A model generated the notes under the pieces. It had not been told where the DNA came from. It searched no databases and saw nothing but the letters and a program-made list of their open reading frames with translations. Position numbers and translations under genes: made by a program. This document shows positions 1 through 64,000 of a stretch of 64,000 bases of DNA, one piece after another (within the stretch, counting starts at the first letter, position 1; each line of letters begins with the position of its first letter). Source of the stretch: Acinetobacter sp. TGL-Y2 (GTDB lineage Bacteria; Pseudomonadota; Gammaproteobacteria; Pseudomonadales; Moraxellaceae); contig NZ_CP015110.1 of NCBI RefSeq assembly GCF_001612555.1, forward strand, positions 1,612,001 to 1,676,000. Direction: 5' to 3'.

Positions 1-10
1 ATGTTTTAAA

Positions 11-1903
11 TCAACGCTCATTTTTTGAACGACTCATCTGCTCCAATAGTGAATCAGCTTTAAATGTGCCTGTAAGCCTAAGGGCTCTCATTTCTTGAGC
101 TTGAGGGCTCATAAACAATAAAGTCGGCGGTCCTAAAATTTCATATTTCTTTAAGATGACATCTTGTGATGCATCATATTGAGACAAGTCGAGTTTAATC
201 AGATAGACATCTTTTAAAGCCGTTTGAACATCAGACCTTGGAAAGACTTCTTTTTCAATCGGTTGGCAAGCTACACACCAATCTGCATAGACATCAATCA
301 GGCTAGATTGACCCAAGCGCTTCGCCTCAGCTAAAGCGAGTTCAAGTTCATCGGGCGTGCTGACTCTTTTCCATATCAGCTGATTGACGTCATTTTTTTG
401 AATTTGCGTGTTTTGATAGCTTTGCTGAGCATACCAAATACTTGAAATCAAACTCATACAGATCAAAATACCGAAAAGAATCTTCAAAAATAAAGTCTGA
501 GATTGAATCAACATTTTAATTAAATAGATCGTTAAACTGAGGAAAACCAAAGCAATTAAGGCGTAATACAGCATATTACTCAGTAAAGGCTGAATAAAAT
601 AAATCGCCATGTCCAACATCATGAAGCCAAAACCCACTTTCAGATGGTTCATCCACGTGCCTGGCTTAGGCAGAAGACGTGAGCCAAATACACTAGCAAT
701 AAATAAGGGAAGTCCTAAACCCAAACCCAAAATAAATAAATACAATCCGCCTAGAAACGCACTTTGACTTTGTGACACAAACAGCAGTGCACCCGCAAGC
801 GGCGCACTCATACATGGACCAATGATCAGCGCAGAAAGTGCACCCATAATCACGGTACCAATAAAAGTACCGGCTTGCTGTCGATTCTGAAATTGATTGA
901 GTTTTTGCGTGAAGGCATGGGGAAGGGAAAGGTTAAACAGCCCAAATAAATTCAATGCAAAAATAACAAACATAGCGGCAAATATAGACAAAACAAGTGG
1001 GCTTTGAAACCAGCGCTGAAAACTATAACCAATCTCTGCAACCACAATGCCCATTAAACTATAGACCAAAGCCATACTGACAATAAAGTTTGCCGCAACC
1101 GCCGCGGCTTTCAAACCAGACTGACGTTGAATGATGAGTGTCGATAAAATAGGAATCAAAGGTAATGAGCAGGGTAGAAATGCCAGTAAAATCCCCAAAC
1201 CAAAGAAAATGAGCAAATTTAAAAATAAGGAATCTTCAGTAAGTAAATTGAAAAATGAGCGATCATCATTCCATTGTAATGATGATATGTCGTCAATTGC
1301 GTAAGTGTTTTTATTGGGCTCGCTAAAGTCTTTATTAAAGGCTTGCTGATCTTGTGTGGTTAACTCAGTGGCTGAGGTCGTTGAAGTTAACTGAGCACTA
1401 TTCGACAATGAACCAGAACTTAAAGGGTTTAATGCATTATTTAAGCGAGATGGATTCGATTGTGGAATTAAACCCTCTCGGTCTGTCACTAGAGTTTGCC
1501 GTTGTAAGGGATAACATAGACCATCTTTCGAACAACCTTGCCACTGAACTTGATATTCAGTATTGGGCTGTACGCTCAACTCAGCTGTGACTTGATTATA
1601 ATGGACTTCAGTCAGACCAAAAGTAGGATCTTGTTTTTGTTCCCCTGCAGGAAGCTTAAGCTTAAGCTTGAGTTTCTGATTTTGCGTTTGAACAATAAAC
1701 TGATCGTGATAAAGATAATAATGCGGAGCGATATCCCATTTTAATTGTATGGATTCTTTGGATAAGGATTCTGAGGAAAATTGAAATGCTTGATCTGCGC
1801 TTAAAAAGGTAGAATTTGCATGACTCACCGTGTTAATCATGCTGCCTATACTGAGAGTGCTGAAGAGAGCAAAACTGATTGTAGCTAGAGTACGCAAATT
1901 CAA
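11..1903 (-). CDS. dsbD: Thiol:disulfide interchange protein DsbD
   Basis: Inner-membrane reductase that passes electrons from cytoplasmic thioredoxin to periplasmic DsbC/DsbG-type and cytochrome c maturation partners. The 630 aa match the full family layout. A signal peptide spans about residues 1-29, followed by a periplasmic alpha domain with C124 and C130 (GCSKDGLC). A polytopic membrane domain (about 225-490) carries C244 (LPCSLP) and C363 (GPCMSAP). A C-terminal thioredoxin-like domain has the WCVAC site (C543, C546). All six redox cysteines are present, so it should be active. The linker at about 145-205 is Ser/Thr/Asn-rich. It stands alone here, and its 3' neighbour lies outside the window. 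Confidence 0.95.
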   Translation of the reverse strand: MNLRTLATISFALFSTLSIGSMINTVSHANSTFLSADQAFQFSSESLSKESIQLKWDIAPHYYLYHDQFIVQTQNQKLKLKLKLPAGEQKQDPTFGLTEVHYNQVTAELSVQPNTEYQVQWQGCSKDGLCYPLQRQTLVTDREGLIPQSNPSRLNNALNPLSSGSLSNSAQLTSTTSATELTTQDQQAFNKDFSEPNKNTYAIDDISSLQWNDDRSFFNLLTEDSLFLNLLIFFGLGILLAFLPCSLPLIPILSTLIIQRQSGLKAAAVAANFIVSMALVYSLMGIVVAEIGYSFQRWFQSPLVLSIFAAMFVIFALNLFGLFNLSLPHAFTQKLNQFQNRQQAGTFIGTVIMGALSALIIGPCMSAPLAGALLFVSQSQSAFLGGLYLFILGLGLGLPLFIASVFGSRLLPKPGTWMNHLKVGFGFMMLDMAIYFIQPLLSNMLYYALIALVFLSLTIYLIKMLIQSQTLFLKILFGILICMSLISSIWYAQQSYQNTQIQKNDVNQLIWKRVSTPDELELALAEAKRLGQSSLIDVYADWCVACQPIEKEVFPRSDVQTALKDVYLIKLDLSQYDASQDVILKKYEILGPPTLLFMSPQAQEMRALRLTGTFKADSLLEQMSRSKNER

Positions 1904-2171
1904 AAATCCTAAATCATACAGAAGAGGTGAGTAACATCACTATCATGAGGGATGAATATAAGCTTAAATCACTAAAAAATAAACCACTCACGGATGCAAC
2001 GAAACGACTTAACAGATATTTGCTTAGTGTTTTTTGCAATGAGACTAAAACTCAAAATTGCGATGAATATCTATATAAATAGTCGAATTGTGTGATTTAT
2101 ATCCATTTGAATGCTATCTTTGACCTATAAGTTGCTTTTTTTCAGTGGTAGGCGTATAAAGACTCTATTGA

Positions 2172-2248
<77 letters not shown>

Positions 2249-2500
2249 ATCTTAAATAAAGTGTTTAAGGTTGGAATTGGTATAGAATGGTCAATGTATA
2301 GTTGTTTTAAGCTTTAAATTAATGTTGAAAGTGGTTTTACGTGATGTATGCCATTGAAATGAAAATGAAATATTGCTGTTGTTGAACAATAAGACAAATT
2401 TAAATATCTTCTCTTTAAATATTGATCTCTAATTCGTAATGAAATGTTTTTTTATAAATTCTAATTTTGGAATTTGTATCGTCGTATATTATTGGTGTAA

Positions 2501-2731
2501 ATGTTGATTAAATTCGAAAATGTAATTGCAAAAGCTGTAAATGGTCGTGAAATTTTAGTATCTGTTGTTCCATCAAAAAAAATGCAAAGTACCCGTGAAG
2601 GGTTCGAATGGGTTGAAGTAGGTAAAAAAGTATTACTTCAATCAGGCGTAGAAATTGAGCTTAATTTGGATGGACGTAGTTTCTATACAGGTATTCACGA
2701 AATGTTCCGTTTAGAGTCTAGAGTGTGCTAA
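2501..2731 (+). CDS. Small conserved-looking hypothetical protein
   Basis: 76 aa, starting at an ATG with no clear Shine-Dalgarno sequence and ending 31 bp before a strong terminator. The composition is protein-like: alternating hydrophobic and charged residues suggesting a small beta-rich soluble fold, with no signal peptide, no membrane segment and a single terminal cysteine. I do not recognise the family. It is kept as a gene because it has its own downstream terminator and coding-like codon use and is not a shadow of another gene. Confidence 0.6.
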   Translation: MLIKFENVIAKAVNGREILVSVVPSKKMQSTREGFEWVEVGKKVLLQSGVEIELNLDGRSFYTGIHEMFRLESRVC

Positions 2732-2762
2732 AACTATTAGCCCTTTAGTATTCATATATGTT

Positions 2763-2790
2763 AAAAAACCGCCTAAATAGGCGGTTTTTT
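2763..2790. terminator. Bidirectional intrinsic terminator
   Basis: A perfect 12-bp inverted repeat (AAAAAACCGCCT / AGGCGGTTTTTT) with a 4-nt loop, between the plus-strand small gene and the minus-strand atoE-like gene. T-runs on both strands fit a terminator used from both sides. Confidence 0.9.
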
Positions 2791-2809
2791 TGTATTTAAA
2801 ATTTAAGTG

Positions 2810-4225
2810 TTAAAATACGGGTGGCGTATACGTTAAGGTGCGGCCTAGGATCCAAAGTAAAAATAAAACCAATGGGATGTGAAAAACCAATTGTGTCACC
2901 GTGAATCCAATCACGTCCTTGGCCTTAAGCTTTAAAATGCCCAGCATGGGCAACATGAAAAATGGATTGATTAAGTTGGGTAGCGCCTCAGCTGCATTAT
3001 AAATCTGTACCGACCAGCCCAGATGTACTTTTAAATCTTGCGCAGCTTGCATGACATATGGTGCTTCAATAATCCATTTCCCTCCGCCAGAAGGAATAAA
3101 AAAGCCCAAAATGGCAGAATAAATTCCCATGACAATCGCAAAGGTTTCTTTTGAGGCGATAGATACAAAAAAATCAGCGATATAATGAGACAGCGACAGA
3201 TCCGCACTGTTCATGGCATTGGTCATGATAAAGGCAATACTACCATACAGTGGAAATTGGATCAGTACGCCAGACACCGCAGGGACTGCTTTTGACACAG
3301 CATTTAAAAAATTACGTGGCGTACCATGCAGCGCAATACCCAGCATCAGGAAAATAAAGTTATACGTATTTAAACTCGAAATGGCAATAATCGGATTACT
3401 TTTACCAAATTCATTAAACATCCACAGCAGCCCTAAAACCACAATTAAGATACTTAAAATAGGCGAATTTTCTAACCAATCTCCCGGCCGTTTAGGTGCT
3501 GTTACATCTTTCACTTCTTTTTCTGGGTCAAGCTGAATATCGAACTGATCGATGGTTTTAATGCTATTGCCTTTTGGGGCAGACCAATAGCAAATCGCAA
3601 TGGAAGCCACAATGAGCACCGCAGTCATGATCATCGACTGAGGCAGGAAAATGGTTTCAGTAAACGGAATCACACCGGTTAAATTATAAATCGGTTCAGG
3701 TAAGCTGGCTTTATTAGCTTGAAGCTGGGCTGCTGATGAACTGATCCCAAGTGCCCAAGTTGCACCCATCCCGATAATGGCAGCGGCAGCAGCGGCACGG
3801 TAGTCCATATTGAGCTCTTTACGCTTTGCCAGTGCAATCACCAAGAGTGCAGTCAGCACCGTGCTCATCGCCCAATTGATGAGTGATATAAGTAAACTGA
3901 CAGTTGCCACCAAAACAATCGCGCTACGTCCTGAATTTGGAATACGTGCCATTTTTTGGATTAAAATTTCAACAGGTTTAGACACTGAAACGACATAACC
4001 GACGATAATCAGCATACACATTTGCATGGTAAATGGAATCAGACTCCAAAAGCCATTTCCAAATGAATTGGCGACATCTTGAACCGGTGCACCGATCCCG
4101 ATGGCCGAGATTGCGACAATCAAGACCCCCAACAAAGCAAAGATGTAGGAGTCAGGAAACCATTTCTCTGACCAATCACTGACTTTTAAAGCAAATCTTT
4201 GTAAGATATTTTGAGAATTATCCAT
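2810..4225 (-). CDS. atoE: Short-chain fatty acid transporter (AtoE family)
   Basis: A 471-aa polytopic membrane protein with about 10-12 hydrophobic segments, matching the AtoE/short-chain fatty acid transporter family in length and in motifs such as INWAMSTVLTALLV and FIPSGGGKWIIEAPYV. It probably carries acetoacetate, butyrate or related short acids across the inner membrane. It is the last gene of the run that starts with liuA, separated from the CoA-transferase pair by 217 bp containing a long hairpin. The context suggests import or export of the acetoacetate produced by the leucine pathway. Its exact substrate cannot be read from sequence. Confidence 0.88.
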   Translation of the reverse strand: MDNSQNILQRFALKVSDWSEKWFPDSYIFALLGVLIVAISAIGIGAPVQDVANSFGNGFWSLIPFTMQMCMLIIVGYVVSVSKPVEILIQKMARIPNSGRSAIVLVATVSLLISLINWAMSTVLTALLVIALAKRKELNMDYRAAAAAAIIGMGATWALGISSSAAQLQANKASLPEPIYNLTGVIPFTETIFLPQSMIMTAVLIVASIAICYWSAPKGNSIKTIDQFDIQLDPEKEVKDVTAPKRPGDWLENSPILSILIVVLGLLWMFNEFGKSNPIIAISSLNTYNFIFLMLGIALHGTPRNFLNAVSKAVPAVSGVLIQFPLYGSIAFIMTNAMNSADLSLSHYIADFFVSIASKETFAIVMGIYSAILGFFIPSGGGKWIIEAPYVMQAAQDLKVHLGWSVQIYNAAEALPNLINPFFMLPMLGILKLKAKDVIGFTVTQLVFHIPLVLFLLWILGRTLTYTPPVF

Positions 4226-4323
4226 AATTCTGCTTCCTGTGTAGATTGTTTAATTTGAATCGTTTTTGTTTTGCTAAAACTTTCTTTACTTTGATTTTAT
4301 TGGTTTTTTTTAATCCTAAGGCG

Positions 4324-4360
4324 TTAAAACCTTAAAGCGCTTAGAGCTTTAAGGTTTTAA
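4324..4360. repeat. 15-bp perfect inverted repeat between CoA-transferase and atoE
   Basis: TTAAAACCTTAAAGC at 4324-4338 pairs with GCTTTAAGGTTTTAA at 4346-4360 around a 7-nt loop. It sits in the 217-bp gap between the CoA-transferase beta gene and atoE, both on the minus strand. It could be a partial terminator, an attenuator or an mRNA processing/stabilising stem that lowers atoE expression relative to the upstream genes. No long U-run follows directly on the minus strand. Confidence 0.65.
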
Positions 4361-4442
4361 AATATGATTTTAATGCGCTCTACTTCTATACATTCTATTT
4401 CAACACACTCATAGCGATAGAGCATTTTTGAAGAATATTCAG

Positions 4443-5072
4443 CTATTGAATCAGTGTGACACCGGTCACTTTTTGAATCTCATCAAAAGTGACATCGGTT
4501 GCAAGTTCTACCAGCTTTACGCCTTCGGATGTAATGTCTAATACACCGAGGTCAGTAATGACCCGATGAACCACAGCCTTACCTGTCAGTGGTAGAGCAC
4601 ATTGCTCCACAATTTTTGGTGTACCATCCTTAGCCGAGTGTTCCATCAGTACCACCACTTTTTGCACACCTGCGACCAAGTCCATCGCACCACCCATACC
4701 TTTGACTTTCTTACCTGGAATCATCCAGTTGGCAAGATCGCCTGTTTGAGACACTTCCATTGCACCCAAAATTGCGATATTGACATGACCACCACGGATC
4801 ATGGCAAAGGAGTCTGCACTTGAGAAAAATGATGCACCTTGACGTGCGGTGACGGTTTGTTTACCTGCATTAATCAAATCGGCATCGACCGTATCATCAG
4901 TGGGGAATTCACCAATACCGAGTAAACCATTTTCAGACTGTAGCCAAACATTGATATTGTCAGGAATATAATTGGCGACCAAGGTCGGTAAACCAATGCC
5001 TAAATTCACATAAAAGCCATCTTCAAGCTCTAAAGCTGCGCGCTGCGCCATTTCATTTCTTGTCCAAGCCAT
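4443..5072 (-). CDS. atoA: 3-oxoacid CoA-transferase beta subunit
   Basis: 209 aa, class I CoA-transferase subunit B. It carries the family signature [11 protein letters not shown] with the catalytic glutamate, and [14 protein letters not shown]. With the alpha subunit 3 bp upstream it should move CoA between succinyl-CoA or acetyl-CoA and acetoacetate. Its place just after HMG-CoA lyase suggests that it activates the acetoacetate released there (inference). It could equally be called ScoB or AtoA; substrate preference cannot be decided here. A second pair (catIJ, 57.5-58.9 kb) serves 3-oxoadipate. Confidence 0.9.
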
Positions 5073-5075
5073 GGT

Positions 5076-5780
5076 TTAAGCCTCCGCCTTTAACGTCATT
5101 TGTTCGATACGTTTTTCTGGATTTGCATTCAACACAATGCGATTAATATAAATGCCCGGTAAATGAATCGCATCTGGATCAAGTTCGCCAATCTCAACGA
5201 TTTCTTCTACTTCTACGATACTAATTTTACCCGCCATTGCACACACAGGATTGAAATTTTGTGCGGTTTTACGGAAGATTAAATTGCCTGCTTTATCTGC
5301 TTTGTAGGCTTTCACAAGGGCAACGTCGGCAGTCAGAGATTCTTCTAAAATATATTCTTTACCGTGGTATTCACGGACTTCTTTACCTTCAGCGATGAGG
5401 GTGCCGACGCCTGTTTGAGTAAAGAAGGCAGGGATGCCCGCACCGCCTGCACGCAGTTTTTCTGCCAATGTGCCTTGAGGCGTGAGTTCAACTTCAAGCT
5501 CACCATTTAAAAACTGGCGTTCAAATTCTTTGTTTTCACCGACATATGACGCAATCATCTTTTTAATTTGTTTGGTTTCAAGCAAAAGACCAAGTCCGAA
5601 ACCATCAACCCCAGCATTATTTGAAATACAGGTAAGATCCTTTGCACCCGTGTCTTTTAAGGCTGAAATTAATGCCTCAGGAATACCACATAAACCAAAG
5701 CCTCCAACGGCAAGGGTATGTCCATCCTGAACAATGCCTTTTAGTGCTGCCTCAGCAGATACATATACTTTATTGGTCAT
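5076..5780 (-). CDS. atoD: 3-oxoacid CoA-transferase alpha subunit
   Basis: 234 aa, class I CoA-transferase subunit A, with the glycine-rich segment [15 protein letters not shown] near the N-terminus. The start at 5780 ([15 protein letters not shown]) is chosen because AGGTG lies about six bases upstream; an in-frame ATG 18 bp earlier lacks this. It forms a heteromer with the next gene. It lies 141 bp after the HMG-CoA lyase gene on the same strand, so it may be part of the liu transcript or have its own promoter in that gap. Confidence 0.9.
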
Positions 5781-5921
5781 TAAACACCTCATTCTCAATC
5801 ATTGAGTTCTTTTTAACTTTTTAGCCAAATACCTTTTCAGCATTAGGTGTTGATTTCTTATCTTCATTGGGTATTTAGACTTCAAATCAGATCTATAACC
5901 CAAATTAAGCTTAAAAGTTTT

Positions 5922-6884
5922 TTATTTCACTGGTCTAAAATCTTCAGTACCGCGAGTTTGCCAATACGCATTGGCGTAATTTGATGGATTTTGACGTTGT
6001 AATACTCGGCCAATATTTTGTGATGCTAGCATGAGCGCATCGACATCAACACCTGTTTCATAACCCATTTTCGACAGTAAATAAAACAAATCTTCAGTCG
6101 AGACATTGCCTGATGCACCTTTGGCATAAGGACAACCGCCAAGTCCTGCAATGGATGAGTCAAAAATTCGAATGCCTTGTGTTAAAGATTGATAAATATT
6201 GGCAATCGCCATGCCATAGGTATTGTGAAAATGCCCTGCCAGATACTGCTTATCCATTTGAGCAAGGCAAGCATCCCACACCTTTTCGACACGATCTGGC
6301 GTTGCAGTCCCAATGGTTTCACCCAAAGACACTTCATAACAGCCCATATCGAGTAAGCGTTTTGCCACATAAGCGACTTTTTGTGGTTCGATTACACCTT
6401 CATAAGGGCAGTCGACAATGCAAGACACATATCCACGAACTTTGATGTTATTGGCTTTGGCTAAAGCCAAAACATCGGCAAACTTTTCAAAGCTTTCATC
6501 AATTGTGCAATTGATATTTTTACGGGTAAAACTTTCTGATGCTGCAGTAAACACCGCAACTTCAGTACAGCCCACTGCGAGTGCTGATTCAAATCCCTTT
6601 AGATTTGGTGTGAGTAAGCTAAATTGAACCTCAGGGTCTTGAGGTAATTGAGTGTATAGCAAATCACTGTCTGCCATTTGTGGCACCCATTTTGCTGAGA
6701 CACATGAACCGACTTCAATATTTTTGAGTCCCGTTTTCATCAAATCTAAAATCAGGTTTTTACGATCAGCTAAGGTCAATGGTGTCTTTTCATTTTGCAG
6801 CCCATCACGTGGACCGACTTCAACGATTTTGACAAAATTAGAGACTGATTGATCTTGATTGTGCTTGTGAGATAAGACCGTCAT
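5922..6884 (-). CDS. Hydroxymethylglutaryl-CoA lyase
   Basis: 320 aa. It splits 3-hydroxy-3-methylglutaryl-CoA into acetyl-CoA and acetoacetate, the last step of leucine/isovalerate degradation. It has the HMG-CoA lyase TIM-barrel features: VEVGPRDGLQNEK near the start (metal and catalytic residues), the AGHFHNTYG metal-binding His motif, and GLGGCPYAKGASGN with the active-site cysteine. It overlaps the upstream carboxylase gene by 4 bp (ATGA), so the two are translationally coupled. It corresponds to liuE or mvaB in other species. Confidence 0.95.
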   Translation of the reverse strand: MTVLSHKHNQDQSVSNFVKIVEVGPRDGLQNEKTPLTLADRKNLILDLMKTGLKNIEVGSCVSAKWVPQMADSDLLYTQLPQDPEVQFSLLTPNLKGFESALAVGCTEVAVFTAASESFTRKNINCTIDESFEKFADVLALAKANNIKVRGYVSCIVDCPYEGVIEPQKVAYVAKRLLDMGCYEVSLGETIGTATPDRVEKVWDACLAQMDKQYLAGHFHNTYGMAIANIYQSLTQGIRIFDSSIAGLGGCPYAKGASGNVSTEDLFYLLSKMGYETGVDVDALMLASQNIGRVLQRQNPSNYANAYWQTRGTEDFRPVK

Positions 6885-8887
6885 GCAACCTCCTCAAGCG
6901 CCTGGAACTCAACCAATTCATCGCCAGCTTTAACTTGATCGCCTTTTTGGAAGTAGGAAGCAACCACGACACCATCAAACGGCGCACGAATCGCATATTC
7001 CATTTTCATGGCTTCAAGGGTAAGTAATACGTCATCTTTTTTCACGCTTTGGTTTGCCGTCACAAAGACTTGAGTAATTGCACCGGGCATTGGCGCTTTT
7101 AAGTTAGCTGCTGAGCCTTGATCTTCTTCAGCGTTATAATGGTTTTGAATGTAATTAAAGGCATAGGTTTTACCATTTTTAAAAATAGTTAATGCACTAT
7201 CAGATTGGCTAAATGCCAATTTGTCTTTTTTACCATTTAACGTAATGACCACAGCGTTTTTATTGAGCAGTTCACCCCCTAATTCAATCTGTTCACCATT
7301 CACTTCCGCTACGAAGTGTGGTTGTTTCATTGAGCCGCCTTGAGAAGTTAAACGAATACTGAACTCTTGATCAGCCAATCTAAATTTAACAGGGTAGCGA
7401 ATTTGAACATTGCTACGCCAAAGTGGATCTGCCTGCCACACTGCATTATTCGCTACTTTGTTTTTTGTAAAACGCAGTAATAATTCAGTTAAAGCTGCCG
7501 AAGCAATGAGTTCGTTCGAAGTATGCTGTGTGGTATTGAATAGATAATCTTCTTCACGTTGAATCAGATTGGTATCCAAGTTTGCGTTAGTGAATGACTC
7601 ACTTGCCACCAGACGATCTAAAAAGGCGATGTTATTACCCACGCCTTCTACATGAAATTGGCTGAGTGCATTATGCATCTGTACCAATGCGGCTTCACGG
7701 TTCTCACCCCAAACGATGAGTTTCGCAATCATTGGATCGTAGAAGGTCGTAATTTCATCGCCCTCAATAATGCCGCTGTCGACACGTACAAACGCATTTT
7801 GAGTTGGATAATGGAGATAGTTAATTTGACCAATTGCAGGCATAAAGCCTTTTTCAGGCTCTTCTGCATAGACACGCGCTTCTAACGCATGACCATGAAT
7901 TTGAAGTTCATGTTGTTGCTTCGGTAATGGCCCACCAAAGGCGACACGCAGTTGCCATTCCACCAAGTCTTGTCGTGTAATCATTTCAGTGACTGGGTGT
8001 TCTACTTGCAGTCGCGTATTCATTTCCATGAAGTAGGCAGTACCGTCTTGCTCAACAATAAACTCGATCGTGCCTGCACCGACATAATCCACAGCACGCG
8101 CAGCATTGATCGCAGCCTCACGCATCGCTTCTAATTTTGCTTCCTGCATTTTCGGCGCAGGGGCTTCTTCCAAAACCTTTTGATGACGGCGTTGTACTGA
8201 ACAATCACGCTCAAATAAATGTACATAGTTACCGTGCTTGTCACCAAACACTTGCACTTCAATATGACGTGGATTGATCACATAGCGTTCAATCAGTACA
8301 TCATTATTGCCAAAACTTGATTTGGCTTCACTCTTACATGAAGCAAGTGAGCTGAGGAAATCTTCACTGCGTTTTACCAAACGCATACCTTTACCACCGC
8401 CACCGGCTGAGGCTTTAATCAGAACAGGGTAGCCAATTGCATCGGCTTGCTGTTTTAAAAAATCCGCATCTTGATTTGTACCGTGATAACCGGGTGTAAG
8501 TGGCACACCTGCTTTTTCCATCAGCGTTTTAGACGTGGCTTTAAGCCCCATCGCTAAAATGGCAGCCACAGGAGGCCCGATAAAAGTGATGTTGTTTTTT
8601 TCACAAGCTTCAGCGAATTTGTCATTTTCAGATAAAAAACCGTAACCTGGGTGAATGGCTTCAGCGCCTGTATCGAGTGCCGCTTGAATAATACGATCGG
8701 CTTGTAAATAACTTTGTGATGCAGGGGATTCGCCAATATAAATCGCTTCATCAGCCAGTTTGACATGTTGAGCATTTGCATCCGCATCTGAATAGACTGC
8801 TACGGTTGCAATGCCGAGTTTTTTTGCACTGCGAATCACACGACAAGCAATTTCACCACGGTTCGCAATTAAAATTTTATTAAACAT
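6881..8887 (-). CDS. liuD: Methylcrotonyl-CoA carboxylase biotin-containing alpha subunit
   Basis: 668 aa from the ATG at 8887 (MFNKILIANRGEIACR). An upstream in-frame TTG was rejected because AGGA sits eight bases before this ATG. Order of domains: biotin carboxylase N-domain, ATP-grasp (GGGGKGMRLV near residue 165), carboxylase C-domain, a spacer, and a C-terminal biotinyl domain with LEAMKMEY, whose lysine is biotinylated. With the beta subunit (9722-11323) it carboxylates 3-methylcrotonyl-CoA to 3-methylglutaconyl-CoA using ATP and bicarbonate. A geranyl-CoA carboxylase is a possible alternative, but the liu gene order favours leucine use. Confidence 0.95.
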   Translation of the reverse strand: MFNKILIANRGEIACRVIRSAKKLGIATVAVYSDADANAQHVKLADEAIYIGESPASQSYLQADRIIQAALDTGAEAIHPGYGFLSENDKFAEACEKNNITFIGPPVAAILAMGLKATSKTLMEKAGVPLTPGYHGTNQDADFLKQQADAIGYPVLIKASAGGGGKGMRLVKRSEDFLSSLASCKSEAKSSFGNNDVLIERYVINPRHIEVQVFGDKHGNYVHLFERDCSVQRRHQKVLEEAPAPKMQEAKLEAMREAAINAARAVDYVGAGTIEFIVEQDGTAYFMEMNTRLQVEHPVTEMITRQDLVEWQLRVAFGGPLPKQQHELQIHGHALEARVYAEEPEKGFMPAIGQINYLHYPTQNAFVRVDSGIIEGDEITTFYDPMIAKLIVWGENREAALVQMHNALSQFHVEGVGNNIAFLDRLVASESFTNANLDTNLIQREEDYLFNTTQHTSNELIASAALTELLLRFTKNKVANNAVWQADPLWRSNVQIRYPVKFRLADQEFSIRLTSQGGSMKQPHFVAEVNGEQIELGGELLNKNAVVITLNGKKDKLAFSQSDSALTIFKNGKTYAFNYIQNHYNAEEDQGSAANLKAPMPGAITQVFVTANQSVKKDDVLLTLEAMKMEYAIRAPFDGVVVASYFQKGDQVKAGDELVEFQALEEVA

Positions 8888-8915
8888 AATCAATATCCTT
8901 ATTTTTTTGATGCGC

Positions 8916-9710
8916 TTAAACCGCAGTCTTAATCCAGTCTGGGCTTTGTTTATTTAAAAATGCGTTTAAGCCATTTTTAGCTTCAGCACCTTGGCGAATA
9001 TGGGCAATATGCTGGGCGGTTTCTAGCAGTAAAGCTTCGTTAAGTTCTTGTTGATCGACCATTTGAATCAATTGCTTAGACGATGCTTGGGCTTCTGGGC
9101 CACCTAATAGTAATGCATGTACAATTTCATCGACTTTAGTATCTAAGTCTTCTGGAGAACTGACTTCATGAACGAGCCCGATGTTTTGCGCTTGTTCAGC
9201 ACTGATGCGTTCTGCGGTGAGGAAATAACGAGAAGCCTGACGTGCACCAATCGCACGAATTACATAAGGACTAATAGTTGAAGGTGCTAAGCCTAAACGA
9301 ACTTCGGATGTTGCAAATTTTGCATCTAAACTGGCTATACAAATATCACAGGCAGAGGCTAGACCCATACCACCGCCAAAAGCGATGCCATGCACACGAG
9401 CAATGGTTGGTTGTTTTAACGTCGCTAGGCTTTGCAACATTTTCGCCAATTTTAAAGCATCCGCTTCATTATCCGCTTTAGATGCTTGTCCTGCTTGTTT
9501 CATCCAATTTAAGTCTGCACCTGCTGAAAAGCTTTTGCCGCGTCCAGCCAAAATCACCACACGAATATCGTCTCGATTATTTAAGGCCGTAAAACAAGCA
9601 TCCAATTCTTCAATCACTTGCGTATTAAATGCATTATGCAGTTCTGCACGATTGATCCAAACCGTTGCCACTTGATCGCGTTGTTCGAGTTCTAAATATT
9701 GGTATGTCAT
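8916..9710 (-). CDS. liuC: Enoyl-CoA hydratase (methylglutaconyl-CoA hydratase)
   Basis: 264 aa crotonase-fold protein. The oxyanion-hole segments GRGKSFSAGADLNWM and HGIAFGGGMGLASACD are visible, and the length is typical. It should hydrate 3-methylglutaconyl-CoA to HMG-CoA, the step between the carboxylase and HMG-CoA lyase. It lies 11 bp after the carboxylase beta gene and 28 bp before the alpha gene, inside one minus-strand operon. The assignment of substrate rests on context. Confidence 0.92.
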   Translation of the reverse strand: MTYQYLELEQRDQVATVWINRAELHNAFNTQVIEELDACFTALNNRDDIRVVILAGRGKSFSAGADLNWMKQAGQASKADNEADALKLAKMLQSLATLKQPTIARVHGIAFGGGMGLASACDICIASLDAKFATSEVRLGLAPSTISPYVIRAIGARQASRYFLTAERISAEQAQNIGLVHEVSSPEDLDTKVDEIVHALLLGGPEAQASSKQLIQMVDQQELNEALLLETAQHIAHIRQGAEAKNGLNAFLNKQSPDWIKTAV

Positions 9711-9721
9711 GCTGTCACTCC

Positions 9722-11323
9722 TTACATGCGGAACACGCCGAACTTGGTCGGTTGAATTGGAGCATTTAACGCCGCAGCTAAACTTAAGCCCAACACGTGG
9801 CGAGACTGAGCAGGATCAATCACACCATCATCCCAAAGGCGAGACGAGGCATAGTATGGATGACCTTGTTTTTCAAATTGATCTCGAAATGGTTGTTTGA
9901 ATTGATCTTCTTCTTCCGCAGACCACGCTTCGCCACGGGCTTCAATTTGGTCACGTTTTAAAGTGGAGAGTACACTTGCGGCTTGTTCACCGCCCATCAC
10001 AGAAATACGAGAATTTGGCCAAGTCCAAAGGAAGCGAGGAGAGTAGGCACGACCACACATGCCATAGTTACCCGCACCAAACGAACCACCAACCACTAAG
10101 GTCAGTTTAGGTACATTGGCAGTCGCAACCGCCATCACCAGCTTGGCACCATTTTTGGCGATGCCTTCATTTTCATACTGACGGCCGACCATAAAGCCTG
10201 TAATGTTCTGAATGAAAATGAGCGGAATATTGCGCTGAGTACACAGTTCAATAAAATGCGCACCTTTTTGTGCAGATTCCGAAAATAGAATACCGTTATT
10301 GGCAATAATTCCGACGGGCATGCCGTATAGTGTTGCAAAACCAGTAATTAAGGTGGTGCCAAAACGGGCTTTAAATTCATCTAAACGTGAACCATCCACA
10401 ATACGTGCAATGATTTCACGAATATCGAAAGGTTTACGCGCATCACTTGGAATCACGCCATACAACTCTTTAGGGTCGTAAAGCGGTTCTTCAATGGCTT
10501 GTAGCGGAGGATTCGCTTTGATGTTGAGGTTCTTCACAATGTTCCGCGCAATCGCAATCGCATGTTCATCATTTTCGGCCAAATGATCCGCCACGCCTGA
10601 AAGACGGGTATGCACATCACCTCCGCCTAAATCTTCAGAACTGACCACTTCACCGGTTGCTGCTTTTACTAGCGGAGGACCGCCCAAGAAAATGGTGCCT
10701 TGGTTACGCACAATAATGGTTTCATCGGACATCGCAGGCACATAGGCGCCACCCGCGGTACAACTTCCCATCACTACGGCAATTTGGGCAATACCTTGGC
10801 TTGACATACGTGCCTGATTATAGAAAATACGCCCGAAATGATCACGATCTGGGAAGACTTCGTCTTGCATCGGCAAAAATGCACCACCTGAATCGACTAG
10901 ATAAATACAGGGTAGATGGTTCTGTTCAGCGATTTCTTGCGCCCTTAAATGTTTTTTTACGGTCAGTGGATAATAGGTTCCACCTTTCACCGTTGCATCA
11001 TTCGCTACAATCATGCAGGTGACACCATGCACTTGACCAATACCTGCGACTACACCCGCAGCAGGGACATCATCAGCATAGACTTGATAAGCAGCCAACT
11101 GACCAATTTCTAAAAATGCAGTGCCTGCATCGACTAATTGATCAATACGTTCACGGGGGAGTAATTTGCCACGATCCAGATGTTTTTGACGGGCTTTTTC
11201 ACCGCCCCCTAAAGCAATGGTTTGTGCCTTTTGTTTTAAATCATATACTAACGCAAGCATCGCGGCTTGGTTGATTTTAAAATCTTCCGATCGAACATTG
11301 ATTTTGCTTTGAATTTCGTTCAT
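9722..11323 (-). CDS. liuB: Methylcrotonyl-CoA carboxylase carboxyltransferase beta subunit
   Basis: 533 aa acyl-CoA carboxylase carboxyltransferase. It has the two crotonase-like halves: an N-terminal CoA-binding part with [17 protein letters not shown], and a C-terminal part with [13 protein letters not shown] and [16 protein letters not shown]. It accepts carboxyl from the biotin of LiuD and places it on 3-methylcrotonyl-CoA. It lies 56 bp after liuA and 11 bp before liuC. Full length for the family. Confidence 0.95.
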
Positions 11324-11379
11324 GAATCACGTCCCTGTATTTTTCTATTTCGTACTATTTTCTGGTGCTTACTTCATCA

Positions 11380-12552
11380 TTATTTAGTTTCATTAAAAAG
11401 TTCACGACCAATCAGCATACGGCGAATCTCAGATGTGCCTGCACCAATCTCGTAGAGTTTGGCATCACGCCATAAACGACCGGTGTCATAGTCATTGATA
11501 TAACCATTGCCGCCTAAGGTTTGAATCGCTTCACCTGCCATCCACGTCGCTTTTTCAGCTGAGTAGAGGATGGCACTGGCCGCATCTTTACGTAGACCAC
11601 GGTCATGATCTGCTTTATCACATGCCGCACCAACTGCGTAAACCAGTGCTTTACTTGCGAGCCACGTCGAATACATGTCTGCAATTTTGCCTTGCATCAA
11701 TTGAAATTCACCTAGACATTGTCCGAACTGCTTACGTTCATGAATATATGGAATCACCGCATCCAGACAAGCATCCATAATACCTAGTGGGCCACCGCTA
11801 AGCACTGCACGTTCATAGTCCAAACCACTCATCAGCACTTTCGTGCCATTACCGACACCGCCCATGACGTTTGCTTTTGGCACTTTGACATTGTCAAAGA
11901 ATAGCGGGTAGGTATTTGAACCACGCATACCGAGCTTGTCTAAATGGGTGCCATGACTAAAACCTTGCATGCCTTTTTCAACCAAGAATGCGGTCATGCC
12001 TTTAGCACCCGCATTTAGATCAGTTTTGGCATAGACCACCAGTACATCTGCATCACCGCCGTTGGTAATCCACATTTTTGAACCATTTAAAAAAAAATGA
12101 TCGCCCTGATCTTCAGCTTTGAGTTTCATGCTCACTACATCAGAACCAGCGTTTGGTTCAGACATAGCGAGCGCACCCACATAGTCACCTGAAATCAGTT
12201 TGGGTAAGTATTTTTGTTTCTGCTCTTCTGAGCCATTGCGGTTGATTTGGTTAATACATAGATTTGAATGTGCACCATATGACAAGCCAATTGAGGCTGA
12301 AGCGCGAGAGATTTCTTGCATGACGATAATATGCGCAAGATAACCTAGATTGATGCCACCGTATTCTTCGCTAACGGTTAAACCCATGAGCCCCATATCA
12401 CCAAACTTTTTCCATAAATGGGCAGGGAATAGATTATCTTTATCCACTTGCGCTGCGATGGGTGCAATCTCTTTGGCACAGAACGCCGCCACTGAGTCAC
12501 GCAGTGCGATTAAAGTTTCATCTAGCCCAAAGTCGATGCTCTGTAGATTCAT
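11380..12552 (-). CDS. liuA: Isovaleryl-CoA dehydrogenase
   Basis: 390 aa acyl-CoA dehydrogenase using FAD; oxidises isovaleryl-CoA to 3-methylcrotonyl-CoA. Family signatures are present: [17 protein letters not shown] and the C-terminal [19 protein letters not shown] with [11 protein letters not shown]. The catalytic glutamate of isovaleryl-CoA dehydrogenases is expected in the helix near [14 protein letters not shown]. First gene of the liu operon, divergent from the TetR-type regulator. Electrons would go to ETF. Confidence 0.94.
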
Positions 12553-12657
12553 ATTGATTCTTCCTTAAAGTTTTATTTTTTATTCCGTAAAAGCAGTTTT
12601 GCTTGTGCTTAGAAAATACAATACATTTATTTTGTGAAAAAGTGAACTTATATTCAT

Positions 12658-12679
12658 AAAATGATTTATAATTCATTTT
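12658..12679. promoter_or_regulatory. Near-palindromic candidate operator between liuA and the TetR gene
   Basis: A 22-bp site, AAAATGA-tTTATAAt-TCATTTT, matching its own reverse complement at 20 of 22 positions. It lies in the 147-bp divergent gap, 20 bp before the regulator's start codon. TetR-family dimers bind such palindromes, so it is a good candidate autoregulatory operator and could also cover the liuA promoter. AT-rich sequence lowers certainty. Confidence 0.5.
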
Positions 12680-12699
12680 AGTTGATTGGGGACACGATT

Positions 12700-13326
12700 A
12701 TGAGCTATAAAAGATCATCTTTAATGCAAGAGCGTATGGCACAAAACAGAAAATCAATCTTGCAGTCAGCGCGTGAGTTGATCGCTGAGGGTGGTTTTAA
12801 AGACGCGCAAGTGCAAGCAATTGCAGATAAATCAGGTGTTTCAAGTGGTTTGGTCTATCGCTATTTTGAAAATAAAAACCAGATTTTGATTGAGGTACTG
12901 TCCAATGCCATTACCCGTGAAGTGGATATTTTAAATACCATTGCCAAAAGTGAACTGAGCAGTAAAGACAAGTTACTTAAAGCAGTCACCACCTTTGTAA
13001 AACGTGCGCTGAATAGCCCGCAATTGTCATATTCTCTGATGTTTGAACCCATTGATCCAACCTTGGAACATGAACGTTTTCGAAGTAAACAATTGATTAA
13101 GCAGTCGATCAAAGAGATTTTGGCAGAAGGAAAAACCAGCGGAGAGTTTCGGTTTGAAGATTTAAATACCGCGGCACTGTGTGTAGTCGGTGCCATGACC
13201 TTTGTGGTGATTGAACCTTTAAATCCATCTCGCAATGTGATATTCGATGAGAGTTATAAAGGTTACTTTGTAAAACAAATTGCTGATTTTTGTGTGAATG
13301 CTGTTCAGCCAATGGAGGGAGTATAG
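12700..13326 (+). CDS. TetR/AcrR-family transcriptional regulator of the liu region
   Basis: 208 aa from the ATG at 12700 (MSYKRSSLMQERM), preceded by GGGGA; an in-frame TTG 18 bp upstream was rejected. The N-terminal TetR helix-turn-helix is clear (SILQSARELIAEGGF, then GVSSGLVYRYFENKNQIL); the C-terminal ligand domain is divergent, as usual. Transcribed away from liuA and towards the acyl-CoA ligase. It is likely a repressor responding to an acyl-CoA of the pathway (inference). Many liu regulons use MerR-type LiuR instead, so the name liuR is not given here. Confidence 0.88.
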   Translation: MSYKRSSLMQERMAQNRKSILQSARELIAEGGFKDAQVQAIADKSGVSSGLVYRYFENKNQILIEVLSNAITREVDILNTIAKSELSSKDKLLKAVTTFVKRALNSPQLSYSLMFEPIDPTLEHERFRSKQLIKQSIKEILAEGKTSGEFRFEDLNTAALCVVGAMTFVVIEPLNPSRNVIFDESYKGYFVKQIADFCVNAVQPMEGV

Positions 13327-13448
13327 TCGTATTGAATCGCAGACACATCGGAATGTGAATGTTTGAGTATTTGTCAAAGTCAGGTCGAAGACCCACAATT
13401 TAAATGTGAAAAATACAGAATTAGAACAGAATCAAGGAGTAAGATTCA

Positions 13449-15125
13449 ATGACACCGTTACGACTCAGTTATGCCTATGGCACCAGCCAGCAACCTTTAC
13501 TCGGAATGACCATAGGAGATAAATTTGATCAAGCATGTTTGCAATATGCAGATCGAGATGCCGTGGTCAGCGTCCATCAAAATGTTCGACTCAGTTATGC
13601 TCAGTTACAACAGAAGGTAAATGCCTTTGCGTGTAGTTTACTGAAGTTCGGACTTGAAAAAGGTGATCGACTCGGAATTTGGTCACCCAACTGTGTGGAA
13701 TGGACCATTGCTCAGTTCGCAGCATTTAAAGCCGGCATTATTTTGGTCAACTTAAACCCTGCTTATAAAAGCAGCGAACTTGAGTTTGTACTCAATAAAG
13801 TCTCCTGTAAGGCACTCATTATTGCTGCAAGTTTTAAAACAACGGATTATCAAGACATTCTCACCAAAATTGCGCCTGAAATTAAGCAGGCCACGGACAA
13901 GCTTTTAAATGCAGAAAAAGTTCCCCATTTAAAATTTGTAATTAAAATTGATGATGTCGAACATGTCGGATTTCATCGTTTTGCGGACCTGATGCCTGAG
14001 CCAACGGCTGAACAATTACAAAAGCTTGCAGAGATTACGGCTGACTTACAGTTTGATGACACCATTAATATTCAGTTCACCTCAGGCACAACAGGTAACC
14101 CTAAAGGCACGATGCTGACCCATAATAATATTTTAAATAATGGTTATTTTGTGGGTGAAGCGATTCATTTGACCCCACAAGATCGCGTCTGTATTTCTGT
14201 ACCCTTGTTCCACTGTTTTGGCATGGTGATGGGGAATCTAGCCTGTATTACGCATGGTTCAACCATGGTCTATCCAGCAGGGGTATTTAATCCATTAGAG
14301 AGTTTAAAAGCGATTGAACAAGAAAAATGTACGGCAGCATATGGCGTACCGACCATGTTTATTTCCATGCTGGAGCAAGAACAATTCGATCAATTTGATT
14401 TAAGCAGTTTAAGAACTGGCATTATGGCAGGTAGTCCGTGTCCGCGTGAAATTATGCAACGTGTGATCGATCGTATGCATATGCGTGACATTACCATTTG
14501 CTATGGCATGACCGAAACAGCACCTGTGAGTGCACAAAGCTCAACTTCAGATTCTTTAGAACAGCGGGTCAGCACTGTGGGTCGCGTTCACCCACATATT
14601 GAAATTAAAATTGTCGATGAACAAGGTAAAGTTGTGCCTCGTGGCAAATTGGGTGAGCTGTGTGTGCGGGGTTATTCCGTGATGCTGGGTTACTGGGAAG
14701 AAGAAGAAAAAACCCGTGAAGTGGTTGATGTGGCCAAATGGATGCATACCGGTGATATCGCTGAAATGGATGATCATGGCTTTATTAAAATCAAAGGTCG
14801 TATCAAAGATGTGGTGATTCGAGGCGGTGAAAATCTATTTCCGAAAGAAATTGAAGATTTCCTCTATAAACACCCCGATGTGTCTGATGTACAAGTGATT
14901 GGCTTGCCTGATCCGCGTTATGGCGAAGAATTATGCGCGTGTATCATTTTACAAGAAGGTCACAGCGTCACTGAAGATTGTATTCGTGCGTATTGCAAAG
15001 AGCATATTTCACACAATAAAGTGCCGCGTTATGTTCGATTCTTTAAAGAATTTCCCATGACGGCGTCAGGTAAAGCACAAAAATTTAAGCTGCAAGAATT
15101 TAATCTATTTGAAGAAACGGCTTAA
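13449..15125 (+). CDS. AMP-forming acyl-CoA synthetase (ACSF2-like)
   Basis: 558 aa ANL-superfamily ligase that activates a carboxylic acid to its acyl-CoA through an acyl-adenylate. It has the AMP-binding loop FTSGTTGNPKGTMLTHNN, the A5-type motif CYGMTETAPVS, the hinge TGDIAEMDDHGFIKIKGR and the C-terminal lysine in TASGKAQKF. AAGGAG precedes the start codon. It is in the same direction as the TetR gene, 122 bp downstream, and divergent from liuA, so a role in activating isovalerate or another branched/medium acid feeding LiuA is reasonable but inferred. Confidence 0.88.
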   Translation: MTPLRLSYAYGTSQQPLLGMTIGDKFDQACLQYADRDAVVSVHQNVRLSYAQLQQKVNAFACSLLKFGLEKGDRLGIWSPNCVEWTIAQFAAFKAGIILVNLNPAYKSSELEFVLNKVSCKALIIAASFKTTDYQDILTKIAPEIKQATDKLLNAEKVPHLKFVIKIDDVEHVGFHRFADLMPEPTAEQLQKLAEITADLQFDDTINIQFTSGTTGNPKGTMLTHNNILNNGYFVGEAIHLTPQDRVCISVPLFHCFGMVMGNLACITHGSTMVYPAGVFNPLESLKAIEQEKCTAAYGVPTMFISMLEQEQFDQFDLSSLRTGIMAGSPCPREIMQRVIDRMHMRDITICYGMTETAPVSAQSSTSDSLEQRVSTVGRVHPHIEIKIVDEQGKVVPRGKLGELCVRGYSVMLGYWEEEEKTREVVDVAKWMHTGDIAEMDDHGFIKIKGRIKDVVIRGGENLFPKEIEDFLYKHPDVSDVQVIGLPDPRYGEELCACIILQEGHSVTEDCIRAYCKEHISHNKVPRYVRFFKEFPMTASGKAQKFKLQEFNLFEETA

Positions 15126-15142
15126 TTTCATTGCTCAGAGAT

Positions 15143-15171
15143 AGCCAATTTCTGATGAGATTGGCTTTTTT
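15143..15171 (+). terminator. Intrinsic terminator after the acyl-CoA synthetase
   Basis: AGCCAAT and ATTGGCT flank a short loop with an extra TCT/AGA pairing, then a T-run (15166-15171). It ends just before the methyltransferase gene. Confidence 0.8.
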
Positions 15172-15216
15172 ATTTGAAGAATGCTTTTTCAAAAACGAAG
15201 GAGAGGAGCAATAAGC

Positions 15217-15891
15217 ATGGCAAAGGATTTTAGCCATCCGAAAGTGGTTGAACATTATGATCAACATATTCGAAAGTTAATTCCGGGTTATGAGTTGGTA
15301 CATTTACAGATTCAAGCGATATTAAAAATACAGCTCAAGACCAATGCAAGAATTGTGATCGCAGGCTGCGGCACAGGCTATGAGCTAGAATATTTAATGC
15401 GAATGTTGCCACAGGCGCATTTTGTCGCATTTGATCCATCGGAGCAGATGGTTGCTAAAGCTCGGCAACGATTTGAACATCATGCCGATCTTCATCGGAT
15501 TGAGTTTCATGTGGGTGATACCTCAATCTTGGCTCAATATACAGATCAATTTGATGCAGCACTTGCGATTTTAGTTTCGCATTTTTTAGCTTTAGAGCAT
15601 AAAATAGCCTATTTCGAAGCCATTTATTCAAGCTTAAAGGAAGGTGGCTTTTGCCTCAGTTATGATCTCATGCAATTTCAGCATCAAGCGCAGATTTTAC
15701 AGTTGCAAGCTTTGACTCAAGGTTTAGGTTTGCCTGAACAACAAAGCCAAGTCATGATCGAACGTATTGCAGATGATTTTGAGTTGATTTCTATTGAGGA
15801 TATGCATCAACTGCTTCGGGATTGTGGATTTCGTCAAACGGAATGTTTTGCACAGATTGCAAATTTTTATGCGCTTCAGTCGAGCAAATAG
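15217..15891 (+). CDS. Class I SAM-dependent methyltransferase
   Basis: 224 aa from the ATG at 15217 (MAKDFSHPKVVEHYDQ), preceded by GGAGAGGAG; an upstream in-frame ATG is less well placed. Motif I is IVIAGCGTGYELEYL (SAM binding) and motif II is the acidic HFVAFDPSEQMVAKA. The Rossmann-like methyltransferase core fills most of the protein and nothing identifies the acceptor molecule. It has its own position between two terminator/promoter regions, upstream of cysK. Confidence 0.85.
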   Translation: MAKDFSHPKVVEHYDQHIRKLIPGYELVHLQIQAILKIQLKTNARIVIAGCGTGYELEYLMRMLPQAHFVAFDPSEQMVAKARQRFEHHADLHRIEFHVGDTSILAQYTDQFDAALAILVSHFLALEHKIAYFEAIYSSLKEGGFCLSYDLMQFQHQAQILQLQALTQGLGLPEQQSQVMIERIADDFELISIEDMHQLLRDCGFRQTECFAQIANFYALQSSK

Positions 15892-16060
15892 GTCAAATAA
15901 ACCCACTGATCATTCGAGATAGGCTGATATTGAGTGATATTCATTATTTTATATAAGGATAGCTCATAATTTTATATTGAATCTTTACAATTGTTTATAT
16001 ATCTAAAATGAAAAAAGACTATGATAAAAGCATAGTTTTAAGAATATAAAAGGAATCATC

Positions 16061-17059
16061 ATGGCAACTGATGCTCAATTTCCCCAAACCGAAAATTTAG
16101 GCATTGCGGTTTACGCCAACAATGCAGAAGCCATTGGTAATACCCCATTGGTTCGGATTAATCGTCTCATTACTGGCGGTGCCACGGTATTGGCTAAGAT
16201 CGAAAGTCGCAACCCAGCATTTTCTGTGAAAGACCGTATTGGCGCTGCACTGATTGCGGATGCTGAAAAAAATGGCAAGCTTAAAACAGGCATGCACATT
16301 GTAGAACCCACCAGTGGTAATACAGGCATTGCTTTGGCTTTTGTGGCTGCTGCCAAAGGCTATGACATTACCTTAACCATGCCCGCAAGTATGAGTATTG
16401 AGCGTCGTAAAGTACTCAAAGCATTAGGTGCAAATTTGGTGCTGACAGAACCTGCGAAAGGCATGAAGGGTGCAGTTGAAGAAGCAGTACGTTTGGCGAC
16501 TGAAAATCCTGAACTTTACTATTTGCCACAGCAATTTGAAAACCCCGCCAATCCAAAAATTCATGAAGACACCACAGGTCCCGAAATTTGGGCTGCAACG
16601 GGTGGAAAAGTCGATATATTGGTTGCAGGTGTGGGGACAGGCGGTACGATTACCGGCATTTCCCGTTATTTTGAAAAAGTGAAAAATCAGCCAATTTATT
16701 CTGTGGCTGTAGAGCCTGCGGACTCACCTATTATTGGTCAAACCAAACGCGGTGAAACCTTGACACCGGGTCCTCATAAAATCCAAGGGATTGGGGCAAA
16801 CTTTATTCCGGGTAATCTCGATTTAGATTTGGTCGATGAAGTCATCGCAATTTCTAACCAAGAGGCGATTGATGTTGCGCGTCAGTCTGCAACAAAAGAG
16901 GGGATCTTCGTCGGGATTTCAAGTGGGGCTGCACTTGCAGCTGCTGCACAATTGGCAGCGCGTCCAGAAAATGCAGGCAAAACAATCGTGGTTGTGCTTC
17001 CTGATGCAGGTGAGCGTTATTTATCTTCTGTGTTATTTGAAGATATTTCTGCGGATTGA
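16061..17059 (+). CDS. cysK: Cysteine synthase A
   Basis: 332 aa PLP enzyme making L-cysteine from O-acetylserine and sulfide. It has [10 protein letters not shown], the PLP-lysine segment [10 protein letters not shown], the substrate loop [12 protein letters not shown] and the phosphate-binding [25 protein letters not shown] precedes the ATG. A small hairpin (16018-16036, ACTATG/CATAGT) lies in the 5' leader and a strong terminator follows. The C-terminal LSSVLFEDI resembles CysE-interacting CysK enzymes. Confidence 0.95.
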
Positions 17060-17080
17060 TTGCTCTTTAAGTGAACTTGA

Positions 17081-17106
17081 AACCGGCTCGATTGAGTCGG
17101 TTTTTT
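17081..17106 (+). terminator. Intrinsic terminator after cysK
   Basis: AACCGGCTC and GAGTCGGTT (one G:T pair) around GATT, followed by six T residues. Confidence 0.9.
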
Positions 17107-17142
17107 GATATATTTTATAAAGAAAAGTAGGTTTAATTTATT

Positions 17143-17233
17143 GGTAGTGCTAAAAACCAACGTGTAATAATTCATTTATATATTTTAATATCAATAACTT
17201 ATTATTTTTATCACGTCGTATTCATGCACTACC
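17143..17233. mobile_element. 91-bp MITE, copy 1
   Basis: Bounded by GGTAGTGC and GCACTACC. Each end also carries an inner ACGTG/CACGT placed symmetrically nine bases inside, giving an imperfect 22-bp terminal inverted repeat. The AT-rich core has no coding capacity. It is identical to copies at 26856-26946 and 27169-27259 except for one base each. Unlike those copies it has no flanking 8-bp duplication (left flank AATTTATT, right AGAAGGAG), so one side has probably been lost by deletion or recombination. The right flank is a gene remnant. Confidence 0.85.
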
Positions 17234-17400
17234 AGAAGGAGCTTGAGTGGAAACTTTTAGAAAAAATCACGCCCATCATCAAGGATGATTCATCGTACTA
17301 TCTATTATCACATACTGCTTTTGAAGAAGACCCACGTAAAATTATTTTTTTAAAATGGTTAATAAATGAAATGAATGAAAGTCAAATTAACTTTATATAA
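17234..17400 (+). pseudogene. C-terminal remnant of a LysR-family regulator
   Basis: The reading frame leaving the MITE encodes about 54 residues ending in a TAA at 17398-17400. SYYLLSHTAFEEDP and IIFLKWLINEM resemble the C-terminal end of LysR-type effector domains (GcvA-like group). No N-terminal DNA-binding part exists; only 84 bp separate cysK from the MITE. An ATG inside the MITE end (17224) would give a 58-aa product, which is probably meaningless. The rest was probably removed together with the left MITE flank. Confidence 0.55.
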
Positions 17401-17470
17401 TATTTCACTTTTAGACCCAAGTACTCTCCGTCTAGCAGAATAGGCACTCTGCGAAAGATAAAGTGAAATA
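17401..17470. other. Foldable three-way-junction sequence in a gene scar
   Basis: TATTTCACTT (17401-17410) and AAGTGAAATA (17461-17470) form a perfect 10-bp outer stem. Two adjacent inner hairpins lie inside: TAGAC/GTCTA (17412-17434) and GCAGA/TCTGC (17435-17452). This could be a structured RNA, a decayed mini-element or a terminator region of the lost regulator gene. The remaining 180 bp to 17653 hold only an 8-bp inverted repeat CTGACAGT/ACTGTCAG (17607-17628), a weak terminator candidate for the minus-strand ligase gene. Confidence 0.35.
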
Positions 17471-17653
17471 AGGAATTAAATAAGAGATTTAACTATTAAA
17501 CATAATTTGAAAAGTACCCTAAAAGCCTAACCTTCAGCAAGTCAGCTTGAGACAATATGTTTGGATATATCTCACTAACCCAATGTGCCATAAAAAAGAT
17601 AAAGCCCTGACAGTAAAATCACTGTCAGATTATTAGCCGACTAAACCACGAAG

Positions 17654-19288
17654 CTAAACATTTTCCTCCAGCAGCACCGAACCAAAGTCTTCACGTAACT
17701 TACGCTTTAACATTTTACCAGTACCACTGAGTGGAATTGCGTCAACAAAAATCACTTTATCTGGCATTTGCCATTTGGCAATTTTGTCATGGTAAAAGCT
17801 AATCAAATCATGTTCAGTTAGCGTACTGTCCTTGGCTTTGACCGCAATTAAAACAGGGCGCTCATCCCATTTGGGATGTGTGGCTGCAATCACCGCGGCC
17901 ATCACGATTTCAGGATGCCCCATGGCAATATTTTCAAGTTCAACCGAGGAAATCCATTCACCACCAGATTTAATTAAATCCTTGGCACGGTCACTAATAT
18001 GTAAATAACCATCCCGATCTAAGGACGCAATATCACCCGTGTCAAACCAACCATCTGTGGTTAAACTGGTTTCAGTTTGAGCGAAATATCGCTCAATAAT
18101 CCAGTGGCCTTTAATTTGCAAATTACCAATGGTCTCACCGTCATGCGACAAAAGCTGTGTGCCTTTTTCACCATCGACCAGACGTAGTGCAACGCCATAC
18201 GGCGGACGACCTTGTGAAAGTCGAATCTGAGTTTGCTGCTGCGTGTCCAAATCTTTATGTTTGGCTTTAAGTTGATTGGCTGTACCCAATGGACTTGCTT
18301 CAGTCATGCCCCAAGCATGAATAGTTTCGCAGCCATATACGTCTCTAAAGGTATTCAGCATTGACGGTGGGCAGGCAGAACCGCCGATCACATTGCGTTT
18401 TAAAGAATCGAGCGAGCTGGCCAATTTTTTCGCTGAAGCCAATAGACCTTGCCAAATGGTCGGTACACCCAAGGCAATAGTCACATGGTATTCATCAATC
18501 AGTTGCACCAAGCTGTCTCCATCTAAACCCGGACCTGGAAAAATCATTGAAGCGCCGACCATCGCTGCAGCATACGGCGTACCCCAAGCTTGCACGTGGA
18601 ACATAGGCACAACCGGTAAAATAATATCTTTAGCCGACAAATTCATGGAGTCTGGCAGGCTTGCAGCAAAGCTATGCAAGAGGGTCGAGCGGTGCGTATA
18701 TAGGGCACCTTTTGGATTGCCTGTCGTACCTGAGGTATAGCACAAAGAGCTTGCGGTGGTTTCATCAAATTCAGGCCATTCATAATCTACGGCATAGTCT
18801 TTGATGAGATCATCATAAAACTTCACATCAGGTAGGGCCTGAGCAACCACTTCATCATACTCATCTAAACAAATATAGCTTTCAACCAATGGAATATGCG
18901 CTTTGATTGCAATGATCAAAGGTAAAAAAGTTTTATCAAAAAGAATCGCTTTGTCTTTGGCATCATTAATAATAAAAATAAGTTGTTCAGGAAATAGCCG
19001 TGGGTTAATGGTATGACAAATCAGACCACTGCCAGAAATGGCATACCAAGACTCTAAATGACGATGATTATTCCAAGCCAAAGTTGCAACACAGTCACCA
19101 TGGGCTAATTTTAAATCGGCTAATGCTTTGGCACCGCGTTTAGCATTATCTGAAATATTGCCCCAATTGGTTTGGGTTATAGTGCCGTTGGTATTTTTGG
19201 AAATAATAGCGGTATCACTATGATAAGTTGCCGCATGTTCCAATAAGCTGCTGATGAGAAGGGGTTGAAACATCATACGTCCGTGCAT
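17654..19288 (-). CDS. AMP-forming fatty-acyl-CoA synthetase (AlkK-like)
   Basis: 544 aa ANL-superfamily enzyme close in layout to AlkK-type medium-chain acyl-CoA ligases. It has the AMP loop SLCYTSGTTGNPKGALYTHR, PMFHVQAWGTPYA, the HAWGMTEASPLG motif, GWFDTGDIASLDRDGYL and the C-terminal PLSGTGKMLKR. AGGAG stands seven bases before the ATG at 19288. It is a single-gene unit, divergent from the PAP2 gene. It probably activates medium- to long-chain fatty acids for beta-oxidation. Confidence 0.9.
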   Translation of the reverse strand: MHGRMMFQPLLISSLLEHAATYHSDTAIISKNTNGTITQTNWGNISDNAKRGAKALADLKLAHGDCVATLAWNNHRHLESWYAISGSGLICHTINPRLFPEQLIFIINDAKDKAILFDKTFLPLIIAIKAHIPLVESYICLDEYDEVVAQALPDVKFYDDLIKDYAVDYEWPEFDETTASSLCYTSGTTGNPKGALYTHRSTLLHSFAASLPDSMNLSAKDIILPVVPMFHVQAWGTPYAAAMVGASMIFPGPGLDGDSLVQLIDEYHVTIALGVPTIWQGLLASAKKLASSLDSLKRNVIGGSACPPSMLNTFRDVYGCETIHAWGMTEASPLGTANQLKAKHKDLDTQQQTQIRLSQGRPPYGVALRLVDGEKGTQLLSHDGETIGNLQIKGHWIIERYFAQTETSLTTDGWFDTGDIASLDRDGYLHISDRAKDLIKSGGEWISSVELENIAMGHPEIVMAAVIAATHPKWDERPVLIAVKAKDSTLTEHDLISFYHDKIAKWQMPDKVIFVDAIPLSGTGKMLKRKLREDFGSVLLEENV

Positions 19289-19710
19289 TTGGCGCTCCTG
19301 GGATCTGTTTTAATTGCTTAATGATCTGAATTTTGTTGTTATATCCATTCATTTTTTAAATTTTAGATATGATAGCGAGATCAACAAGATCACATCGATT
19401 CAAATGAATACACTAATTTTACACTGGAGTAAAGGTTTAAGCGCTGACCAGAGATTGAACTCATTTGGTTATAGACGAAGTGAATAGTCATGCTGATTTT
19501 TTTCTTGTCATTACGCCATATCGATCAATTCATTTTTATTTGAAGAAATGTTGAATTGGTTTTTTTGAAAAAATCACCGATTTGGTGAAAATGCCGAATG
19601 ATTTAAAATAAGCAGAATTTAAGCTAATTTCGAGCTAAATTGAAGTGCAATTTAAGCTGATTTTAAGCAGCGTACCGTAGCTTTGACTTTCTCTTTTTCT
19701 ATTAGTGCGT
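19289..19710. promoter_or_regulatory. 422-bp divergent promoter region with a PmrA-type box
   Basis: Gap between the acyl-CoA ligase and PAP2 genes. The clearest signal is TTTAAG-N5-TTTAAG at 19651-19667, 43 bp before the PAP2 start codon, matching the direct-repeat TTAA half-site layout of PmrA boxes. A degenerate copy (TTTAAG-N5-TTCGAG, 19618-19634) lies 33 bp upstream, about three helical turns, on the same face. A small hairpin TCACC/GGTGA is at 19574-19588. Nothing coding is seen. Confidence 0.6.
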
Positions 19711-20451
19711 ATGCAAAACCAACATCAATTCCTGTTGATTCAATTCGTTTGGCTAATCTTTGCTTTGATTGCATTACTGTATTTTTTTCCCATTCACGGG
19801 CGGATTGATCTGGATTTAATCCAGCCATGGCTTGACCATCATGGACAGTTTTACTTAAGACATCATTGGGCTTTGAATGATCTGGGGCATCGCTACGTTA
19901 AATATGTTTTGATATTGGTTTATAGTTATTTTTTCATAGCATTTCTGGCGTCATATAAGTTCCAGCGCTTTGAAAGCAATCGTTATGCATTTTTATATTT
20001 CTTTACTATGGTGGTTCTGAGCACCAGTGTGATCGGGGTGATCAAATCACAGTCAAATTATGCCTGCCCATGGGATATGATCAACAGCACATCAACATCG
20101 TATACGTGGAATGCCCACCAAATGCACGGACACTGTTTCCCCGGGGGGCATGCGTCGAGTGGATTTGCACTGTTGGTCGGTTATTTTATTTATCGAATAT
20201 CTGAGCCGAAACGGGCTTTGTTTTATTTAATCAGTTCACTGATGTTGGGTTTTGCTATGGGCTGGACACAGATGATGCGCGGTGCACATTTCTTCAGCCA
20301 TAATTTATGGACGCTTTGGCTGATTTGGCTACTCAATGTCGGGGTATATGCACTGAGCTATTCGACATTCAAACGAAGCGTTTTTGGTGTAAAAGAAAAT
20401 ACCACTAAGCATCAGGGGCAAGATTTAAGCGCGAAGGCAGACGAATCGTAA
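19711..20451 (+). CDS. PAP2-family membrane phosphatase linked to pmrCAB
   Basis: 246 aa from the ATG at 19711; an in-frame GTG two codons earlier is possible. An N-terminal membrane segment is followed by the PAP2 core: K-x6-CP in KSQSNYACPWD (a variant of KxxxxxxRP), the PSGH-like FPGGHASSGF with its catalytic His, and RGAHFFSHNLW with the second His. Several further membrane helices follow. Such enzymes remove phosphate from lipids, including lipid A or undecaprenyl diphosphate. The PmrA-type box upstream and the neighbouring pmrB suggest an envelope-charge role. Its 3' end overlaps pmrB by 47 bp, tail to tail. Confidence 0.85.
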   Translation: MQNQHQFLLIQFVWLIFALIALLYFFPIHGRIDLDLIQPWLDHHGQFYLRHHWALNDLGHRYVKYVLILVYSYFFIAFLASYKFQRFESNRYAFLYFFTMVVLSTSVIGVIKSQSNYACPWDMINSTSTSYTWNAHQMHGHCFPGGHASSGFALLVGYFIYRISEPKRALFYLISSLMLGFAMGWTQMMRGAHFFSHNLWTLWLIWLLNVGVYALSYSTFKRSVFGVKENTTKHQGQDLSAKADES

Positions 20452-21757
20452 CTTTTAAGCCGCCCAATAGCGTACTTCGATTAAATTCAAGTTCACCGCC
20501 TAAGCGCTCAGTGGCTTTATCGACGATGGATAGACCCAAGCCACTGCCTATCTCTAAGTGATGATGCATTCGGTAAAATCGTTTCTTAATTTGCTCGTAT
20601 AATTCAGGAGAAATCCCAGAGCCACTGTCTTCAATGGTAATTACGGCATGCTGATTCTCTAAAAAAGTACACACATTGATGATTCCATTGACTGGTGTGT
20701 ATTTGATGGCATTATCAATCAGATTGTAAATGATCGAATGTACGGCAGAAATTTGACTTTGAATCATTACATGTTCATGGCGTTCCATACCCAAATCGAT
20801 ATTTTTCTCGAGGGCCAAATGAATCAGTTGCTCGATACAATTGACGGCTAATTCGTCAATCTGACATGCTAAATTTTGTTCGTGATTTAAAACAAAGGCA
20901 TCTTGCTGAGCTAAGTTGAGCAATTGATTAACCAAATGTTGGATTCGAGCTAAACCTTGGTTAAGTTTAAGTAAAGAAGGATGATCAGGAACTTCCCTGA
21001 GTAAAATTTCTGTTTGTAAATTCAAGGCAGTAATTGGGGTACGTAGTTCATGTGCAGCGTCAGCGATAAATTGTTTTTGTTCACGCTGTGCGACAGAGAT
21101 ACGCTGAAATAGCTGATTCATTTCTTCAATACTGGGCACGATTTCAATGGGGTAGCTGTCGTGAGGAATCGGACTCAGCTCGTTGGGTTTGCGCTGCATC
21201 AACTCGGATTTAAAATGTTCAATGGGTTCAAAACTACGGCGAATAATGTAACTTAAGCCCCAAATTGCAAATGGCATAATGATCAAATACGGCAGAAACA
21301 TATTGATCGCCAGTTCAATCGCTAAATTTTGACGTACGGACTTTTGCTGGCTAACTTGAATTTGCAGTTTTTCTAAGGGAATAATATAGGTCTGCAGTTC
21401 GCCATGTTTGGTGCTGTGCTGATAAAACCCCCTTTCTTTTACGGGATCCACCAATAAATTCAAAGGATGAGTAAGGTGAGCACGATTCTCATACGTCCAT
21501 ACATCGACAAACAAATCCTCTTCTTTATAATGTTTTGAATGATCAAATTGGCTATTAATGGCTTCACGATTAAACTTTGCAACGCGTTCTGCCAAATTTT
21601 TCATTTGAGCATCTAATATCTCATTGGTTTCTTCTAATGCAATTCGATAGGCTGCAAAAACTAGAACACAGCCCATCAATATACTGAATAAAGACGTATA
21701 AATAATTAGCCGTTTTTTTAAAGAATACTGAGGTTTGATGATGTTTTTTGGGGTCAT
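20405..21757 (-). CDS. pmrB: Sensor histidine kinase PmrB
   Basis: 450 aa from the ATG at 21757 (MTPKNIIKPQYSLKKR); an upstream TTG was rejected. Layout: N-terminal membrane helix (about 16-38), periplasmic sensor region (about 40-160), second membrane helix, HAMP-like linker, H-box FIADAAHELRTPITAL with the phosphorylated His, N-box NLIDNAIKYTP, and G-boxes DSGSGI and GSGLGLSIV. It pairs with PmrA, starting 4 bp after the pmrA stop. It senses cations or envelope stress and raises pmrC expression; changes in this protein are a known route to colistin resistance in Acinetobacter. Confidence 0.93.
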   Translation of the reverse strand: MTPKNIIKPQYSLKKRLIIYTSLFSILMGCVLVFAAYRIALEETNEILDAQMKNLAERVAKFNREAINSQFDHSKHYKEEDLFVDVWTYENRAHLTHPLNLLVDPVKERGFYQHSTKHGELQTYIIPLEKLQIQVSQQKSVRQNLAIELAINMFLPYLIIMPFAIWGLSYIIRRSFEPIEHFKSELMQRKPNELSPIPHDSYPIEIVPSIEEMNQLFQRISVAQREQKQFIADAAHELRTPITALNLQTEILLREVPDHPSLLKLNQGLARIQHLVNQLLNLAQQDAFVLNHEQNLACQIDELAVNCIEQLIHLALEKNIDLGMERHEHVMIQSQISAVHSIIYNLIDNAIKYTPVNGIINVCTFLENQHAVITIEDSGSGISPELYEQIKKRFYRMHHHLEIGSGLGLSIVDKATERLGGELEFNRSTLLGGLKVTIRLPSRLNLAPDA

Positions 21758-21761
21758 TTTT

Positions 21762-22442
21762 TTATGAATGTCCAAGTCGATATCCTAAACCGCGGACATT
21801 TCGAATAAAGTCTTTACCTAATTTGGCCCGAATATGATGAATATAGACCTCTATGGTATTACTAGTGATATCACTGTCGAGATCATACATTTTTTCTTCT
21901 AAATTGCTTTTGGAGAAAATCTTATTGGGATGGGTCAGCAGTGGAATCAGCACCGCCCATTCACGATTAGAAAATTCAATTTGCTCTCCTTTAAATTCAG
22001 CAAGATGTAAATCTATATTCAAGCTCAAATCACCATAGCGCAAAAGCGGGTTAGCAGTGTTTACAGGAGATAAAGCGTGCTGCGTTCTTCGGATCAACGC
22101 ATGAAGACGTGCCAGCAGTTCTTCAAACGCGTAAGGCTTAACCAAATAGTCATCTGCGCCGTAATTCAATCCCTGAACACGATTTTGTAGTTGATCGCGT
22201 GCTGAAATAATCAGTACAGGCAATAAAGCATGTTGTGCTCGAATATGCTTCAACACCTGCATGCCATCCATCATGGGGAGGCCCAAATCCAGTAACACCG
22301 CGTCATAGGAGTGAGCTTTGATATATTTTAAGCCATCCAAACCATTATTCACCCAATCCACCTTAAACTGATGGTATTGCAACAAGGTTTGGGTGGACTC
22401 CGCAATCATAAAATCATCTTCAATCATGAGTATGTTTTGCAT
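21762..22442 (-). CDS. pmrA: Response regulator PmrA
   Basis: 226 aa OmpR-type regulator. The start at 22442 (MQNILMIEDDFMIAES) is chosen because it is the family start and lies 2 bp after the pmrC stop. The receiver domain has the acidic pair EDD near residue 9, the phosphoacceptor Asp in DAVLLDLGLPMMDG, and KPYAFEEL. The C-terminal winged helix has NTIEVYIHHIRAKL and RNVRGLGYRL. It activates pmrC and itself through the box at 24161-24177, and probably the PAP2 gene through 19651-19667. Confidence 0.95.
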   Translation of the reverse strand: MQNILMIEDDFMIAESTQTLLQYHQFKVDWVNNGLDGLKYIKAHSYDAVLLDLGLPMMDGMQVLKHIRAQHALLPVLIISARDQLQNRVQGLNYGADDYLVKPYAFEELLARLHALIRRTQHALSPVNTANPLLRYGDLSLNIDLHLAEFKGEQIEFSNREWAVLIPLLTHPNKIFSKSNLEEKMYDLDSDITSNTIEVYIHHIRAKLGKDFIRNVRGLGYRLGHS

Positions 22443-22444
22443 GT

Positions 22445-24112
22445 TTAAGCTCTTATCGGATTGGCTGCTTGGCACTGGCTTATATTGAGACGTTGTTGAA
22501 GCGTTTTACTGCTTATATCCAATAAACTTAACAGAGTCGGAAACAGATTGTCATGAGAAAGAACGCTATTTTTTTGTTTAACCAAACAACTGAGCTGATC
22601 AGATGCATTTTTTTTCCAAGTTTGAGAGAACCACATGAACATGGGAACATGGGTTTGTTGGCTGGGTGCAATCGCATAGGGCGAGCCATGCAAATATAAA
22701 CCATGCTCTCCAGTAGATTCACCATGATCGGACAAATACCAAAATGCCGTTTGATAATGTTGAACTTTGGCTAAATTTTGAATGATTAAGCTGAGGACAC
22801 GATCTGTATATACAATCGAATTGTCATAGCTATTTAACAATGCTTGAGTTGAACAGCTCTGAATTGACTTGGTATGACAGGCAGGTTGAAACGGCTGATA
22901 GGCAGCGGTTGTGCGTTTATAATATGCAGGCCCATGACTGCCCATTTGATGAAGTACAATTAAACGGGGCGTTAGGTCATGAGGATTTAAGTGTGCGAGA
23001 TAATTCTTTAAACTGTCGACTAAAATTTCATCAACACATTCATGCTCTGCGTTGCACCATTTTTGCTGAATGCTCGCAGGAATTTGAAATTGCTCAACAC
23101 GATCGCAGACGCCTTTACAGCCTGAATTATTGTCAATCCAAGTGACTTTATATCCAGCACGCTGTGCAATATCGAGCAATCCTTCACGACGTTTGGCTAA
23201 GTTGGCATCATAATCGATGCGGGGCATGCCAGAAAACATACAGGGAACAGAGACTGCGGTTGCAGTACCGCATGAATTGACTTGAGTAAAATTAATTATA
23301 TCCAGTTTGGATAATTCAGGATTGGTGTTTTGGGCATAACCATTGAGTGAAAAACTTTCTGCACGTGCAGTTTCACCGACCACCAAAACCATCAATTTTG
23401 GCGGTGTAGACAGCGCAATGCGTTGAATAACATGTGCGTCTTTACCGTAGTGTATAAAGGGTAAGTTTTGTTTAGGTGTTTGTTTTCGATAATAAGAGAT
23501 AGACGACGCAATCATATTCTGAGGAGAAATCATGCTTTTTAATTCACGATTTTCACGAAAAATAGTCGCATAATCCACATAATAAATAAACAGCGACCCA
23601 CCAATGAATAACAATGAACTGAGAAGTGTGATCAATTTTTTTAGCAAGATCGATGCTATCGGTTCAGATCGAATGGGGAGAATATATATTAAGATTAACG
23701 GTGCAGCCACAAAAGCCAAAATCCAGAAGATCAATTGAAACGTCAGCAGATCAAAAGCTTCTTGAGTATCTGTTTGTAGGACATTCTGAATTTGGTCAGC
23801 GTCAATCATGACCCCCAGACTGTTGACAAAGTATGCACTCAAACCACCCAAAATAATCCACATTGCCATGAAGAGTTTGGCATTAAACTGCCAATGGGTC
23901 AGCTGGAAAATCAGCAGATATAGACTGAAAATAATCAGAACAGAGGAGCCAATAAACAGGGCCGAGTGGATGCCCTCAGCTGGGGTTAAGCTGATTAAAT
24001 GCTGATAAAAGCTCACATTCAGCGCAATTGCGAGCCATGCGGCAAAGATGATATTGAAAATTCCAAGCGAAATGGCAGGACGTTTTTGAGAAAAAAAGTG
24101 AACACTAAGCAT
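22445..24112 (-). CDS. pmrC: Lipid A phosphoethanolamine transferase PmrC (EptA family)
   Basis: 555 aa. Five N-terminal membrane helices (to about residue 180) are followed by a periplasmic sulfatase-like domain. The metal/nucleophile segment VVGETARAESFSLNGY holds the catalytic Thr; WYLSDHGESTGEHG and YLHGSPYAIAP carry further metal ligands. Several Cys in the periplasmic domain (for example CGTATAVSVPC, NSGCKGVCDR) fit the disulfides of this family. It adds phosphoethanolamine to lipid A, lowering the negative charge and polymyxin binding. First gene of pmrCAB, with a PmrA-type box 50-65 bp upstream of the start. Confidence 0.95.
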   Translation of the reverse strand: MLSVHFFSQKRPAISLGIFNIIFAAWLAIALNVSFYQHLISLTPAEGIHSALFIGSSVLIIFSLYLLIFQLTHWQFNAKLFMAMWIILGGLSAYFVNSLGVMIDADQIQNVLQTDTQEAFDLLTFQLIFWILAFVAAPLILIYILPIRSEPIASILLKKLITLLSSLLFIGGSLFIYYVDYATIFRENRELKSMISPQNMIASSISYYRKQTPKQNLPFIHYGKDAHVIQRIALSTPPKLMVLVVGETARAESFSLNGYAQNTNPELSKLDIINFTQVNSCGTATAVSVPCMFSGMPRIDYDANLAKRREGLLDIAQRAGYKVTWIDNNSGCKGVCDRVEQFQIPASIQQKWCNAEHECVDEILVDSLKNYLAHLNPHDLTPRLIVLHQMGSHGPAYYKRTTAAYQPFQPACHTKSIQSCSTQALLNSYDNSIVYTDRVLSLIIQNLAKVQHYQTAFWYLSDHGESTGEHGLYLHGSPYAIAPSQQTHVPMFMWFSQTWKKNASDQLSCLVKQKNSVLSHDNLFPTLLSLLDISSKTLQQRLNISQCQAANPIRA

Positions 24113-24160
24113 GCTGTCATATATTTCTTTCTAAGTGAATACTCAATATAAATTGGAAAG

Positions 24161-24177
24161 CTTAAAAAGCACTTAAT
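24161..24177 (-). promoter_or_regulatory. PmrA-type box upstream of pmrC
   Basis: On the minus strand ATTAAG-TGCTT-TTTAAG, a direct repeat of TTAA-type half sites spaced by five bases, as in known PmrA boxes. It lies 49 bp before the pmrC start codon, a fitting position to cover the -35 region. Confidence 0.75.
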
Positions 24178-24201
24178 CAGTAGATCTCTCAAAAATTAAA
24201 C

Positions 24202-24237
24202 ACAAAAAAAAGAAAAGCGCGTTGAGCGCTTTTCTTT
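24202..24237 (-). terminator. Intrinsic terminator after the lipocalin gene
   Basis: AAAGAAAAGCGC and GCGCTTTTCTTT (perfect 12 bp) around a 5-nt loop, followed on the minus strand by a run of eight T. It insulates the lipocalin gene from the pmrC promoter. Confidence 0.9.
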
Positions 24238-24278
24238 GAATACAATATGTTTTTGAACATAATATGAGCGTGTAAGTA

Positions 24279-24757
24279 TTAGGCTGTTTTATGACCAGTA
24301 TGCACAGTATGAATTAGATCTGATAAGTCATAACCTAAACTTTGCGCATATTGCAAATATTGATTTTTAGTCTGTTCATCTAGCACGGTGTCACGGTGCA
24401 AAATCCACAAGTATTTTAAACTGGGTTCACCCACAAGCGCAGTCTGATAGTTTTCATCAATTTTCAGCACCCAGTAATCACCTTTGGTGAAGGGCACCCA
24501 GCGAAAAAACTGACTTCGAGCTTGCCGTTTGGACCATCTACCACGGTTGCTTCGCCTACGGATTCATCCAGTTGTTGATGCTCATCTAGACAGCGGTTTT
24601 GAACTTTTACATTGCCATTTTCATTTAAAGAATAATGCGCAGATACATCTGTACTGTCTTCATGTTGATGTTTCATAGGCAGGCGTGCAATTTCATACCA
24701 CGTGCCCAAATAACGATTTAAATCAAAGTTTGAAACAGTCTGAATGTGATCAGTCAT
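24279..24757 (-). pseudogene. blc: Lipocalin (Blc-like), frameshifted
   Basis: Two overlapping frames together encode one lipocalin. Frame one starts with MTDHIQTVSNFDLNRYLGTW and contains the GTWYEIARLP signature; frame two continues with VPFTKGDYWVLKID and LVGEPSLKYLWILHRD. The switch falls in a run of six A (24504-24509). One extra base there would restore VSFF-RWVPF and a protein of about 158 aa. Unlike E. coli Blc there is no signal peptide or lipobox. It may be a true frameshift, a slippage-prone tract or a sequencing error. A lone gene with its own terminator. Confidence 0.8.
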
Positions 24758-24912
24758 CTTTGAGTTCCTATAATTTTGATGGTTATAAAATTTTTAAATA
24801 TTTATAGTAATATCATCTGCTTAATCTAAATATTACATATTCTTTGTTGTGAAATATTGTCATCATTTACATTTAAATGTGCAACGCGAGCTTAGCTCAG
24901 TCTTAACTTAAG

Positions 24913-24964
24913 GTCTCAAGGTAGCCCACAGTAGGTGCATAATTGAGACATTCATACTGTGGGC
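24913..24964. other. Possible H-type pseudoknot element
   Basis: Two interleaved perfect complementarities: GTCTCAA (24913-24919) with TTGAGAC (24943-24949), and GCCCACAGTA (24924-24933) with TACTGTGGGC (24955-24964). The order 1-2-1'-2' is that of a pseudoknot. Before the IS insertion this DNA lay just after the stop codon of the minus-strand gene now ending at 25963, so the 10-bp stem may simply be that gene's terminator. It also lies 155 bp upstream of the lipocalin start. Confidence 0.4.
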
Positions 24965-24980
24965 ATTCATTGATGTGTTA

Positions 24981-25975
24981 TAGCTGCAATCTTATTTTAG
25001 GATACAATGATAAAAAATTAATTTGTTCAAGATCATGCCTAAAGTATATTCAGTGGATTTACGTGAAAAAGTCATGCAGTTTTATGAAGAAAATAATCAC
25101 AAATCATATACATGTAAAACCTTTAAAATATCTAGAACCACTTTGGATGATTGGATTCTTCTTCAAAACACCACTGGAGAATTGAAACAGCCTAAAATCA
25201 ATGCAGGTCGACCCACTAAAATCAAGGATATGGATGCTTTCAAACACTTTATTGAAACTACTGAATTTTCTCAAGTGAAAGATCTCATCCCTTTATTTGA
25301 ACAAAAGTTTGGGTATCCAATCCTTTACTCAACCCTGTTAAAAGCCATTCATAGACTTGGTTGGACACGTAAAAAAAGAGTTTTCTCTATAAGCAAGCCG
25401 ACAAAATAACAAGGGCTGTATTCAACTGGTTTCTTCCGCAATGGAAAGAGGCGTTTGGGGAAGATCAGATTCTTTATATTGATGAGTCTGGGATAAACAC
25501 CACAGATACAGCGCAATATGGTTGGTCTAAACTAGGCAGTCGTTGCGCTGCTTTAAAATTGGGTGGTCATGGTAAAAGATTAAGTATCATCAGTGCTGTG
25601 AGGTCTAATTCAGCGTATCAGTTCCTTTACCCTTTGATTTTTCAAGGTTCATGCGATCGAGCAATGTTCACGGGATGGTTGAGATATCTACTTGAAAATT
25701 TAACCAAAGATAATCAAGATAAGACCAAAAGACATCTGCTGATTCTAGATAACGCTTCGATTCATAAGAACGGAGATATCAAAAAACTAGCCAAAGACTT
25801 TAACTGTAGAATCATGTACTTGCCTGCTTACAGTCCAGATTTAAATCCAATTGAAAAAGCATGGTCAGTGCTAAAATCCAAAGTTAAAAGTATCGCTGTC
25901 CGTTTTGACAAAAACATAGAAGAAGCGCTCGATTTAGGCTTGAAGGCAATGTAGCTTAAAATTTAAATCCAGCTA
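24981..25975 (+). mobile_element. IS630-family insertion sequence, complete
   Basis: A 995-bp element with related ends: the left end begins TAGCTGCAATCTTATTTTAG and the right end is its imperfect inverse, finishing in CCAGCTA. TA dinucleotides flank both ends (24979-24980 and 25976-25977), as expected for IS630/Tc1-type insertion. It contains one two-frame DDE transposase. The insertion replaced the stop codon of the adjacent minus-strand gene. Confidence 0.85.
25035..25954 (+). CDS. IS630-family DDE transposase, two frames joined by a -1 shift
   Basis: Frame A (25035-25409) encodes the helix-turn-helix part (YSVDLREKVMQFYEEN, ending KAIHRLGWTRKKR). Frame B carries the DDE catalytic part: YIDESGINT (first Asp), LLILDNASIH (second Asp), SPDLNPIEKAW (Glu). 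A run of seven A at 25371-25377 lies just before the end of frame A; a -1 slip there joins the two frames into about 305 aa. Programmed -1 frameshifting is common in insertion sequences, including some IS630 members, so this is probably a working gene rather than a broken one. Confidence 0.82.
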
Positions 25976-26262
25976 TAAATTTTATCCCATGCATCTTTGA
26001 CGGCATGCTTTGCGTGTTCCCACTTTAAGCGAGAATCTGCTTTAAAATGATCCCATTTTGATTTTAGATCATTTTCAGAGTCTTCAAATCGAGCATCTTT
26101 GCCATACTCAGCACGTGAATTCCGTCCAAACTCATACGCTGATGAAAGATCACGATCATAGTCAATATCGGGTATGTCGCGTTTTAAATCATTATAATAT
26201 GGACGTTCAGTGTGACTGTCACGCCAATAGTTACGTGATTCTAAATGATCTGGTTGAGTCAT
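25963..26262 (-). CDS. Small hydrophilic protein of unknown function, 3' end altered by the IS
   Basis: 99 aa from the ATG at 26262 (MTQPDHLESRNYWRDS), preceded by AGGAA; upstream in-frame starts lack a ribosome site. Rich in D, E, K, R, Y and W, with a C-terminal helix (KWDHFKADSRLKWEHAKHAV). No signal peptide, no membrane segment, no family recognised. Removing the IS and one TA copy restores ...AWDKI followed by a TAA stop; the IS changes this to ...AWDKIYSWI, four extra residues. The protein is therefore probably still functional. Confidence 0.65.
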   Translation of the reverse strand: MTQPDHLESRNYWRDSHTERPYYNDLKRDIPDIDYDRDLSSAYEFGRNSRAEYGKDARFEDSENDLKSKWDHFKADSRLKWEHAKHAVKDAWDKIYSWI

Positions 26263-26575
26263 AGTCTGATTCCTTATTTTCAATGTGATTAAAGTGAAAT
26301 CCAGTCTGTTGATATTCAATCTATTCATAGATGATGACAACATCTTAAATCCACTTCACTATTTTTAAATATATAGAATCTGATTTGATCAGACACTCAT
26401 ATTAATAACAGAAATTTTGATCTCATATATTTTAGAATGTTAATATTTGTATTGGATTGAATATCATAAAATGCATTAAAGCGTAATATTCATCATTTAG
26501 GTAACACCATTTAATATTTTAATACATTTGTTTTGCTGTTCAGTCATCATTATATTGCTGAGCATCTCTTAAAAT
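26263..26575. other. AT-rich gap without recognisable features
   Basis: About 310 bp between the small hydrophilic gene (its promoter must be here) and the CinA-like pseudogene. The only local symmetry noted is TCTGA/TCAGA (near 26380). No coding frame or RNA gene was seen. Confidence 0.5.
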
Positions 26576-27069
26576 CTATTCAATGAGTTGAATGAGTCTC
26601 TTACATATAGATACATATAGAAATAGAATAAAAAATGTACCCACAGGCTTGCCTTTGGTCTCAGAACCGCCTTTTTTAAGTAAACTTGTACAGGCAATTA
26701 AAACATCTGCCTTAAATATGGGCTTACCCTGAATGACTATATTTTCAGTGGTTTGCATCGATTCGGCTGTTTATTCATCGATGTTTTTTTATCTATTTTT
26801 AATACCTATTCTTTGACCCGAAGATCATAGCAGACCAAACTGCCATACAAAATGGGGTAGTGCTAAATACCAACGTGTAATAATTCATTTATATATTTTA
26901 ATATCAATAACTTATTATTTTTATCACGTCGTATTCATGCACTACCCAAAATGGCACCTGAATACTGACTTGGCGAAAAACAATAGGCCAAGTATCCCGC
27001 AGAGGCACTTTCTATAAAAGCCACACTCAATTTTCTTTTTACAAGTCGCTTATAACAATGATCCTTCAT
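26576..27069 (-). pseudogene. CinA C-terminal-domain (nicotinamide-nucleotide amidase-like) gene, broken
   Basis: The start is ATG at 27069 with AGGAG seven bases upstream. The reading frame gives RKLSVAFIESASAGYLAYCF, then SGAIL up to the MITE. After removal of the MITE and one 8-bp duplication it continues LYGSLVCYDLRVKE, then meets a TAG (26806-26808). The frame resumes as VIQGKPIFKADVLIACTSLL and KGGSETKGKPVGTFF, ending at 26576. ESxxAG, GSLVCYD and GGSETxxKPVGT match the conserved blocks of CinA-C domains. It therefore carries a mini-element insertion plus at least one stop/frameshift. The family hydrolyses NMN (pyridine nucleotide recycling); this copy cannot. Confidence 0.7.
26856..26946. 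mobile_element. 91-bp MITE, copy 2, with 8-bp target duplication
   Basis: Same 91-bp element as at 17143 (one base different). Flanked by CAAAATGG on both sides (26848-26855 and 26947-26954), a perfect 8-bp target site duplication. It interrupts the CinA-like reading frame; deleting the element plus one repeat restores that frame locally, proof of a real insertion. Confidence 0.92.
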
Positions 27070-27168
27070 ATAAGACTCCTGATGTGTTTAAAATATCTTG
27101 TGATTTTAATCATAATATTTTTGCATCAGTTACTTAAAGCAATTTTTTGATTTTCGATTTAAAAAAAG

Positions 27169-27259
27169 GGTAGTGCTAAAAACCAACGTGTAATAATTCA
27201 TTTGTATATTTTAATATCAATAACTTATTATTTTTATCACGTCGTATTCATGCACTACC
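27169..27259. mobile_element. 91-bp MITE, copy 3, with 8-bp target duplication
   Basis: Same element, one base different from copy 1, flanked by AAAAAAAG at 27161-27168 and 27260-27267. It lies 222 bp from copy 2, in the region upstream of katE. The remaining 287 bp to katE are AT-rich with no other feature I can support, though the katE promoter must lie there. Confidence 0.92.
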
Positions 27260-27546
27260 AAAAAAAGATTACTGATAGAGAACGAAATATAACAACTTTA
27301 AATGTATTGTATGACTATATTTAATATACGCTTGTAAAAAAATCAAGTGTGATTAGGCTACGGTTAAAAAAGTGGGAGGATCAAGATTCGGGACTGTCTC
27401 ATGCATTTAAATATCAAATATTCATTTGTGCTAGCGAAAAAAATTTAAATTCATGCTGTGTTGGTATGAGTTTAAATGGCGATAAGCTAATTTAATTTTT
27501 CACCGAAAAATGTCTTAATAAATTCAATCATTTAATAGGTATATAC

Positions 27547-29670
27547 ATGAAAAATAAAGCAAACAAAAGCGAAATGGCTGGAGCCAATCAAGACAATAAA
27601 CAAAATCAGTCTGCAAAATCTGATCAGCTTGATGGTTTTCGCAGTGATGCCACTCAGCAAGACCTCACCACCAATCATGGGGTGAAAATCTCAGACAATC
27701 AAAATAGCCTGAAAAGTGGACCACGAGGTTCAACGCTATTAGAAGACTTTATACTCAGAGAGAAGATTACCCATTTTGATCATGAACGTATTCCTGAGCG
27801 AATCGTACATGCGCGAGGCGTGGGCGCACACGGTTATTTTGAAGCCTATCCAGGCAATGAAAAGTTTACTAAAGCTGGATTTTTAACAGACCCATCTACC
27901 CGCACCCCGATTTTTGTTCGTTTTTCTACGGTGCAAGGGCCACGTGGTTCAGCCGATACTGTACGTGATATTCGTGGTTTCGCGATCAAGTTTTATACCC
28001 AAGAAGGTAACTATGACTTGGTCGGCAACAATGCACCTGTCTTCTTTATTCAAGACGGGATTAAGTTTCCAGATTTTGTCCATGCGGTAAAACCTGAACC
28101 GCACAATGAAGTACCTACGGGTGGATCTGCACATGATACCTTTTGGGATTTTGTGTCACTTGTGCCTGAGTCAGCACATGCGGTGATGTGGGCGATGTCA
28201 GATCGTGCAATTCCGCGTAATTTAAGATCGATTCAAGGTTTTGGTGTACATACTTTCCGTTTAATCAATGCTGAAGGAAAGGGCGTATTTGTCAAGTTCC
28301 ACTGGACGCCAAAGCAAGGCTTAGCGCAGCTGGTTTGGGATGAAGCTCAAAAACTTGCAGGTAAAGATCCTGATTTCCATCGCCGTGATTTATATGATGC
28401 GATTGACAACGGTTTTTATCCTGAGTGGGAATTGGGCATTCAGATCGTTGAAGAAAAAGACGAGATGAGTTTTGACTTTGACTTACTCGACCCGACCAAA
28501 ATTATTCCAGAAGAATTGGTGCCTGTTACCCCCATTGGTAAGTTTGTACTGAACCGCAATGTCGATAATTTCTTTGCTGAAATTGAACAAATTGCATTTT
28601 GCCCAGGTCATATTGTACCCGGAATCGACTTTACCAACGATCCGCTGCTGCAAGCACGATTGTTTTCTTATACAGATACCCAGTTAAGCCGTTTGGGTGG
28701 CCCGAATTTCCATCAGTTGCCCATCAATAAGCCTGTCTGTCCGTTCCATAATAATCAACGTGATGGTATACATCAGTCTTTGGTACATAAAGGGCAGGCC
28801 TCTTATCAGCCAAATTCTATAGACAGTAACTGGCCTGCTGAAGTTGCGCCTGCTGCTCAAAATGGTGGTTTTGAAAGTTATCAAGAACGTGTAGATGGTC
28901 ATAAAATTCGACAACGCAGTGAATCTTTCTCTGATCATTTCTCTCAAGCACGCCTGTACTATCAGAGTCTAGCGCCGCATGAGCAAAAACACGTGGTTGA
29001 TGCGTATACTTTTGAGCTGAGTAAAGTCAAACGCCCGCACATTCGCGAGCGCGAAGTACAAGAGGTGTTGGCCAATATTGATTTTGATTTGGCGAAACAA
29101 GTCGGTGACAACTTAGGCATTGAAGTAACTGATCCAAAAACTCAGAAACAATCCAAGCTTCAAACCTCGAAAAAATTATCCCTTGAAGCATTTGCACCGT
29201 CTGATATTAAAGCCAAGAAAATTGCTATTTTGGTTCATCCACAAGTCAATGCAAAAAATGTTGATGCGATTTTAAAATGGGCAAAAGCTGAGAATGCAAT
29301 TGCACATGTTTTAACGCCAACACCTGCGCCTGTACCGAGCTTAGGCAAAGTGCAATTGGCATCTGATGGCATGCAAAAGGGCGAGCCATCGATTGCTTAT
29401 GACGCAGTGGTGATCGTCGATGGTGATAATCTTGATGTAGTTCAATCCGACGGTGTTGCAAAACATTATCTTCAAGAAGCGTATAAACATTTGAAGCCTG
29501 TGGTTTTCTTGGGGGACAAAGGTCAATTAATCGAGGCATTGCAATTAATGCCAGATGAAGGAACCCTGCAAGCTGACAGTTTTGATGAAGTTAAAGATAG
29601 CTTAAAAACATTGCTGATTAAACATCGGGTTTGGGCGCGAGAAGCAGCAGCTGAAGGTATTCCTGCATAA
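27547..29670 (+). CDS. katE: Catalase HPII (large-subunit monofunctional haem catalase)
   Basis: 707 aa, the size of large-subunit catalases, with an extended N-terminus, a catalase core and a C-terminal DJ-1/glutamine amidotransferase-like domain (about 570-705, including DAVVIVDGDNLDVV). The distal haem pocket has VHARGVGAHGYFE (His) and GNNAPVFFIQD (Asn); the proximal haem ligand Tyr is in RLFSYTDTQLSRLGG. It breaks down hydrogen peroxide in the cytoplasm, typically in stationary phase or under stress. It stands just before the four-gene cluster and near otsBA, suggesting a stress-tolerance region. Confidence 0.95.
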   Translation: MKNKANKSEMAGANQDNKQNQSAKSDQLDGFRSDATQQDLTTNHGVKISDNQNSLKSGPRGSTLLEDFILREKITHFDHERIPERIVHARGVGAHGYFEAYPGNEKFTKAGFLTDPSTRTPIFVRFSTVQGPRGSADTVRDIRGFAIKFYTQEGNYDLVGNNAPVFFIQDGIKFPDFVHAVKPEPHNEVPTGGSAHDTFWDFVSLVPESAHAVMWAMSDRAIPRNLRSIQGFGVHTFRLINAEGKGVFVKFHWTPKQGLAQLVWDEAQKLAGKDPDFHRRDLYDAIDNGFYPEWELGIQIVEEKDEMSFDFDLLDPTKIIPEELVPVTPIGKFVLNRNVDNFFAEIEQIAFCPGHIVPGIDFTNDPLLQARLFSYTDTQLSRLGGPNFHQLPINKPVCPFHNNQRDGIHQSLVHKGQASYQPNSIDSNWPAEVAPAAQNGGFESYQERVDGHKIRQRSESFSDHFSQARLYYQSLAPHEQKHVVDAYTFELSKVKRPHIREREVQEVLANIDFDLAKQVGDNLGIEVTDPKTQKQSKLQTSKKLSLEAFAPSDIKAKKIAILVHPQVNAKNVDAILKWAKAENAIAHVLTPTPAPVPSLGKVQLASDGMQKGEPSIAYDAVVIVDGDNLDVVQSDGVAKHYLQEAYKHLKPVVFLGDKGQLIEALQLMPDEGTLQADSFDEVKDSLKTLLIKHRVWAREAAAEGIPA

Positions 29671-29882
29671 CGATTTTCTTTTAAAGAGAAGATGTTGATA
29701 AAGAGAATATGCTCAAGCACTTCGATGCTAAATGGCCGAAATAAATGGATACAGGTTTAATCAATTTAAGCCTGTACCTTCTTGATATATAGGTAAAATT
29801 GAATAAAACTTAAATGTATAACGTTTAAATGATCACTTTATAAAATAATGAATCATGCATGCCTTAAATACAGGGAGTGTTT

Positions 29883-30872
29883 ATGCTCAAAGCTATTACA
29901 ACTGTATTAGAACAATTTGAACAATCGAACATAGACGAAAAAGCCCGTTTAGAACAGGCGATCATGCAACTGTTGCCTGTCGCAGAGCAAATTCCACATC
30001 CGGCTCAAGGTCAAACCTTATTGCGTTGGCAAATTTTGGCACAAGTCGCCGCCAGCAACTTAAATTTGGTGAAGTGGTTTGAATCGCATTTAGATGCGCT
30101 GAGTATTTTGAATGAGTTGCAATATCCGAATGTAAAAAGCGGACTATGGGCCGTATGGGCGGCAGAAGGTAGTCCGCAGCCTTTAAAGTTTGAGCATGGA
30201 CATTGTATAGGTCTTAAGAACTGGTGTTCTGGAGCGAGCTTGGTTGATTATGGGTTGATGAGCTATAAAGACGAAAATAATCAATCTCAATTGCTCATTG
30301 TAAATATGCATGAACAAGGCATAGAGATACGACCAGCAGGCTGGCATGCGCTGGGTATGCAGTACACTCAAACCAGTGCGATCTATTTTCAACATGTAAA
30401 AGCTGAAAAAGTCGGAGCGCCGAATGCCTATTTGAATCGTGCTGGATTTTGGCATGGTGCAGCAGGGGTGGCGGCGTGTTGGTTTGGCGCAGCGCTTCGT
30501 TTGGCAGGTTATTTAATTGAAGCTGCAAAAACGAATCCTCATGATTTTAAGCAGATGTATTTAGGTGAGGTCATGACAGCCGTTGAAACCACACGCCAGC
30601 TTTTTTATGCACTTGCAAAGAAACTAGATGAAGCACCGCATCTCAGTCATGAGTTAGAGATTCGAATACTCAGAGCACAAACCGAATCGACTGCAGAACT
30701 TATTTTAAAAAATGTGGGTAAAGCATTGGGTGCAAGGCCTTATTGTGAAGACAAGCAGTTTGCTCAGCTGTCAACAGACTTAGCTGTGTTTTTAAGACAA
30801 AGTCATGCGGCATTTGATTTAAAAAGAATCGGGGAGCTTGTGTCAGAGGAGTCGAATGTATGGCAACTTTAA
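29883..30872 (+). CDS. Acyl-CoA dehydrogenase-like protein of a four-gene cluster
   Basis: 329 aa from the ATG at 29883, with AGGGAG five bases upstream; a GTG two codons earlier is less likely. It resembles the acyl-CoA dehydrogenase fold (helical N-part, beta middle around LLIVNMHEQGIEIRPAGWHA, helical C-part ALRLAGYLIEAAKTNPHDF) but is about 60 residues shorter than usual and lacks the standard signature motifs. It may bind FAD and oxidise an acyl group on a carrier or a related substrate. First gene of a tight operon; it overlaps the PIG-L gene by 13 bp. Confidence 0.7.
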   Translation: MLKAITTVLEQFEQSNIDEKARLEQAIMQLLPVAEQIPHPAQGQTLLRWQILAQVAASNLNLVKWFESHLDALSILNELQYPNVKSGLWAVWAAEGSPQPLKFEHGHCIGLKNWCSGASLVDYGLMSYKDENNQSQLLIVNMHEQGIEIRPAGWHALGMQYTQTSAIYFQHVKAEKVGAPNAYLNRAGFWHGAAGVAACWFGAALRLAGYLIEAAKTNPHDFKQMYLGEVMTAVETTRQLFYALAKKLDEAPHLSHELEIRILRAQTESTAELILKNVGKALGARPYCEDKQFAQLSTDLAVFLRQSHAAFDLKRIGELVSEESNVWQL

Positions 30873-31687
30873 AAGCAGTCGATCAGCCATCCCATACTTT
30901 TTTAAATCTTGCTTCAAATGATCCAGAAAATAAGCAACGCTTGATCTATGGGCAAGGCACCACCAAACAGCAATGGCTTGACTGGAAAGGTTTAAGCGAA
31001 CTTAAGCCTTTTGAGATTGAAACACACTTTCCAAAACACAGTCGCGTCTTGATTCTAGCACCCCATCCAGATGATGAAATCTTAGGCTGCGGCGGTCTGC
31101 TCCAAAAGCTGTCGAAATTACAGCGCAATATTGTTTTGATTGCGGTTATCAATGGCACCAAAAGTCATCCTGACTCCACGCTTTATACAGAGGATCACTT
31201 GAATCAAATTCGACCTGCTGAGTCAAAAGCGGCACTCGAAGTTTTAGATATTCAAAATATCCAGCGTATAGCACTGAATTTGCAAGATGGCGCAATTGCG
31301 ATCTCGCATGCTCAGTTTTACGCAAAGCTTGAACAGTTGCTTGAGCCGAATGATATTTTAGTCACCACCTATGAAAAAGATGGTCATCCCGATCATGAGC
31401 ATAGCGCATATGTGGTTTCTCAAATCTGCAAAAAATATCAACTCAAATATTATCAAGTGTTGATTTGGGCATGGCACTGGGCAGCGCCCAATAATGCACA
31501 AATTGCATGGGAGCAGGCTTATCGTTTAGATTTAGATTCAATTGAGTTGGAACTGAAACATCGCGCGATTCAATGTTTTAAAAGTCAGTTAGATATTGAT
31601 TCCTCTACAGGGCAGGCACCGATATTATCGAGTGAAGTGGTTGATCGAATTTTAATGCCTTATGAGGTGTACATGCATGGACAGTAA
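30860..31687 (+). CDS. PIG-L family (LmbE-like) deacetylase
   Basis: 275 aa. The zinc-binding PIG-L motif is clear: LAPHPDDEILGCGG (His, Asp, Asp), with the third ligand in KDGHPDHEHSA. Members remove acetyl groups from N-acetylglucosamine-type sugars (for example GlcNAc-PI, mycothiol and bacillithiol precursors). It sits between an ACAD-like gene and a NodS-like methyltransferase, overlapping both, so its substrate is probably a product of the downstream glycosyltransferase (inference). Confidence 0.88.
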   Translation: MATLKAVDQPSHTFLNLASNDPENKQRLIYGQGTTKQQWLDWKGLSELKPFEIETHFPKHSRVLILAPHPDDEILGCGGLLQKLSKLQRNIVLIAVINGTKSHPDSTLYTEDHLNQIRPAESKAALEVLDIQNIQRIALNLQDGAIAISHAQFYAKLEQLLEPNDILVTTYEKDGHPDHEHSAYVVSQICKKYQLKYYQVLIWAWHWAAPNNAQIAWEQAYRLDLDSIELELKHRAIQCFKSQLDIDSSTGQAPILSSEVVDRILMPYEVYMHGQ

Positions 31688-32276
31688 AAGCCAATATTTT
31701 GAAGCAATGTACGAAGAAAGTGATGACCCGTGGGATTATGCCAACCGTTGGTATGAAAAGCGCAAACGTCAGATTTGTATGTCAGTCTTACCTAAAATGA
31801 GTTTTGAGCATGTGTTAGAGATAGGCTGTGCCAATGGTTTTTTGAGTGAATTACTGGCAGAGCGCTGTCAAAAATTACTGTGTATAGATGCCAATCCCAA
31901 AGCGATTGAGTTGGCAAAGCAGCGCTTAGACGCTGCGGCTCATGTGGAATTTATCCAACATCGCATTCCAAATGAGTTTCCAAACGGTTCATTTGATCTG
32001 ATTGTGGTCAGTGAAATTTTATATTACCTCAGCAAAAGTGAGGTGACAGCCTGTTTAGAGCAGATAAAAACATCACTGTCAAAAGATGGCGTGGTGTTGA
32101 GTTGTCATTGGCGCTATCCGATCGAAGGCTTTGAGCTCAATGGCAATACGGTGCATGAGCTGTTAAGAACTGAGCTGAATTTACACCATTCCTTCAGTTT
32201 AGCGGATCCCGATTTTGTATTGGATATCTGGACACATCATCCAGCAAGTGTGGCACAGCAGGAGGGTTTATTATGA
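31677..32276 (+). CDS. NodS-like SAM-dependent methyltransferase
   Basis: 199 aa from the ATG at 31677 (MDSKSQYFEAMYEESDDP), preceded by GAGGTG and overlapping the deacetylase by 11 bp. The N-terminal DDPWDYANRWYEKRKR segment and motif I VLEIGCANGFLSELLA resemble the NodS/TPMT-type group, which in rhizobia N-methylates the free amino group of deacetylated chito-oligosaccharides. The acidic motif is LCIDANPKAIELA. An N-methyltransferase acting after the PIG-L deacetylase is plausible but unproven. Confidence 0.82.
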   Translation: MDSKSQYFEAMYEESDDPWDYANRWYEKRKRQICMSVLPKMSFEHVLEIGCANGFLSELLAERCQKLLCIDANPKAIELAKQRLDAAAHVEFIQHRIPNEFPNGSFDLIVVSEILYYLSKSEVTACLEQIKTSLSKDGVVLSCHWRYPIEGFELNGNTVHELLRTELNLHHSFSLADPDFVLDIWTHHPASVAQQEGLL

Positions 32277-33013
32277 TCATTGGTGTGGTCATACCTGCTT
32301 ACAACGAAGAGCACTATTTAAAAGCCTGTTTAGACTCGATTGATATCGCCATTCAGCAAATTTCGATTTATCAACAATCAACATCAACACATCAGGTGAA
32401 CAGACAATCCAGCGCAAAAAAAAGCTTTGGACCCGAAAATGAGTATGAGATCAAGGCCCAAGTTTTGGTGGTGCTGGATAGTTGTAAGGATGGCTCACTG
32501 CCTATTGTTCAGAATTCTAAGGCGGCTTATTTAGAATGTGACGTTAATTCAGTCGGCATTGCCCGTGATTTAGGGGTAAGAGAGCTGATTAGACAAGGTG
32601 CAGATTGGATTGCCTGTACAGATGCGGACTCAACTGTAGATGTGTTGTGGCTTGTAGAACAAATTCGTGCGCAGCCCGCAGATGTGATTTGTGGCGTGGT
32701 GGATGTCGACCGCTGGGACACCTTGTCCGAAAAAACCAAACATGAATACATTTCTCAGTATCAGGACTGTATGAATCATACCCATATACATGGGGCAAAT
32801 TTGAGTTTTTCAGCAGCTGCATATATCGCTGCTGGTGGTTTTCAACCCATAGCTTGTCATGAAGATGTGAGACTGGTTGAGCAAATGCAAGCCATGAATT
32901 TAAATATCACTTGGACGAATCGGGTAAGGGTCACGACCAGCAGCCGTTTGGATGGAAGAGCGCCTGAAGGATTTGCTCACTTTTTAAAAACGATTGAGTG
33001 TAATCAGAGCTAA
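32273..33013 (+). CDS. Family 2 glycosyltransferase
   Basis: 246 aa GT-A-fold enzyme: VVIPAYNEEHYLKACLDSI at the N-terminus, nucleotide/metal site CTDADS, and acceptor-side HGANLSFSAAAY with HEDVRL. A hydrophilic insertion lies at about residues 38-58. It overlaps the methyltransferase by 4 bp (ATGA) and is the last gene of the cluster. No membrane segment, so it works in the cytoplasm or at the inner face of the membrane. Donor and acceptor cannot be told. Confidence 0.85.
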   Translation: MIIGVVIPAYNEEHYLKACLDSIDIAIQQISIYQQSTSTHQVNRQSSAKKSFGPENEYEIKAQVLVVLDSCKDGSLPIVQNSKAAYLECDVNSVGIARDLGVRELIRQGADWIACTDADSTVDVLWLVEQIRAQPADVICGVVDVDRWDTLSEKTKHEYISQYQDCMNHTHIHGANLSFSAAAYIAAGGFQPIACHEDVRLVEQMQAMNLNITWTNRVRVTTSSRLDGRAPEGFAHFLKTIECNQS

Positions 33014-33375
33014 AATTGAACATTGATGGTCGATATTTAATCTGAGTGAAAAATACCATTTTGATCGTACATACATAATTATATAAAATAACGATTAATT
33101 ATTTGCTGATCAAAGCTTGAAATTTACATGAATATGAACAAATAGAATGAATTAAAAATAATGCATCAAAGCTAATAACGATCAATAAAATCTGCGTTAC
33201 AAAACTTTCTGTCCCCAACAAAAACAGCGCTTTTCTTTTCAAATTTATTGTATATAATTTCGCCAAATAACCCCTATATAGTTTTAGCTATGGCTATAAA
33301 CACATAGGGGTTTTTCTATGGATTTAGACTCTGCATGGATTGAATTTTTACCTAATATTTTGCGGTAACATAGCG
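33014..33375. promoter_or_regulatory. Gap with a promoter-like -10 and an attenuator-like hairpin before the MFS gene
   Basis: TATAAT at 33253-33258 is followed about ten bases later by a hairpin: AACCCCTAT (33269-33277) pairs with ATAGGGGTT (33304-33312), enclosing an inner TAGC/GCTA stem (33285-33296), then five T (33311-33315). It could be a premature terminator in the MFS leader, a very short RNA, or the terminator of the upstream cluster. The first 230 bp are AT-rich without other signals. Confidence 0.45.
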
Positions 33376-34593
33376 ATGATCATCACCAAACCCAACGTAA
33401 TTGAACGTGCCTTAACTCAAAAGTCGCAGCATTCACTTTCGACGGTTATCAGTTTCTTTTGCCTCGGATTATGTACCGCGGCTTGGGCACCTTTAATTCC
33501 TTATGCACAGCAAAGGCTGAGTCTTAATCATGCGGATTTTGGTGGACTCTTGCTGTGCGGTGGTTTGGGATCAATGATTGCAATGCCTGCGACTGGATAT
33601 CTCATTCAAAAGTTAGGATGTAGATCTATGATTGCGGCATTTTTGTTGGTCCTAATGTTTACTTTGCCACTGATGACACTTGCACCGAGCGCTGCAATGT
33701 TGGCTATTTTATTGTTTATTTTCGGCAGTGCTGCGGGAGGGCTTGGGGTGGTGATTAATTACCAAGCTGTGGTGGTGGAGAAAAAACTGACCCAAAACTT
33801 AATGTCTAGTTTTCATGGGATGTGCAGTCTGGGTGGTTTGGGCGGGGTAATGGCGGTGACATTATTGTTATCTGTCGGTGTTCCACCTTTTTTAAGCGCC
33901 GTCTTAATGGGTTTTATTCTTCTCATCTTAGTGTGTGTTGCAGTCCCACACAGTTTGAAAAAAACTGAGATCTTAGATTTAAATACTCAAAATACTGATG
34001 AATCTAGCCACAGTGTAAACATGGCTAATAAATGGATGATGCCTCCGCCTTTGATCTTAGTCTTTGGTTTGATGTGTTTTATTGCATTTTTAACAGAAGG
34101 CTCTGCCATGGAATGGAGCGGAATTTATTTGGTCGATCAATTTAAAATCGATGCAGCTTATTCCGGTTTGGCCTACACCTTTTTTGCTATTGCCATGACT
34201 ATGGGGCGTTTTAGTGGGCATTGGGTGTTAACGTTCTTGGGTGAAAAAAAGACCATCATTTACGGTTCAATTTTGGCTGCGATCGGGCTATCAATTGTGA
34301 TTGCAGCACCCATTTGGACCGTGGCTTTGTTAGGGTATTTCCTGATGGGTTTGGGCTGTGCAAATATTGTTCCGACTATCTTTTCTCAAGTGGGTCGTCA
34401 AAACGTGATGCCAAAAGCAGTTGCATTGTCTTATGTATCGACCATGGCATATAGTGGGGTATTGATCGGACCTGCATTTATTGGGCTGGGTAGTGAAATA
34501 TTGAGTTTAACAGCTGTATTTACAGTACTCGCGGTGGCTGTAATTTTAATTCCATTATTGAATATGTTCACGCGTTCAAAACGACTGGCTTAA
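33376..34593 (+). CDS. MFS transporter (YbjJ-like)
   Basis: 405 aa with about 12 hydrophobic segments. MFS features: a G-rich loop after helix 2 (GSMIAMPATGYLIQKLGCRS), SSFHGMCSLGGLGGVM in mid-protein, and a second half beginning near LILVFGLMCFIAFLTEGSAM. This layout fits the YbjJ/FucP-related group of uncharacterised carriers. The start at 33376 is a best guess: it has no good ribosome site, and a TTG 36 bp upstream is in frame. Substrate unknown. It ends at a shared terminator with otsA. Confidence 0.8.
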   Translation: MIITKPNVIERALTQKSQHSLSTVISFFCLGLCTAAWAPLIPYAQQRLSLNHADFGGLLLCGGLGSMIAMPATGYLIQKLGCRSMIAAFLLVLMFTLPLMTLAPSAAMLAILLFIFGSAAGGLGVVINYQAVVVEKKLTQNLMSSFHGMCSLGGLGGVMAVTLLLSVGVPPFLSAVLMGFILLILVCVAVPHSLKKTEILDLNTQNTDESSHSVNMANKWMMPPPLILVFGLMCFIAFLTEGSAMEWSGIYLVDQFKIDAAYSGLAYTFFAIAMTMGRFSGHWVLTFLGEKKTIIYGSILAAIGLSIVIAAPIWTVALLGYFLMGLGCANIVPTIFSQVGRQNVMPKAVALSYVSTMAYSGVLIGPAFIGLGSEILSLTAVFTVLAVAVILIPLLNMFTRSKRLA

Positions 34594-34643
34594 TCACTCC
34601 AGCAAAATCATTCTTATTAGAGTATGACCCGCTCTCTTATTAA

Positions 34644-34676
34644 AAACGACGCAGTGCATATTGAACTGCGTCGTTT
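34644..34676. terminator. Bidirectional terminator between the MFS gene and otsA
   Basis: AAACGACGCAGT and ACTGCGTCGTTT (perfect 12 bp) around a 9-nt loop, between two convergent genes. Confidence 0.88.
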
Positions 34677-34696
34677 ACTATTTTGCATGGCATGAG

Positions 34697-36130
34697 CTAG
34701 CTTCTATGTTGGACTGTTCGAGCAGGTGAGTCCGATTGCGTTATGGTGGTGGGTGCAATCGCTTTTAAATCATTTAAGAAAGCATTGCGCCAATCCTTAA
34801 TATCAAAATGCTTTAAGCCTTTAATTAAGTATTCATAGCGCTCAATACGCTCAGATTTGGACATGACTAATGCTTTTTTTAAGGCATTGACCATACTGCT
34901 GGGTGACTCAGGATCGACAATAATCGCTTCAGGCATTTGCTCTGCTGAACCTGCATATTTAGATAAAATCAAAATGCCAGGACATTCAGGGTCTTGTGCA
35001 GCAATAAATTCCTTGGCGACTAAATTCATACCATCACGTAAAGAATTGACCCAACAAATGTCGGATTGACGATAAATTTGCATGAGTTGATCATGCGCAA
35101 TAGTATCATGCGTACATTGAATAGGATTCCAATCACCTTGTGAAAACTGATGATTAATCGCATCAACTTTGGCTTGTACTTGATTGAATAAATCCTCATA
35201 CGCTGGAATGTCCATACGACATGGGCAAGCCACTTGCAAATCGGTCACGAGCTGATGGTATTCGGGATATTGTTTTAAAAAATCAGCAAAGGCGTTAAAG
35301 CGCTCAATTAAACCCTTAGAATAATCAATGCGGTCTACAGAAATTATGGTCTTATGATCATCTATTTGATCAAAACTAAAGGTGGTATCCGCTCTTTCGT
35401 TTTCAGCGTCTATAGCAGCCTGCTGTATGAGTTCAGGATTAACGCCAATGGGATAACATTGAATTTTAACCTCGCGATTTTCCAAAACCAAGATTTGATC
35501 TGGGGTGAGCATGCCGCCTAGGTAATATTGTAAAACATCGACACATTGTTTTTGATCTTGCTCAGTTTGTAAGCCGAGCACATTGTATTCAGATAAGTGC
35601 TGAATCAGTTTTTCCGAAACCTCTAAATCTTTCCAAATATTCAAACCAGCAAACGGAATATGCAAGAAAAAGCCAATCCGATTTTTCATACCCAATTCAC
35701 GGCAGTAATGTGCCACGCTTAAAAAATGGTAGTCGTGTACCCAAATCATATCTTCAGGTTCAGCAATACGGCTCAGTTCTAAGGCAAAGTGTTGATTCAC
35801 TTTCTGATAGGTCCGAAATTCATCAGGCTGAAATTCGATAAGGTCTTCACGGTCATGCATTGCAGGCCATAAGGTATTATTGGAAAAACCACAGTAATAG
35901 TCTTCATACTGCTGGTGTGTGAGAGGACAGGTGACATATTCGACCTGCTCGGTTTGATATACGCTAAAATGTTGTTCATCGACAGATTCTACTCTTTCAC
36001 CATTCCAACCTAGCCAAACACCACCCATGTCCTGCAAAGCATCTTGTAATGCCACTGCTAAACCACCCGCGGCATGTCCATTAGCGCTGGGTAAATTGAC
36101 TCGATTTGAAAGTACGATTAATTTAGACAT
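34697..36130 (-). CDS. otsA: Trehalose-6-phosphate synthase
   Basis: 477 aa GT20 enzyme making trehalose-6-phosphate from UDP-glucose and glucose-6-phosphate. It has LSNRVNLPSANGHAAGGLAV near the N-terminus, WVHDYHF, FLHIPFAGLNIW, SVDRIDYSKGLIERF (phosphate/UDP binding) and the C-terminal SLRDGMNLVAKEF. It overlaps otsB by 8 bp. Trehalose protects against osmotic, heat and drying stress; katE nearby points the same way. Confidence 0.95.
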   Translation of the reverse strand: MSKLIVLSNRVNLPSANGHAAGGLAVALQDALQDMGGVWLGWNGERVESVDEQHFSVYQTEQVEYVTCPLTHQQYEDYYCGFSNNTLWPAMHDREDLIEFQPDEFRTYQKVNQHFALELSRIAEPEDMIWVHDYHFLSVAHYCRELGMKNRIGFFLHIPFAGLNIWKDLEVSEKLIQHLSEYNVLGLQTEQDQKQCVDVLQYYLGGMLTPDQILVLENREVKIQCYPIGVNPELIQQAAIDAENERADTTFSFDQIDDHKTIISVDRIDYSKGLIERFNAFADFLKQYPEYHQLVTDLQVACPCRMDIPAYEDLFNQVQAKVDAINHQFSQGDWNPIQCTHDTIAHDQLMQIYRQSDICWVNSLRDGMNLVAKEFIAAQDPECPGILILSKYAGSAEQMPEAIIVDPESPSSMVNALKKALVMSKSERIERYEYLIKGLKHFDIKDWRNAFLNDLKAIAPTTITQSDSPARTVQHRS

Positions 36131-36971
36131 GCTTTTTCTCCATTTTTTTTGATACTTGAGACTGTCTTTTAGCGTGCTTTTGAATTAACTGCGAAAAATG
36201 ATCAATAAAATCACAGGTCGTGCTGATATTTTTAAATCGGTACTGTGCACAGGTTTCTCCTTCACCCACCTTGATGGATATTCCTCCCATTTGATTAATT
36301 TTTTGAAATCCAGATTCATCAGTGCGGTCATCACCCATAAAAATGGGCGTGAATTGATTTAATTTATTGTGTATATAGATTTGTTCAATGGCCTTGCCTT
36401 TATCTGCTTGCGCCAAGATCAGCTCATAAACACATTTGCCTGTACTCAGTTTAAGCTCAGGATATTTGCTTAGTACACGGTCACTGACTTGTCGAGCAAA
36501 CGGGGCAAGTTCTGGATATTCTCTAAAATGAATCGCAACAGCATATTTTTTTCGTTCAATTCTCAGTTTTGGATATAAGGCACAAGCAGCTTCAATCTCT
36601 TGATAAATGTGTTGAAAATTTGAACAATTCATTGGGCTTTGCAGCATGTGCTTATCAGAAAAGCGAATTTCTAGACCGTGTGTTCCTGCAATAGGCAATT
36701 CCAGTGGGTTAAATAATCGAATTGCGTCTTGAATGCTTCTGCCAGTGATCGCTGCTATAGGAATTTTATGTTCTTGTATATGATTTAATTGTTCTAAAGT
36801 TTCTATTGAGATAAAGCTTAAGCTCGGATCTGGATGAAATTCCGATATTGTTCCATCAATATCTAAAAATAAACAATATTTTTCAGCGGGATATATAAGT
36901 TTTTTGATTAAATCCAAAGCTGAAATATAAGGGTTTTTATCATGTATTTGTCCAGTATTCGACTCAAACAT
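36123..36971 (-). CDS. otsB: Trehalose-6-phosphate phosphatase
   Basis: 282 aa HAD-superfamily phosphatase removing phosphate from trehalose-6-phosphate. Motif I is CLFLDIDGTISEF (nucleophile and acid/base Asp), motif II AITGRS, and motif IV FMGDDRTDESGF. An N-terminal extension of about 30 residues precedes the core. First gene of the otsBA pair. The 207 bp upstream are AT-rich and must hold the promoter. Confidence 0.93.
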   Translation of the reverse strand: MFESNTGQIHDKNPYISALDLIKKLIYPAEKYCLFLDIDGTISEFHPDPSLSFISIETLEQLNHIQEHKIPIAAITGRSIQDAIRLFNPLELPIAGTHGLEIRFSDKHMLQSPMNCSNFQHIYQEIEAACALYPKLRIERKKYAVAIHFREYPELAPFARQVSDRVLSKYPELKLSTGKCVYELILAQADKGKAIEQIYIHNKLNQFTPIFMGDDRTDESGFQKINQMGGISIKVGEGETCAQYRFKNISTTCDFIDHFSQLIQKHAKRQSQVSKKMEKKHV

Positions 36972-37178
36972 TGTTCATGCCTAATGACTTGTAATACCTC
37001 ATAATTAAACAAATAAAGCATGAAAAGTAATATTTTTACATTTCATCGCTATAAAACTACATACTGTTAATACATGTAATAAAATGTGTTTCAAATTACA
37101 TATTGTTCTTATTTAATTCATAATTTGGGTGAATTAAGATCAAAATGAGATGGTTTTTGCAAATATTCTGCTTGAAAA

Positions 37179-38171
37179 TCATTCAACAAGAACAATACAT
37201 TTCTCGCAAATTTCGGTCGTATCTTGGGAAGTAATAATGACTTTATCCCATTTTTGCATTTGAATACTGAGCCATTGGAAATCTTCAGTTTTAGGTCGTA
37301 GATGAAGTGGTGCTAAACCTCGAATGATTTCTTGAATTGCGTAAAATTTTTTAACATGCACTATAGATGAAGATGCAAAGCGAATAATATCGAAGCGTTG
37401 TAACAAGTTCCAAACCTCGCTAAATTCCTCCAAGCCTCTTAATTCGTGTTGGGCTTTTTCTATGGCCATACAGAGTGCTTTTAAGGTGTTCGGATTTTGC
37501 TGCGACCATTCTTGGGTGACCGCGAGCACTTTATCGGCGACATTGGGAATAATGTCTTGACCAGATTGAATAATATGTCCGATACCTTCTACTTCAGCTT
37601 GAGTATTCCAAGGTTCACCCACACAAAAACCATCAATCTTTTGCTGATGAAGTGCTTCGACCATAAAGGGCGGTGGAAGGGTATGGAGTTGAATATGTTC
37701 TGCGATATTCTGATCTGCTAAGGCTAACCATTCTCTTAAACAGTAATGATGAATAGAGTGTTTAAACACATGCGCAAAATTCAATGGCTTACCTTTTTTA
37801 AATGCATGAATAACTTTTTGGGCAGATTCGGCTGCGGAATCTTGAGCATCAATATTCAGCTCAAAACATAATTTTTGGCTGAGTGTAATAAAGGCATGAT
37901 TCTGACTCAAAATGAGGGGTGTTTGTAAGGGAATACCCAACTGGTCATATCCAGCTGCTGCTGCGGGAAGCATGGCAGATAAACAATGTGCTGCATCTAA
38001 AAATCCATAGGCCAGTCGATCTCGCAAACTTGCCCAAGACGCTTCTTTGACTAAATCGACTTCAAGTCCAACCTCATTAAAAAACCCACGATGTTCCGCC
38101 CAAAGCAGTGCCACACAATCCAATAGTGGAATATAACCCAATTGAATTTTTTGCTTTTCTAAACCAGCCAT
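37179..38171 (-). CDS. nasS: Nitrate/nitrite sensor protein NasS
   Basis: 330 aa, of the NrtA/CmpA-type substrate-binding family but without a signal peptide or lipobox, so cytoplasmic. It has LGYIPLLDCVALLWAEHRGF, ASWASLRDRLAYGFLDAAHC and the mid-protein DGFCVGEPWNTQAE. In known systems NasS holds the ANTAR protein NasT inactive and releases it when nitrate or nitrite binds. The gene lies 2 bp after nasT, and both are divergent from the nitrate carrier gene they should control. Confidence 0.88.
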   Translation of the reverse strand: MAGLEKQKIQLGYIPLLDCVALLWAEHRGFFNEVGLEVDLVKEASWASLRDRLAYGFLDAAHCLSAMLPAAAAGYDQLGIPLQTPLILSQNHAFITLSQKLCFELNIDAQDSAAESAQKVIHAFKKGKPLNFAHVFKHSIHHYCLREWLALADQNIAEHIQLHTLPPPFMVEALHQQKIDGFCVGEPWNTQAEVEGIGHIIQSGQDIIPNVADKVLAVTQEWSQQNPNTLKALCMAIEKAQHELRGLEEFSEVWNLLQRFDIIRFASSSIVHVKKFYAIQEIIRGLAPLHLRPKTEDFQWLSIQMQKWDKVIITSQDTTEICEKCIVLVE

Positions 38172-38173
38172 AT

Positions 38174-38761
38174 TTATTCCTTAAATTGTGATTGCAACAG
38201 GGCTTGGGCATCCAGTAAGCGCCGTGCCATTTCCCCCATGGTCATTCTTTGGCTCATGGCATTTTTTCTGAGTAACTGAAAGGCTTGGTCTTCACTTAGG
38301 CTTTGAATTTGCATGAGCAACACTTTGGCTTTCTCAACATCTTTACGATCCGCAAGCTTGCCTTTGGTTTCAGCCAAATCATTGACCAACTTTTGATGTT
38401 TTTTAAATTGTTCAATTGCTATCTCTAAAATGCTGTCTAGTTTTTCAGGTTCGATTCCATCAACAATATAGGCAGTCACCCCAGCATCAATGGCACTTTT
38501 AATGGTGTCTTTATGCGAGTTTTTGGTGAAAAGCACGGTAGGTAAATCAAATTGACTGACGCAACTTTCAATAACATCTCGATGAGGATGATCCATGTCG
38601 AGCAGGATCACATCTGCATTTAAATTATTCAAATCTGCACTATTTAAATGGTCAATAGATAAGCAAGCAACGACATCGAAACCATGTTCGATCAGGGATT
38701 TTTGGATAAAAGTAGCACGTTCGAGATCTTCATCAATCAGGGCAATTTTTAAATTTGACAT
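38174..38761 (-). CDS. nasT: ANTAR-domain antitermination regulator NasT
   Basis: 195 aa: a pseudo-receiver domain (IALIDEDLERATFI; DVILLDMDHPHRD) and a C-terminal ANTAR RNA-binding domain (KGKLADRKDVEKAKVLLM, DQAFQLLRKNAMSQRMTMGE). NasT binds paired hexaloop hairpins in leader mRNA and prevents termination. A fitting RNA lies at 39072-39119 in front of the nitrate carrier gene. No clear Shine-Dalgarno site precedes the ATG. Confidence 0.9.
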   Translation of the reverse strand: MSNLKIALIDEDLERATFIQKSLIEHGFDVVACLSIDHLNSADLNNLNADVILLDMDHPHRDVIESCVSQFDLPTVLFTKNSHKDTIKSAIDAGVTAYIVDGIEPEKLDSILEIAIEQFKKHQKLVNDLAETKGKLADRKDVEKAKVLLMQIQSLSEDQAFQLLRKNAMSQRMTMGEMARRLLDAQALLQSQFKE

Positions 38762-38863
38762 GTATGCACTCAGAACAGCCTGAAAAATATGCTGAGTTGT
38801 TCAATGCAAAAAACATACCAATCAACAGGCTCATTACACTTAAAAATCATCAAAATAATTTCC

Positions 38864-38918
38864 GCATGTTTTTCCATGCACTGCAATGAAACATGCTTGC
38901 GCCTTGAAAAGGCAGCAA
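38864..38918. promoter_or_regulatory. Inverted repeats upstream of the sigma-54 promoter
   Basis: GCATGTTT (38864-38871) and AAACATGC (38889-38896) form a perfect split palindrome. Directly after it, TTGCGCCTT (38897-38905) pairs with AAGGC-A-GCAA (38909-38918) around GAA. They lie 125-180 bp before the -24/-12 promoter, the usual distance for an enhancer-binding activator such as NtrC. Neither matches the NtrC consensus closely, so the binding factor is uncertain. Confidence 0.4.
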
Positions 38919-39044
38919 TTCAACCCACTTCGATCTGATATATCTTTATATTTCTAAAATCATCATGATTAAAGGCGAAGAAAACTGAGTTGCTTTAATT
39001 AAATAAATATTAAAAATGAATGATTTAATTTTTTTTAGGAAAGT

Positions 39045-39060
39045 TGGCACACGAAATGCA
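39045..39060 (+). promoter_or_regulatory. Sigma-54 (-24/-12) promoter of the nitrate assimilation genes
   Basis: TGGCAC-ACGAA-ATGCA matches the sigma-54 consensus TGGCAC-N5-TTGCA at all but one position, with GG and GC in exact spacing. It predicts a start near 39070, just before the first ANTAR hairpin. It makes the operon dependent on nitrogen status as well as on nitrate. Confidence 0.85.
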
Positions 39061-39071
39061 TTATTTCATTT

Positions 39072-39119
39072 GAGTCAAAGAAGACTCTGAAAATTTATAA
39101 GACGGCCAACGGCGTCCGT
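39072..39119 (+). promoter_or_regulatory. Two-hexaloop ANTAR (NasT) target RNA in the leader
   Basis: Hairpin 1 is GAGTC-AAAGAA-GACTC (39072-39087); hairpin 2 is ACGGCC-AACGGC-GTCCGT (39102-39119, one stem mismatch). Both have six-base loops with A at position 1 and G at position 4, the ANTAR recognition rule, separated by 14 nt. AACGG-CGT-CCGTT can form an alternative stem excluding hairpin 2. No strong U-tract terminator was seen before the start codon, so whether control is by termination or by another route is open. Confidence 0.72.
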
Positions 39120-39186
39120 TCTGATCGCATTTATTGCAATCCTTGTAATGAATAACTTTATACGTTCAGTTCTGGTGGAGATGGCA

Positions 39187-40527
39187 ATGTCTACAAATTT
39201 AAATGCTAAAAAAGCAACCAAAATCAACTTATTCAACTTTTCAACTGCATCGATGAAAGCCTTCCACATGAGTTGGTTGGCATTTTTTGTGTGTTTTTTC
39301 GCCTGGTTTGCTTGCGCACCGCTCATGCCAGTCATTGCGGGTGAGTTTCATCTCACCAAAGACCAAATTGCCAATATTAACATTGCCGCCGTCGCAATCA
39401 CTATTTTAGTGCGTTTAATTGTGGGGCCACTCTGCGACAAATATGGTCCACGTAAAACCTATACCACATTATTGATTCTTGGCAGTATCCCTGTATTTGG
39501 GGTGGCCTCTGCCAACAGCTATGAATCTTTTCTTTTCTTCCGCTTATTGATTGGTGCGATTGGTGCAAGCTTTGTCATCACTCAATATCACACCAGTATT
39601 ATGTTTGCACCGAATGTGGTCGGTACTGCCAATGCTGCATCAGCAGGTTGGGGGAATGCAGGCGGTGGTGCAACTCAGGCCCTAATGCCTTTAATGCTGG
39701 CAGCGCTGGTGATGTTTGGGGTTGAACAAGCACTGGGCTGGAGAATTGCTTTATTGGTGCCTGGTATTTTGATGATTATTGTTGGTGTGATGTATTGGAA
39801 ATTTACCCAAGACTGTCCACAAGGCAACTTTAAAGAGCTTCGTGCCCAAGGTATAGAGGTGGGTAATAATAAAAAGGGTGGCATGGCAATTCTGATGCAT
39901 GCAGCACGTAACTACCGTGTTTGGATTTTATTTGGGGCTTATGCGGCATGTTTTGGTATTGAAATTTTTATTCATAACATTATCGCGATGTACTACGTCG
40001 AACACTTTAGTTTTGGTTTAAAAGAAGCTGGACTTGCCGCAGGTATTTTTGGTTTATTGGCCCTGTTTGCCCGTGCTCTAGGTGGCATTGTTTCAGATAA
40101 AGTGGCGATCAAAAAGGGACTCGATGGCCGTACCAAAGTACTCTTCGGCATGATCTTGCTCGAAGGTTTGTTCTTAATTTTATTCTCACAAATGAATACC
40201 CCGATGCTTGCAATTCTTATCATGACGGTATTCGGTTTATTTACCCATATGGCATGCGGTGCAACCTATGCCTTAGTGCCTTTTATCGACCGTGATGCCT
40301 TGGGCGGTGTTGCTGGGATTATCGGCGCAGGCGGCAACGTCGGTGCAGTCGCAGCAGGATTTTTGCTTAAAGGGATGCTGGATATTCAAACTTGTTTAAT
40401 GGCACTGGGTGGATTGGTGGTGGTTGCCGCAAGTTTCATTTTGATGATTCGTTTTTCGGTTGAACATAAAGAAAAAGAACAGCAACTGTTTGAAGCAGCG
40501 GTACTCGAACGTAATAACTTGGCCTAA
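39187..40527 (+). CDS. Nitrate/nitrite MFS transporter (NarK/NasA type)
   Basis: 446 aa from the ATG at 39187 (MSTNLNAKKATKINLF), with GGTGGAG ending six bases before it; an in-frame ATG at 39148 is less supported. 12 membrane segments. Nitrate-porter signatures: RLIVGPLCDKYGPRKTY and the glycine-rich GWGNAGGGATQALMPL, with a second in IIGAGGNVGAVAAGF. It imports nitrate for assimilation. First gene after the sigma-54 promoter and ANTAR leader. Confidence 0.92.
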   Translation: MSTNLNAKKATKINLFNFSTASMKAFHMSWLAFFVCFFAWFACAPLMPVIAGEFHLTKDQIANINIAAVAITILVRLIVGPLCDKYGPRKTYTTLLILGSIPVFGVASANSYESFLFFRLLIGAIGASFVITQYHTSIMFAPNVVGTANAASAGWGNAGGGATQALMPLMLAALVMFGVEQALGWRIALLVPGILMIIVGVMYWKFTQDCPQGNFKELRAQGIEVGNNKKGGMAILMHAARNYRVWILFGAYAACFGIEIFIHNIIAMYYVEHFSFGLKEAGLAAGIFGLLALFARALGGIVSDKVAIKKGLDGRTKVLFGMILLEGLFLILFSQMNTPMLAILIMTVFGLFTHMACGATYALVPFIDRDALGGVAGIIGAGGNVGAVAAGFLLKGMLDIQTCLMALGGLVVVAASFILMIRFSVEHKEKEQQLFEAAVLERNNLA

Positions 40528-40580
40528 ATCTACAGCTAGAAAATCAGAACTAGAAATATCAAAAGATTTGGAGAGCAAAT

Positions 40581-43127
40581 ATGAAACTCGTCATGATTGG
40601 TCATGGTATGGTCGGACACAAATTTATTGAATCATTACTTGAGCATGCAGGTGATGAAGTTGAAATCACCATCTTGGCCGAAGAATCACGCTTAGCCTAT
40701 GACCGTGTGCATTTAACTGAATATTTCACGGGTAAATCTGCCAAAGACTTAACGCTGTGTCGTAGCGATTTTGCCGATGCTTATGGGATTGATTTACGAC
40801 TGAGCACCAAAGCCTGTGCAATCGATCCTGTAAATAAAACAGTCACCATCCATGACGGGGAGGTCATTGCTTATGACAAGCTCGTGCTGGCGACAGGTTC
40901 ATATGCTTTTATTCCTCCCATTCCAGGTCATGACCGTCACAATTGCTTTGTTTACCGCACCATTGATGATTTAGATGCACTTAAACAAGCAAGCTTGAAC
41001 GCCAAAACCGGCGTGGTGATTGGTGGTGGTTTACTGGGTTTAGAAGCGGCAAAAGCATTACGTGATTTAAATCTTGAAACGCATGTGGTTGAGTTTGCAC
41101 CTCGCCTGATGGCGGTACAAATTGATGATCTTGGGGGTAAAGTCTTACGAGCTAAAATTGAAAACTTGGGGGTGAAAGTACACACCCAAAAAGCCACCTC
41201 ATCTATCGAAGCGGGTACGTCTACCACACATGTGATGAAGTTCGCTGATGGCTCTGAACTTGAAACCGATATTGTTTTATTCTCGGCGGGTATTCGCCCA
41301 CGGGATGAATTGGCCCGTCAAAGTGGACTGGCCATGGGGGAACGTGGCGGGATCGTAATTAATGACTATTGCCAAACCTCCAATGTTGATATTTATGCCA
41401 TTGGTGAATGTGCACTTTGGCAAAATAAAATTTATGGTTTGGTGGCACCAGGTTACGACATGGCTCGTATTGCTGCCAAGCATGTGATCGATCAGCAATG
41501 TAACGCGTTTGCAGGTGCTGACATGAGCACCAAACTTAAACTGATGGGCGTCGATGTCGCATCGGTGGGTGATGCACATGCCATGACACCGGATGCCTTG
41601 AGTTATTTCTACGCTGATGAAGCAGCGATGGTTTATAAAAAAATTGTGGTCAATCGCGATAAAACCAAACTGCTAGGTGCTGTACTGGTCGGCTGTGCCC
41701 AAGAATACAATGACCTGCTGCAAATGATGTTAAATGGATTGGCACTACCTGAATATCCAGAAAGCCTGATAATGCCGGGCTTTGCCAATGCACCGTCTAA
41801 AAGTGGCGGCAGCGGGGTGGACTTATTGCCCGACAGTGCCACCATTTGTTCATGTAATAACGTCTCTAAAGCAGATATTTGTAGCGCGGTCGCTGAAGGA
41901 TCCACTTCACTCGGTGCCTTGAAAAAATGCACCAAAGCAGCAACAGCGTGTGGCGGATGTGCACCGCTAGTGACCCAAGTTTTAAAATCTGAATTGCAGC
42001 GTCAAGGGGTAACGGTCAATAATCATCTCTGTGAACATTTTGCCTACTCACGCCAAGAGCTATATCACTTGGTGCGGGTTAATGAAATTAAAACCTTTGA
42101 TGATTTGATTGAGCAGCATGGTCATGGTTTAGGCTGTGATATCTGTAAGCCAACCGCTGCCAATATTTTGGCTTCTTGCTGGAATGATTTTGTACTTAAA
42201 CCCAGCCACGCAGGTCTACAAGACAGCAACGACTACTACTTAGGTAATGTTCAAAAAGATGGGACCTACTCGATTGTGCCACGAATTGCAGGCGGTGAAA
42301 TTACGCCTGATGGCCTAATCAGCATCGGGCAAGTGGCGAAAGACTATGGCTTATATACCAAAATTACTGGCGGACAACGAATTGACCTGTTTGGTGCACA
42401 AGTACATCAGCTGCCTGAAATTTGGCAAAGACTGATCAATGCAGGTTTTGAGTCTGGTCATGCATACGGCAAATCCCTGCGTACAGTTAAATCCTGTGTG
42501 GGAAGTACCTGGTGTCGCTATGGTGTCGATGATTCAATGGAATTGGCGATTTTTCTGGAAAATCGTTACAAGGGTTTACGTTCGCCCCACAAGCTTAAAA
42601 TGGCGGTCTCAGGCTGTACCCGAGAATGTGCTGAAGCGCAAAGTAAAGACGTGGGGGTAATTGCCACTGAAAAAGGCTGGAATATGTATGTCTGTGGAAA
42701 TGGCGGAATGAAGCCGCGGCATGCTGAATTGCTTGCTTCTGACTTGGATGTTCAAACCTTGATTCGCTATATCGACCGATTCTATATGTTTTATATTCAA
42801 ACTGCTGATCGCCTGCAGCGGACCTCCGTATGGCGTGACAACTTAGAGGGCGGACTGGATTATCTCAAAGCAGTGGTGGTGGAAGATTCTTTGGGACTGG
42901 CAAGCGAGTTAGAGCGCCGTATGGATCATGTCGTCGGCACCTATCAAGATGAATGGCGTACCGCGGTTGAAAATCCAGAGGTGCGTAAACGCTTTATCAC
43001 CTTTATTAATGCCAAAGCTGAACAGCAGAATGATCCTCATATTCAGTTTACGCAGGCGCGCGGACAAATCCGCCCAAAAACATTCGCGGAACGAGAGAGC
43101 AATCGTATTGCTGTCGTTGAAGCATAA
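40581..43127 (+). CDS. nirB: NAD(P)H nitrite reductase large subunit NirB
   Basis: 848 aa. N-terminal FAD and NAD(P)H domains (VMIGHGMVGHKF; VVIGGGLLGLEAAKAL), then a BFD-like [2Fe-2S] domain (CSCNNVSKADIC with CGGCAPLV, about 427-460) and a second BFD-like part. The C-terminal sulfite/nitrite reductase module has siroheme-[4Fe-4S] cysteines in CVGSTWC (about 637-643) and CTREC (about 677-681). It reduces nitrite to ammonium in the cytoplasm. GGAG precedes the ATG; 53 bp follow the carrier gene. Its small partner NirD is found fused in the next gene. Confidence 0.95.
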   Translation: MKLVMIGHGMVGHKFIESLLEHAGDEVEITILAEESRLAYDRVHLTEYFTGKSAKDLTLCRSDFADAYGIDLRLSTKACAIDPVNKTVTIHDGEVIAYDKLVLATGSYAFIPPIPGHDRHNCFVYRTIDDLDALKQASLNAKTGVVIGGGLLGLEAAKALRDLNLETHVVEFAPRLMAVQIDDLGGKVLRAKIENLGVKVHTQKATSSIEAGTSTTHVMKFADGSELETDIVLFSAGIRPRDELARQSGLAMGERGGIVINDYCQTSNVDIYAIGECALWQNKIYGLVAPGYDMARIAAKHVIDQQCNAFAGADMSTKLKLMGVDVASVGDAHAMTPDALSYFYADEAAMVYKKIVVNRDKTKLLGAVLVGCAQEYNDLLQMMLNGLALPEYPESLIMPGFANAPSKSGGSGVDLLPDSATICSCNNVSKADICSAVAEGSTSLGALKKCTKAATACGGCAPLVTQVLKSELQRQGVTVNNHLCEHFAYSRQELYHLVRVNEIKTFDDLIEQHGHGLGCDICKPTAANILASCWNDFVLKPSHAGLQDSNDYYLGNVQKDGTYSIVPRIAGGEITPDGLISIGQVAKDYGLYTKITGGQRIDLFGAQVHQLPEIWQRLINAGFESGHAYGKSLRTVKSCVGSTWCRYGVDDSMELAIFLENRYKGLRSPHKLKMAVSGCTRECAEAQSKDVGVIATEKGWNMYVCGNGGMKPRHAELLASDLDVQTLIRYIDRFYMFYIQTADRLQRTSVWRDNLEGGLDYLKAVVVEDSLGLASELERRMDHVVGTYQDEWRTAVENPEVRKRFITFINAKAEQQNDPHIQFTQARGQIRPKTFAERESNRIAVVEA

Positions 43128-43156
43128 GCATTTTGGGGCAATGAAGGAAATTAACC

Positions 43157-44791
43157 ATGACGATTTTAAAAGAAATGAACCTTATACAAGAACTCGAATG
43201 GGTCGAAATTTGTCATCTCGATGATGTCACCCCGAATACGGGGGTCGGTGCATTGATCAACGAGCAACAAATTGCGCTATTTCGTGTTGGGTGTGAGAAA
43301 CGCGTCTATGCCTTAAGTAACCAAGATCCATTCAGCAAGGCATTTGTCATGTCTCGTGGCATTATTGGTGATCTGCAAGGTGAACGTGTGGTGGCTTCTC
43401 CGATCTATAAGCAGCATTTCAGCTTAGCAACGGGCCGTTGCCTTGAAGATAAAGATCAAAAACTGTTGGTCTTTCCAACCCAGATCAAAAATGGCCGTGT
43501 CTATATCAGTCCAACGCCACAAAAGACTTATATTACCAATAATGGCACGACGCAAGAAAAAATGAAGTTGGTTTTGGTGGGCAATGGTTTGGCTGGAATG
43601 CGCTGTCTGGAAGATTTACTGGACATGGCACCTGAGCGTTATGAAATAACAGTCATTGGTGAAGAGCCTTGGGGTAATTATAACCGCATCATGCTGTCAC
43701 CGGTATTGTCGGGAGATAAAACCATTGAGGACATCATGCTGCATTCACATACATGGTATAGCGATAAAGGCATTCGTTTTATTGCAGGTGATCCAGCAGT
43801 TAAAATTGATCGTCCGCGTAAACAAGTCTATACCCAAAAAGGTGAAATTGTTGATTATGACCGTTTGATTATGGCCACGGGCTCAAAACCTTTTGTTCCT
43901 CCCATTTCAGGTTCGAACTTAAAAGGCGTGATCAGTTTTCGTGATATTAATGATGTAAATACCATGCTGGATTACTGTAAAAACAAAAAAAATGCGGTGG
44001 TTATTGGTGGCGGATTACTGGGACTTGAAGCTGCGTATGGTCTAAAACAACGCGGGATGTGTGTGACAGTTTTACATTTGATGGATCGGATTATGGAACG
44101 TCAACTCGACAGTCGTGCAAGCAGTTTGTTAAGACAAAGTATTGAAGCGAAGGGTATTAATATCATCACACAAGCCAATACCGAGGCGCTTATGGGTGAA
44201 GAGGGTCATGTGAAACACATTCAACTCAAGGATGGCACTGTTTTAGATGCAGATCTGGTGGTTTTTGCCGTGGGTATTCGCCCGAATATGGCTTTAGCAC
44301 AAAGTGCAGGTCTACGTTGCAACCGGGGCGTGATGGTAAATGACACCATGCAAACCTTTGATCCGAGCATTTACGCGGTAGGCGAATGTATAGAACATCG
44401 TCAGCAAACATTTGGTTTGGTCGAACCACTCTGGGGGCAAGCCTTCATTTGTGCTTCACATTTGGCTGAACATGGCAGCTTAACCTTTAAAGCACCGACA
44501 GTGCCCACTCAGCTTAAGGTCAGTGGCTGTGATGTATTTTCCGCTGGACGAATTGATCTAGATGATCATGAGCCTCAAGAGGATTATGAAGACATTATTT
44601 TGAATGATGAAAAACGTCAAATTTATAAACGCGTTATTATTCAAAAAGATAAAGTCATTGGTGCAGTTTTGTTTGGCGATACTGAAGACGGTGCATGGTA
44701 TGCCGAGTTAATTGCTGATCAAACCCCGATATCTTCGATTCGTCATAAATTGCTCTTTGGTAAAGATTTTGCATTAAAACAGACAGGTTAA
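43157..44791 (+). CDS. NirD-like domain fused to an FAD/NAD(P)H oxidoreductase
   Basis: 544 aa. Residues about 12-118 form a Rieske-fold NirD domain without the cluster-binding Cys/His, as in true NirD. From residue 136 (MKLVLVGNGLAGMRCLEDLL) it is a pyridine-nucleotide-disulfide-type FAD reductase like the N-terminal half of NirB/NasB: GNYNRIMLSPVL, VVIGGGLLGLEAAYGL, and YAVGECIEH for the FAD end. It starts 29 bp after nirB, with AAGGAA before its ATG. It probably supplies NirD function to NirB and may also be the NAD(P)H-side partner of the nitrate reductase, which has no reductase domain of its own. Confidence 0.85.
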   Translation: MTILKEMNLIQELEWVEICHLDDVTPNTGVGALINEQQIALFRVGCEKRVYALSNQDPFSKAFVMSRGIIGDLQGERVVASPIYKQHFSLATGRCLEDKDQKLLVFPTQIKNGRVYISPTPQKTYITNNGTTQEKMKLVLVGNGLAGMRCLEDLLDMAPERYEITVIGEEPWGNYNRIMLSPVLSGDKTIEDIMLHSHTWYSDKGIRFIAGDPAVKIDRPRKQVYTQKGEIVDYDRLIMATGSKPFVPPISGSNLKGVISFRDINDVNTMLDYCKNKKNAVVIGGGLLGLEAAYGLKQRGMCVTVLHLMDRIMERQLDSRASSLLRQSIEAKGINIITQANTEALMGEEGHVKHIQLKDGTVLDADLVVFAVGIRPNMALAQSAGLRCNRGVMVNDTMQTFDPSIYAVGECIEHRQQTFGLVEPLWGQAFICASHLAEHGSLTFKAPTVPTQLKVSGCDVFSAGRIDLDDHEPQEDYEDIILNDEKRQIYKRVIIQKDKVIGAVLFGDTEDGAWYAELIADQTPISSIRHKLLFGKDFALKQTG

Positions 44792-44863
44792 TTTAAATAG
44801 AGTCATTGAAAAGTACATAAAGTTGATGAGTCGTTCAATGGCCGAGATTTAACGCAGGAAAAC

Positions 44864-44945
44864 GGTGGCACCCATGCCACCTCTAGATTTTAGAATTTTT
44901 AGATCGTGAATATTTTAGATCGTCAATGTTTTTAGATCATGAATG
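44864..44945. repeat. Hairpin and three tandem 16-17 bp repeats before the nitrate reductase gene
   Basis: GGTGGCA (44864-44870) and TGCCACC (44875-44881) form a perfect 7-bp stem with a 4-nt loop. Then three near-identical units follow head to tail: TTTTTAGATCGTGAATA (44896-44912), TTTTAGATCGTCAATG (44913-44928) and TTTTTAGATCATGAATG (44929-44945). All lie in the 244-bp gap. They may serve as a processing stem or binding sites, or be simple slippage repeats. Confidence 0.6.
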
Positions 44946-45035
44946 TGTTCGTGAATTTCAAAGATTTTTTAAAATCATGTGGATGACTAAACGCGACATT
45001 CAATTGAATGTGTAGCAATGAGGAGCAAAGCAGTA

Positions 45036-47816
45036 ATGAATAGTATCCCTGTAATGGAACTGCATAGCTCTACAGAATTAATAACTACAACGACCAACAC
45101 CACCTGTCCCTATTGTGGTGTGGGCTGTGGTGTAACTGCACACGTGATCGAAACCACATTGGGGTCAAAAGTGAGGGTCGAGGGGGATATTCAGCATCCT
45201 GCCAACCACGGCAAACTGTGTATAAAAGGCAGTAACTTGGCCGATACTTTGGGACTGGAAACGCGTGTCCTCCATCCGATGCTGGGTCGAAAGAAACAGC
45301 GTGAAACTACAGACTGGAATACTGCAACAGATTTAATTGCGCACAAATTTCAACAATATATTGATCAATATGGTCGTGACAGTATTGGCTTCTATGTCTC
45401 TGGGCAATTGTTGACTGAAGACTATTATGTCGTGAATAAATTCGTCAAAGGTTATTTGGGGACAGCCAATATTGACACCAATTCACGTCTTTGTATGTCA
45501 TCCGCCGTTGCCGCACACAAACGTGCGTTTGGTGAAGATATAGTTCCAGCCAGCTATACAGATTTTGAACATACCGACATGGTGGTCTTGGTCGGTTCTA
45601 ACACGGCATGGTGTCATCCGGTGTTGTATCAACGCATCATGAAAGCCAAAGAGCAACGCGATGTGTTTGTGGTGGTGATTGATCCACGCTTTACCAGTAC
45701 GTGTGAGGCGGCGGATCTACATTTACCGATTTTACCCGGACAAGATGTGGCTTTATTTAATGGTTTATTGCAGTATCTCTTTAAAAAGGGTCATGTAGAT
45801 CAGGATTTTATTGCATCCCATACACAAGGTTTAGAGCAGGCGTTAGCGAACAGTCAAAGTGAAGCATCCATTGAAGATGTTGCCCAGCGTACGGGAATTT
45901 CCTTAGAAAAACTGCAGATCTTTTATGAAAAATTTGCCCAAACAGAAAAAGTGATGAGCCTATTTTCCATGGGCGTTAATCAATCTTCACAGGGCGTCAA
46001 TAAAGCCAACAGCATCACCAACTGTCATTTACTGACTGGAAAAATAGGCAAACTGGGCGCAGCGCCATTTTCCATGACCGGTCAACCGAATGCGATGGGA
46101 GGACGTGAAGTGGGGGGGCTGGCCAATATGTTGGCGGCACATTTAGAACTGGAAAATCAAAGCCATCAACAATTGGTGCAAAACTTTTGGCAAAGTCCTT
46201 TCATTGCTCAGCAAGCAGGTTATAAGGCGGTTGATCTATTTCATGCGGTAGAAAGTGGCAAAATTAAAGCCATTTGGATTATGGCAACCAATCCTGTAGT
46301 CAGTCTGCCCGATGCAGATCAAGTCAAACGGGCTTTAGAGAAATGTGAATTTGTGGTGGTCTCTGATATTTGTCAAGACACCGACACCACGCAATATGCG
46401 GATGTACTTTTACCTGCTTTAGGTTGGGGCGAAAAAGACGGTACAGTGACCAATTCGGAGCGCCGTATTTCAAGACAACGTCGTTTTTTAGCGGCACCTA
46501 AAGACGCACAGGCAGATTGGTGGGCCATCAGTCAGGTGGCAAAAAAGATGGGCTTTACCGGTTTTGATTTTAACAATAGTCATGAGATTTTTTTAGAACA
46601 TGCGCGATTATCTGCTTGCCAAAACGCGCATCTTGATTCGCGAAGCACCATCTCCAACTTCCGTTATTTCAATCTAAACGGCTTAACGGATTTAACTTTG
46701 CCTGAATATGATGAGCTGAAACCGGTGCAATGGCCGGTCTGGACCAAAAATCAGGCAGAAGGTGTGGTTGCTCGCTTATATACTCAAGGACAATTTAGTC
46801 ATGTAGATGGCAAAGCCAAGTTTATTGCGACGTCGGCAGTTGATCCAGTTCACCTTGTCTGCGAAGAATTTCCATTGATTTTAAATACTGGTCGCATTCG
46901 TGACCAATGGCACACCATGACCCGTACGGGTTTATCCGCGAATTTAAGTGGCCACCGTGCAGAACCGTATTGTGAGATTCATCCGCATGATGCATTGAAA
47001 TATGGAGTGAAAGCGGGTGAGTTGGTTGAGGTTAAATCGAAATGGGGTAACTGTGTTTTACGAGCAACGCTGAGCGATGATATTCGCCGCGGACAAGTCT
47101 TTGCGCCGATTCACTGGAACGATCAAGTCGCCTCTGACGCTCGTATTGGTAAAGTGGTTAATCCTGTTGTAGATGCGATTTCTGGTGAACCTGAATTTAA
47201 ATATACACCAGTGATCATTCATCCTTTTTATAGCCAGTGGCAAGGCGTATTTTACGTGCGTCAGAGCTTTCAACACATCGTACAAGCTTCGATTGAAAAT
47301 AGTGTATGGTGGACCAAAATCACCACTCCCAAAGCTGTGCGATATGAACTCGCAGACCGTCGCAAATTTACTCAGATTACGGAACAGTTAAAGGCGCGAT
47401 TGCCCTTTGACGATGAAAGCTTTGAGTGGCTGAATATTGAAGATCAAACGGCGCATATCAGTCACACGGTGGTGCTCCAAGATGGACGTTTAATAGCAAG
47501 TTTATATATCGCCCCTTATGCATTGCTACCCGATCGAGATTGGGTCGCAAGTCTATTCAAGCGTGAGCGTTTGAGTGCGGTGCATCGTAAGGCACTGCTT
47601 GCGGGGCAACCGATGTCTAGGACGAACAATGAAGGTCCATTGGTCTGTAGCTGCTTTAAAGTGGGTAAAAACCGCATTATTGAAGCCATTAAAACTCAAA
47701 ATATGAATGATGAAAAACAAGTCACCGCCTGTTTAAAAGCAGGTGGCAATTGCGGGTCATGTCTGCCTGAAATTCGTGGATTGATCAAAGTCTGTCAAGC
47801 GGAGAGGGCGGAATGA
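45036..47816 (+). CDS. nasA: Assimilatory nitrate reductase catalytic subunit
   Basis: 926 aa from the ATG at 45036, with AGGAG ten bases upstream; an in-frame ATG at 45018 overlaps that site. N-terminal [4Fe-4S] cysteines CPYCGVGC...GKLCIKG, a molybdopterin-binding core (TNSRLCMSSAVAAHKRAFGE with Cys as probable Mo ligand; MTGQPNAMGGREVGGLAN), a C-terminal dinucleotide-binding domain, and a final BFD-like [2Fe-2S] domain (CSCFKVGK ... GGNCGSC, about 870-925). This is the NADH-linked Klebsiella NasA / narB-like bis-MGD enzyme. It reduces nitrate to nitrite in the cytoplasm and overlaps mobA by 4 bp. Confidence 0.93.
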   Translation: MNSIPVMELHSSTELITTTTNTTCPYCGVGCGVTAHVIETTLGSKVRVEGDIQHPANHGKLCIKGSNLADTLGLETRVLHPMLGRKKQRETTDWNTATDLIAHKFQQYIDQYGRDSIGFYVSGQLLTEDYYVVNKFVKGYLGTANIDTNSRLCMSSAVAAHKRAFGEDIVPASYTDFEHTDMVVLVGSNTAWCHPVLYQRIMKAKEQRDVFVVVIDPRFTSTCEAADLHLPILPGQDVALFNGLLQYLFKKGHVDQDFIASHTQGLEQALANSQSEASIEDVAQRTGISLEKLQIFYEKFAQTEKVMSLFSMGVNQSSQGVNKANSITNCHLLTGKIGKLGAAPFSMTGQPNAMGGREVGGLANMLAAHLELENQSHQQLVQNFWQSPFIAQQAGYKAVDLFHAVESGKIKAIWIMATNPVVSLPDADQVKRALEKCEFVVVSDICQDTDTTQYADVLLPALGWGEKDGTVTNSERRISRQRRFLAAPKDAQADWWAISQVAKKMGFTGFDFNNSHEIFLEHARLSACQNAHLDSRSTISNFRYFNLNGLTDLTLPEYDELKPVQWPVWTKNQAEGVVARLYTQGQFSHVDGKAKFIATSAVDPVHLVCEEFPLILNTGRIRDQWHTMTRTGLSANLSGHRAEPYCEIHPHDALKYGVKAGELVEVKSKWGNCVLRATLSDDIRRGQVFAPIHWNDQVASDARIGKVVNPVVDAISGEPEFKYTPVIIHPFYSQWQGVFYVRQSFQHIVQASIENSVWWTKITTPKAVRYELADRRKFTQITEQLKARLPFDDESFEWLNIEDQTAHISHTVVLQDGRLIASLYIAPYALLPDRDWVASLFKRERLSAVHRKALLAGQPMSRTNNEGPLVCSCFKVGKNRIIEAIKTQNMNDEKQVTACLKAGGNCGSCLPEIRGLIKVCQAERAE

Positions 47817-48463
47817 ATAGCACAATAAAAAAACACATAGAAAAACAAATCAACCCATTCATTTATCCAAGCACTGATTTGGTGATTTTAGCGGGTGGAC
47901 AAGCACGGCGCATGAATGGCATCAACAAGTTATTGCAGAAATTTGATGATCAAATTCAGCTGATCAAGATTCATCAGCAACTCAAATCAGATGTTGCACA
48001 GGTATGGATCAATAGCCATCGTGACGATTCGATCTATCAAAAGATAATTCCGAGCATTCATTGCTATCAAGATGATGAAAGCGGTTTTTTAGGACCACTC
48101 ATGGGGATGAAAAGTGCTTGGTCACATGTACAAGCAGACTATGTACTGTTCGTACCTTGTGACGTGACCTATATTCCTTCAAAGGTGATTTTAAAATTAC
48201 ATCAAGCTTTGGCCAAAAATGGCTTGGCAGAAGTGGCCTATGTAGAAATAAATAAACAGGCACTGTACCCATTCTGCTTGGTGAAGCGCAGCAGTTTAGC
48301 CACTTTGACGCTGCATCTTGAACAAAAACAGCGCAGTCTAAAGCACTGTTTTACAAATTTGCACGCACAAGTGGCACATTTTAAAAATCACACCCTATTT
48401 TTTCACAGTATTAATTCTATGGATGAATTGCAACAGCATCAACAACTCAAATTTTTGCATTAA
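47813..48463 (+). CDS. mobA: Molybdenum cofactor guanylyltransferase
   Basis: 216 aa. The nucleotide-binding signature LVILAGGQARRMNGINKLL is at the N-terminus, followed by the metal-binding DDESGFLGPLMGM and FVPCDVTYIPS. It joins GMP to Mo-molybdopterin to give the bis-MGD cofactor needed by the nitrate reductase it overlaps (ATGA). The binding Lys is spaced somewhat differently from E. coli MobA (NK rather than DK). Confidence 0.9.
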   Translation: MNSTIKKHIEKQINPFIYPSTDLVILAGGQARRMNGINKLLQKFDDQIQLIKIHQQLKSDVAQVWINSHRDDSIYQKIIPSIHCYQDDESGFLGPLMGMKSAWSHVQADYVLFVPCDVTYIPSKVILKLHQALAKNGLAEVAYVEINKQALYPFCLVKRSSLATLTLHLEQKQRSLKHCFTNLHAQVAHFKNHTLFFHSINSMDELQQHQQLKFLH

Positions 48464-48551
48464 AACCGAATGCTCCTGCTTAAATTTTAATATTTGGCTT
48501 TTTGGCACAAAGCTGGAACATTTATTGCAAGATATATCTGAACAAGATGGG

Positions 48552-48599
48552 GCGATTGAATGCTTGCGCACAAAATCGGTGCAGCCATAGCTGAATCGC
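48552..48599 (+). other. Possible structured leader before moaA
   Basis: GCGATT (48552-48557) and AATCGC (48594-48599) could pair and enclose a smaller GCAC/GTGC stem, right in front of the moaA start. The gap is only 145 bp, too short for a full Moco riboswitch, and the known Moco-RNA conserved loops were not recognised. Confidence 0.25.
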
Positions 48600-48608
48600 T
48601 AAAGATGG

Positions 48609-49778
48609 ATGTTGAACATGAATCTGATGACATTGGTTAACTTTGAGCTTAAACCTCAGCTTAACCCTCAGCATAGACCTGAGTTTGAAAATGACGTGCA
48701 ATTTGTCGATCAGTTTGGTCGTATCAAGCGCAAGCTACGGATTTCAGTGACCGATCGCTGTAATTTTAAGTGTGTCTATTGCATGCCCGAACATCCAGAC
48801 TGGATAAAAAAACAAGATTTACTCAGTTTTGAAGAACTTTATACATTTTGTGATTTTATGGTGCGCCATGGCATTGAGTCTATTCGAATCACCGGAGGTG
48901 AGCCATTAATGCGACAAGGACTCGTGCATTTTATCGCGCGGTTGCAAAATTTAAAAAAGCTCGGTCTTAAACGCATTTCCATGACCACCAATGCGCATTA
49001 TCTCAAACAATATGCATACGCTTTGAAACAAGCGGGACTCGATGATTTAAATATCAGTTTAGACAGTTTGAATGCTGATCAGTTTCGACAGCTGACGAAA
49101 AAAGACTTGTCACCAGTATTGGATGGCATTCGCGAAGCTCAAGCGGTTGGATTTCCAATAAAGATGAATTGCGTATTAATCAATGGGATTAATGACGATC
49201 AGATTTTGCCTTTGGCACGTTGGTCAGTTCAAGAAAAAATGAGCGTACGTTTTATCGAATTTATGCCGCTCGATGGTGATCGAAAATGGTCGAGCCAACA
49301 TGTGGTCAGTGAACAACAGATTTTAGACACTTTAACCACTGAATTTGCCGTGACCAAACATGCGATGACTCATCAAGCGACTGATTCACTTCATTCTCAT
49401 TCAAGTCATTTAGCTTCAGCGCATGCAAGCTCAGATCCAGCACGACAATATTTTATTGATGGTCATCCGATTGGAATTATATCGACCATAACTCATTCAT
49501 TCTGTGGCACTTGTGATCGTATACGCCTAACGGCACAAGGTGAATTTTATAACTGCTTATTTGCTCCAAAAGGCTTAGATCTTAAAACAGAAATTAAAGC
49601 GCTCACTACATCTCAAACTTTCAGTGATGTGAGTTTATACCGTATTTTGTCTGCTTATATTTGGAATAAAGAGGCCGGTTTCCACGCCATTCAGCAGCGT
49701 TTAAACAATCCAAGTATGGATAAAAAAAGTATGGATAAAAAAAGTCGTAAAATCAGCATGCATATGCTGGGAGGTTAA
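48609..49778 (+). CDS. moaA: GTP 3',8-cyclase MoaA
   Basis: 389 aa radical SAM enzyme starting molybdopterin synthesis by rearranging GTP. The first [4Fe-4S] site is RCNFKCVYCM (CxxxCxxC), the SAM motif TGGEPLMR, and the second cluster GTCDRIRL...NCLFAP (CxxC-x13-C). The C-terminal Gly-Gly needed for activity is present. There is a His/Ser-rich insertion (about 255-280) and a small tandem repeat SMDKKSMDKKS near the end. Starts at 48609, 48618 and 48627 are all possible; none has a strong ribosome site. Confidence 0.93.
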   Translation: MLNMNLMTLVNFELKPQLNPQHRPEFENDVQFVDQFGRIKRKLRISVTDRCNFKCVYCMPEHPDWIKKQDLLSFEELYTFCDFMVRHGIESIRITGGEPLMRQGLVHFIARLQNLKKLGLKRISMTTNAHYLKQYAYALKQAGLDDLNISLDSLNADQFRQLTKKDLSPVLDGIREAQAVGFPIKMNCVLINGINDDQILPLARWSVQEKMSVRFIEFMPLDGDRKWSSQHVVSEQQILDTLTTEFAVTKHAMTHQATDSLHSHSSHLASAHASSDPARQYFIDGHPIGIISTITHSFCGTCDRIRLTAQGEFYNCLFAPKGLDLKTEIKALTTSQTFSDVSLYRILSAYIWNKEAGFHAIQQRLNNPSMDKKSMDKKSRKISMHMLGG

Positions 49779-49779
49779 G

Positions 49780-50031
49780 ATGTCAAAAATCAAGATCAAA
49801 ATTGACGCCTTTGGTGCAGTAGGACAGCAGTTGCCTCAAGATTTAGAAATGATATGTCCTATAAATAGCACTGTTGCTACGGTTTTAGATCAAGTTGGAC
49901 AAGGATATCCAGAAGCAAGGGCCATGATTGAACGCTGCGCCTGCGCCATTGGAGAGGATATTATCTCACGTCAACGCAAACTTAACTTGGACATGACCTT
50001 AGTGCTACTTTCACCTGTAGCTGGAGGCTGA
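49780..50031 (+). CDS. moaD: Molybdopterin synthase sulfur carrier subunit MoaD
   Basis: 83 aa ubiquitin-like protein ending in PVAGG, the Gly-Gly that is thiocarboxylated. It lies 1 bp after moaA and 2 bp before moaE. It delivers sulfur to precursor Z (cPMP). Confidence 0.93.
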   Translation: MSKIKIKIDAFGAVGQQLPQDLEMICPINSTVATVLDQVGQGYPEARAMIERCACAIGEDIISRQRKLNLDMTLVLLSPVAGG

Positions 50032-50033
50032 AC

Positions 50034-50543
50034 ATGCATATGTTGAAACAGTTTTCACGAATTCAAAATACAGCCTTAAGTTTGAATCATTTTGATGAAA
50101 TTGAAACTTTTCCTGAGTGTGGGGGTGTTGGTGTTTTTGTCGGTATTGTGCGCAATCATCATGATGGAAAAGCAGTGAAAGCGCTGAAATATACAGCTTA
50201 TGCACCAGTGGCTGAGAAAATGATTCGTCAGATTGAGCAGGATATTCAGCAAAAATATGCGGTGTCCTATGTCCGAGTGATCCACCGTGTAGGCGCTTTA
50301 GAGATTGGAGAGAAAGCTATTATCGCGATTGCCTATGCAGCCCATCGCCGTGAAGCTTTTGCAGCCTGTGAAGAAGCGGTAGAGCGGGTCAAGCATGAAG
50401 TCCCTGTTTGGAAAGAAGAATTCTATACCGATGGTAGCAGTCAATTTGTCGAGGGCTGCTGTATTCGTAAAGACGCGGATGTTAAACCCATTCAAGAAAC
50501 TTCCCTACATACAACTCAGCATCATCATTCGTGTCAGCACTGA
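50034..50543 (+). CDS. moaE: Molybdopterin synthase catalytic subunit MoaE
   Basis: 169 aa. VGVFVGIVRNHHDGKAVKALKY, RVIHRVGALEIGEKAI and HRREAFAACEEAVERVK are MoaE hallmarks, with the catalytic Lys in VPVWKEEFYTDG. GGAGG precedes the ATG. Its C-terminal tail is about 15 residues longer than usual and His-rich. Works with MoaD to make molybdopterin. Confidence 0.94.
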   Translation: MHMLKQFSRIQNTALSLNHFDEIETFPECGGVGVFVGIVRNHHDGKAVKALKYTAYAPVAEKMIRQIEQDIQQKYAVSYVRVIHRVGALEIGEKAIIAIAYAAHRREAFAACEEAVERVKHEVPVWKEEFYTDGSSQFVEGCCIRKDADVKPIQETSLHTTQHHHSCQH

Positions 50544-50609
50544 TCTATAAGCAGCAATGTTTAGAATTTAATGTTGTAAAAATTAAATATATTAAAATAG
50601 GATCACGTA

Positions 50610-51533
50610 ATGAAAAATGTTGGGATGAAAGCTGAGAGTTATCGGGTCGCGATCGCAACAGGGATTTTGCATGCACCACCGCATTGTATTGAACTACTGC
50701 GTAGCGGTCAGACTGAAAAAGGCGATGCACTGAAAACGGCACGCATTGCGGGCATTTTAGCGGCGAAACGTACCGATGAGCTGATTCCACTGTGTCATCC
50801 ACTGCCGATTTACCGTGCTGAAGTTGAGTATGAACTGGGTGATGCTTTTGTGGAAATCATAGCCACAGTTGAAACGATTGGCCCGACAGGTGTGGAAATG
50901 GAAGCTTTGACCGCGGTCAGTCTGGCGGGTTTAACCTTATATGACATGCTGAAACCGCACTGCGAACCTGAAAATTTATGTATGGATCAGGTGAAACTAC
51001 GCCAGAAAAAAGGCGGTAAATCTCATTTCACCCGTGTACTCAAAGAGCCTTTATCGGCATCGATTATTGTGCTTTCGGATACCGTCGCATCAGGAAAAAA
51101 ACCAGATACAGCAGGCCAAAATGTCTTGGAAATGTTGCAAGAAGCAAACTTTAGCGATATTTCTTATCTGGTGATTCCAGACAGTCCAGAGCAACTTTTA
51201 GCATTGATTGAATCACAAAAAAATCACTATCCTTTGATCTTAACTGTCGGCGGTACAGGACTCGGACCGAAAGATTTAACGGTTGAGACGATTCAACCTT
51301 TATTAAAACGAGAAATTCCGGGATTGATGGAAGCGTCGCGTAGTTTTGGCCAAAAACGCACACCATATGCAGCTTTAAGTCGTGGTGTCGCAGGTTATAT
51401 CGACAGCAGTCTGGTCATGACCTTACCTGGTAGCCGTCAAGGTGCAAAGGAATCTTTGATTGCTGTGCTGCCTGCCTTGGTGCATTTATTTGATGTTCAA
51501 AAAAACATACCTCACTCAGGCGGTTATCAATGA
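50610..51533 (+). CDS. moaCB: Bifunctional MoaC-MoaB (cPMP synthase / adenylyltransferase-like) fusion
   Basis: 307 aa in two parts. Residues about 1-150 are MoaC (TARIAGILAAKRTDELIPLC, VEIIATVETIGPTGVEMEAL, KKGGKSHF). From about 152 (SASIIVLSDTVASGKKPD) it is a MoaB/MogA domain with LTVGGTGLGPKDLTVETIQP. MoaC completes cyclic pyranopterin monophosphate after MoaA; the MoaB/MogA part adenylylates molybdopterin. No separate moaC, moaB or mogA is in the cluster. It overlaps moeA by 4 bp. Confidence 0.93.
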   Translation: MKNVGMKAESYRVAIATGILHAPPHCIELLRSGQTEKGDALKTARIAGILAAKRTDELIPLCHPLPIYRAEVEYELGDAFVEIIATVETIGPTGVEMEALTAVSLAGLTLYDMLKPHCEPENLCMDQVKLRQKKGGKSHFTRVLKEPLSASIIVLSDTVASGKKPDTAGQNVLEMLQEANFSDISYLVIPDSPEQLLALIESQKNHYPLILTVGGTGLGPKDLTVETIQPLLKREIPGLMEASRSFGQKRTPYAALSRGVAGYIDSSLVMTLPGSRQGAKESLIAVLPALVHLFDVQKNIPHSGGYQ

Positions 51534-52771
51534 ATAGCCATGGCTTAGGATGTGGTGCTGAACAAGGCTTGATCACAGTAGATCAAGCCTTGGATCTCAT
51601 GTTCACTCGGATTCAACCCCTAAGCACTGAAATCATTGAATTAAAACAGGCTTTAAATCGTTATTTAGCAACGGATCTTTACTCACCTATAAACTTGCCA
51701 TTATTCGCACAAAGTGCAGTCGATGGTTACGCCATTTGTGCAACATCAATGATTGAGTCTGATACTGAATTTGAACTAATGGGTGAAATTCAAGCCGGGC
51801 ATTCGTCCGCGTTACACCTCAAAGTAGGTCAAGCGGTTCGAATCTTTACCGGTGCGGAAACTCCGATTGGAACGACAACCATTGCACGTCAAGAAATTGT
51901 ACAGGTCTTTGACCTATCCAAAATTGAAATAAGAGCACCTTTAAAACCCCATGTAGATATACGTGATCTCGGTGAGGAAATTTCAGAGGGTCAGTTACTG
52001 ACACCTGCTGGACAACAACTTTCTGTGGGTGCAATTGCCGCTTTGAGTATGGCAGGTATTCAACACGTCGAAGTTTTTCGTTATCCCAAAGTTGCGGTGG
52101 TGATTACAGGAGATGAAGTTGCACGAGATATGGAGGATTACAGCACAGGCAAGATTTTTGATGCCAATGGACCTTTAATTGAGACATGTTTCCAAAAGCA
52201 AGGGCAACAGGTTGAAATTTTCCATGTGGCTGATACAGAAGTTGCTGTAAAAGATTTAATCCAAAAATTATCAAAAAGTTATGACTTGATTCTGACCACG
52301 GGTGGAGTATCGGTAGGGGATTATGATTTTATTCGGCCAGTAACCTTGGCTTTGGGTTTTGAGCAAATTTTTTGGAAGGTCAAACAAAAACCGGGCAAGC
52401 CGATATTTTTTGCCGTATTGGAACGAGAGGATACTTCAGCTTGTTATTTACTCGGTTTACCAGGTAACCCTGCAGCGGTTTATGTGGGAATGCAGATTTA
52501 CACATCAGTATTACTCAATGCACTCCAAGGACAAAAGCAACTGCCCAATTGGTTTAGTGCAGTACTGACCCATGATTTAAAAATGGACGCTAGAGAACGC
52601 TTTTTAAGAATGTCGGCGCATTTTGATCAATCTATTTTGAAAGTCACCAGTTTATCGAACCAACAGGCACATATGCTGAGTAATCTAATGCAGGCCAATT
52701 GTCTGGTACGTATTCCCGCGGGTCAAGGTTTAACTAAAGGGCACATCGTGCAAGGTCTGTTTATACATTGA
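51530..52771 (+). CDS. moeA: Molybdopterin molybdenumtransferase MoeA
   Basis: 413 aa. It has PLFAQSAVDGYAICA, VRIFTGAETPIGTTTI, the MoCF_biosynth core (KIFDANGPLIET, LTTGGVSVGDYDFI) and LLGLPGNPAAVYVGM. It inserts molybdate into adenylylated molybdopterin. Full length. It starts within the end of moaCB (ATGA). Confidence 0.94.
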   Translation: MNSHGLGCGAEQGLITVDQALDLMFTRIQPLSTEIIELKQALNRYLATDLYSPINLPLFAQSAVDGYAICATSMIESDTEFELMGEIQAGHSSALHLKVGQAVRIFTGAETPIGTTTIARQEIVQVFDLSKIEIRAPLKPHVDIRDLGEEISEGQLLTPAGQQLSVGAIAALSMAGIQHVEVFRYPKVAVVITGDEVARDMEDYSTGKIFDANGPLIETCFQKQGQQVEIFHVADTEVAVKDLIQKLSKSYDLILTTGGVSVGDYDFIRPVTLALGFEQIFWKVKQKPGKPIFFAVLEREDTSACYLLGLPGNPAAVYVGMQIYTSVLLNALQGQKQLPNWFSAVLTHDLKMDARERFLRMSAHFDQSILKVTSLSNQQAHMLSNLMQANCLVRIPAGQGLTKGHIVQGLFIH

Positions 52772-52785
52772 TTTAGGAAATATGT

Positions 52786-53553
52786 ATGAAAAAGTCTGTG
52801 TTTTTAGCAATTTGTTTAGGCTATGCCATTTCTTCAACTTCTTATGCGGATACGGTAAAAGTGTATGCAGCTGCTAGTTTAAGCAATGCTATGACCGATA
52901 TTGCAAAAATTTATCAAATACAACATCCTAAAACTAAAATAATAGCTGTATTTGGTGCGACTTCAGTACTCGCCAAACAAATTGAAGCAGGGGCAAGCAG
53001 TGATGTATTTTTTTCTGCCGATCGAGAATGGATGAATTATTTAGTTCAAAAAAAACGAATCGATTCAAATTTGGTTAAACCCTTCCTATTCAATCAACTG
53101 GTGGTCATCAGCCCTAAAAATTTAAATATTACATTTCAAGCACAACCAAATTTCAATTTTGCGCAAGCGTTTAAGGGGCATTTGTGTACAGGACAAATGG
53201 AATCTGTACCTGTGGGTAAATATGCCAAACAAAGTCTGATTCACTTAAATTGGTTCAAGAGCTTGAAAGGTCGCATTGTAGGGACAGATGATGTTCGTGC
53301 AGCATTGGCTTTTGTAGAGCGTGGCGAATGCGACGTTGGGATTGTCTATAAAACGGATGCTTTAATGAGTGCTAAAGTCAAAATCATTGGCGTATTTCCG
53401 ACTCATTCCCATCGCCCTATTGTTTATCCAGTCGCATTGACCCGGCAAGGTAGACTCAATAAACAGGCTGTGCACTTTGAACACTTTGTTAAACACAGTC
53501 CAAAAGCCAAAGCTATTTTTCAAAAGTATGGCTTTATGTTCACATTAAAATAA
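52786..53553 (+). CDS. modA: Molybdate ABC transporter substrate-binding protein ModA
   Basis: 255 aa with a signal peptide (about residues 1-21, cleaved after TSYA). VYAAASLSNAMTDIAKIYQ, FGATSVLAKQIEAGASSDVF and ERGECDVGIVYKTDA are ModA motifs for molybdate binding in the periplasm. 14 bp after moeA, so the uptake genes are joined to the cofactor operon. Confidence 0.93.
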   Translation: MKKSVFLAICLGYAISSTSYADTVKVYAAASLSNAMTDIAKIYQIQHPKTKIIAVFGATSVLAKQIEAGASSDVFFSADREWMNYLVQKKRIDSNLVKPFLFNQLVVISPKNLNITFQAQPNFNFAQAFKGHLCTGQMESVPVGKYAKQSLIHLNWFKSLKGRIVGTDDVRAALAFVERGECDVGIVYKTDALMSAKVKIIGVFPTHSHRPIVYPVALTRQGRLNKQAVHFEHFVKHSPKAKAIFQKYGFMFTLK

Positions 53554-53565
53554 CAGGAACTGCGC

Positions 53566-54249
53566 ATGTTGAGTCCAGAAGAGCTGAGCGCGCTTTATTT
53601 GTCTGCGAAAGTTGCCTTATTTGCAACAGTTTTTTCTTTACCCTTTGCTATAGCATTGGGCTGGTATCTGGCCCGTTATGAATTTCGGCTTAAGTTTATT
53701 GTAGAAGCATTATTACAGTTGCCCATGGTTTTACCTCCTGTTGTGCTGGGCTATTTGCTGTTGGTCCTGTTTGGCAATCAGGGCATGATTGGTAAATACT
53801 TAAATGCATTTGGCATACAACTGGCATTTAACTGGAAAGGTGCTGTTTTGGCTTCCATGATTGTGGCATTTCCATTGATAGTACAACCCATTCGTTTGTC
53901 TTTTCAGTTAATGAATCCACAACTTGAGCAGATTGCAGGTTCTCTGGGTGCGTCGCCTATTAAAATATTTTTTAGCATTCATTTACCTTTAGCGATCCCC
54001 GGAATTTTAATAGGCAGTATTTTGTGTTTTAGCCGAAGTTTGGGAGAGTTTGGAGCAACCATGACCTTTGTTGGCAATATTCCAGAGGAAACCAGAACCA
54101 TTCCCATTGCCATTTATTCATTTTTGCAACAACCCAATGGCGAGGAAATGGCGATGCGTTTGGTGAGCTTATCTTTGCTTTTGGCATTTTCCGCATTAAT
54201 TGCGAATTATTTTATTTTGCAAAAGTATCAGCGCAAATTGGGAGCTTAA
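53566..54249 (+). CDS. modB: Molybdate ABC transporter permease ModB
   Basis: 227 aa, about five to six membrane helices, with the permease EAA-type loop LEQIAGSLGASPIKIFFSIHLPL and ARALGEFGATM-like SRSLGEFGATMTFVG. 12 bp after modA. Confidence 0.93.
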   Translation: MLSPEELSALYLSAKVALFATVFSLPFAIALGWYLARYEFRLKFIVEALLQLPMVLPPVVLGYLLLVLFGNQGMIGKYLNAFGIQLAFNWKGAVLASMIVAFPLIVQPIRLSFQLMNPQLEQIAGSLGASPIKIFFSIHLPLAIPGILIGSILCFSRSLGEFGATMTFVGNIPEETRTIPIAIYSFLQQPNGEEMAMRLVSLSLLLAFSALIANYFILQKYQRKLGA

Positions 54250-54250
54250 A

Positions 54251-54910
54251 ATGCTGAAATTTAATTTTCAATATCAACATGCAGACTTTAAGCTGAATGT
54301 AAAGTTGGATATGCAGCATAAATTATGCGGTATTGTGGGTGTATCTGGCAGTGGTAAAAGCACATTGCTAAAAAATATTGTTGGACTATTGAAGCCTCAA
54401 CAAGGCTCTATTGAGTTTAATGAGCAGCGATTATTAGATACACAGCAAAATATTGATATTCCCATGTATCGCCGTAAAATTGCCTTGGTTTTTCAAAATG
54501 CGTTGCTATTTCCACATATGAATGTCGCGCAAAATCTAAATTATGCCGAAAAATGGGGGGCGAGTTTAGAGCGAAAATTTCAGTTTAAAGAGGTTGTAGC
54601 ACTGCTAGAGTTAGAGCCTTTATTGAAACGTCAAGCAGCACAACTTTCAGGTGGTGAAGCTCAGCGGGTGGCGATTGGTCGGGCATTGTTATCTTCCCCG
54701 AATTTATTATTGCTTGATGAACCTTTAACTGGGCTAGATTTACATTTAAAACAACAAATTTTACCGTTTTTAAAAAGGATTATAAATGAGCTTGATTTAC
54801 CGATCATCTATGTGACCCATCACATCAATGAATTAGATTATTTGAATGCAGAAATTTATCAAATGCTAAAGAACGAAAATGCTGAAACTTTATTGGCTTT
54901 AGTGTCATAA
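54251..54910 (+). CDS. modC: Molybdate ABC transporter ATP-binding protein ModC, short form
   Basis: 219 aa from the ATG at 54251 (MLKFNFQYQHADFKLN), one base after the modB stop. Walker A GVSGSGKSTLL, signature LSGGEAQRVAIGRALL, Walker B LLLLDEPLTGLD, H-loop VTHHINEL. Usual ModC is about 350 aa; the C-terminal MOP/TOBE molybdate-binding domain is absent and the frame ends cleanly, so this is a natural short form or an old truncation. Confidence 0.9.
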   Translation: MLKFNFQYQHADFKLNVKLDMQHKLCGIVGVSGSGKSTLLKNIVGLLKPQQGSIEFNEQRLLDTQQNIDIPMYRRKIALVFQNALLFPHMNVAQNLNYAEKWGASLERKFQFKEVVALLELEPLLKRQAAQLSGGEAQRVAIGRALLSSPNLLLLDEPLTGLDLHLKQQILPFLKRIINELDLPIIYVTHHINELDYLNAEIYQMLKNENAETLLALVS

Positions 54911-55332
54911 AAGCCTAATTTTAACAAAAAGTATTAATTCTTAATGTTATGTTGATTAAGTTGGCTATCTATATAAAAATTAAAAAATGAAGAGTGATAA
55001 ACTCAACATGGGGATAAATGAATGAACAAGATCACCTGTTCATTCACAGAATTATCCATATTACATACTCGGATAATTTGGACGACCAGCATCTTCCGGA
55101 CTATACCAGTAGGATTTTACTACCGTAAATTTCGCAGGAAATGACCTGTGCAGAACTGATTTGTCGATTTGTCAGTGCGTTGAACCATGATTATCTTACA
55201 TGCTATCGATATTCGATCGATTAATGTCAATACCTTGCTATGGCGCTGTTCACTGCTCAGGTCACAATATCTATTTATTAACTGAAAAATTAAATAAAAT
55301 AAAATCGGAACATGTGTCCGGTTTTATGGGCT
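54911..55332. other. 422-bp convergent gap with an inverted repeat and a terminator
   Basis: TGAATGAACA (55019-55028) and TGTTCATTCA (55037-55046) are a perfect 10-bp inverted repeat with an 8-nt loop, perhaps a weak terminator for modC. A short frame at about 55142 (MTCAELICRFV..., 27 codons, AGGAA upstream) is too small to call. Nothing else was recognised between modC and catD. Confidence 0.45.
55301..55325 (-). terminator. Intrinsic terminator after catD
   Basis: AAAATCGGA (55301-55309) and TCCGGTTTT (55317-55325) pair (one G:T) around a 7-nt loop; on the minus strand they are followed by a T-rich tract. It ends the ben-cat run. Confidence 0.75.
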
Positions 55333-56112
55333 TTAAGCGGCTATAAATTGCTTCAATGCCAGATTAAACATTTCAGGTTGTTCAATATTGGAAATATGTG
55401 AGGCATCAATTTCAAACAGCGCACTGCTTTTAATGTTATTCACCATATATTGTGCATCTGCAACAGTGGTCACAGGGTCTTTGCTGCCTGCAACCACAAG
55501 CACAGGTATACGAATATCCTTTAATTGTTCGCGTAAATCTGCTTGAGATAATGCCTCACAACAACTTGCATAACCCTCAGGGCTACCCGCTGCCAGATTA
55601 TTTGACAGGGTGGTGACGATCTCTGCATGATGCTCAATAAACATTGGCGTAAACCAGCGTGATGCCGCAGTTGAGGCAATACCGTCTAAACCTTGCTCAC
55701 GAACCAGTTGAGCACGTTCATTCCATGCGCTTTCTTGACCAATTTTAGCCGCAGTATTACAAATCATGACATGGTTGAAACGGTCTGGATGATGAATCGC
55801 GAGCCATTGACCTGTGAGTCCACCCATTGAAATACCACAAAAAATTGCTTTATTAATATGCAAATGATCAAGCAAATGAATCATATCTGTGCCGAGTTGA
55901 TCAATGCTATAAGGACCTTGGGGTGCAGAAGACTCACCATGGCCACGCGTGTCGTAGCACACGATATAAAAGTCATGTTGTAGGGCATCAATTTGTGGCT
56001 GCCACATACTGAAATTTGTACCCAGCGAGTTAGAGAAAATCAGCGCAGGTTGTGTATGATCACCAAAGGTTTGGTAATGAATTTCGGCATCGTTTGAGAT
56101 GAAAGTTGGCAT
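55333..56112 (-). CDS. catD: 3-oxoadipate enol-lactonase
   Basis: 259 aa alpha/beta hydrolase: YDTRGHGESSAPQGPYSI, nucleophile elbow CGISMGGLTGQ (Ser), acid in VAGSKDPVT (Asp) and His in IDASHISNIEQP. It opens 3-oxoadipate enol-lactone to 3-oxoadipate in the beta-ketoadipate pathway. It could equally be named pcaD; catD is used because of the ben-cat gene order. Last gene of the run. Confidence 0.92.
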   Translation of the reverse strand: MPTFISNDAEIHYQTFGDHTQPALIFSNSLGTNFSMWQPQIDALQHDFYIVCYDTRGHGESSAPQGPYSIDQLGTDMIHLLDHLHINKAIFCGISMGGLTGQWLAIHHPDRFNHVMICNTAAKIGQESAWNERAQLVREQGLDGIASTAASRWFTPMFIEHHAEIVTTLSNNLAAGSPEGYASCCEALSQADLREQLKDIRIPVLVVAGSKDPVTTVADAQYMVNNIKSSALFEIDASHISNIEQPEMFNLALKQFIAA

Positions 56113-56180
56113 TGTTATCTATCCTTAATCTTTTTTGAATCCGCTAAAGTTTACTTTGATCAAAAGGGCTTGTTTGACGA

Positions 56181-57386
56181 TTAAACACGTTCAATAATTA
56201 AAGCGATGCCTTGACCGACACCAATACACATTGAACATAGGGCATATTTCCCACCTGTTTGTTCAAGCTGATTTAGGGCTGTGGTAACAAGACGTGCGCC
56301 AGATGCACCCAGCGGATGACCCATCGCAATTGCACCACCATTAGGATTGACGTGCGCTGCGCCATCCGCCAGACCTAAATCACGGGTGACCGCCAAAGCT
56401 TGAGCCGAAAATGCTTCATTCAGCTCAATGACATCCATTTGCGCTAAAGTAAATCCTGTTTGTGCCAAGAGTTTTTTAATAGCAGGCGCTGGACCAAAAC
56501 CCATGATGCGTGGTTCAACACCGACTACGGTCGCCCCGATGATTTTCGCGCGTGCTTTTAAGCCGTACTGCGTCACTGCGTCTTCCGATGCAATTAGAAG
56601 TGCAGCTGCACCGTCATTAATTCCTGATGCATTCCCAGCAGTGACTGTGCCATCGGCTTTGACTACAGGTTTTAGTTTAGTCAAAGCTTCAAGTGTGGTC
56701 GATGCACGCGGATGTTCGTCTTTATCGACCACCACAGGCTCACCTTTACGCTGTGGAATCACTACAGGCACGATTTCATTTTCAAAGAAGCCCCGTGCTT
56801 GGGCTGCTGCTGTACGTTGTTGACTATTCAGCGCAAACTGGTCCTGATCAGCACGATTGATATTGAATTGTTCCGCTACGTTTTCCGCGGTTTGAGGCAT
56901 AGTTTCAACACCATACAGTTCTTTAAGCTTTGGATTGATGAAGCGCCAACCCATGGTGGTGTCTTCAAGCTTTTGAGCACGACCATAAGCACTTTCAGAT
57001 TTGCCCATCACCAGCGGCGCACGAGACATACTCTCGACACCACCTGCAATGATGAGATCTGCTTCACCCGCTTTAATCGCACGTGCTGCCATAGCAACAG
57101 CATCGAGTGATGATCCACATAAACGGTTTACTGTGGTCGCAGGCACTTGATATGGCAAACCTGCTAAAAGTGCAGACATGCGTCCGACATTACGGTTGTC
57201 TTCACCTGCTTGGTTGGCACAGCCGTAGATCACGTCATCGATTTTTTCCCAATTGATGCTTGGGTTACGTTCAATTAAGGCTTTGATGGGTAATGCACCT
57301 AGATCATCCGCACGGACAGGAGCGAGTCCCCCTGCATAACGACCAAAAGGGGTGCGAATGGCATCAATAATATATGCATTTTTCAT
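56181..57386 (-). CDS. catF: 3-oxoadipyl-CoA thiolase
   Basis: 401 aa thiolase II-type enzyme: active-site Cys in VNRLCGSSLDAV (about 90), NPNGGAIAMGHPLGASGARL with His, and the C-terminal CSMCIGVGQGIA with the second Cys. It splits 3-oxoadipyl-CoA into succinyl-CoA and acetyl-CoA. It lies 68 bp before catD and follows catJ after a 140-bp gap with hairpins. pcaF is the equivalent name in the protocatechuate branch. Confidence 0.94.
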   Translation of the reverse strand: MKNAYIIDAIRTPFGRYAGGLAPVRADDLGALPIKALIERNPSINWEKIDDVIYGCANQAGEDNRNVGRMSALLAGLPYQVPATTVNRLCGSSLDAVAMAARAIKAGEADLIIAGGVESMSRAPLVMGKSESAYGRAQKLEDTTMGWRFINPKLKELYGVETMPQTAENVAEQFNINRADQDQFALNSQQRTAAAQARGFFENEIVPVVIPQRKGEPVVVDKDEHPRASTTLEALTKLKPVVKADGTVTAGNASGINDGAAALLIASEDAVTQYGLKARAKIIGATVVGVEPRIMGFGPAPAIKKLLAQTGFTLAQMDVIELNEAFSAQALAVTRDLGLADGAAHVNPNGGAIAMGHPLGASGARLVTTALNQLEQTGGKYALCSMCIGVGQGIALIIERV

Positions 57387-57410
57387 TCTATGAATCCTTG
57401 AAACTAAGCT

Positions 57411-57430
57411 CCTCCCTTTTTAAAGGGAGG
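57411..57430. repeat. Intergenic palindrome between catJ and catF
   Basis: CCTCCCTTT-TT-AAAGGGAGG, a perfect 9-bp hairpin, part of a 140-bp gap rich in short inverted repeats (also CCTTT-AAG-AAAGG near 57502-57514). This resembles the repetitive intergenic palindromes seen often in Acinetobacter genomes (from memory, not searched) and may modulate mRNA stability within the operon. Confidence 0.5.
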
Positions 57431-57526
57431 TTGGGAGGGATTTAAAGGAAATTAACTTTGAGTATTAATCCTCCTTGCGGAGCAGTACTCCTCATCCCGC
57501 CTTTAAGAAAGGAGAGACTTTTCGCT

Positions 57527-58177
57527 TTAGGTTGTTGCATCAATCAGCTTCGCGCCCGTCATCGACTGCAATTCCTCAAAAGACAGTCCTTCGACTTTCT
57601 CAATCACTTTCATACCGTCGTTTGTGACATCAATCACACACAGGTCGGTATAAATACGATCGACACATTGAAGTCCAGTTGCAGGATAAGACAGCTCAGC
57701 GACAATTTTTGGTTCGCCTTTTTTAGTGACATGATCGGTGGTAATAAAGACTTTTTTGGCACCCACAGCCAAATCCATCGCACCGCCCACCGCAGGAATC
57801 GCATCTGGAGCACCAGTATGCCAGTTGGCAAGATCCCCGTTTTCAGCGACTTGAAATGCACCCAGCACTGCAATATCCAAATGACCTCCGCGCATCATGG
57901 CAAATGAATCCCCATGATGGAAATAAGCACCACCTTCTAGCAGGGTCACAAACTCTTTGCCTGCATTGATCAGTTCTGGATCTTCTTCACCTTTCGCAGG
58001 AGGTGGGCCAAATGCCAGTAATCCATTTTCAGAATGTAAAAAAACGTCTTTGTCTGAGGGTAAATAATTTGAAATTTTAGTCGGTAAGCCAATGCCTAAG
58101 TTGACATAAGCGCCGTCTGGAATATCTTGTGCCACACGCTCAGCAATTTGGTCACGTGTTAATTTGTTATAGCTCAT
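57527..58177 (-). CDS. catJ: 3-oxoadipate CoA-transferase beta subunit
   Basis: 216 aa class I CoA-transferase B subunit with the catalytic Glu in HSENGLLAFGPPP and [13 protein letters not shown] near the N-terminus. With catI, 17 bp upstream, it moves CoA from succinyl-CoA to 3-oxoadipate. Distinct from the atoA-like paralogue at 4443 (FG-PPPAKGEE loop here versus IGEFPTDD there). Confidence 0.93.
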   Translation of the reverse strand: MSYNKLTRDQIAERVAQDIPDGAYVNLGIGLPTKISNYLPSDKDVFLHSENGLLAFGPPPAKGEEDPELINAGKEFVTLLEGGAYFHHGDSFAMMRGGHLDIAVLGAFQVAENGDLANWHTGAPDAIPAVGGAMDLAVGAKKVFITTDHVTKKGEPKIVAELSYPATGLQCVDRIYTDLCVIDVTNDGMKVIEKVEGLSFEELQSMTGAKLIDATT

Positions 58178-58194
58178 TCGCTTCTCCTGAACGC

Positions 58195-58881
58195 TTAGGC
58201 TTGAATATCTGGGGTAGACGGCATTACCGCAACCACATGCTGTACAAAAATTCCCGCAGTAATAATATGCTCAGGATCAAGTGTACCCAGTTCAACAACT
58301 TCAGAAACTTGAGCAATGGTCACGTCTGCCGCCATGGCCATGATGGGGCCAAAGTTACGTGCAGATTTGTTATAGACCAAATTGCCCCAACGATCGCCTT
58401 GATGGGCTTTGATTAAAGCAAAATCAGCTTTAATCGGATTTTCCAAGACAAAGTCTTTACCTTCATAATTGAGTGTTGGTTTACCTTCAGCCAACAATGT
58501 TCCAAACCCTGTTGGCGTATAAATCGGTCCAAGCCCCATACCTGCCGCTTGAATACGACATGCTAAGTTGCCTTGTGGCACCAGTTCGAGTTCGATTTTT
58601 CCTGCGCGATAAATTTCATCAAATACATAAGAATCAGATTGGCGAGGGAATGAGCAAATGATTTTACGTACCGCGCCAGTTTTCAGCAGTTTTGCTAGAC
58701 CGTAGTCGCCATTTCCTGCGTTGTTGTTCACAATGACCAAATCTTTCACACCCAGATCAATCAAACCGTCAATGAGTTCTGCCGGTTGTCCTGCTGTACC
58801 AAAACCACCAATCATGATGGTTGCACCATCTTTGATTTGAGAAAGGGCTTCTTTTAAAGAAGCGGAGCTTTTATCGATCAT
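58195..58881 (-). CDS. catI: 3-oxoadipate CoA-transferase alpha subunit
   Basis: 228 aa class I CoA-transferase A subunit: TIMIGGFGTAGQPAELIDGL, NNAGNGDYGLAKLL, YNKSARNFGPIMAMAAD. Partner of catJ. It is 43 bp after benE, so benzoate uptake/oxidation and the lower pathway form one run here; catA, catB and catC are not between them. Confidence 0.93.
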   Translation of the reverse strand: MIDKSSASLKEALSQIKDGATIMIGGFGTAGQPAELIDGLIDLGVKDLVIVNNNAGNGDYGLAKLLKTGAVRKIICSFPRQSDSYVFDEIYRAGKIELELVPQGNLACRIQAAGMGLGPIYTPTGFGTLLAEGKPTLNYEGKDFVLENPIKADFALIKAHQGDRWGNLVYNKSARNFGPIMAMAADVTIAQVSEVVELGTLDPEHIITAGIFVQHVVAVMPSTPDIQA

Positions 58882-58924
58882 AATGTATCCTACTTAAGCT
58901 GTGCTAAATCTATCTGTATGAACT

Positions 58925-60154
58925 TCATTGTTTGGATTCAGGGAGAGAAGTTGAAGTGTTCACTGCTGGCGATGTACGGTTTTTTTTGCTGAGGATAAGA
59001 TGTGCAATGATGCCAATACAAATCCCCCAAAAAACCGAACTTAAACCCAGAAATTGCATACCAGATGCAGTGGCTAAAAAAGTAATCAGCGCTGCATCAC
59101 GTTGATTTTCATCTTTCATTGCAGTGCTGATATTGATCCCAATGGCACCAAGCAATGCCAAGCCTGCCAAGGCTGCCACCAACTCTTTAGGCAATAAGCT
59201 AAACAACATCACGATACTGCCTGCAAAGAGTCCACCTAAGATGTAGAACAACCCATTTGCAACGCCTGCGATATAACGTTTATCTTTGAGCTCATGCGCA
59301 TCTTTACCCATGCATAAAGCTGCGGTAATCGAGGCGAGCACAATGGTGATTCCGCCCACACAAGCAACTGCGAGCGATGCGATACTGGTGGTGGTAATAA
59401 TCGGTTTGGCAGGCGTGTCATAACCGCTGAGTTTCATGATTGCCATGCCCGGCAAAAACTGACCACTTAGACTGACCAGAATTAATGGAATGGCAAAATT
59501 GAGCATGCCGTTTAGTGTCCATTCAGGAGAAATAAACTGTGGAATGGCTAGGCTAAACTGCATTTCAACAGGATTCATTTTGCCCAAAACTAAACTGAGT
59601 ACGATACCTGTAATCAAGACCCACAGCATGCTATAGCGAGGGGAGATACGTTTAGAGAGCAGAAAAACCAAAAGCATACCAAAGACAATCCAAGGCATGC
59701 TGTCGGTTGCAGTAAATAATCCGAGTCCAAACTGAAATAAAATGCCTGCCATCATGCCGGCAGCAATGGACTGTGGAATCCAGTGCAACAGTTTGTCGAA
59801 ATATCCACTCACGCCAATGACTAAAATCGCAATTGCAGCGGTAATGTAAGCTGCAACGGCTTCATTCAAACTTAAATCTGGGAATAAGCTCACCAATAGT
59901 GCCGTACCAGGTGCAGACCATGCTGTAATCACGGGAACTTTATATTTAATCGATAAATAAATCCCTGCCACAGCCGCACCAATGGAAATCCCCCAAATCC
60001 ATGAAATCATCATGGCGGAAGACACATTGGCTTTTTGTGCAGCTTGAAAGAAGATAATCAAGGGTCCTGAATAGGAAATCAGCACAGCCAAAAATCCTGC
60101 GACTGTTGCTGAAAGTGACCAATCTTGCTTCAAGGTTTTAAACAGGGTCGTCAT
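58925..60154 (-). CDS. benE: Benzoate transporter BenE
   Basis: 409 aa from the ATG at 60154 (MTTLFKTLKQDWSLSATVAG), with GGAGG seven to eight bases upstream; the ATG 15 bp earlier overlaps that site. About 12 membrane segments. BenE-family features: SYSGPLIIFFQAAQKANVS, TAWSAPGTALLVS and GVANGLFYILGGLFAGSIV. It probably imports benzoate with protons. Confidence 0.92.
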   Translation of the reverse strand: MTTLFKTLKQDWSLSATVAGFLAVLISYSGPLIIFFQAAQKANVSSAMMISWIWGISIGAAVAGIYLSIKYKVPVITAWSAPGTALLVSLFPDLSLNEAVAAYITAAIAILVIGVSGYFDKLLHWIPQSIAAGMMAGILFQFGLGLFTATDSMPWIVFGMLLVFLLSKRISPRYSMLWVLITGIVLSLVLGKMNPVEMQFSLAIPQFISPEWTLNGMLNFAIPLILVSLSGQFLPGMAIMKLSGYDTPAKPIITTTSIASLAVACVGGITIVLASITAALCMGKDAHELKDKRYIAGVANGLFYILGGLFAGSIVMLFSLLPKELVAALAGLALLGAIGINISTAMKDENQRDAALITFLATASGMQFLGLSSVFWGICIGIIAHLILSKKNRTSPAVNTSTSLPESKQ

Positions 60155-60210
60155 TGCTACTGCCTCCATGCTGAGAAATCAATACACCTGTAACTCATTT
60201 ATAATCAGAT

Positions 60211-60996
60211 TTAACCCTGATCGCCACCACCGACTGGAACCACAGTTCCTGTCATATAAGAGGATTCATCCGATGCCAGAAACACAATGGCATTGACTTG
60301 TTCTTGGATACTGCCATAACGACCCATGAAGGTACGATCAATAGTTTGATCAACCACTTCTTGCATCCACTGCTTTTCATGGTCTGTAAGCGGTGTGGCA
60401 TTGCGTGGAACTTTACGAGGCGGTGCTTCTGTACCACCTGTTGCAACTGCATTTACACGAATACCATCTTGTGCGTGTTCAAAAGCAAGCGCAGCCGTGA
60501 GTGCATTGACACCCCCTTTAGATGCCGAATAAGGCACTCGATTGATCCCACGTGTTGCAATTGAAGACACGTTTACAATCGTACCTTTCTGGTTTTTAAT
60601 CATTTCAGGTAAAACTGCACGGCAGCACCATAGTGTTGGGAACAGTGAACGATTGACTTCTTTCACAATTTCTTCTTCAGAAAACTCTTGGAAAGGTTTC
60701 ATCCAAATGGCACCACCGACATTGTTAATTAGAGCATCCACACGACCATAAACTTCAATGGCTTTGGCAACCACAGCTTGTGCACCTGCAAAGGTTTCAA
60801 GATCCGCATTGATGGTGATTGCATCACCACCTTGTGTCTTAATTTCAGCCAGCACATCTCTCACGTATGCAGACAGGTCTGCCATCACCACTTGTGCGCC
60901 TTCTGCTGCCACTTGTAGAGCAACTCCGCGACCAATGCCTTGTGCAGCACCCGTCACGATCACGACTTTATTTGAAAATCGATTTGGATTTGACAT
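60211..60996 (-). CDS. benD: Benzoate cis-diol dehydrogenase BenD
   Basis: 261 aa short-chain dehydrogenase. NAD-binding VTGAAQGIGRGVAL at the N-terminus, NNVGGAIW, and catalytic VPYSASKGGVNAL (Tyr, Lys). It oxidises and decarboxylates 1,2-dihydroxycyclohexa-3,5-diene-1-carboxylate to catechol, making NADH. 36 bp after benC. Confidence 0.93.
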   Translation of the reverse strand: MSNPNRFSNKVVIVTGAAQGIGRGVALQVAAEGAQVVMADLSAYVRDVLAEIKTQGGDAITINADLETFAGAQAVVAKAIEVYGRVDALINNVGGAIWMKPFQEFSEEEIVKEVNRSLFPTLWCCRAVLPEMIKNQKGTIVNVSSIATRGINRVPYSASKGGVNALTAALAFEHAQDGIRVNAVATGGTEAPPRKVPRNATPLTDHEKQWMQEVVDQTIDRTFMGRYGSIQEQVNAIVFLASDESSYMTGTVVPVGGGDQG

Positions 60997-61032
60997 TGAA
61001 ATATCTCCTAAGCTAGACCTTTAAATCAGACA

Positions 61033-62079
<1,047 letters not shown>

Positions 62080-62180
62080 CTAGACCTAAGTAGCCCAGAT
62101 CCATCAGGGCTAGGCGGTGTTTAACCTCGCTGCAGGAGAGGGAGATATTCATCCCGCAGTCTGAAAGGGAACCGGTTAGA

Positions 62181-62690
62181 TTAGAGGTGGTAAATATCAA
62201 TCACTTGGTTGATATAGTCATTTTTGAGTACCACATATTTACTTAAAATTTGTGGTTGTTCATTTGAAAAATCAATTTCATAACGTGACATACCAAAGTA
62301 GCTATAACTGGTCTTGTAACGGAAACTTAAAGTGTTCCAGTTAAAACGCACAGTGATTTTATCGCCATTACGTTCCAATACTTCAATATTACTAATGTTG
62401 TGACTGGTACGTGTGTCAGGCATGGTTGCAGAAGAACGTTCTGTTTTAATACGGAATACACGGTCTTCTAAACCTTGACGGTCAGGGTAATAGATCAGTG
62501 AAATTTCAGACTGTGGGTCAGTTGTTAGTTGGTCATCATCATCCCAAGCAGGCATCCAAAATGAAGCGGATGGGGCGTAGCAATTGACCCACTTATCCCA
62601 CTGTTCATCATCTAGAAAACGCGCTTCACTGTATAAAAACTGTGAAATATTTTCTAATGAAACAGCATTTTGCGTTGTAGGCGTGTTCAT
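62181..62690 (-). CDS. benB: Benzoate 1,2-dioxygenase beta subunit BenB
   Basis: 169 aa small subunit of ring-hydroxylating dioxygenases: [52 protein letters not shown]. Structural partner of BenA in an alpha3beta3 enzyme. It overlaps benA by 4 bp. Confidence 0.95.
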
Positions 62691-64000
62691 GCGGTTTCTC
62701 CTGTTGTTGACGTTTCAGTTTCAGCGAGCTCTTTTTCAGATTGAATGGCTTTTTTCATACTGTGTAACCAGTATTGATGCTGAGCCAAATACAGGCCTTC
62801 ATCTTCAGTTTTGATACCGCTCAAAACAGGTTTTAAACCAATTTCATCTGCGGCTTCATCTGGTCCATGAATCCAATGTTTTGAACCACGGCACATGTCA
62901 TTCCATTCAAGTTCAATGCCGGCATAACCTGCTTGGCACGCACGGAATTCTTCTAAGTCATCAGGGGTTGCCATGCCTGATGCATTAAAGAAGTCTTCAT
63001 ACTGACGAATACGGCGTGTACGTGCTTCTGGTTCTTCACCAACAGGTGCAATACAGTAAATGGTCACTTCAGTTTTATTGACTGAAATTGGGCGAAGAAC
63101 ACGAATTTGTGAACCGAATTGATCCATCAAATACACGTTTGGATATAAGCACAGGTTACGAGAGCGTTCGATCATCCATTTCGACATCGGCGCGCCGAAG
63201 TTTGCGGTGTATTCTTCTGCTTTGGTGAAGTTTGGACGGTCTTCTGGGTTTGCCCATTGCGTCCAAAGCAACATGTGACCATGTTCAAAGCCGTATGAAC
63301 CACCCCCTTGTTTACCCCAAGAACCTGCGCTCATGGCACGAATATTATCGGCAGCTTGTGCTTCTTTACGGTGCTGCGTTGTTGCTGCATAGTTCCAATG
63401 CACAGCAGACACGTGATAACCATCTGCACCATTTTCAGCAGTCAATTTCCAATTGCCTTCATAGGTATAAGTAGAAGAACCACGCAGCACTTCTAGACCT
63501 TGCTCAGACTGACCCACAATCATGTCAATGATTTTGGTGGTTTCGCCCAAGAATTCTTCTAAAGACGGTACATCTGGATTTAAGCTGCCAAATAAGAAAC
63601 CTTTATAATTTTCAAAACGCGCGACTTTTTTCAGGTCGTGTGAGCCGTCTTTATTGAAACAGTCTGAATAACCTGCATCAACTGGATCTTTAACTTTTAA
63701 AAGCTTACCTGAGTTATTAAATGTCCAACCGTGGAATGGACAGGTGTAGGTCGCTTTATTGCCTTTTTTATGACGACAGAGCTGTGCGCCACGGTGCGAG
63801 CAGGCATTGATCATGGCATTGAGTTCACCTTGACGGTTACGTGCAATGATGATCGGTTGACGCCCCATGTGTGTGGTATAGAAGTCATTGTTGTTTGGAA
63901 TTTGGCTTTCATGCGCCAAGTACACCCAGTTGCCTTCAAAGATGTATTTCATCTCTAAGTCAAAAAGGGCTTGATCTGTAAATACAGAGCGATGAAGTTT
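62687..64000 (-). CDS. benA: Benzoate 1,2-dioxygenase alpha subunit BenA (5' end outside the window)
   Basis: The readable frame runs to the window edge. The internal ATG at 63952 ([15 protein letters not shown]) is not the start, since [16 protein letters not shown] continues upstream of it as in full BenA (about 460 aa; about 437 codons are visible). Rieske motif [11 protein letters not shown] ... CPFHGW and mononuclear iron site [15 protein letters not shown] with a downstream Asp. With BenB and BenC it converts benzoate to the cis-diol. First visible gene of benABCDE-catIJFD; regulator and catABC would lie beyond the right edge, if present. Confidence 0.95.

Follow-up and report, generated by a model that had tools for sequence, protein, structure and literature searches.

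Nod factors, N-methylated chitooligosaccharides that serve symbiosis, are made by a pathway (NodC-NodB-NodS) that pairs a family-2 glycosyltransferase (GT2) with a de-N-acetylase and a NodS-family methyltransferase. NodB is of the polysaccharide deacetylase type, and NodC has a membrane segment and is larger than the GT2 described here. In the mycothiol and bacillithiol routes (MshA/MshB and BshA/BshB), transfer of GlcNAc is followed by deacetylation by a PIG-L enzyme; MshA and BshA are GT4 enzymes. DszC-type flavoenzymes require a partner flavin reductase.

We analysed a four-gene cluster in a 64,000-nucleotide stretch of Acinetobacter sp. TGL-Y2 DNA (the window), which encodes a flavoprotein, a PIG-L protein, a methyltransferase and a GT2 (Table 1). 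A preliminary description had likened the set to NodB, NodS and NodC, and this combination holds: a deacetylase occurs together with a NodS-family methyltransferase and a GT2. Unlike the Nod-factor pathway, the cluster has a PIG-L deacetylase, its GT2 is small and lacks a membrane segment, we noticed no NodA-type gene next to it, and it adds a flavoprotein and lies among stress genes. It shares the transfer-then-PIG-L logic of the mycothiol and bacillithiol routes, but it has a GT2 where they have a GT4 enzyme, and it has the methyltransferase and flavoprotein in place of a Cys ligase (MshC/BshC). Among the literature matches listed (titles and abstracts), none described the four-gene cluster or assigned it a product.

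We propose, with a probability of roughly 0.45, that the four genes encode a soluble cytoplasmic pathway to an N-methylated amino-sugar glycoside, which the cell would produce alongside trehalose or sucrose in response to general stress such as drying, osmotic or oxidative stress. The GT2 would move an N-acetylated sugar onto a small acceptor, possibly itself a sugar; the donor would probably be UDP-GlcNAc and the unit moved GlcNAc. The PIG-L protein would take off the N-acyl group, the NodS-type methyltransferase would methylate the freed amine, and the DszC-like flavoprotein would oxidise the product, for example at the amine. The substrate, donor sugar, product, order of steps, flavoprotein reaction and benefit to the cell are what we infer; the PIG-L and methyltransferase steps are placed next to each other because fusions of the two exist.

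Table 1. Features of the cluster and its neighbours (positions in the window)
Feature	Position	Strand	Remark
ACAD-superfamily flavoprotein, DszC-like	29883-30872	+	first cluster gene
PIG-L zinc de-N-acylase	30860-31687	+	Pfam and invariant motif residues
Class I SAM methyltransferase, Pfam NodS family	31677-32276	+	
Soluble GT2	32273-33013	+	
MFS transporter	33340 or 33376 to 34593	+	between GT2 and otsA
katE, large catalase	27547-29670	+	upstream neighbour; context, outside the pathway
otsA, trehalose-6-phosphate synthase	34697-36130	-	context
otsB, trehalose-6-phosphate phosphatase	36123-36971	-	context; name from relatives annotated otsB

The four genes are consecutive, and re-measurement gave the 13, 11 and 4 bp overlaps claimed earlier. 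Two start sites have alternatives. The flavoprotein gene has an in-frame GTG at 29877, yet GGGAG stands before the ATG at 29883; an in-frame ATG at 31662 would make the methyltransferase five residues longer. A scan for promoters and terminators gave about the level of shuffled sequence (9 versus 10.6 and 4 versus 3.2, respectively). An MFS transporter gene, absent from the preliminary description, separates the GT2 gene from otsA. Such a gene also lies downstream of the GT2 gene at 20 of 33 other loci in the genus, and its product is a possible transporter of the cluster product.

The flavoprotein, the PIG-L protein and the methyltransferase (at E < 1e-50) were each present in 34 of 99 genomes of the genus, and the carriers were the identical 34 genomes; two extra weak flavoprotein matches (E 4e-4 and 1e-3) were set aside. 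The order of all four genes was the same in the 33 other genomes, thus in 34 of 34 with the window. Across the phylum, 398 genomes were searched and 33 had a flavoprotein match, the window's genome among them. At 24 of the 32 other loci all four genes lay within 6 kb, with the GT2 gene on the opposite strand in three of these. At least one partner was missing from that distance at the remaining eight (L056, L059, L063, L072, L074, L077, L080 and L081). The flavoprotein at L081 is an unrelated one (E 3.5e-4), and L074, which counts among both the PIG-L and the GT2 absences, is 70% masked (13,900 of 19,901 bases are N).

Natural fusions join the PIG-L protein to the methyltransferase, and both to the GT2; one alone (L027/L083, P0241) is known to adjoin a flavoprotein gene. 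NCBI uses the name 'bifunctional PIG-L family deacetylase/class I SAM-dependent methyltransferase', a fusion of two cluster proteins; the entry carries this descriptive name without a product or function. When the PIG-L protein was used to search for related loci, 10 were obtained. The cluster occurs in alpha-, beta- and gammaproteobacteria and Actinomycetota, and in Deinococcota with a GT2-like gene on the other strand. The preliminary description held that the genes belong together, and the neighbourhood survey bears this out: they are kept together elsewhere, with strict co-occurrence, a fixed order within the genus and fusions. On this comparison of genomes, the four overlapping genes are a real unit.

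Within this unit, the flavoprotein and the methyltransferase are the most constant pair (31 of 32 phylum loci, against 27 with PIG-L and 25 with GT2). Because the PIG-L gene is absent near five loci and the GT2 gene near seven, with one absence for the methyltransferase, the firm pair is the flavoprotein with the methyltransferase, and this pair alone gives no pointer to an amino sugar. The pattern would suit enzymes that cooperate on a different substrate, such as an N-acyl amine or amino-acid compound, which PIG-L would deacylate, the methyltransferase methylate, the flavoprotein oxidise and the GT2 glycosylate last, giving a natural-product-like glycoside. Extra glycosyltransferases beside the set in Novosphingobium (L047) and in a genome of the window's order (L072) would fit such a product as well, since they indicate that the sugar part can vary. 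We regard this alternative as rather unlikely, in part because no PKS or NRPS was seen among the annotated part of the shared neighbour families. It also has to be set against the closest relatives of the individual enzymes.

The PIG-L protein matches its Pfam family with 85.7 bits (cut-off 28.2), and its HPDDE ... HxxH residues (H69, D71, D72, H176 and H179), which we take to bind the metal, are invariant in 16 of 16 aligned proteins. Its nearest solved relatives are diacetylchitobiose deacetylase, then the uncharacterised TT1542, MshB (1q74, E 1.2e-14) and BshB. Those of known function use GlcNAc, which argues against a non-glucosamine substrate. Teicoplanin-pseudoaglycone deacetylases and LnmX are also among the relatives and favour it, as they work on larger molecules (for LnmX, presumably so). 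A thiol pathway of the mycothiol or bacillithiol type is not favoured, because the NCBIfam BshB1 equivalog scored 52.7 bits, under its cut-off of 182.5, and there is no ligase among the four genes. The GT2 scores 45.8 bits against Pfam Glycos_transf_2 (cut-off 23.3). Its DxD and ED residues (D117, D119, E197 and D198), presumably catalytic, are invariant in 14 of 14 aligned sequences; the window's GT2 has an insert of about 25 residues that the other 13 lack.

The methyltransferase matches Pfam NodS (PF05401) with 74.8 bits (cut-off 24) and reaches 86.9 against the NCBIfam NodS equivalog NF041650, below the cut-off of 300. Its profile matches the NodS structure 3ofj (E 2.7e-29), with phosphoethanolamine N-methyltransferases ranking after NodS. 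NodS is thus its closest solved relative of known function, which again speaks against a substrate other than an amino sugar. The Pseudomonas caricapapayae methyltransferase (L034) has about 30-33% identity to annotated NodS over about 60-68% of the length. The four NodS rows formed a separate group (95/100) in a tree of 25 rows; asked whether NodS arose from the cluster methyltransferases, the same tree had 15 of its 22 inner branches left open and carried a long-branch warning. By these comparisons, the cluster methyltransferase is a relative of NodS and not NodS itself. PDB 4isc, which carries only the name 'Methyltransferase', is identical to the P. caricapapayae protein at 139 of 163 residues and to the window's protein at 74 of 163; as judged from these identities, it is a solved structure of the cluster's type. 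PIG-L, class I methyltransferases and GT2 are broad families, and this weakens the assignment of a substrate.

The preliminary description had also linked the cluster to katE and trehalose genes. The proximity test was prompted by that claim and not by inspection of the loci, and it upheld the linkage. Within 15 kb of the cluster, OtsA was found in 4 of 25 cases and KatE in 4 of 27 (expected 0.18 and 0.19), and the controls gave 0 of 24 and 0 of 28. For this test, the scores of the catalase matches separated 29 of katE type from 38 others; the weaker matches, with E of 8e-35 or higher, were excluded. Among the 32 phylum loci, 9 lay near trehalose or alpha-glucan genes, 3 near sucrose-phosphate synthase (SPS), 3 near katE and 14 near any of these; the counts are descriptive, since the gene list was chosen after the loci had been viewed and some queries came from surveyed loci (L054, L055 and L079). 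The stress genes sought were absent at 18 of the 32, including the masked L074, the unrelated L081 and L067, which is just 8.6 kb long. In the genus, 12 of 33 loci have no otsAB nearby, which also counts against the stress link. The SPS assignment was checked with Pfam in L072. TreY, TreZ, MalQ and GlgX were named from reading the sequences together with the published gene order in P. syringae (PMC8982409).

At Pseudomonas-type and Comamonas loci, the flavoprotein gene overlaps or almost touches glgX or otsA. Such joins occur in different lineages, where the genes overlap by 4 or 1 bp or are separated by 1-5 bp, and the cluster is linked with more than one disaccharide pathway, through trehalose and sucrose genes. 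The clustering may instead reflect a mobile stress island and not common chemistry, with katE, otsAB and treYZ gained jointly and sharing no function. The set has a patchy distribution across the genus (34 of 99 genomes) and also occurs on Acinetobacter plasmids with katE, DUF421, DUF2171 and otsAB. A travelling island would account for the stress neighbours, but not for strict co-occurrence or fusions, and it fails for the tight joins to glgX and otsA across lineages. We consider it improbable.

The flavoprotein had been called acyl-CoA dehydrogenase-like, but it is not a plausible acyl-CoA dehydrogenase. Pfam ACAD domains scored 22.0 (cut-off 33.3) and 20.5 (cut-off 22.4), and a repeat gave 22.1, or 22.6 with frame neighbours (cut-off 22.4). 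None of 30 cluster flavoproteins has a Glu in the C-terminal IYEGT motif or at the alternative site in a helix, which we take to be the two places of the catalytic base; 9 of 10 canonical ACADs from the same genome (L084-L093) have it at one of the two, L092 being the exception. We reject an acyl-CoA dehydrogenase or lipid role because this base is missing. In hhalign, the cluster flavoprotein scored 110.3 (E 1.3e-14) against a DszC-like set of 4 sequences and 73.1 (E 3e-9) against 7 canonical ACADs. The top PDB profile match was DszC (1.7e-12), and MsuC (1.6e-10), 3m9v (8.1e-7; KijD3, we believe), DnmZ (4.2e-5) and the nitrososynthase 3mxl (8.5e-5; presumably ORF36) also matched, but the margin over canonical ACADs is modest, as 1rx0 matched at 7.5e-10. 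The protein shares a superfamily with DszC/MsuC, KijD3, ORF36 and DnmZ, and the GxKxWCSGA and W-GM segments align. It is shorter than DszC and carries RQSH (24 of 30) where DszC-like paralogues have LHD, and the four genes do not include the flavin reductase that a DszC-type enzyme would need. From these profiles, the flavoprotein is probably a DszC-like oxidase or monooxygenase.

These features also bear on whether the cluster modifies a glycan of the cell surface, such as LOS, capsule or a glycolipid, instead of making a soluble metabolite, with the flavoprotein changing an acyl chain. Assembly of surface glycans commonly involves GT2 enzymes and PIG-L-type de-N-acylases, and other glycosyltransferases adjoin the set at some loci. 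However, the flavoprotein lacks the dehydrogenase base, the four proteins have zero hydrophobic windows and hence no membrane segments, the joins to trehalose operons are close, and no flippase or ligase was seen among the annotated part of the shared neighbour families. We therefore hold surface modification to be quite improbable.

The proposed soluble amino-sugar pathway is kept together in many distant bacteria, often beside trehalose, sucrose or peroxide genes, and therefore may make an undescribed stress metabolite. A bolder version, which we think unlikely though worth stating, is that the product represents an undescribed class: an amino-sugar glycoside that is N-methylated and may also be N-oxygenated, perhaps assembled on trehalose or sucrose or alongside them. 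It would protect against desiccation or oxidative stress in bacteria as different as Acinetobacter, Pseudomonas, Rhodococcus and Deinococcus, with the flavoprotein as a new amine- or sugar-oxygenase and not a dehydrogenase. The trehalose operons to which the cluster is joined are of two unrelated types. If a protectant is made, studies of trehalose and desiccation may have overlooked a second metabolite of the same operon, the 'acyl-CoA dehydrogenase' label of the first gene would be corrected, and rare Nod-factor chemistry would be tied to ordinary stress physiology.

The preliminary description had reported four overlapping genes without an assigned product between katE and otsBA, and all four are present as claimed, on the plus strand. 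katE precedes them, likewise on the plus strand; downstream come an MFS transporter gene and, past it on the minus strand, otsA-otsB.

Genes of the four-gene cluster in the window
Feature	Coordinates	Strand
ACAD-superfamily flavoprotein	29883-30872	+
PIG-L protein	30860-31687	+
NodS-family methyltransferase	31677-32276	+
GT2	32273-33013	+

We surveyed the co-occurrence of these genes across 99 genomes belonging to the genus. A strong flavoprotein match was present in 34 genomes (two extra matches, E 4e-4 and 1e-3, were excluded), PIG-L matched in 34, and the methyltransferase matched in 34 at E < 1e-50; many more genomes have weak matches to other methyltransferases. The three sets of 34 genomes are identical. 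If kinship is ignored, two such sets would coincide with a probability of about 10 to the -26.6, a value that kinship renders far too low. All four genes kept one order and strand in 33 of 33 other genus genomes. The four genes thus form a unit, in keeping with the earlier suggestion that they act together. In one of these 33 genomes (G465:C1:1478595-1479346), PIG-L matches fall in two separate frames, with the flavoprotein and methyltransferase in one frame each.

The window's genome comprises 3 contigs (3.69 Mb total); its best named matches and an identical gene order on named Acinetobacter plasmids point to Acinetobacter. In both A. towneri and A. ursingii, a plasmid carries katE, DUF421, an iron redox enzyme, DUF2171, the four genes, MFS and otsAB; because the whole island sits on plasmids, it may move between Acinetobacter. 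A small protein encoded at 25963-26343 (-) of the window, which had no match in Pfam, has relatives near katE on two Acinetobacter plasmids.

Across the phylum, 33 of 398 genomes, including the window's, had a flavoprotein match. All three partners lay within 6 kb of the flavoprotein at 24 of the 32 other loci; counted singly, the methyltransferase was present at 31, PIG-L at 27 and GT2 at 25. Gene order is variable, with GT2 preceding the flavoprotein in several loci and lying on the opposite strand in 3 of the 24 complete ones (L076, L082, L083). Among the eight incomplete loci, L074 is mostly masked and L081 is an unrelated flavoprotein. Two readable loci, L077 (with two flavoprotein copies) and L072 (with other glycosyltransferases), lack PIG-L and the usual GT2 and keep the flavoprotein and methyltransferase, and this pair may therefore be the core.

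The set, sometimes reordered, was found in Pseudomonas, Rhodococcus, Comamonas, Pandoraea, Legionella, Novosphingobium and Paracoccus. PIG-L lies on the far side of katE in Cupriavidus, and the Kitasatospora set has no annotated GT2. On Deinococcus and Bradyrhizobium plasmids, the genes for the flavoprotein, PIG-L and the methyltransferase are accompanied by a glycosyltransferase gene on the opposite strand, and a Methylobacterium plasmid (L046) carries one relative without any partner gene beside it.

Fusion proteins join several of these activities. PIG-L is fused to the methyltransferase in Jiella, Aureimonas, Fulvimarina, Arthrobacter and Herbiconiux, among others, and three proteins, one in Micrococcus, combine PIG-L, methyltransferase and GT2 (two of the three were checked by Pfam). 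The Jiella fusion (L027/L083) is the only one observed adjoining the flavoprotein gene. These fusions suggest that PIG-L, the methyltransferase and GT2 act in one pathway, with methylation directly before or after deacetylation. A cyanobacterial plasmid protein (L138:958-4434), annotated as a trifunctional glycosyltransferase/methyltransferase/polysaccharide deacetylase, is a parallel fusion using another deacetylase type.

The PIG-L metal-site residues are kept in 16 of 16 aligned proteins, and the nearest solved relatives are diacetylchitobiose deacetylase, uncharacterised TT1542, MshB, BshB and teicoplanin-pseudoaglycone deacetylases. PDB chain 4isc is 45% identical (74/163) to the window methyltransferase and 85% identical (139/163) to that of the Pseudomonas caricapapayae cluster. 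NodS follows at E 2.7e-29, and then phosphoethanolamine N-methyltransferases at E ~1e-14, all of them N-methyltransferases. All 14 aligned GT2 proteins retain the DxD and ED residues, and the solved relatives of GT2 are remote (best E 5.6e-8). An insertion of ~25 residues (32350-32450) is present in the GT2 of the window and absent from the 13 aligned relatives. No 19-residue hydropathy window exceeded 1.6 in any of the four cluster proteins, compared with 121 in the MFS protein.

We aligned 30 cluster flavoproteins with 14 ACAD-superfamily proteins from the window's own genome, namely ten canonical ACADs and four DszC-like paralogues. A Glu at the IYEGT place or the alternative place was found in 9 of 10 canonical ACADs (L092 has neither), in none of the four paralogues and in 0 of 30 cluster flavoproteins, 24 of which have RQSH at that place. 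By hhalign, the cluster profile scored 110.3 against the DszC-like set versus 73.1 against canonical ACADs. The best PDB match was DszC (1.7e-12); others include MsuC (1.6e-10) and amino-sugar N-oxygenases, with canonical ACADs scoring close behind. From these comparisons we infer that the cluster flavoprotein is probably a flavin oxidase or oxygenase, not a dehydrogenase. The Deinococcus flavoprotein (L132:4898-7258; 787 aa) has ~400 extra N-terminal residues ahead of its ACAD-like part; read by eye, this stretch resembles a GH1-type glycosidase. It has no Pfam match, though the preceding gene is GH1 by Pfam.

Stress-related neighbours were counted at the 32 phylum loci (at most 20 kb each) from a gene list picked after the loci were seen. 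Trehalose or alpha-glucan genes occurred at 9, sucrose-phosphate synthase at 3 and katE at 3; 14 loci had any of these and 18 had none. In the genus, otsAB was near the cluster at 21 of 33 loci and katE at 15 of 33. In a linkage control using whole-genome positions (at most 15 kb, own genome counted), the flavoprotein lay near OtsA in 4/25 (0.18 expected; 3 without the window) and near KatE in 4/27 (0.19 expected; 3 without the window), compared with 0/24 for the flavoprotein and other catalases and 0/28 for other catalases and OtsA. The suspected link with katE and trehalose genes thus held in this survey. KatE and OtsA were themselves this close in 1/22, namely the window.

Gene-to-gene joins were measured at twelve loci. 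The join from glgX to the flavoprotein is -4, +5 and -1 bp in Pseudomonas loci L034 (P. caricapapayae), L035 and L039, and +1 bp in L054-L057, which share the Pseudomonas gene order. From otsA it is -4 bp in Comamonas and +16, +111 and ~+157 bp elsewhere; treY lies 1.7 kb from the flavoprotein in L066, and the order in Comamonas endophytica is otsA, the four cluster genes, otsB. These distances indicate that the set is joined to two unrelated trehalose pathways, and in other loci it lies near a sucrose pathway. Genes for LigD (accompanied by Ku in one case), DUF421, DUF2171 and CsbD recur nearby. All four of L054-L057 have a second PIG-L gene soon after the cluster.

The literature searched for the cluster yielded no published description of it. 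The P. syringae order is glgA-treZ-malQ-treY-3129-glgX (PMC8982409), and in L034 the set starts directly after glgX; the words 'deacetylase', 'methyltransferase' and 'glycosyltransferase' are absent from that paper's main text. Trehalose genes and KatE are lowered in a P. fluorescens rpoS mutant (PMC6372562), a source whose main text lacks 'acyl-CoA dehydrogenase', 'deacetylase' and 'LmbE'. All four enzyme words looked for are absent from PMC3591346, on trehalose in P. aeruginosa. In M. smegmatis, the SigF-dependent genes listed in PMC4694148 include the family-2 glycosyltransferase MSMEG_1097.

The best reading of the gene unit, active sites and context is a route in which GT2 would make an N-acetylamino-sugar glycoside, PIG-L would then free its amine, the methyltransferase would methylate the freed amine and the flavoprotein would oxidise the product. 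The resulting compound may serve the cell under drying, osmotic or oxidative stress.
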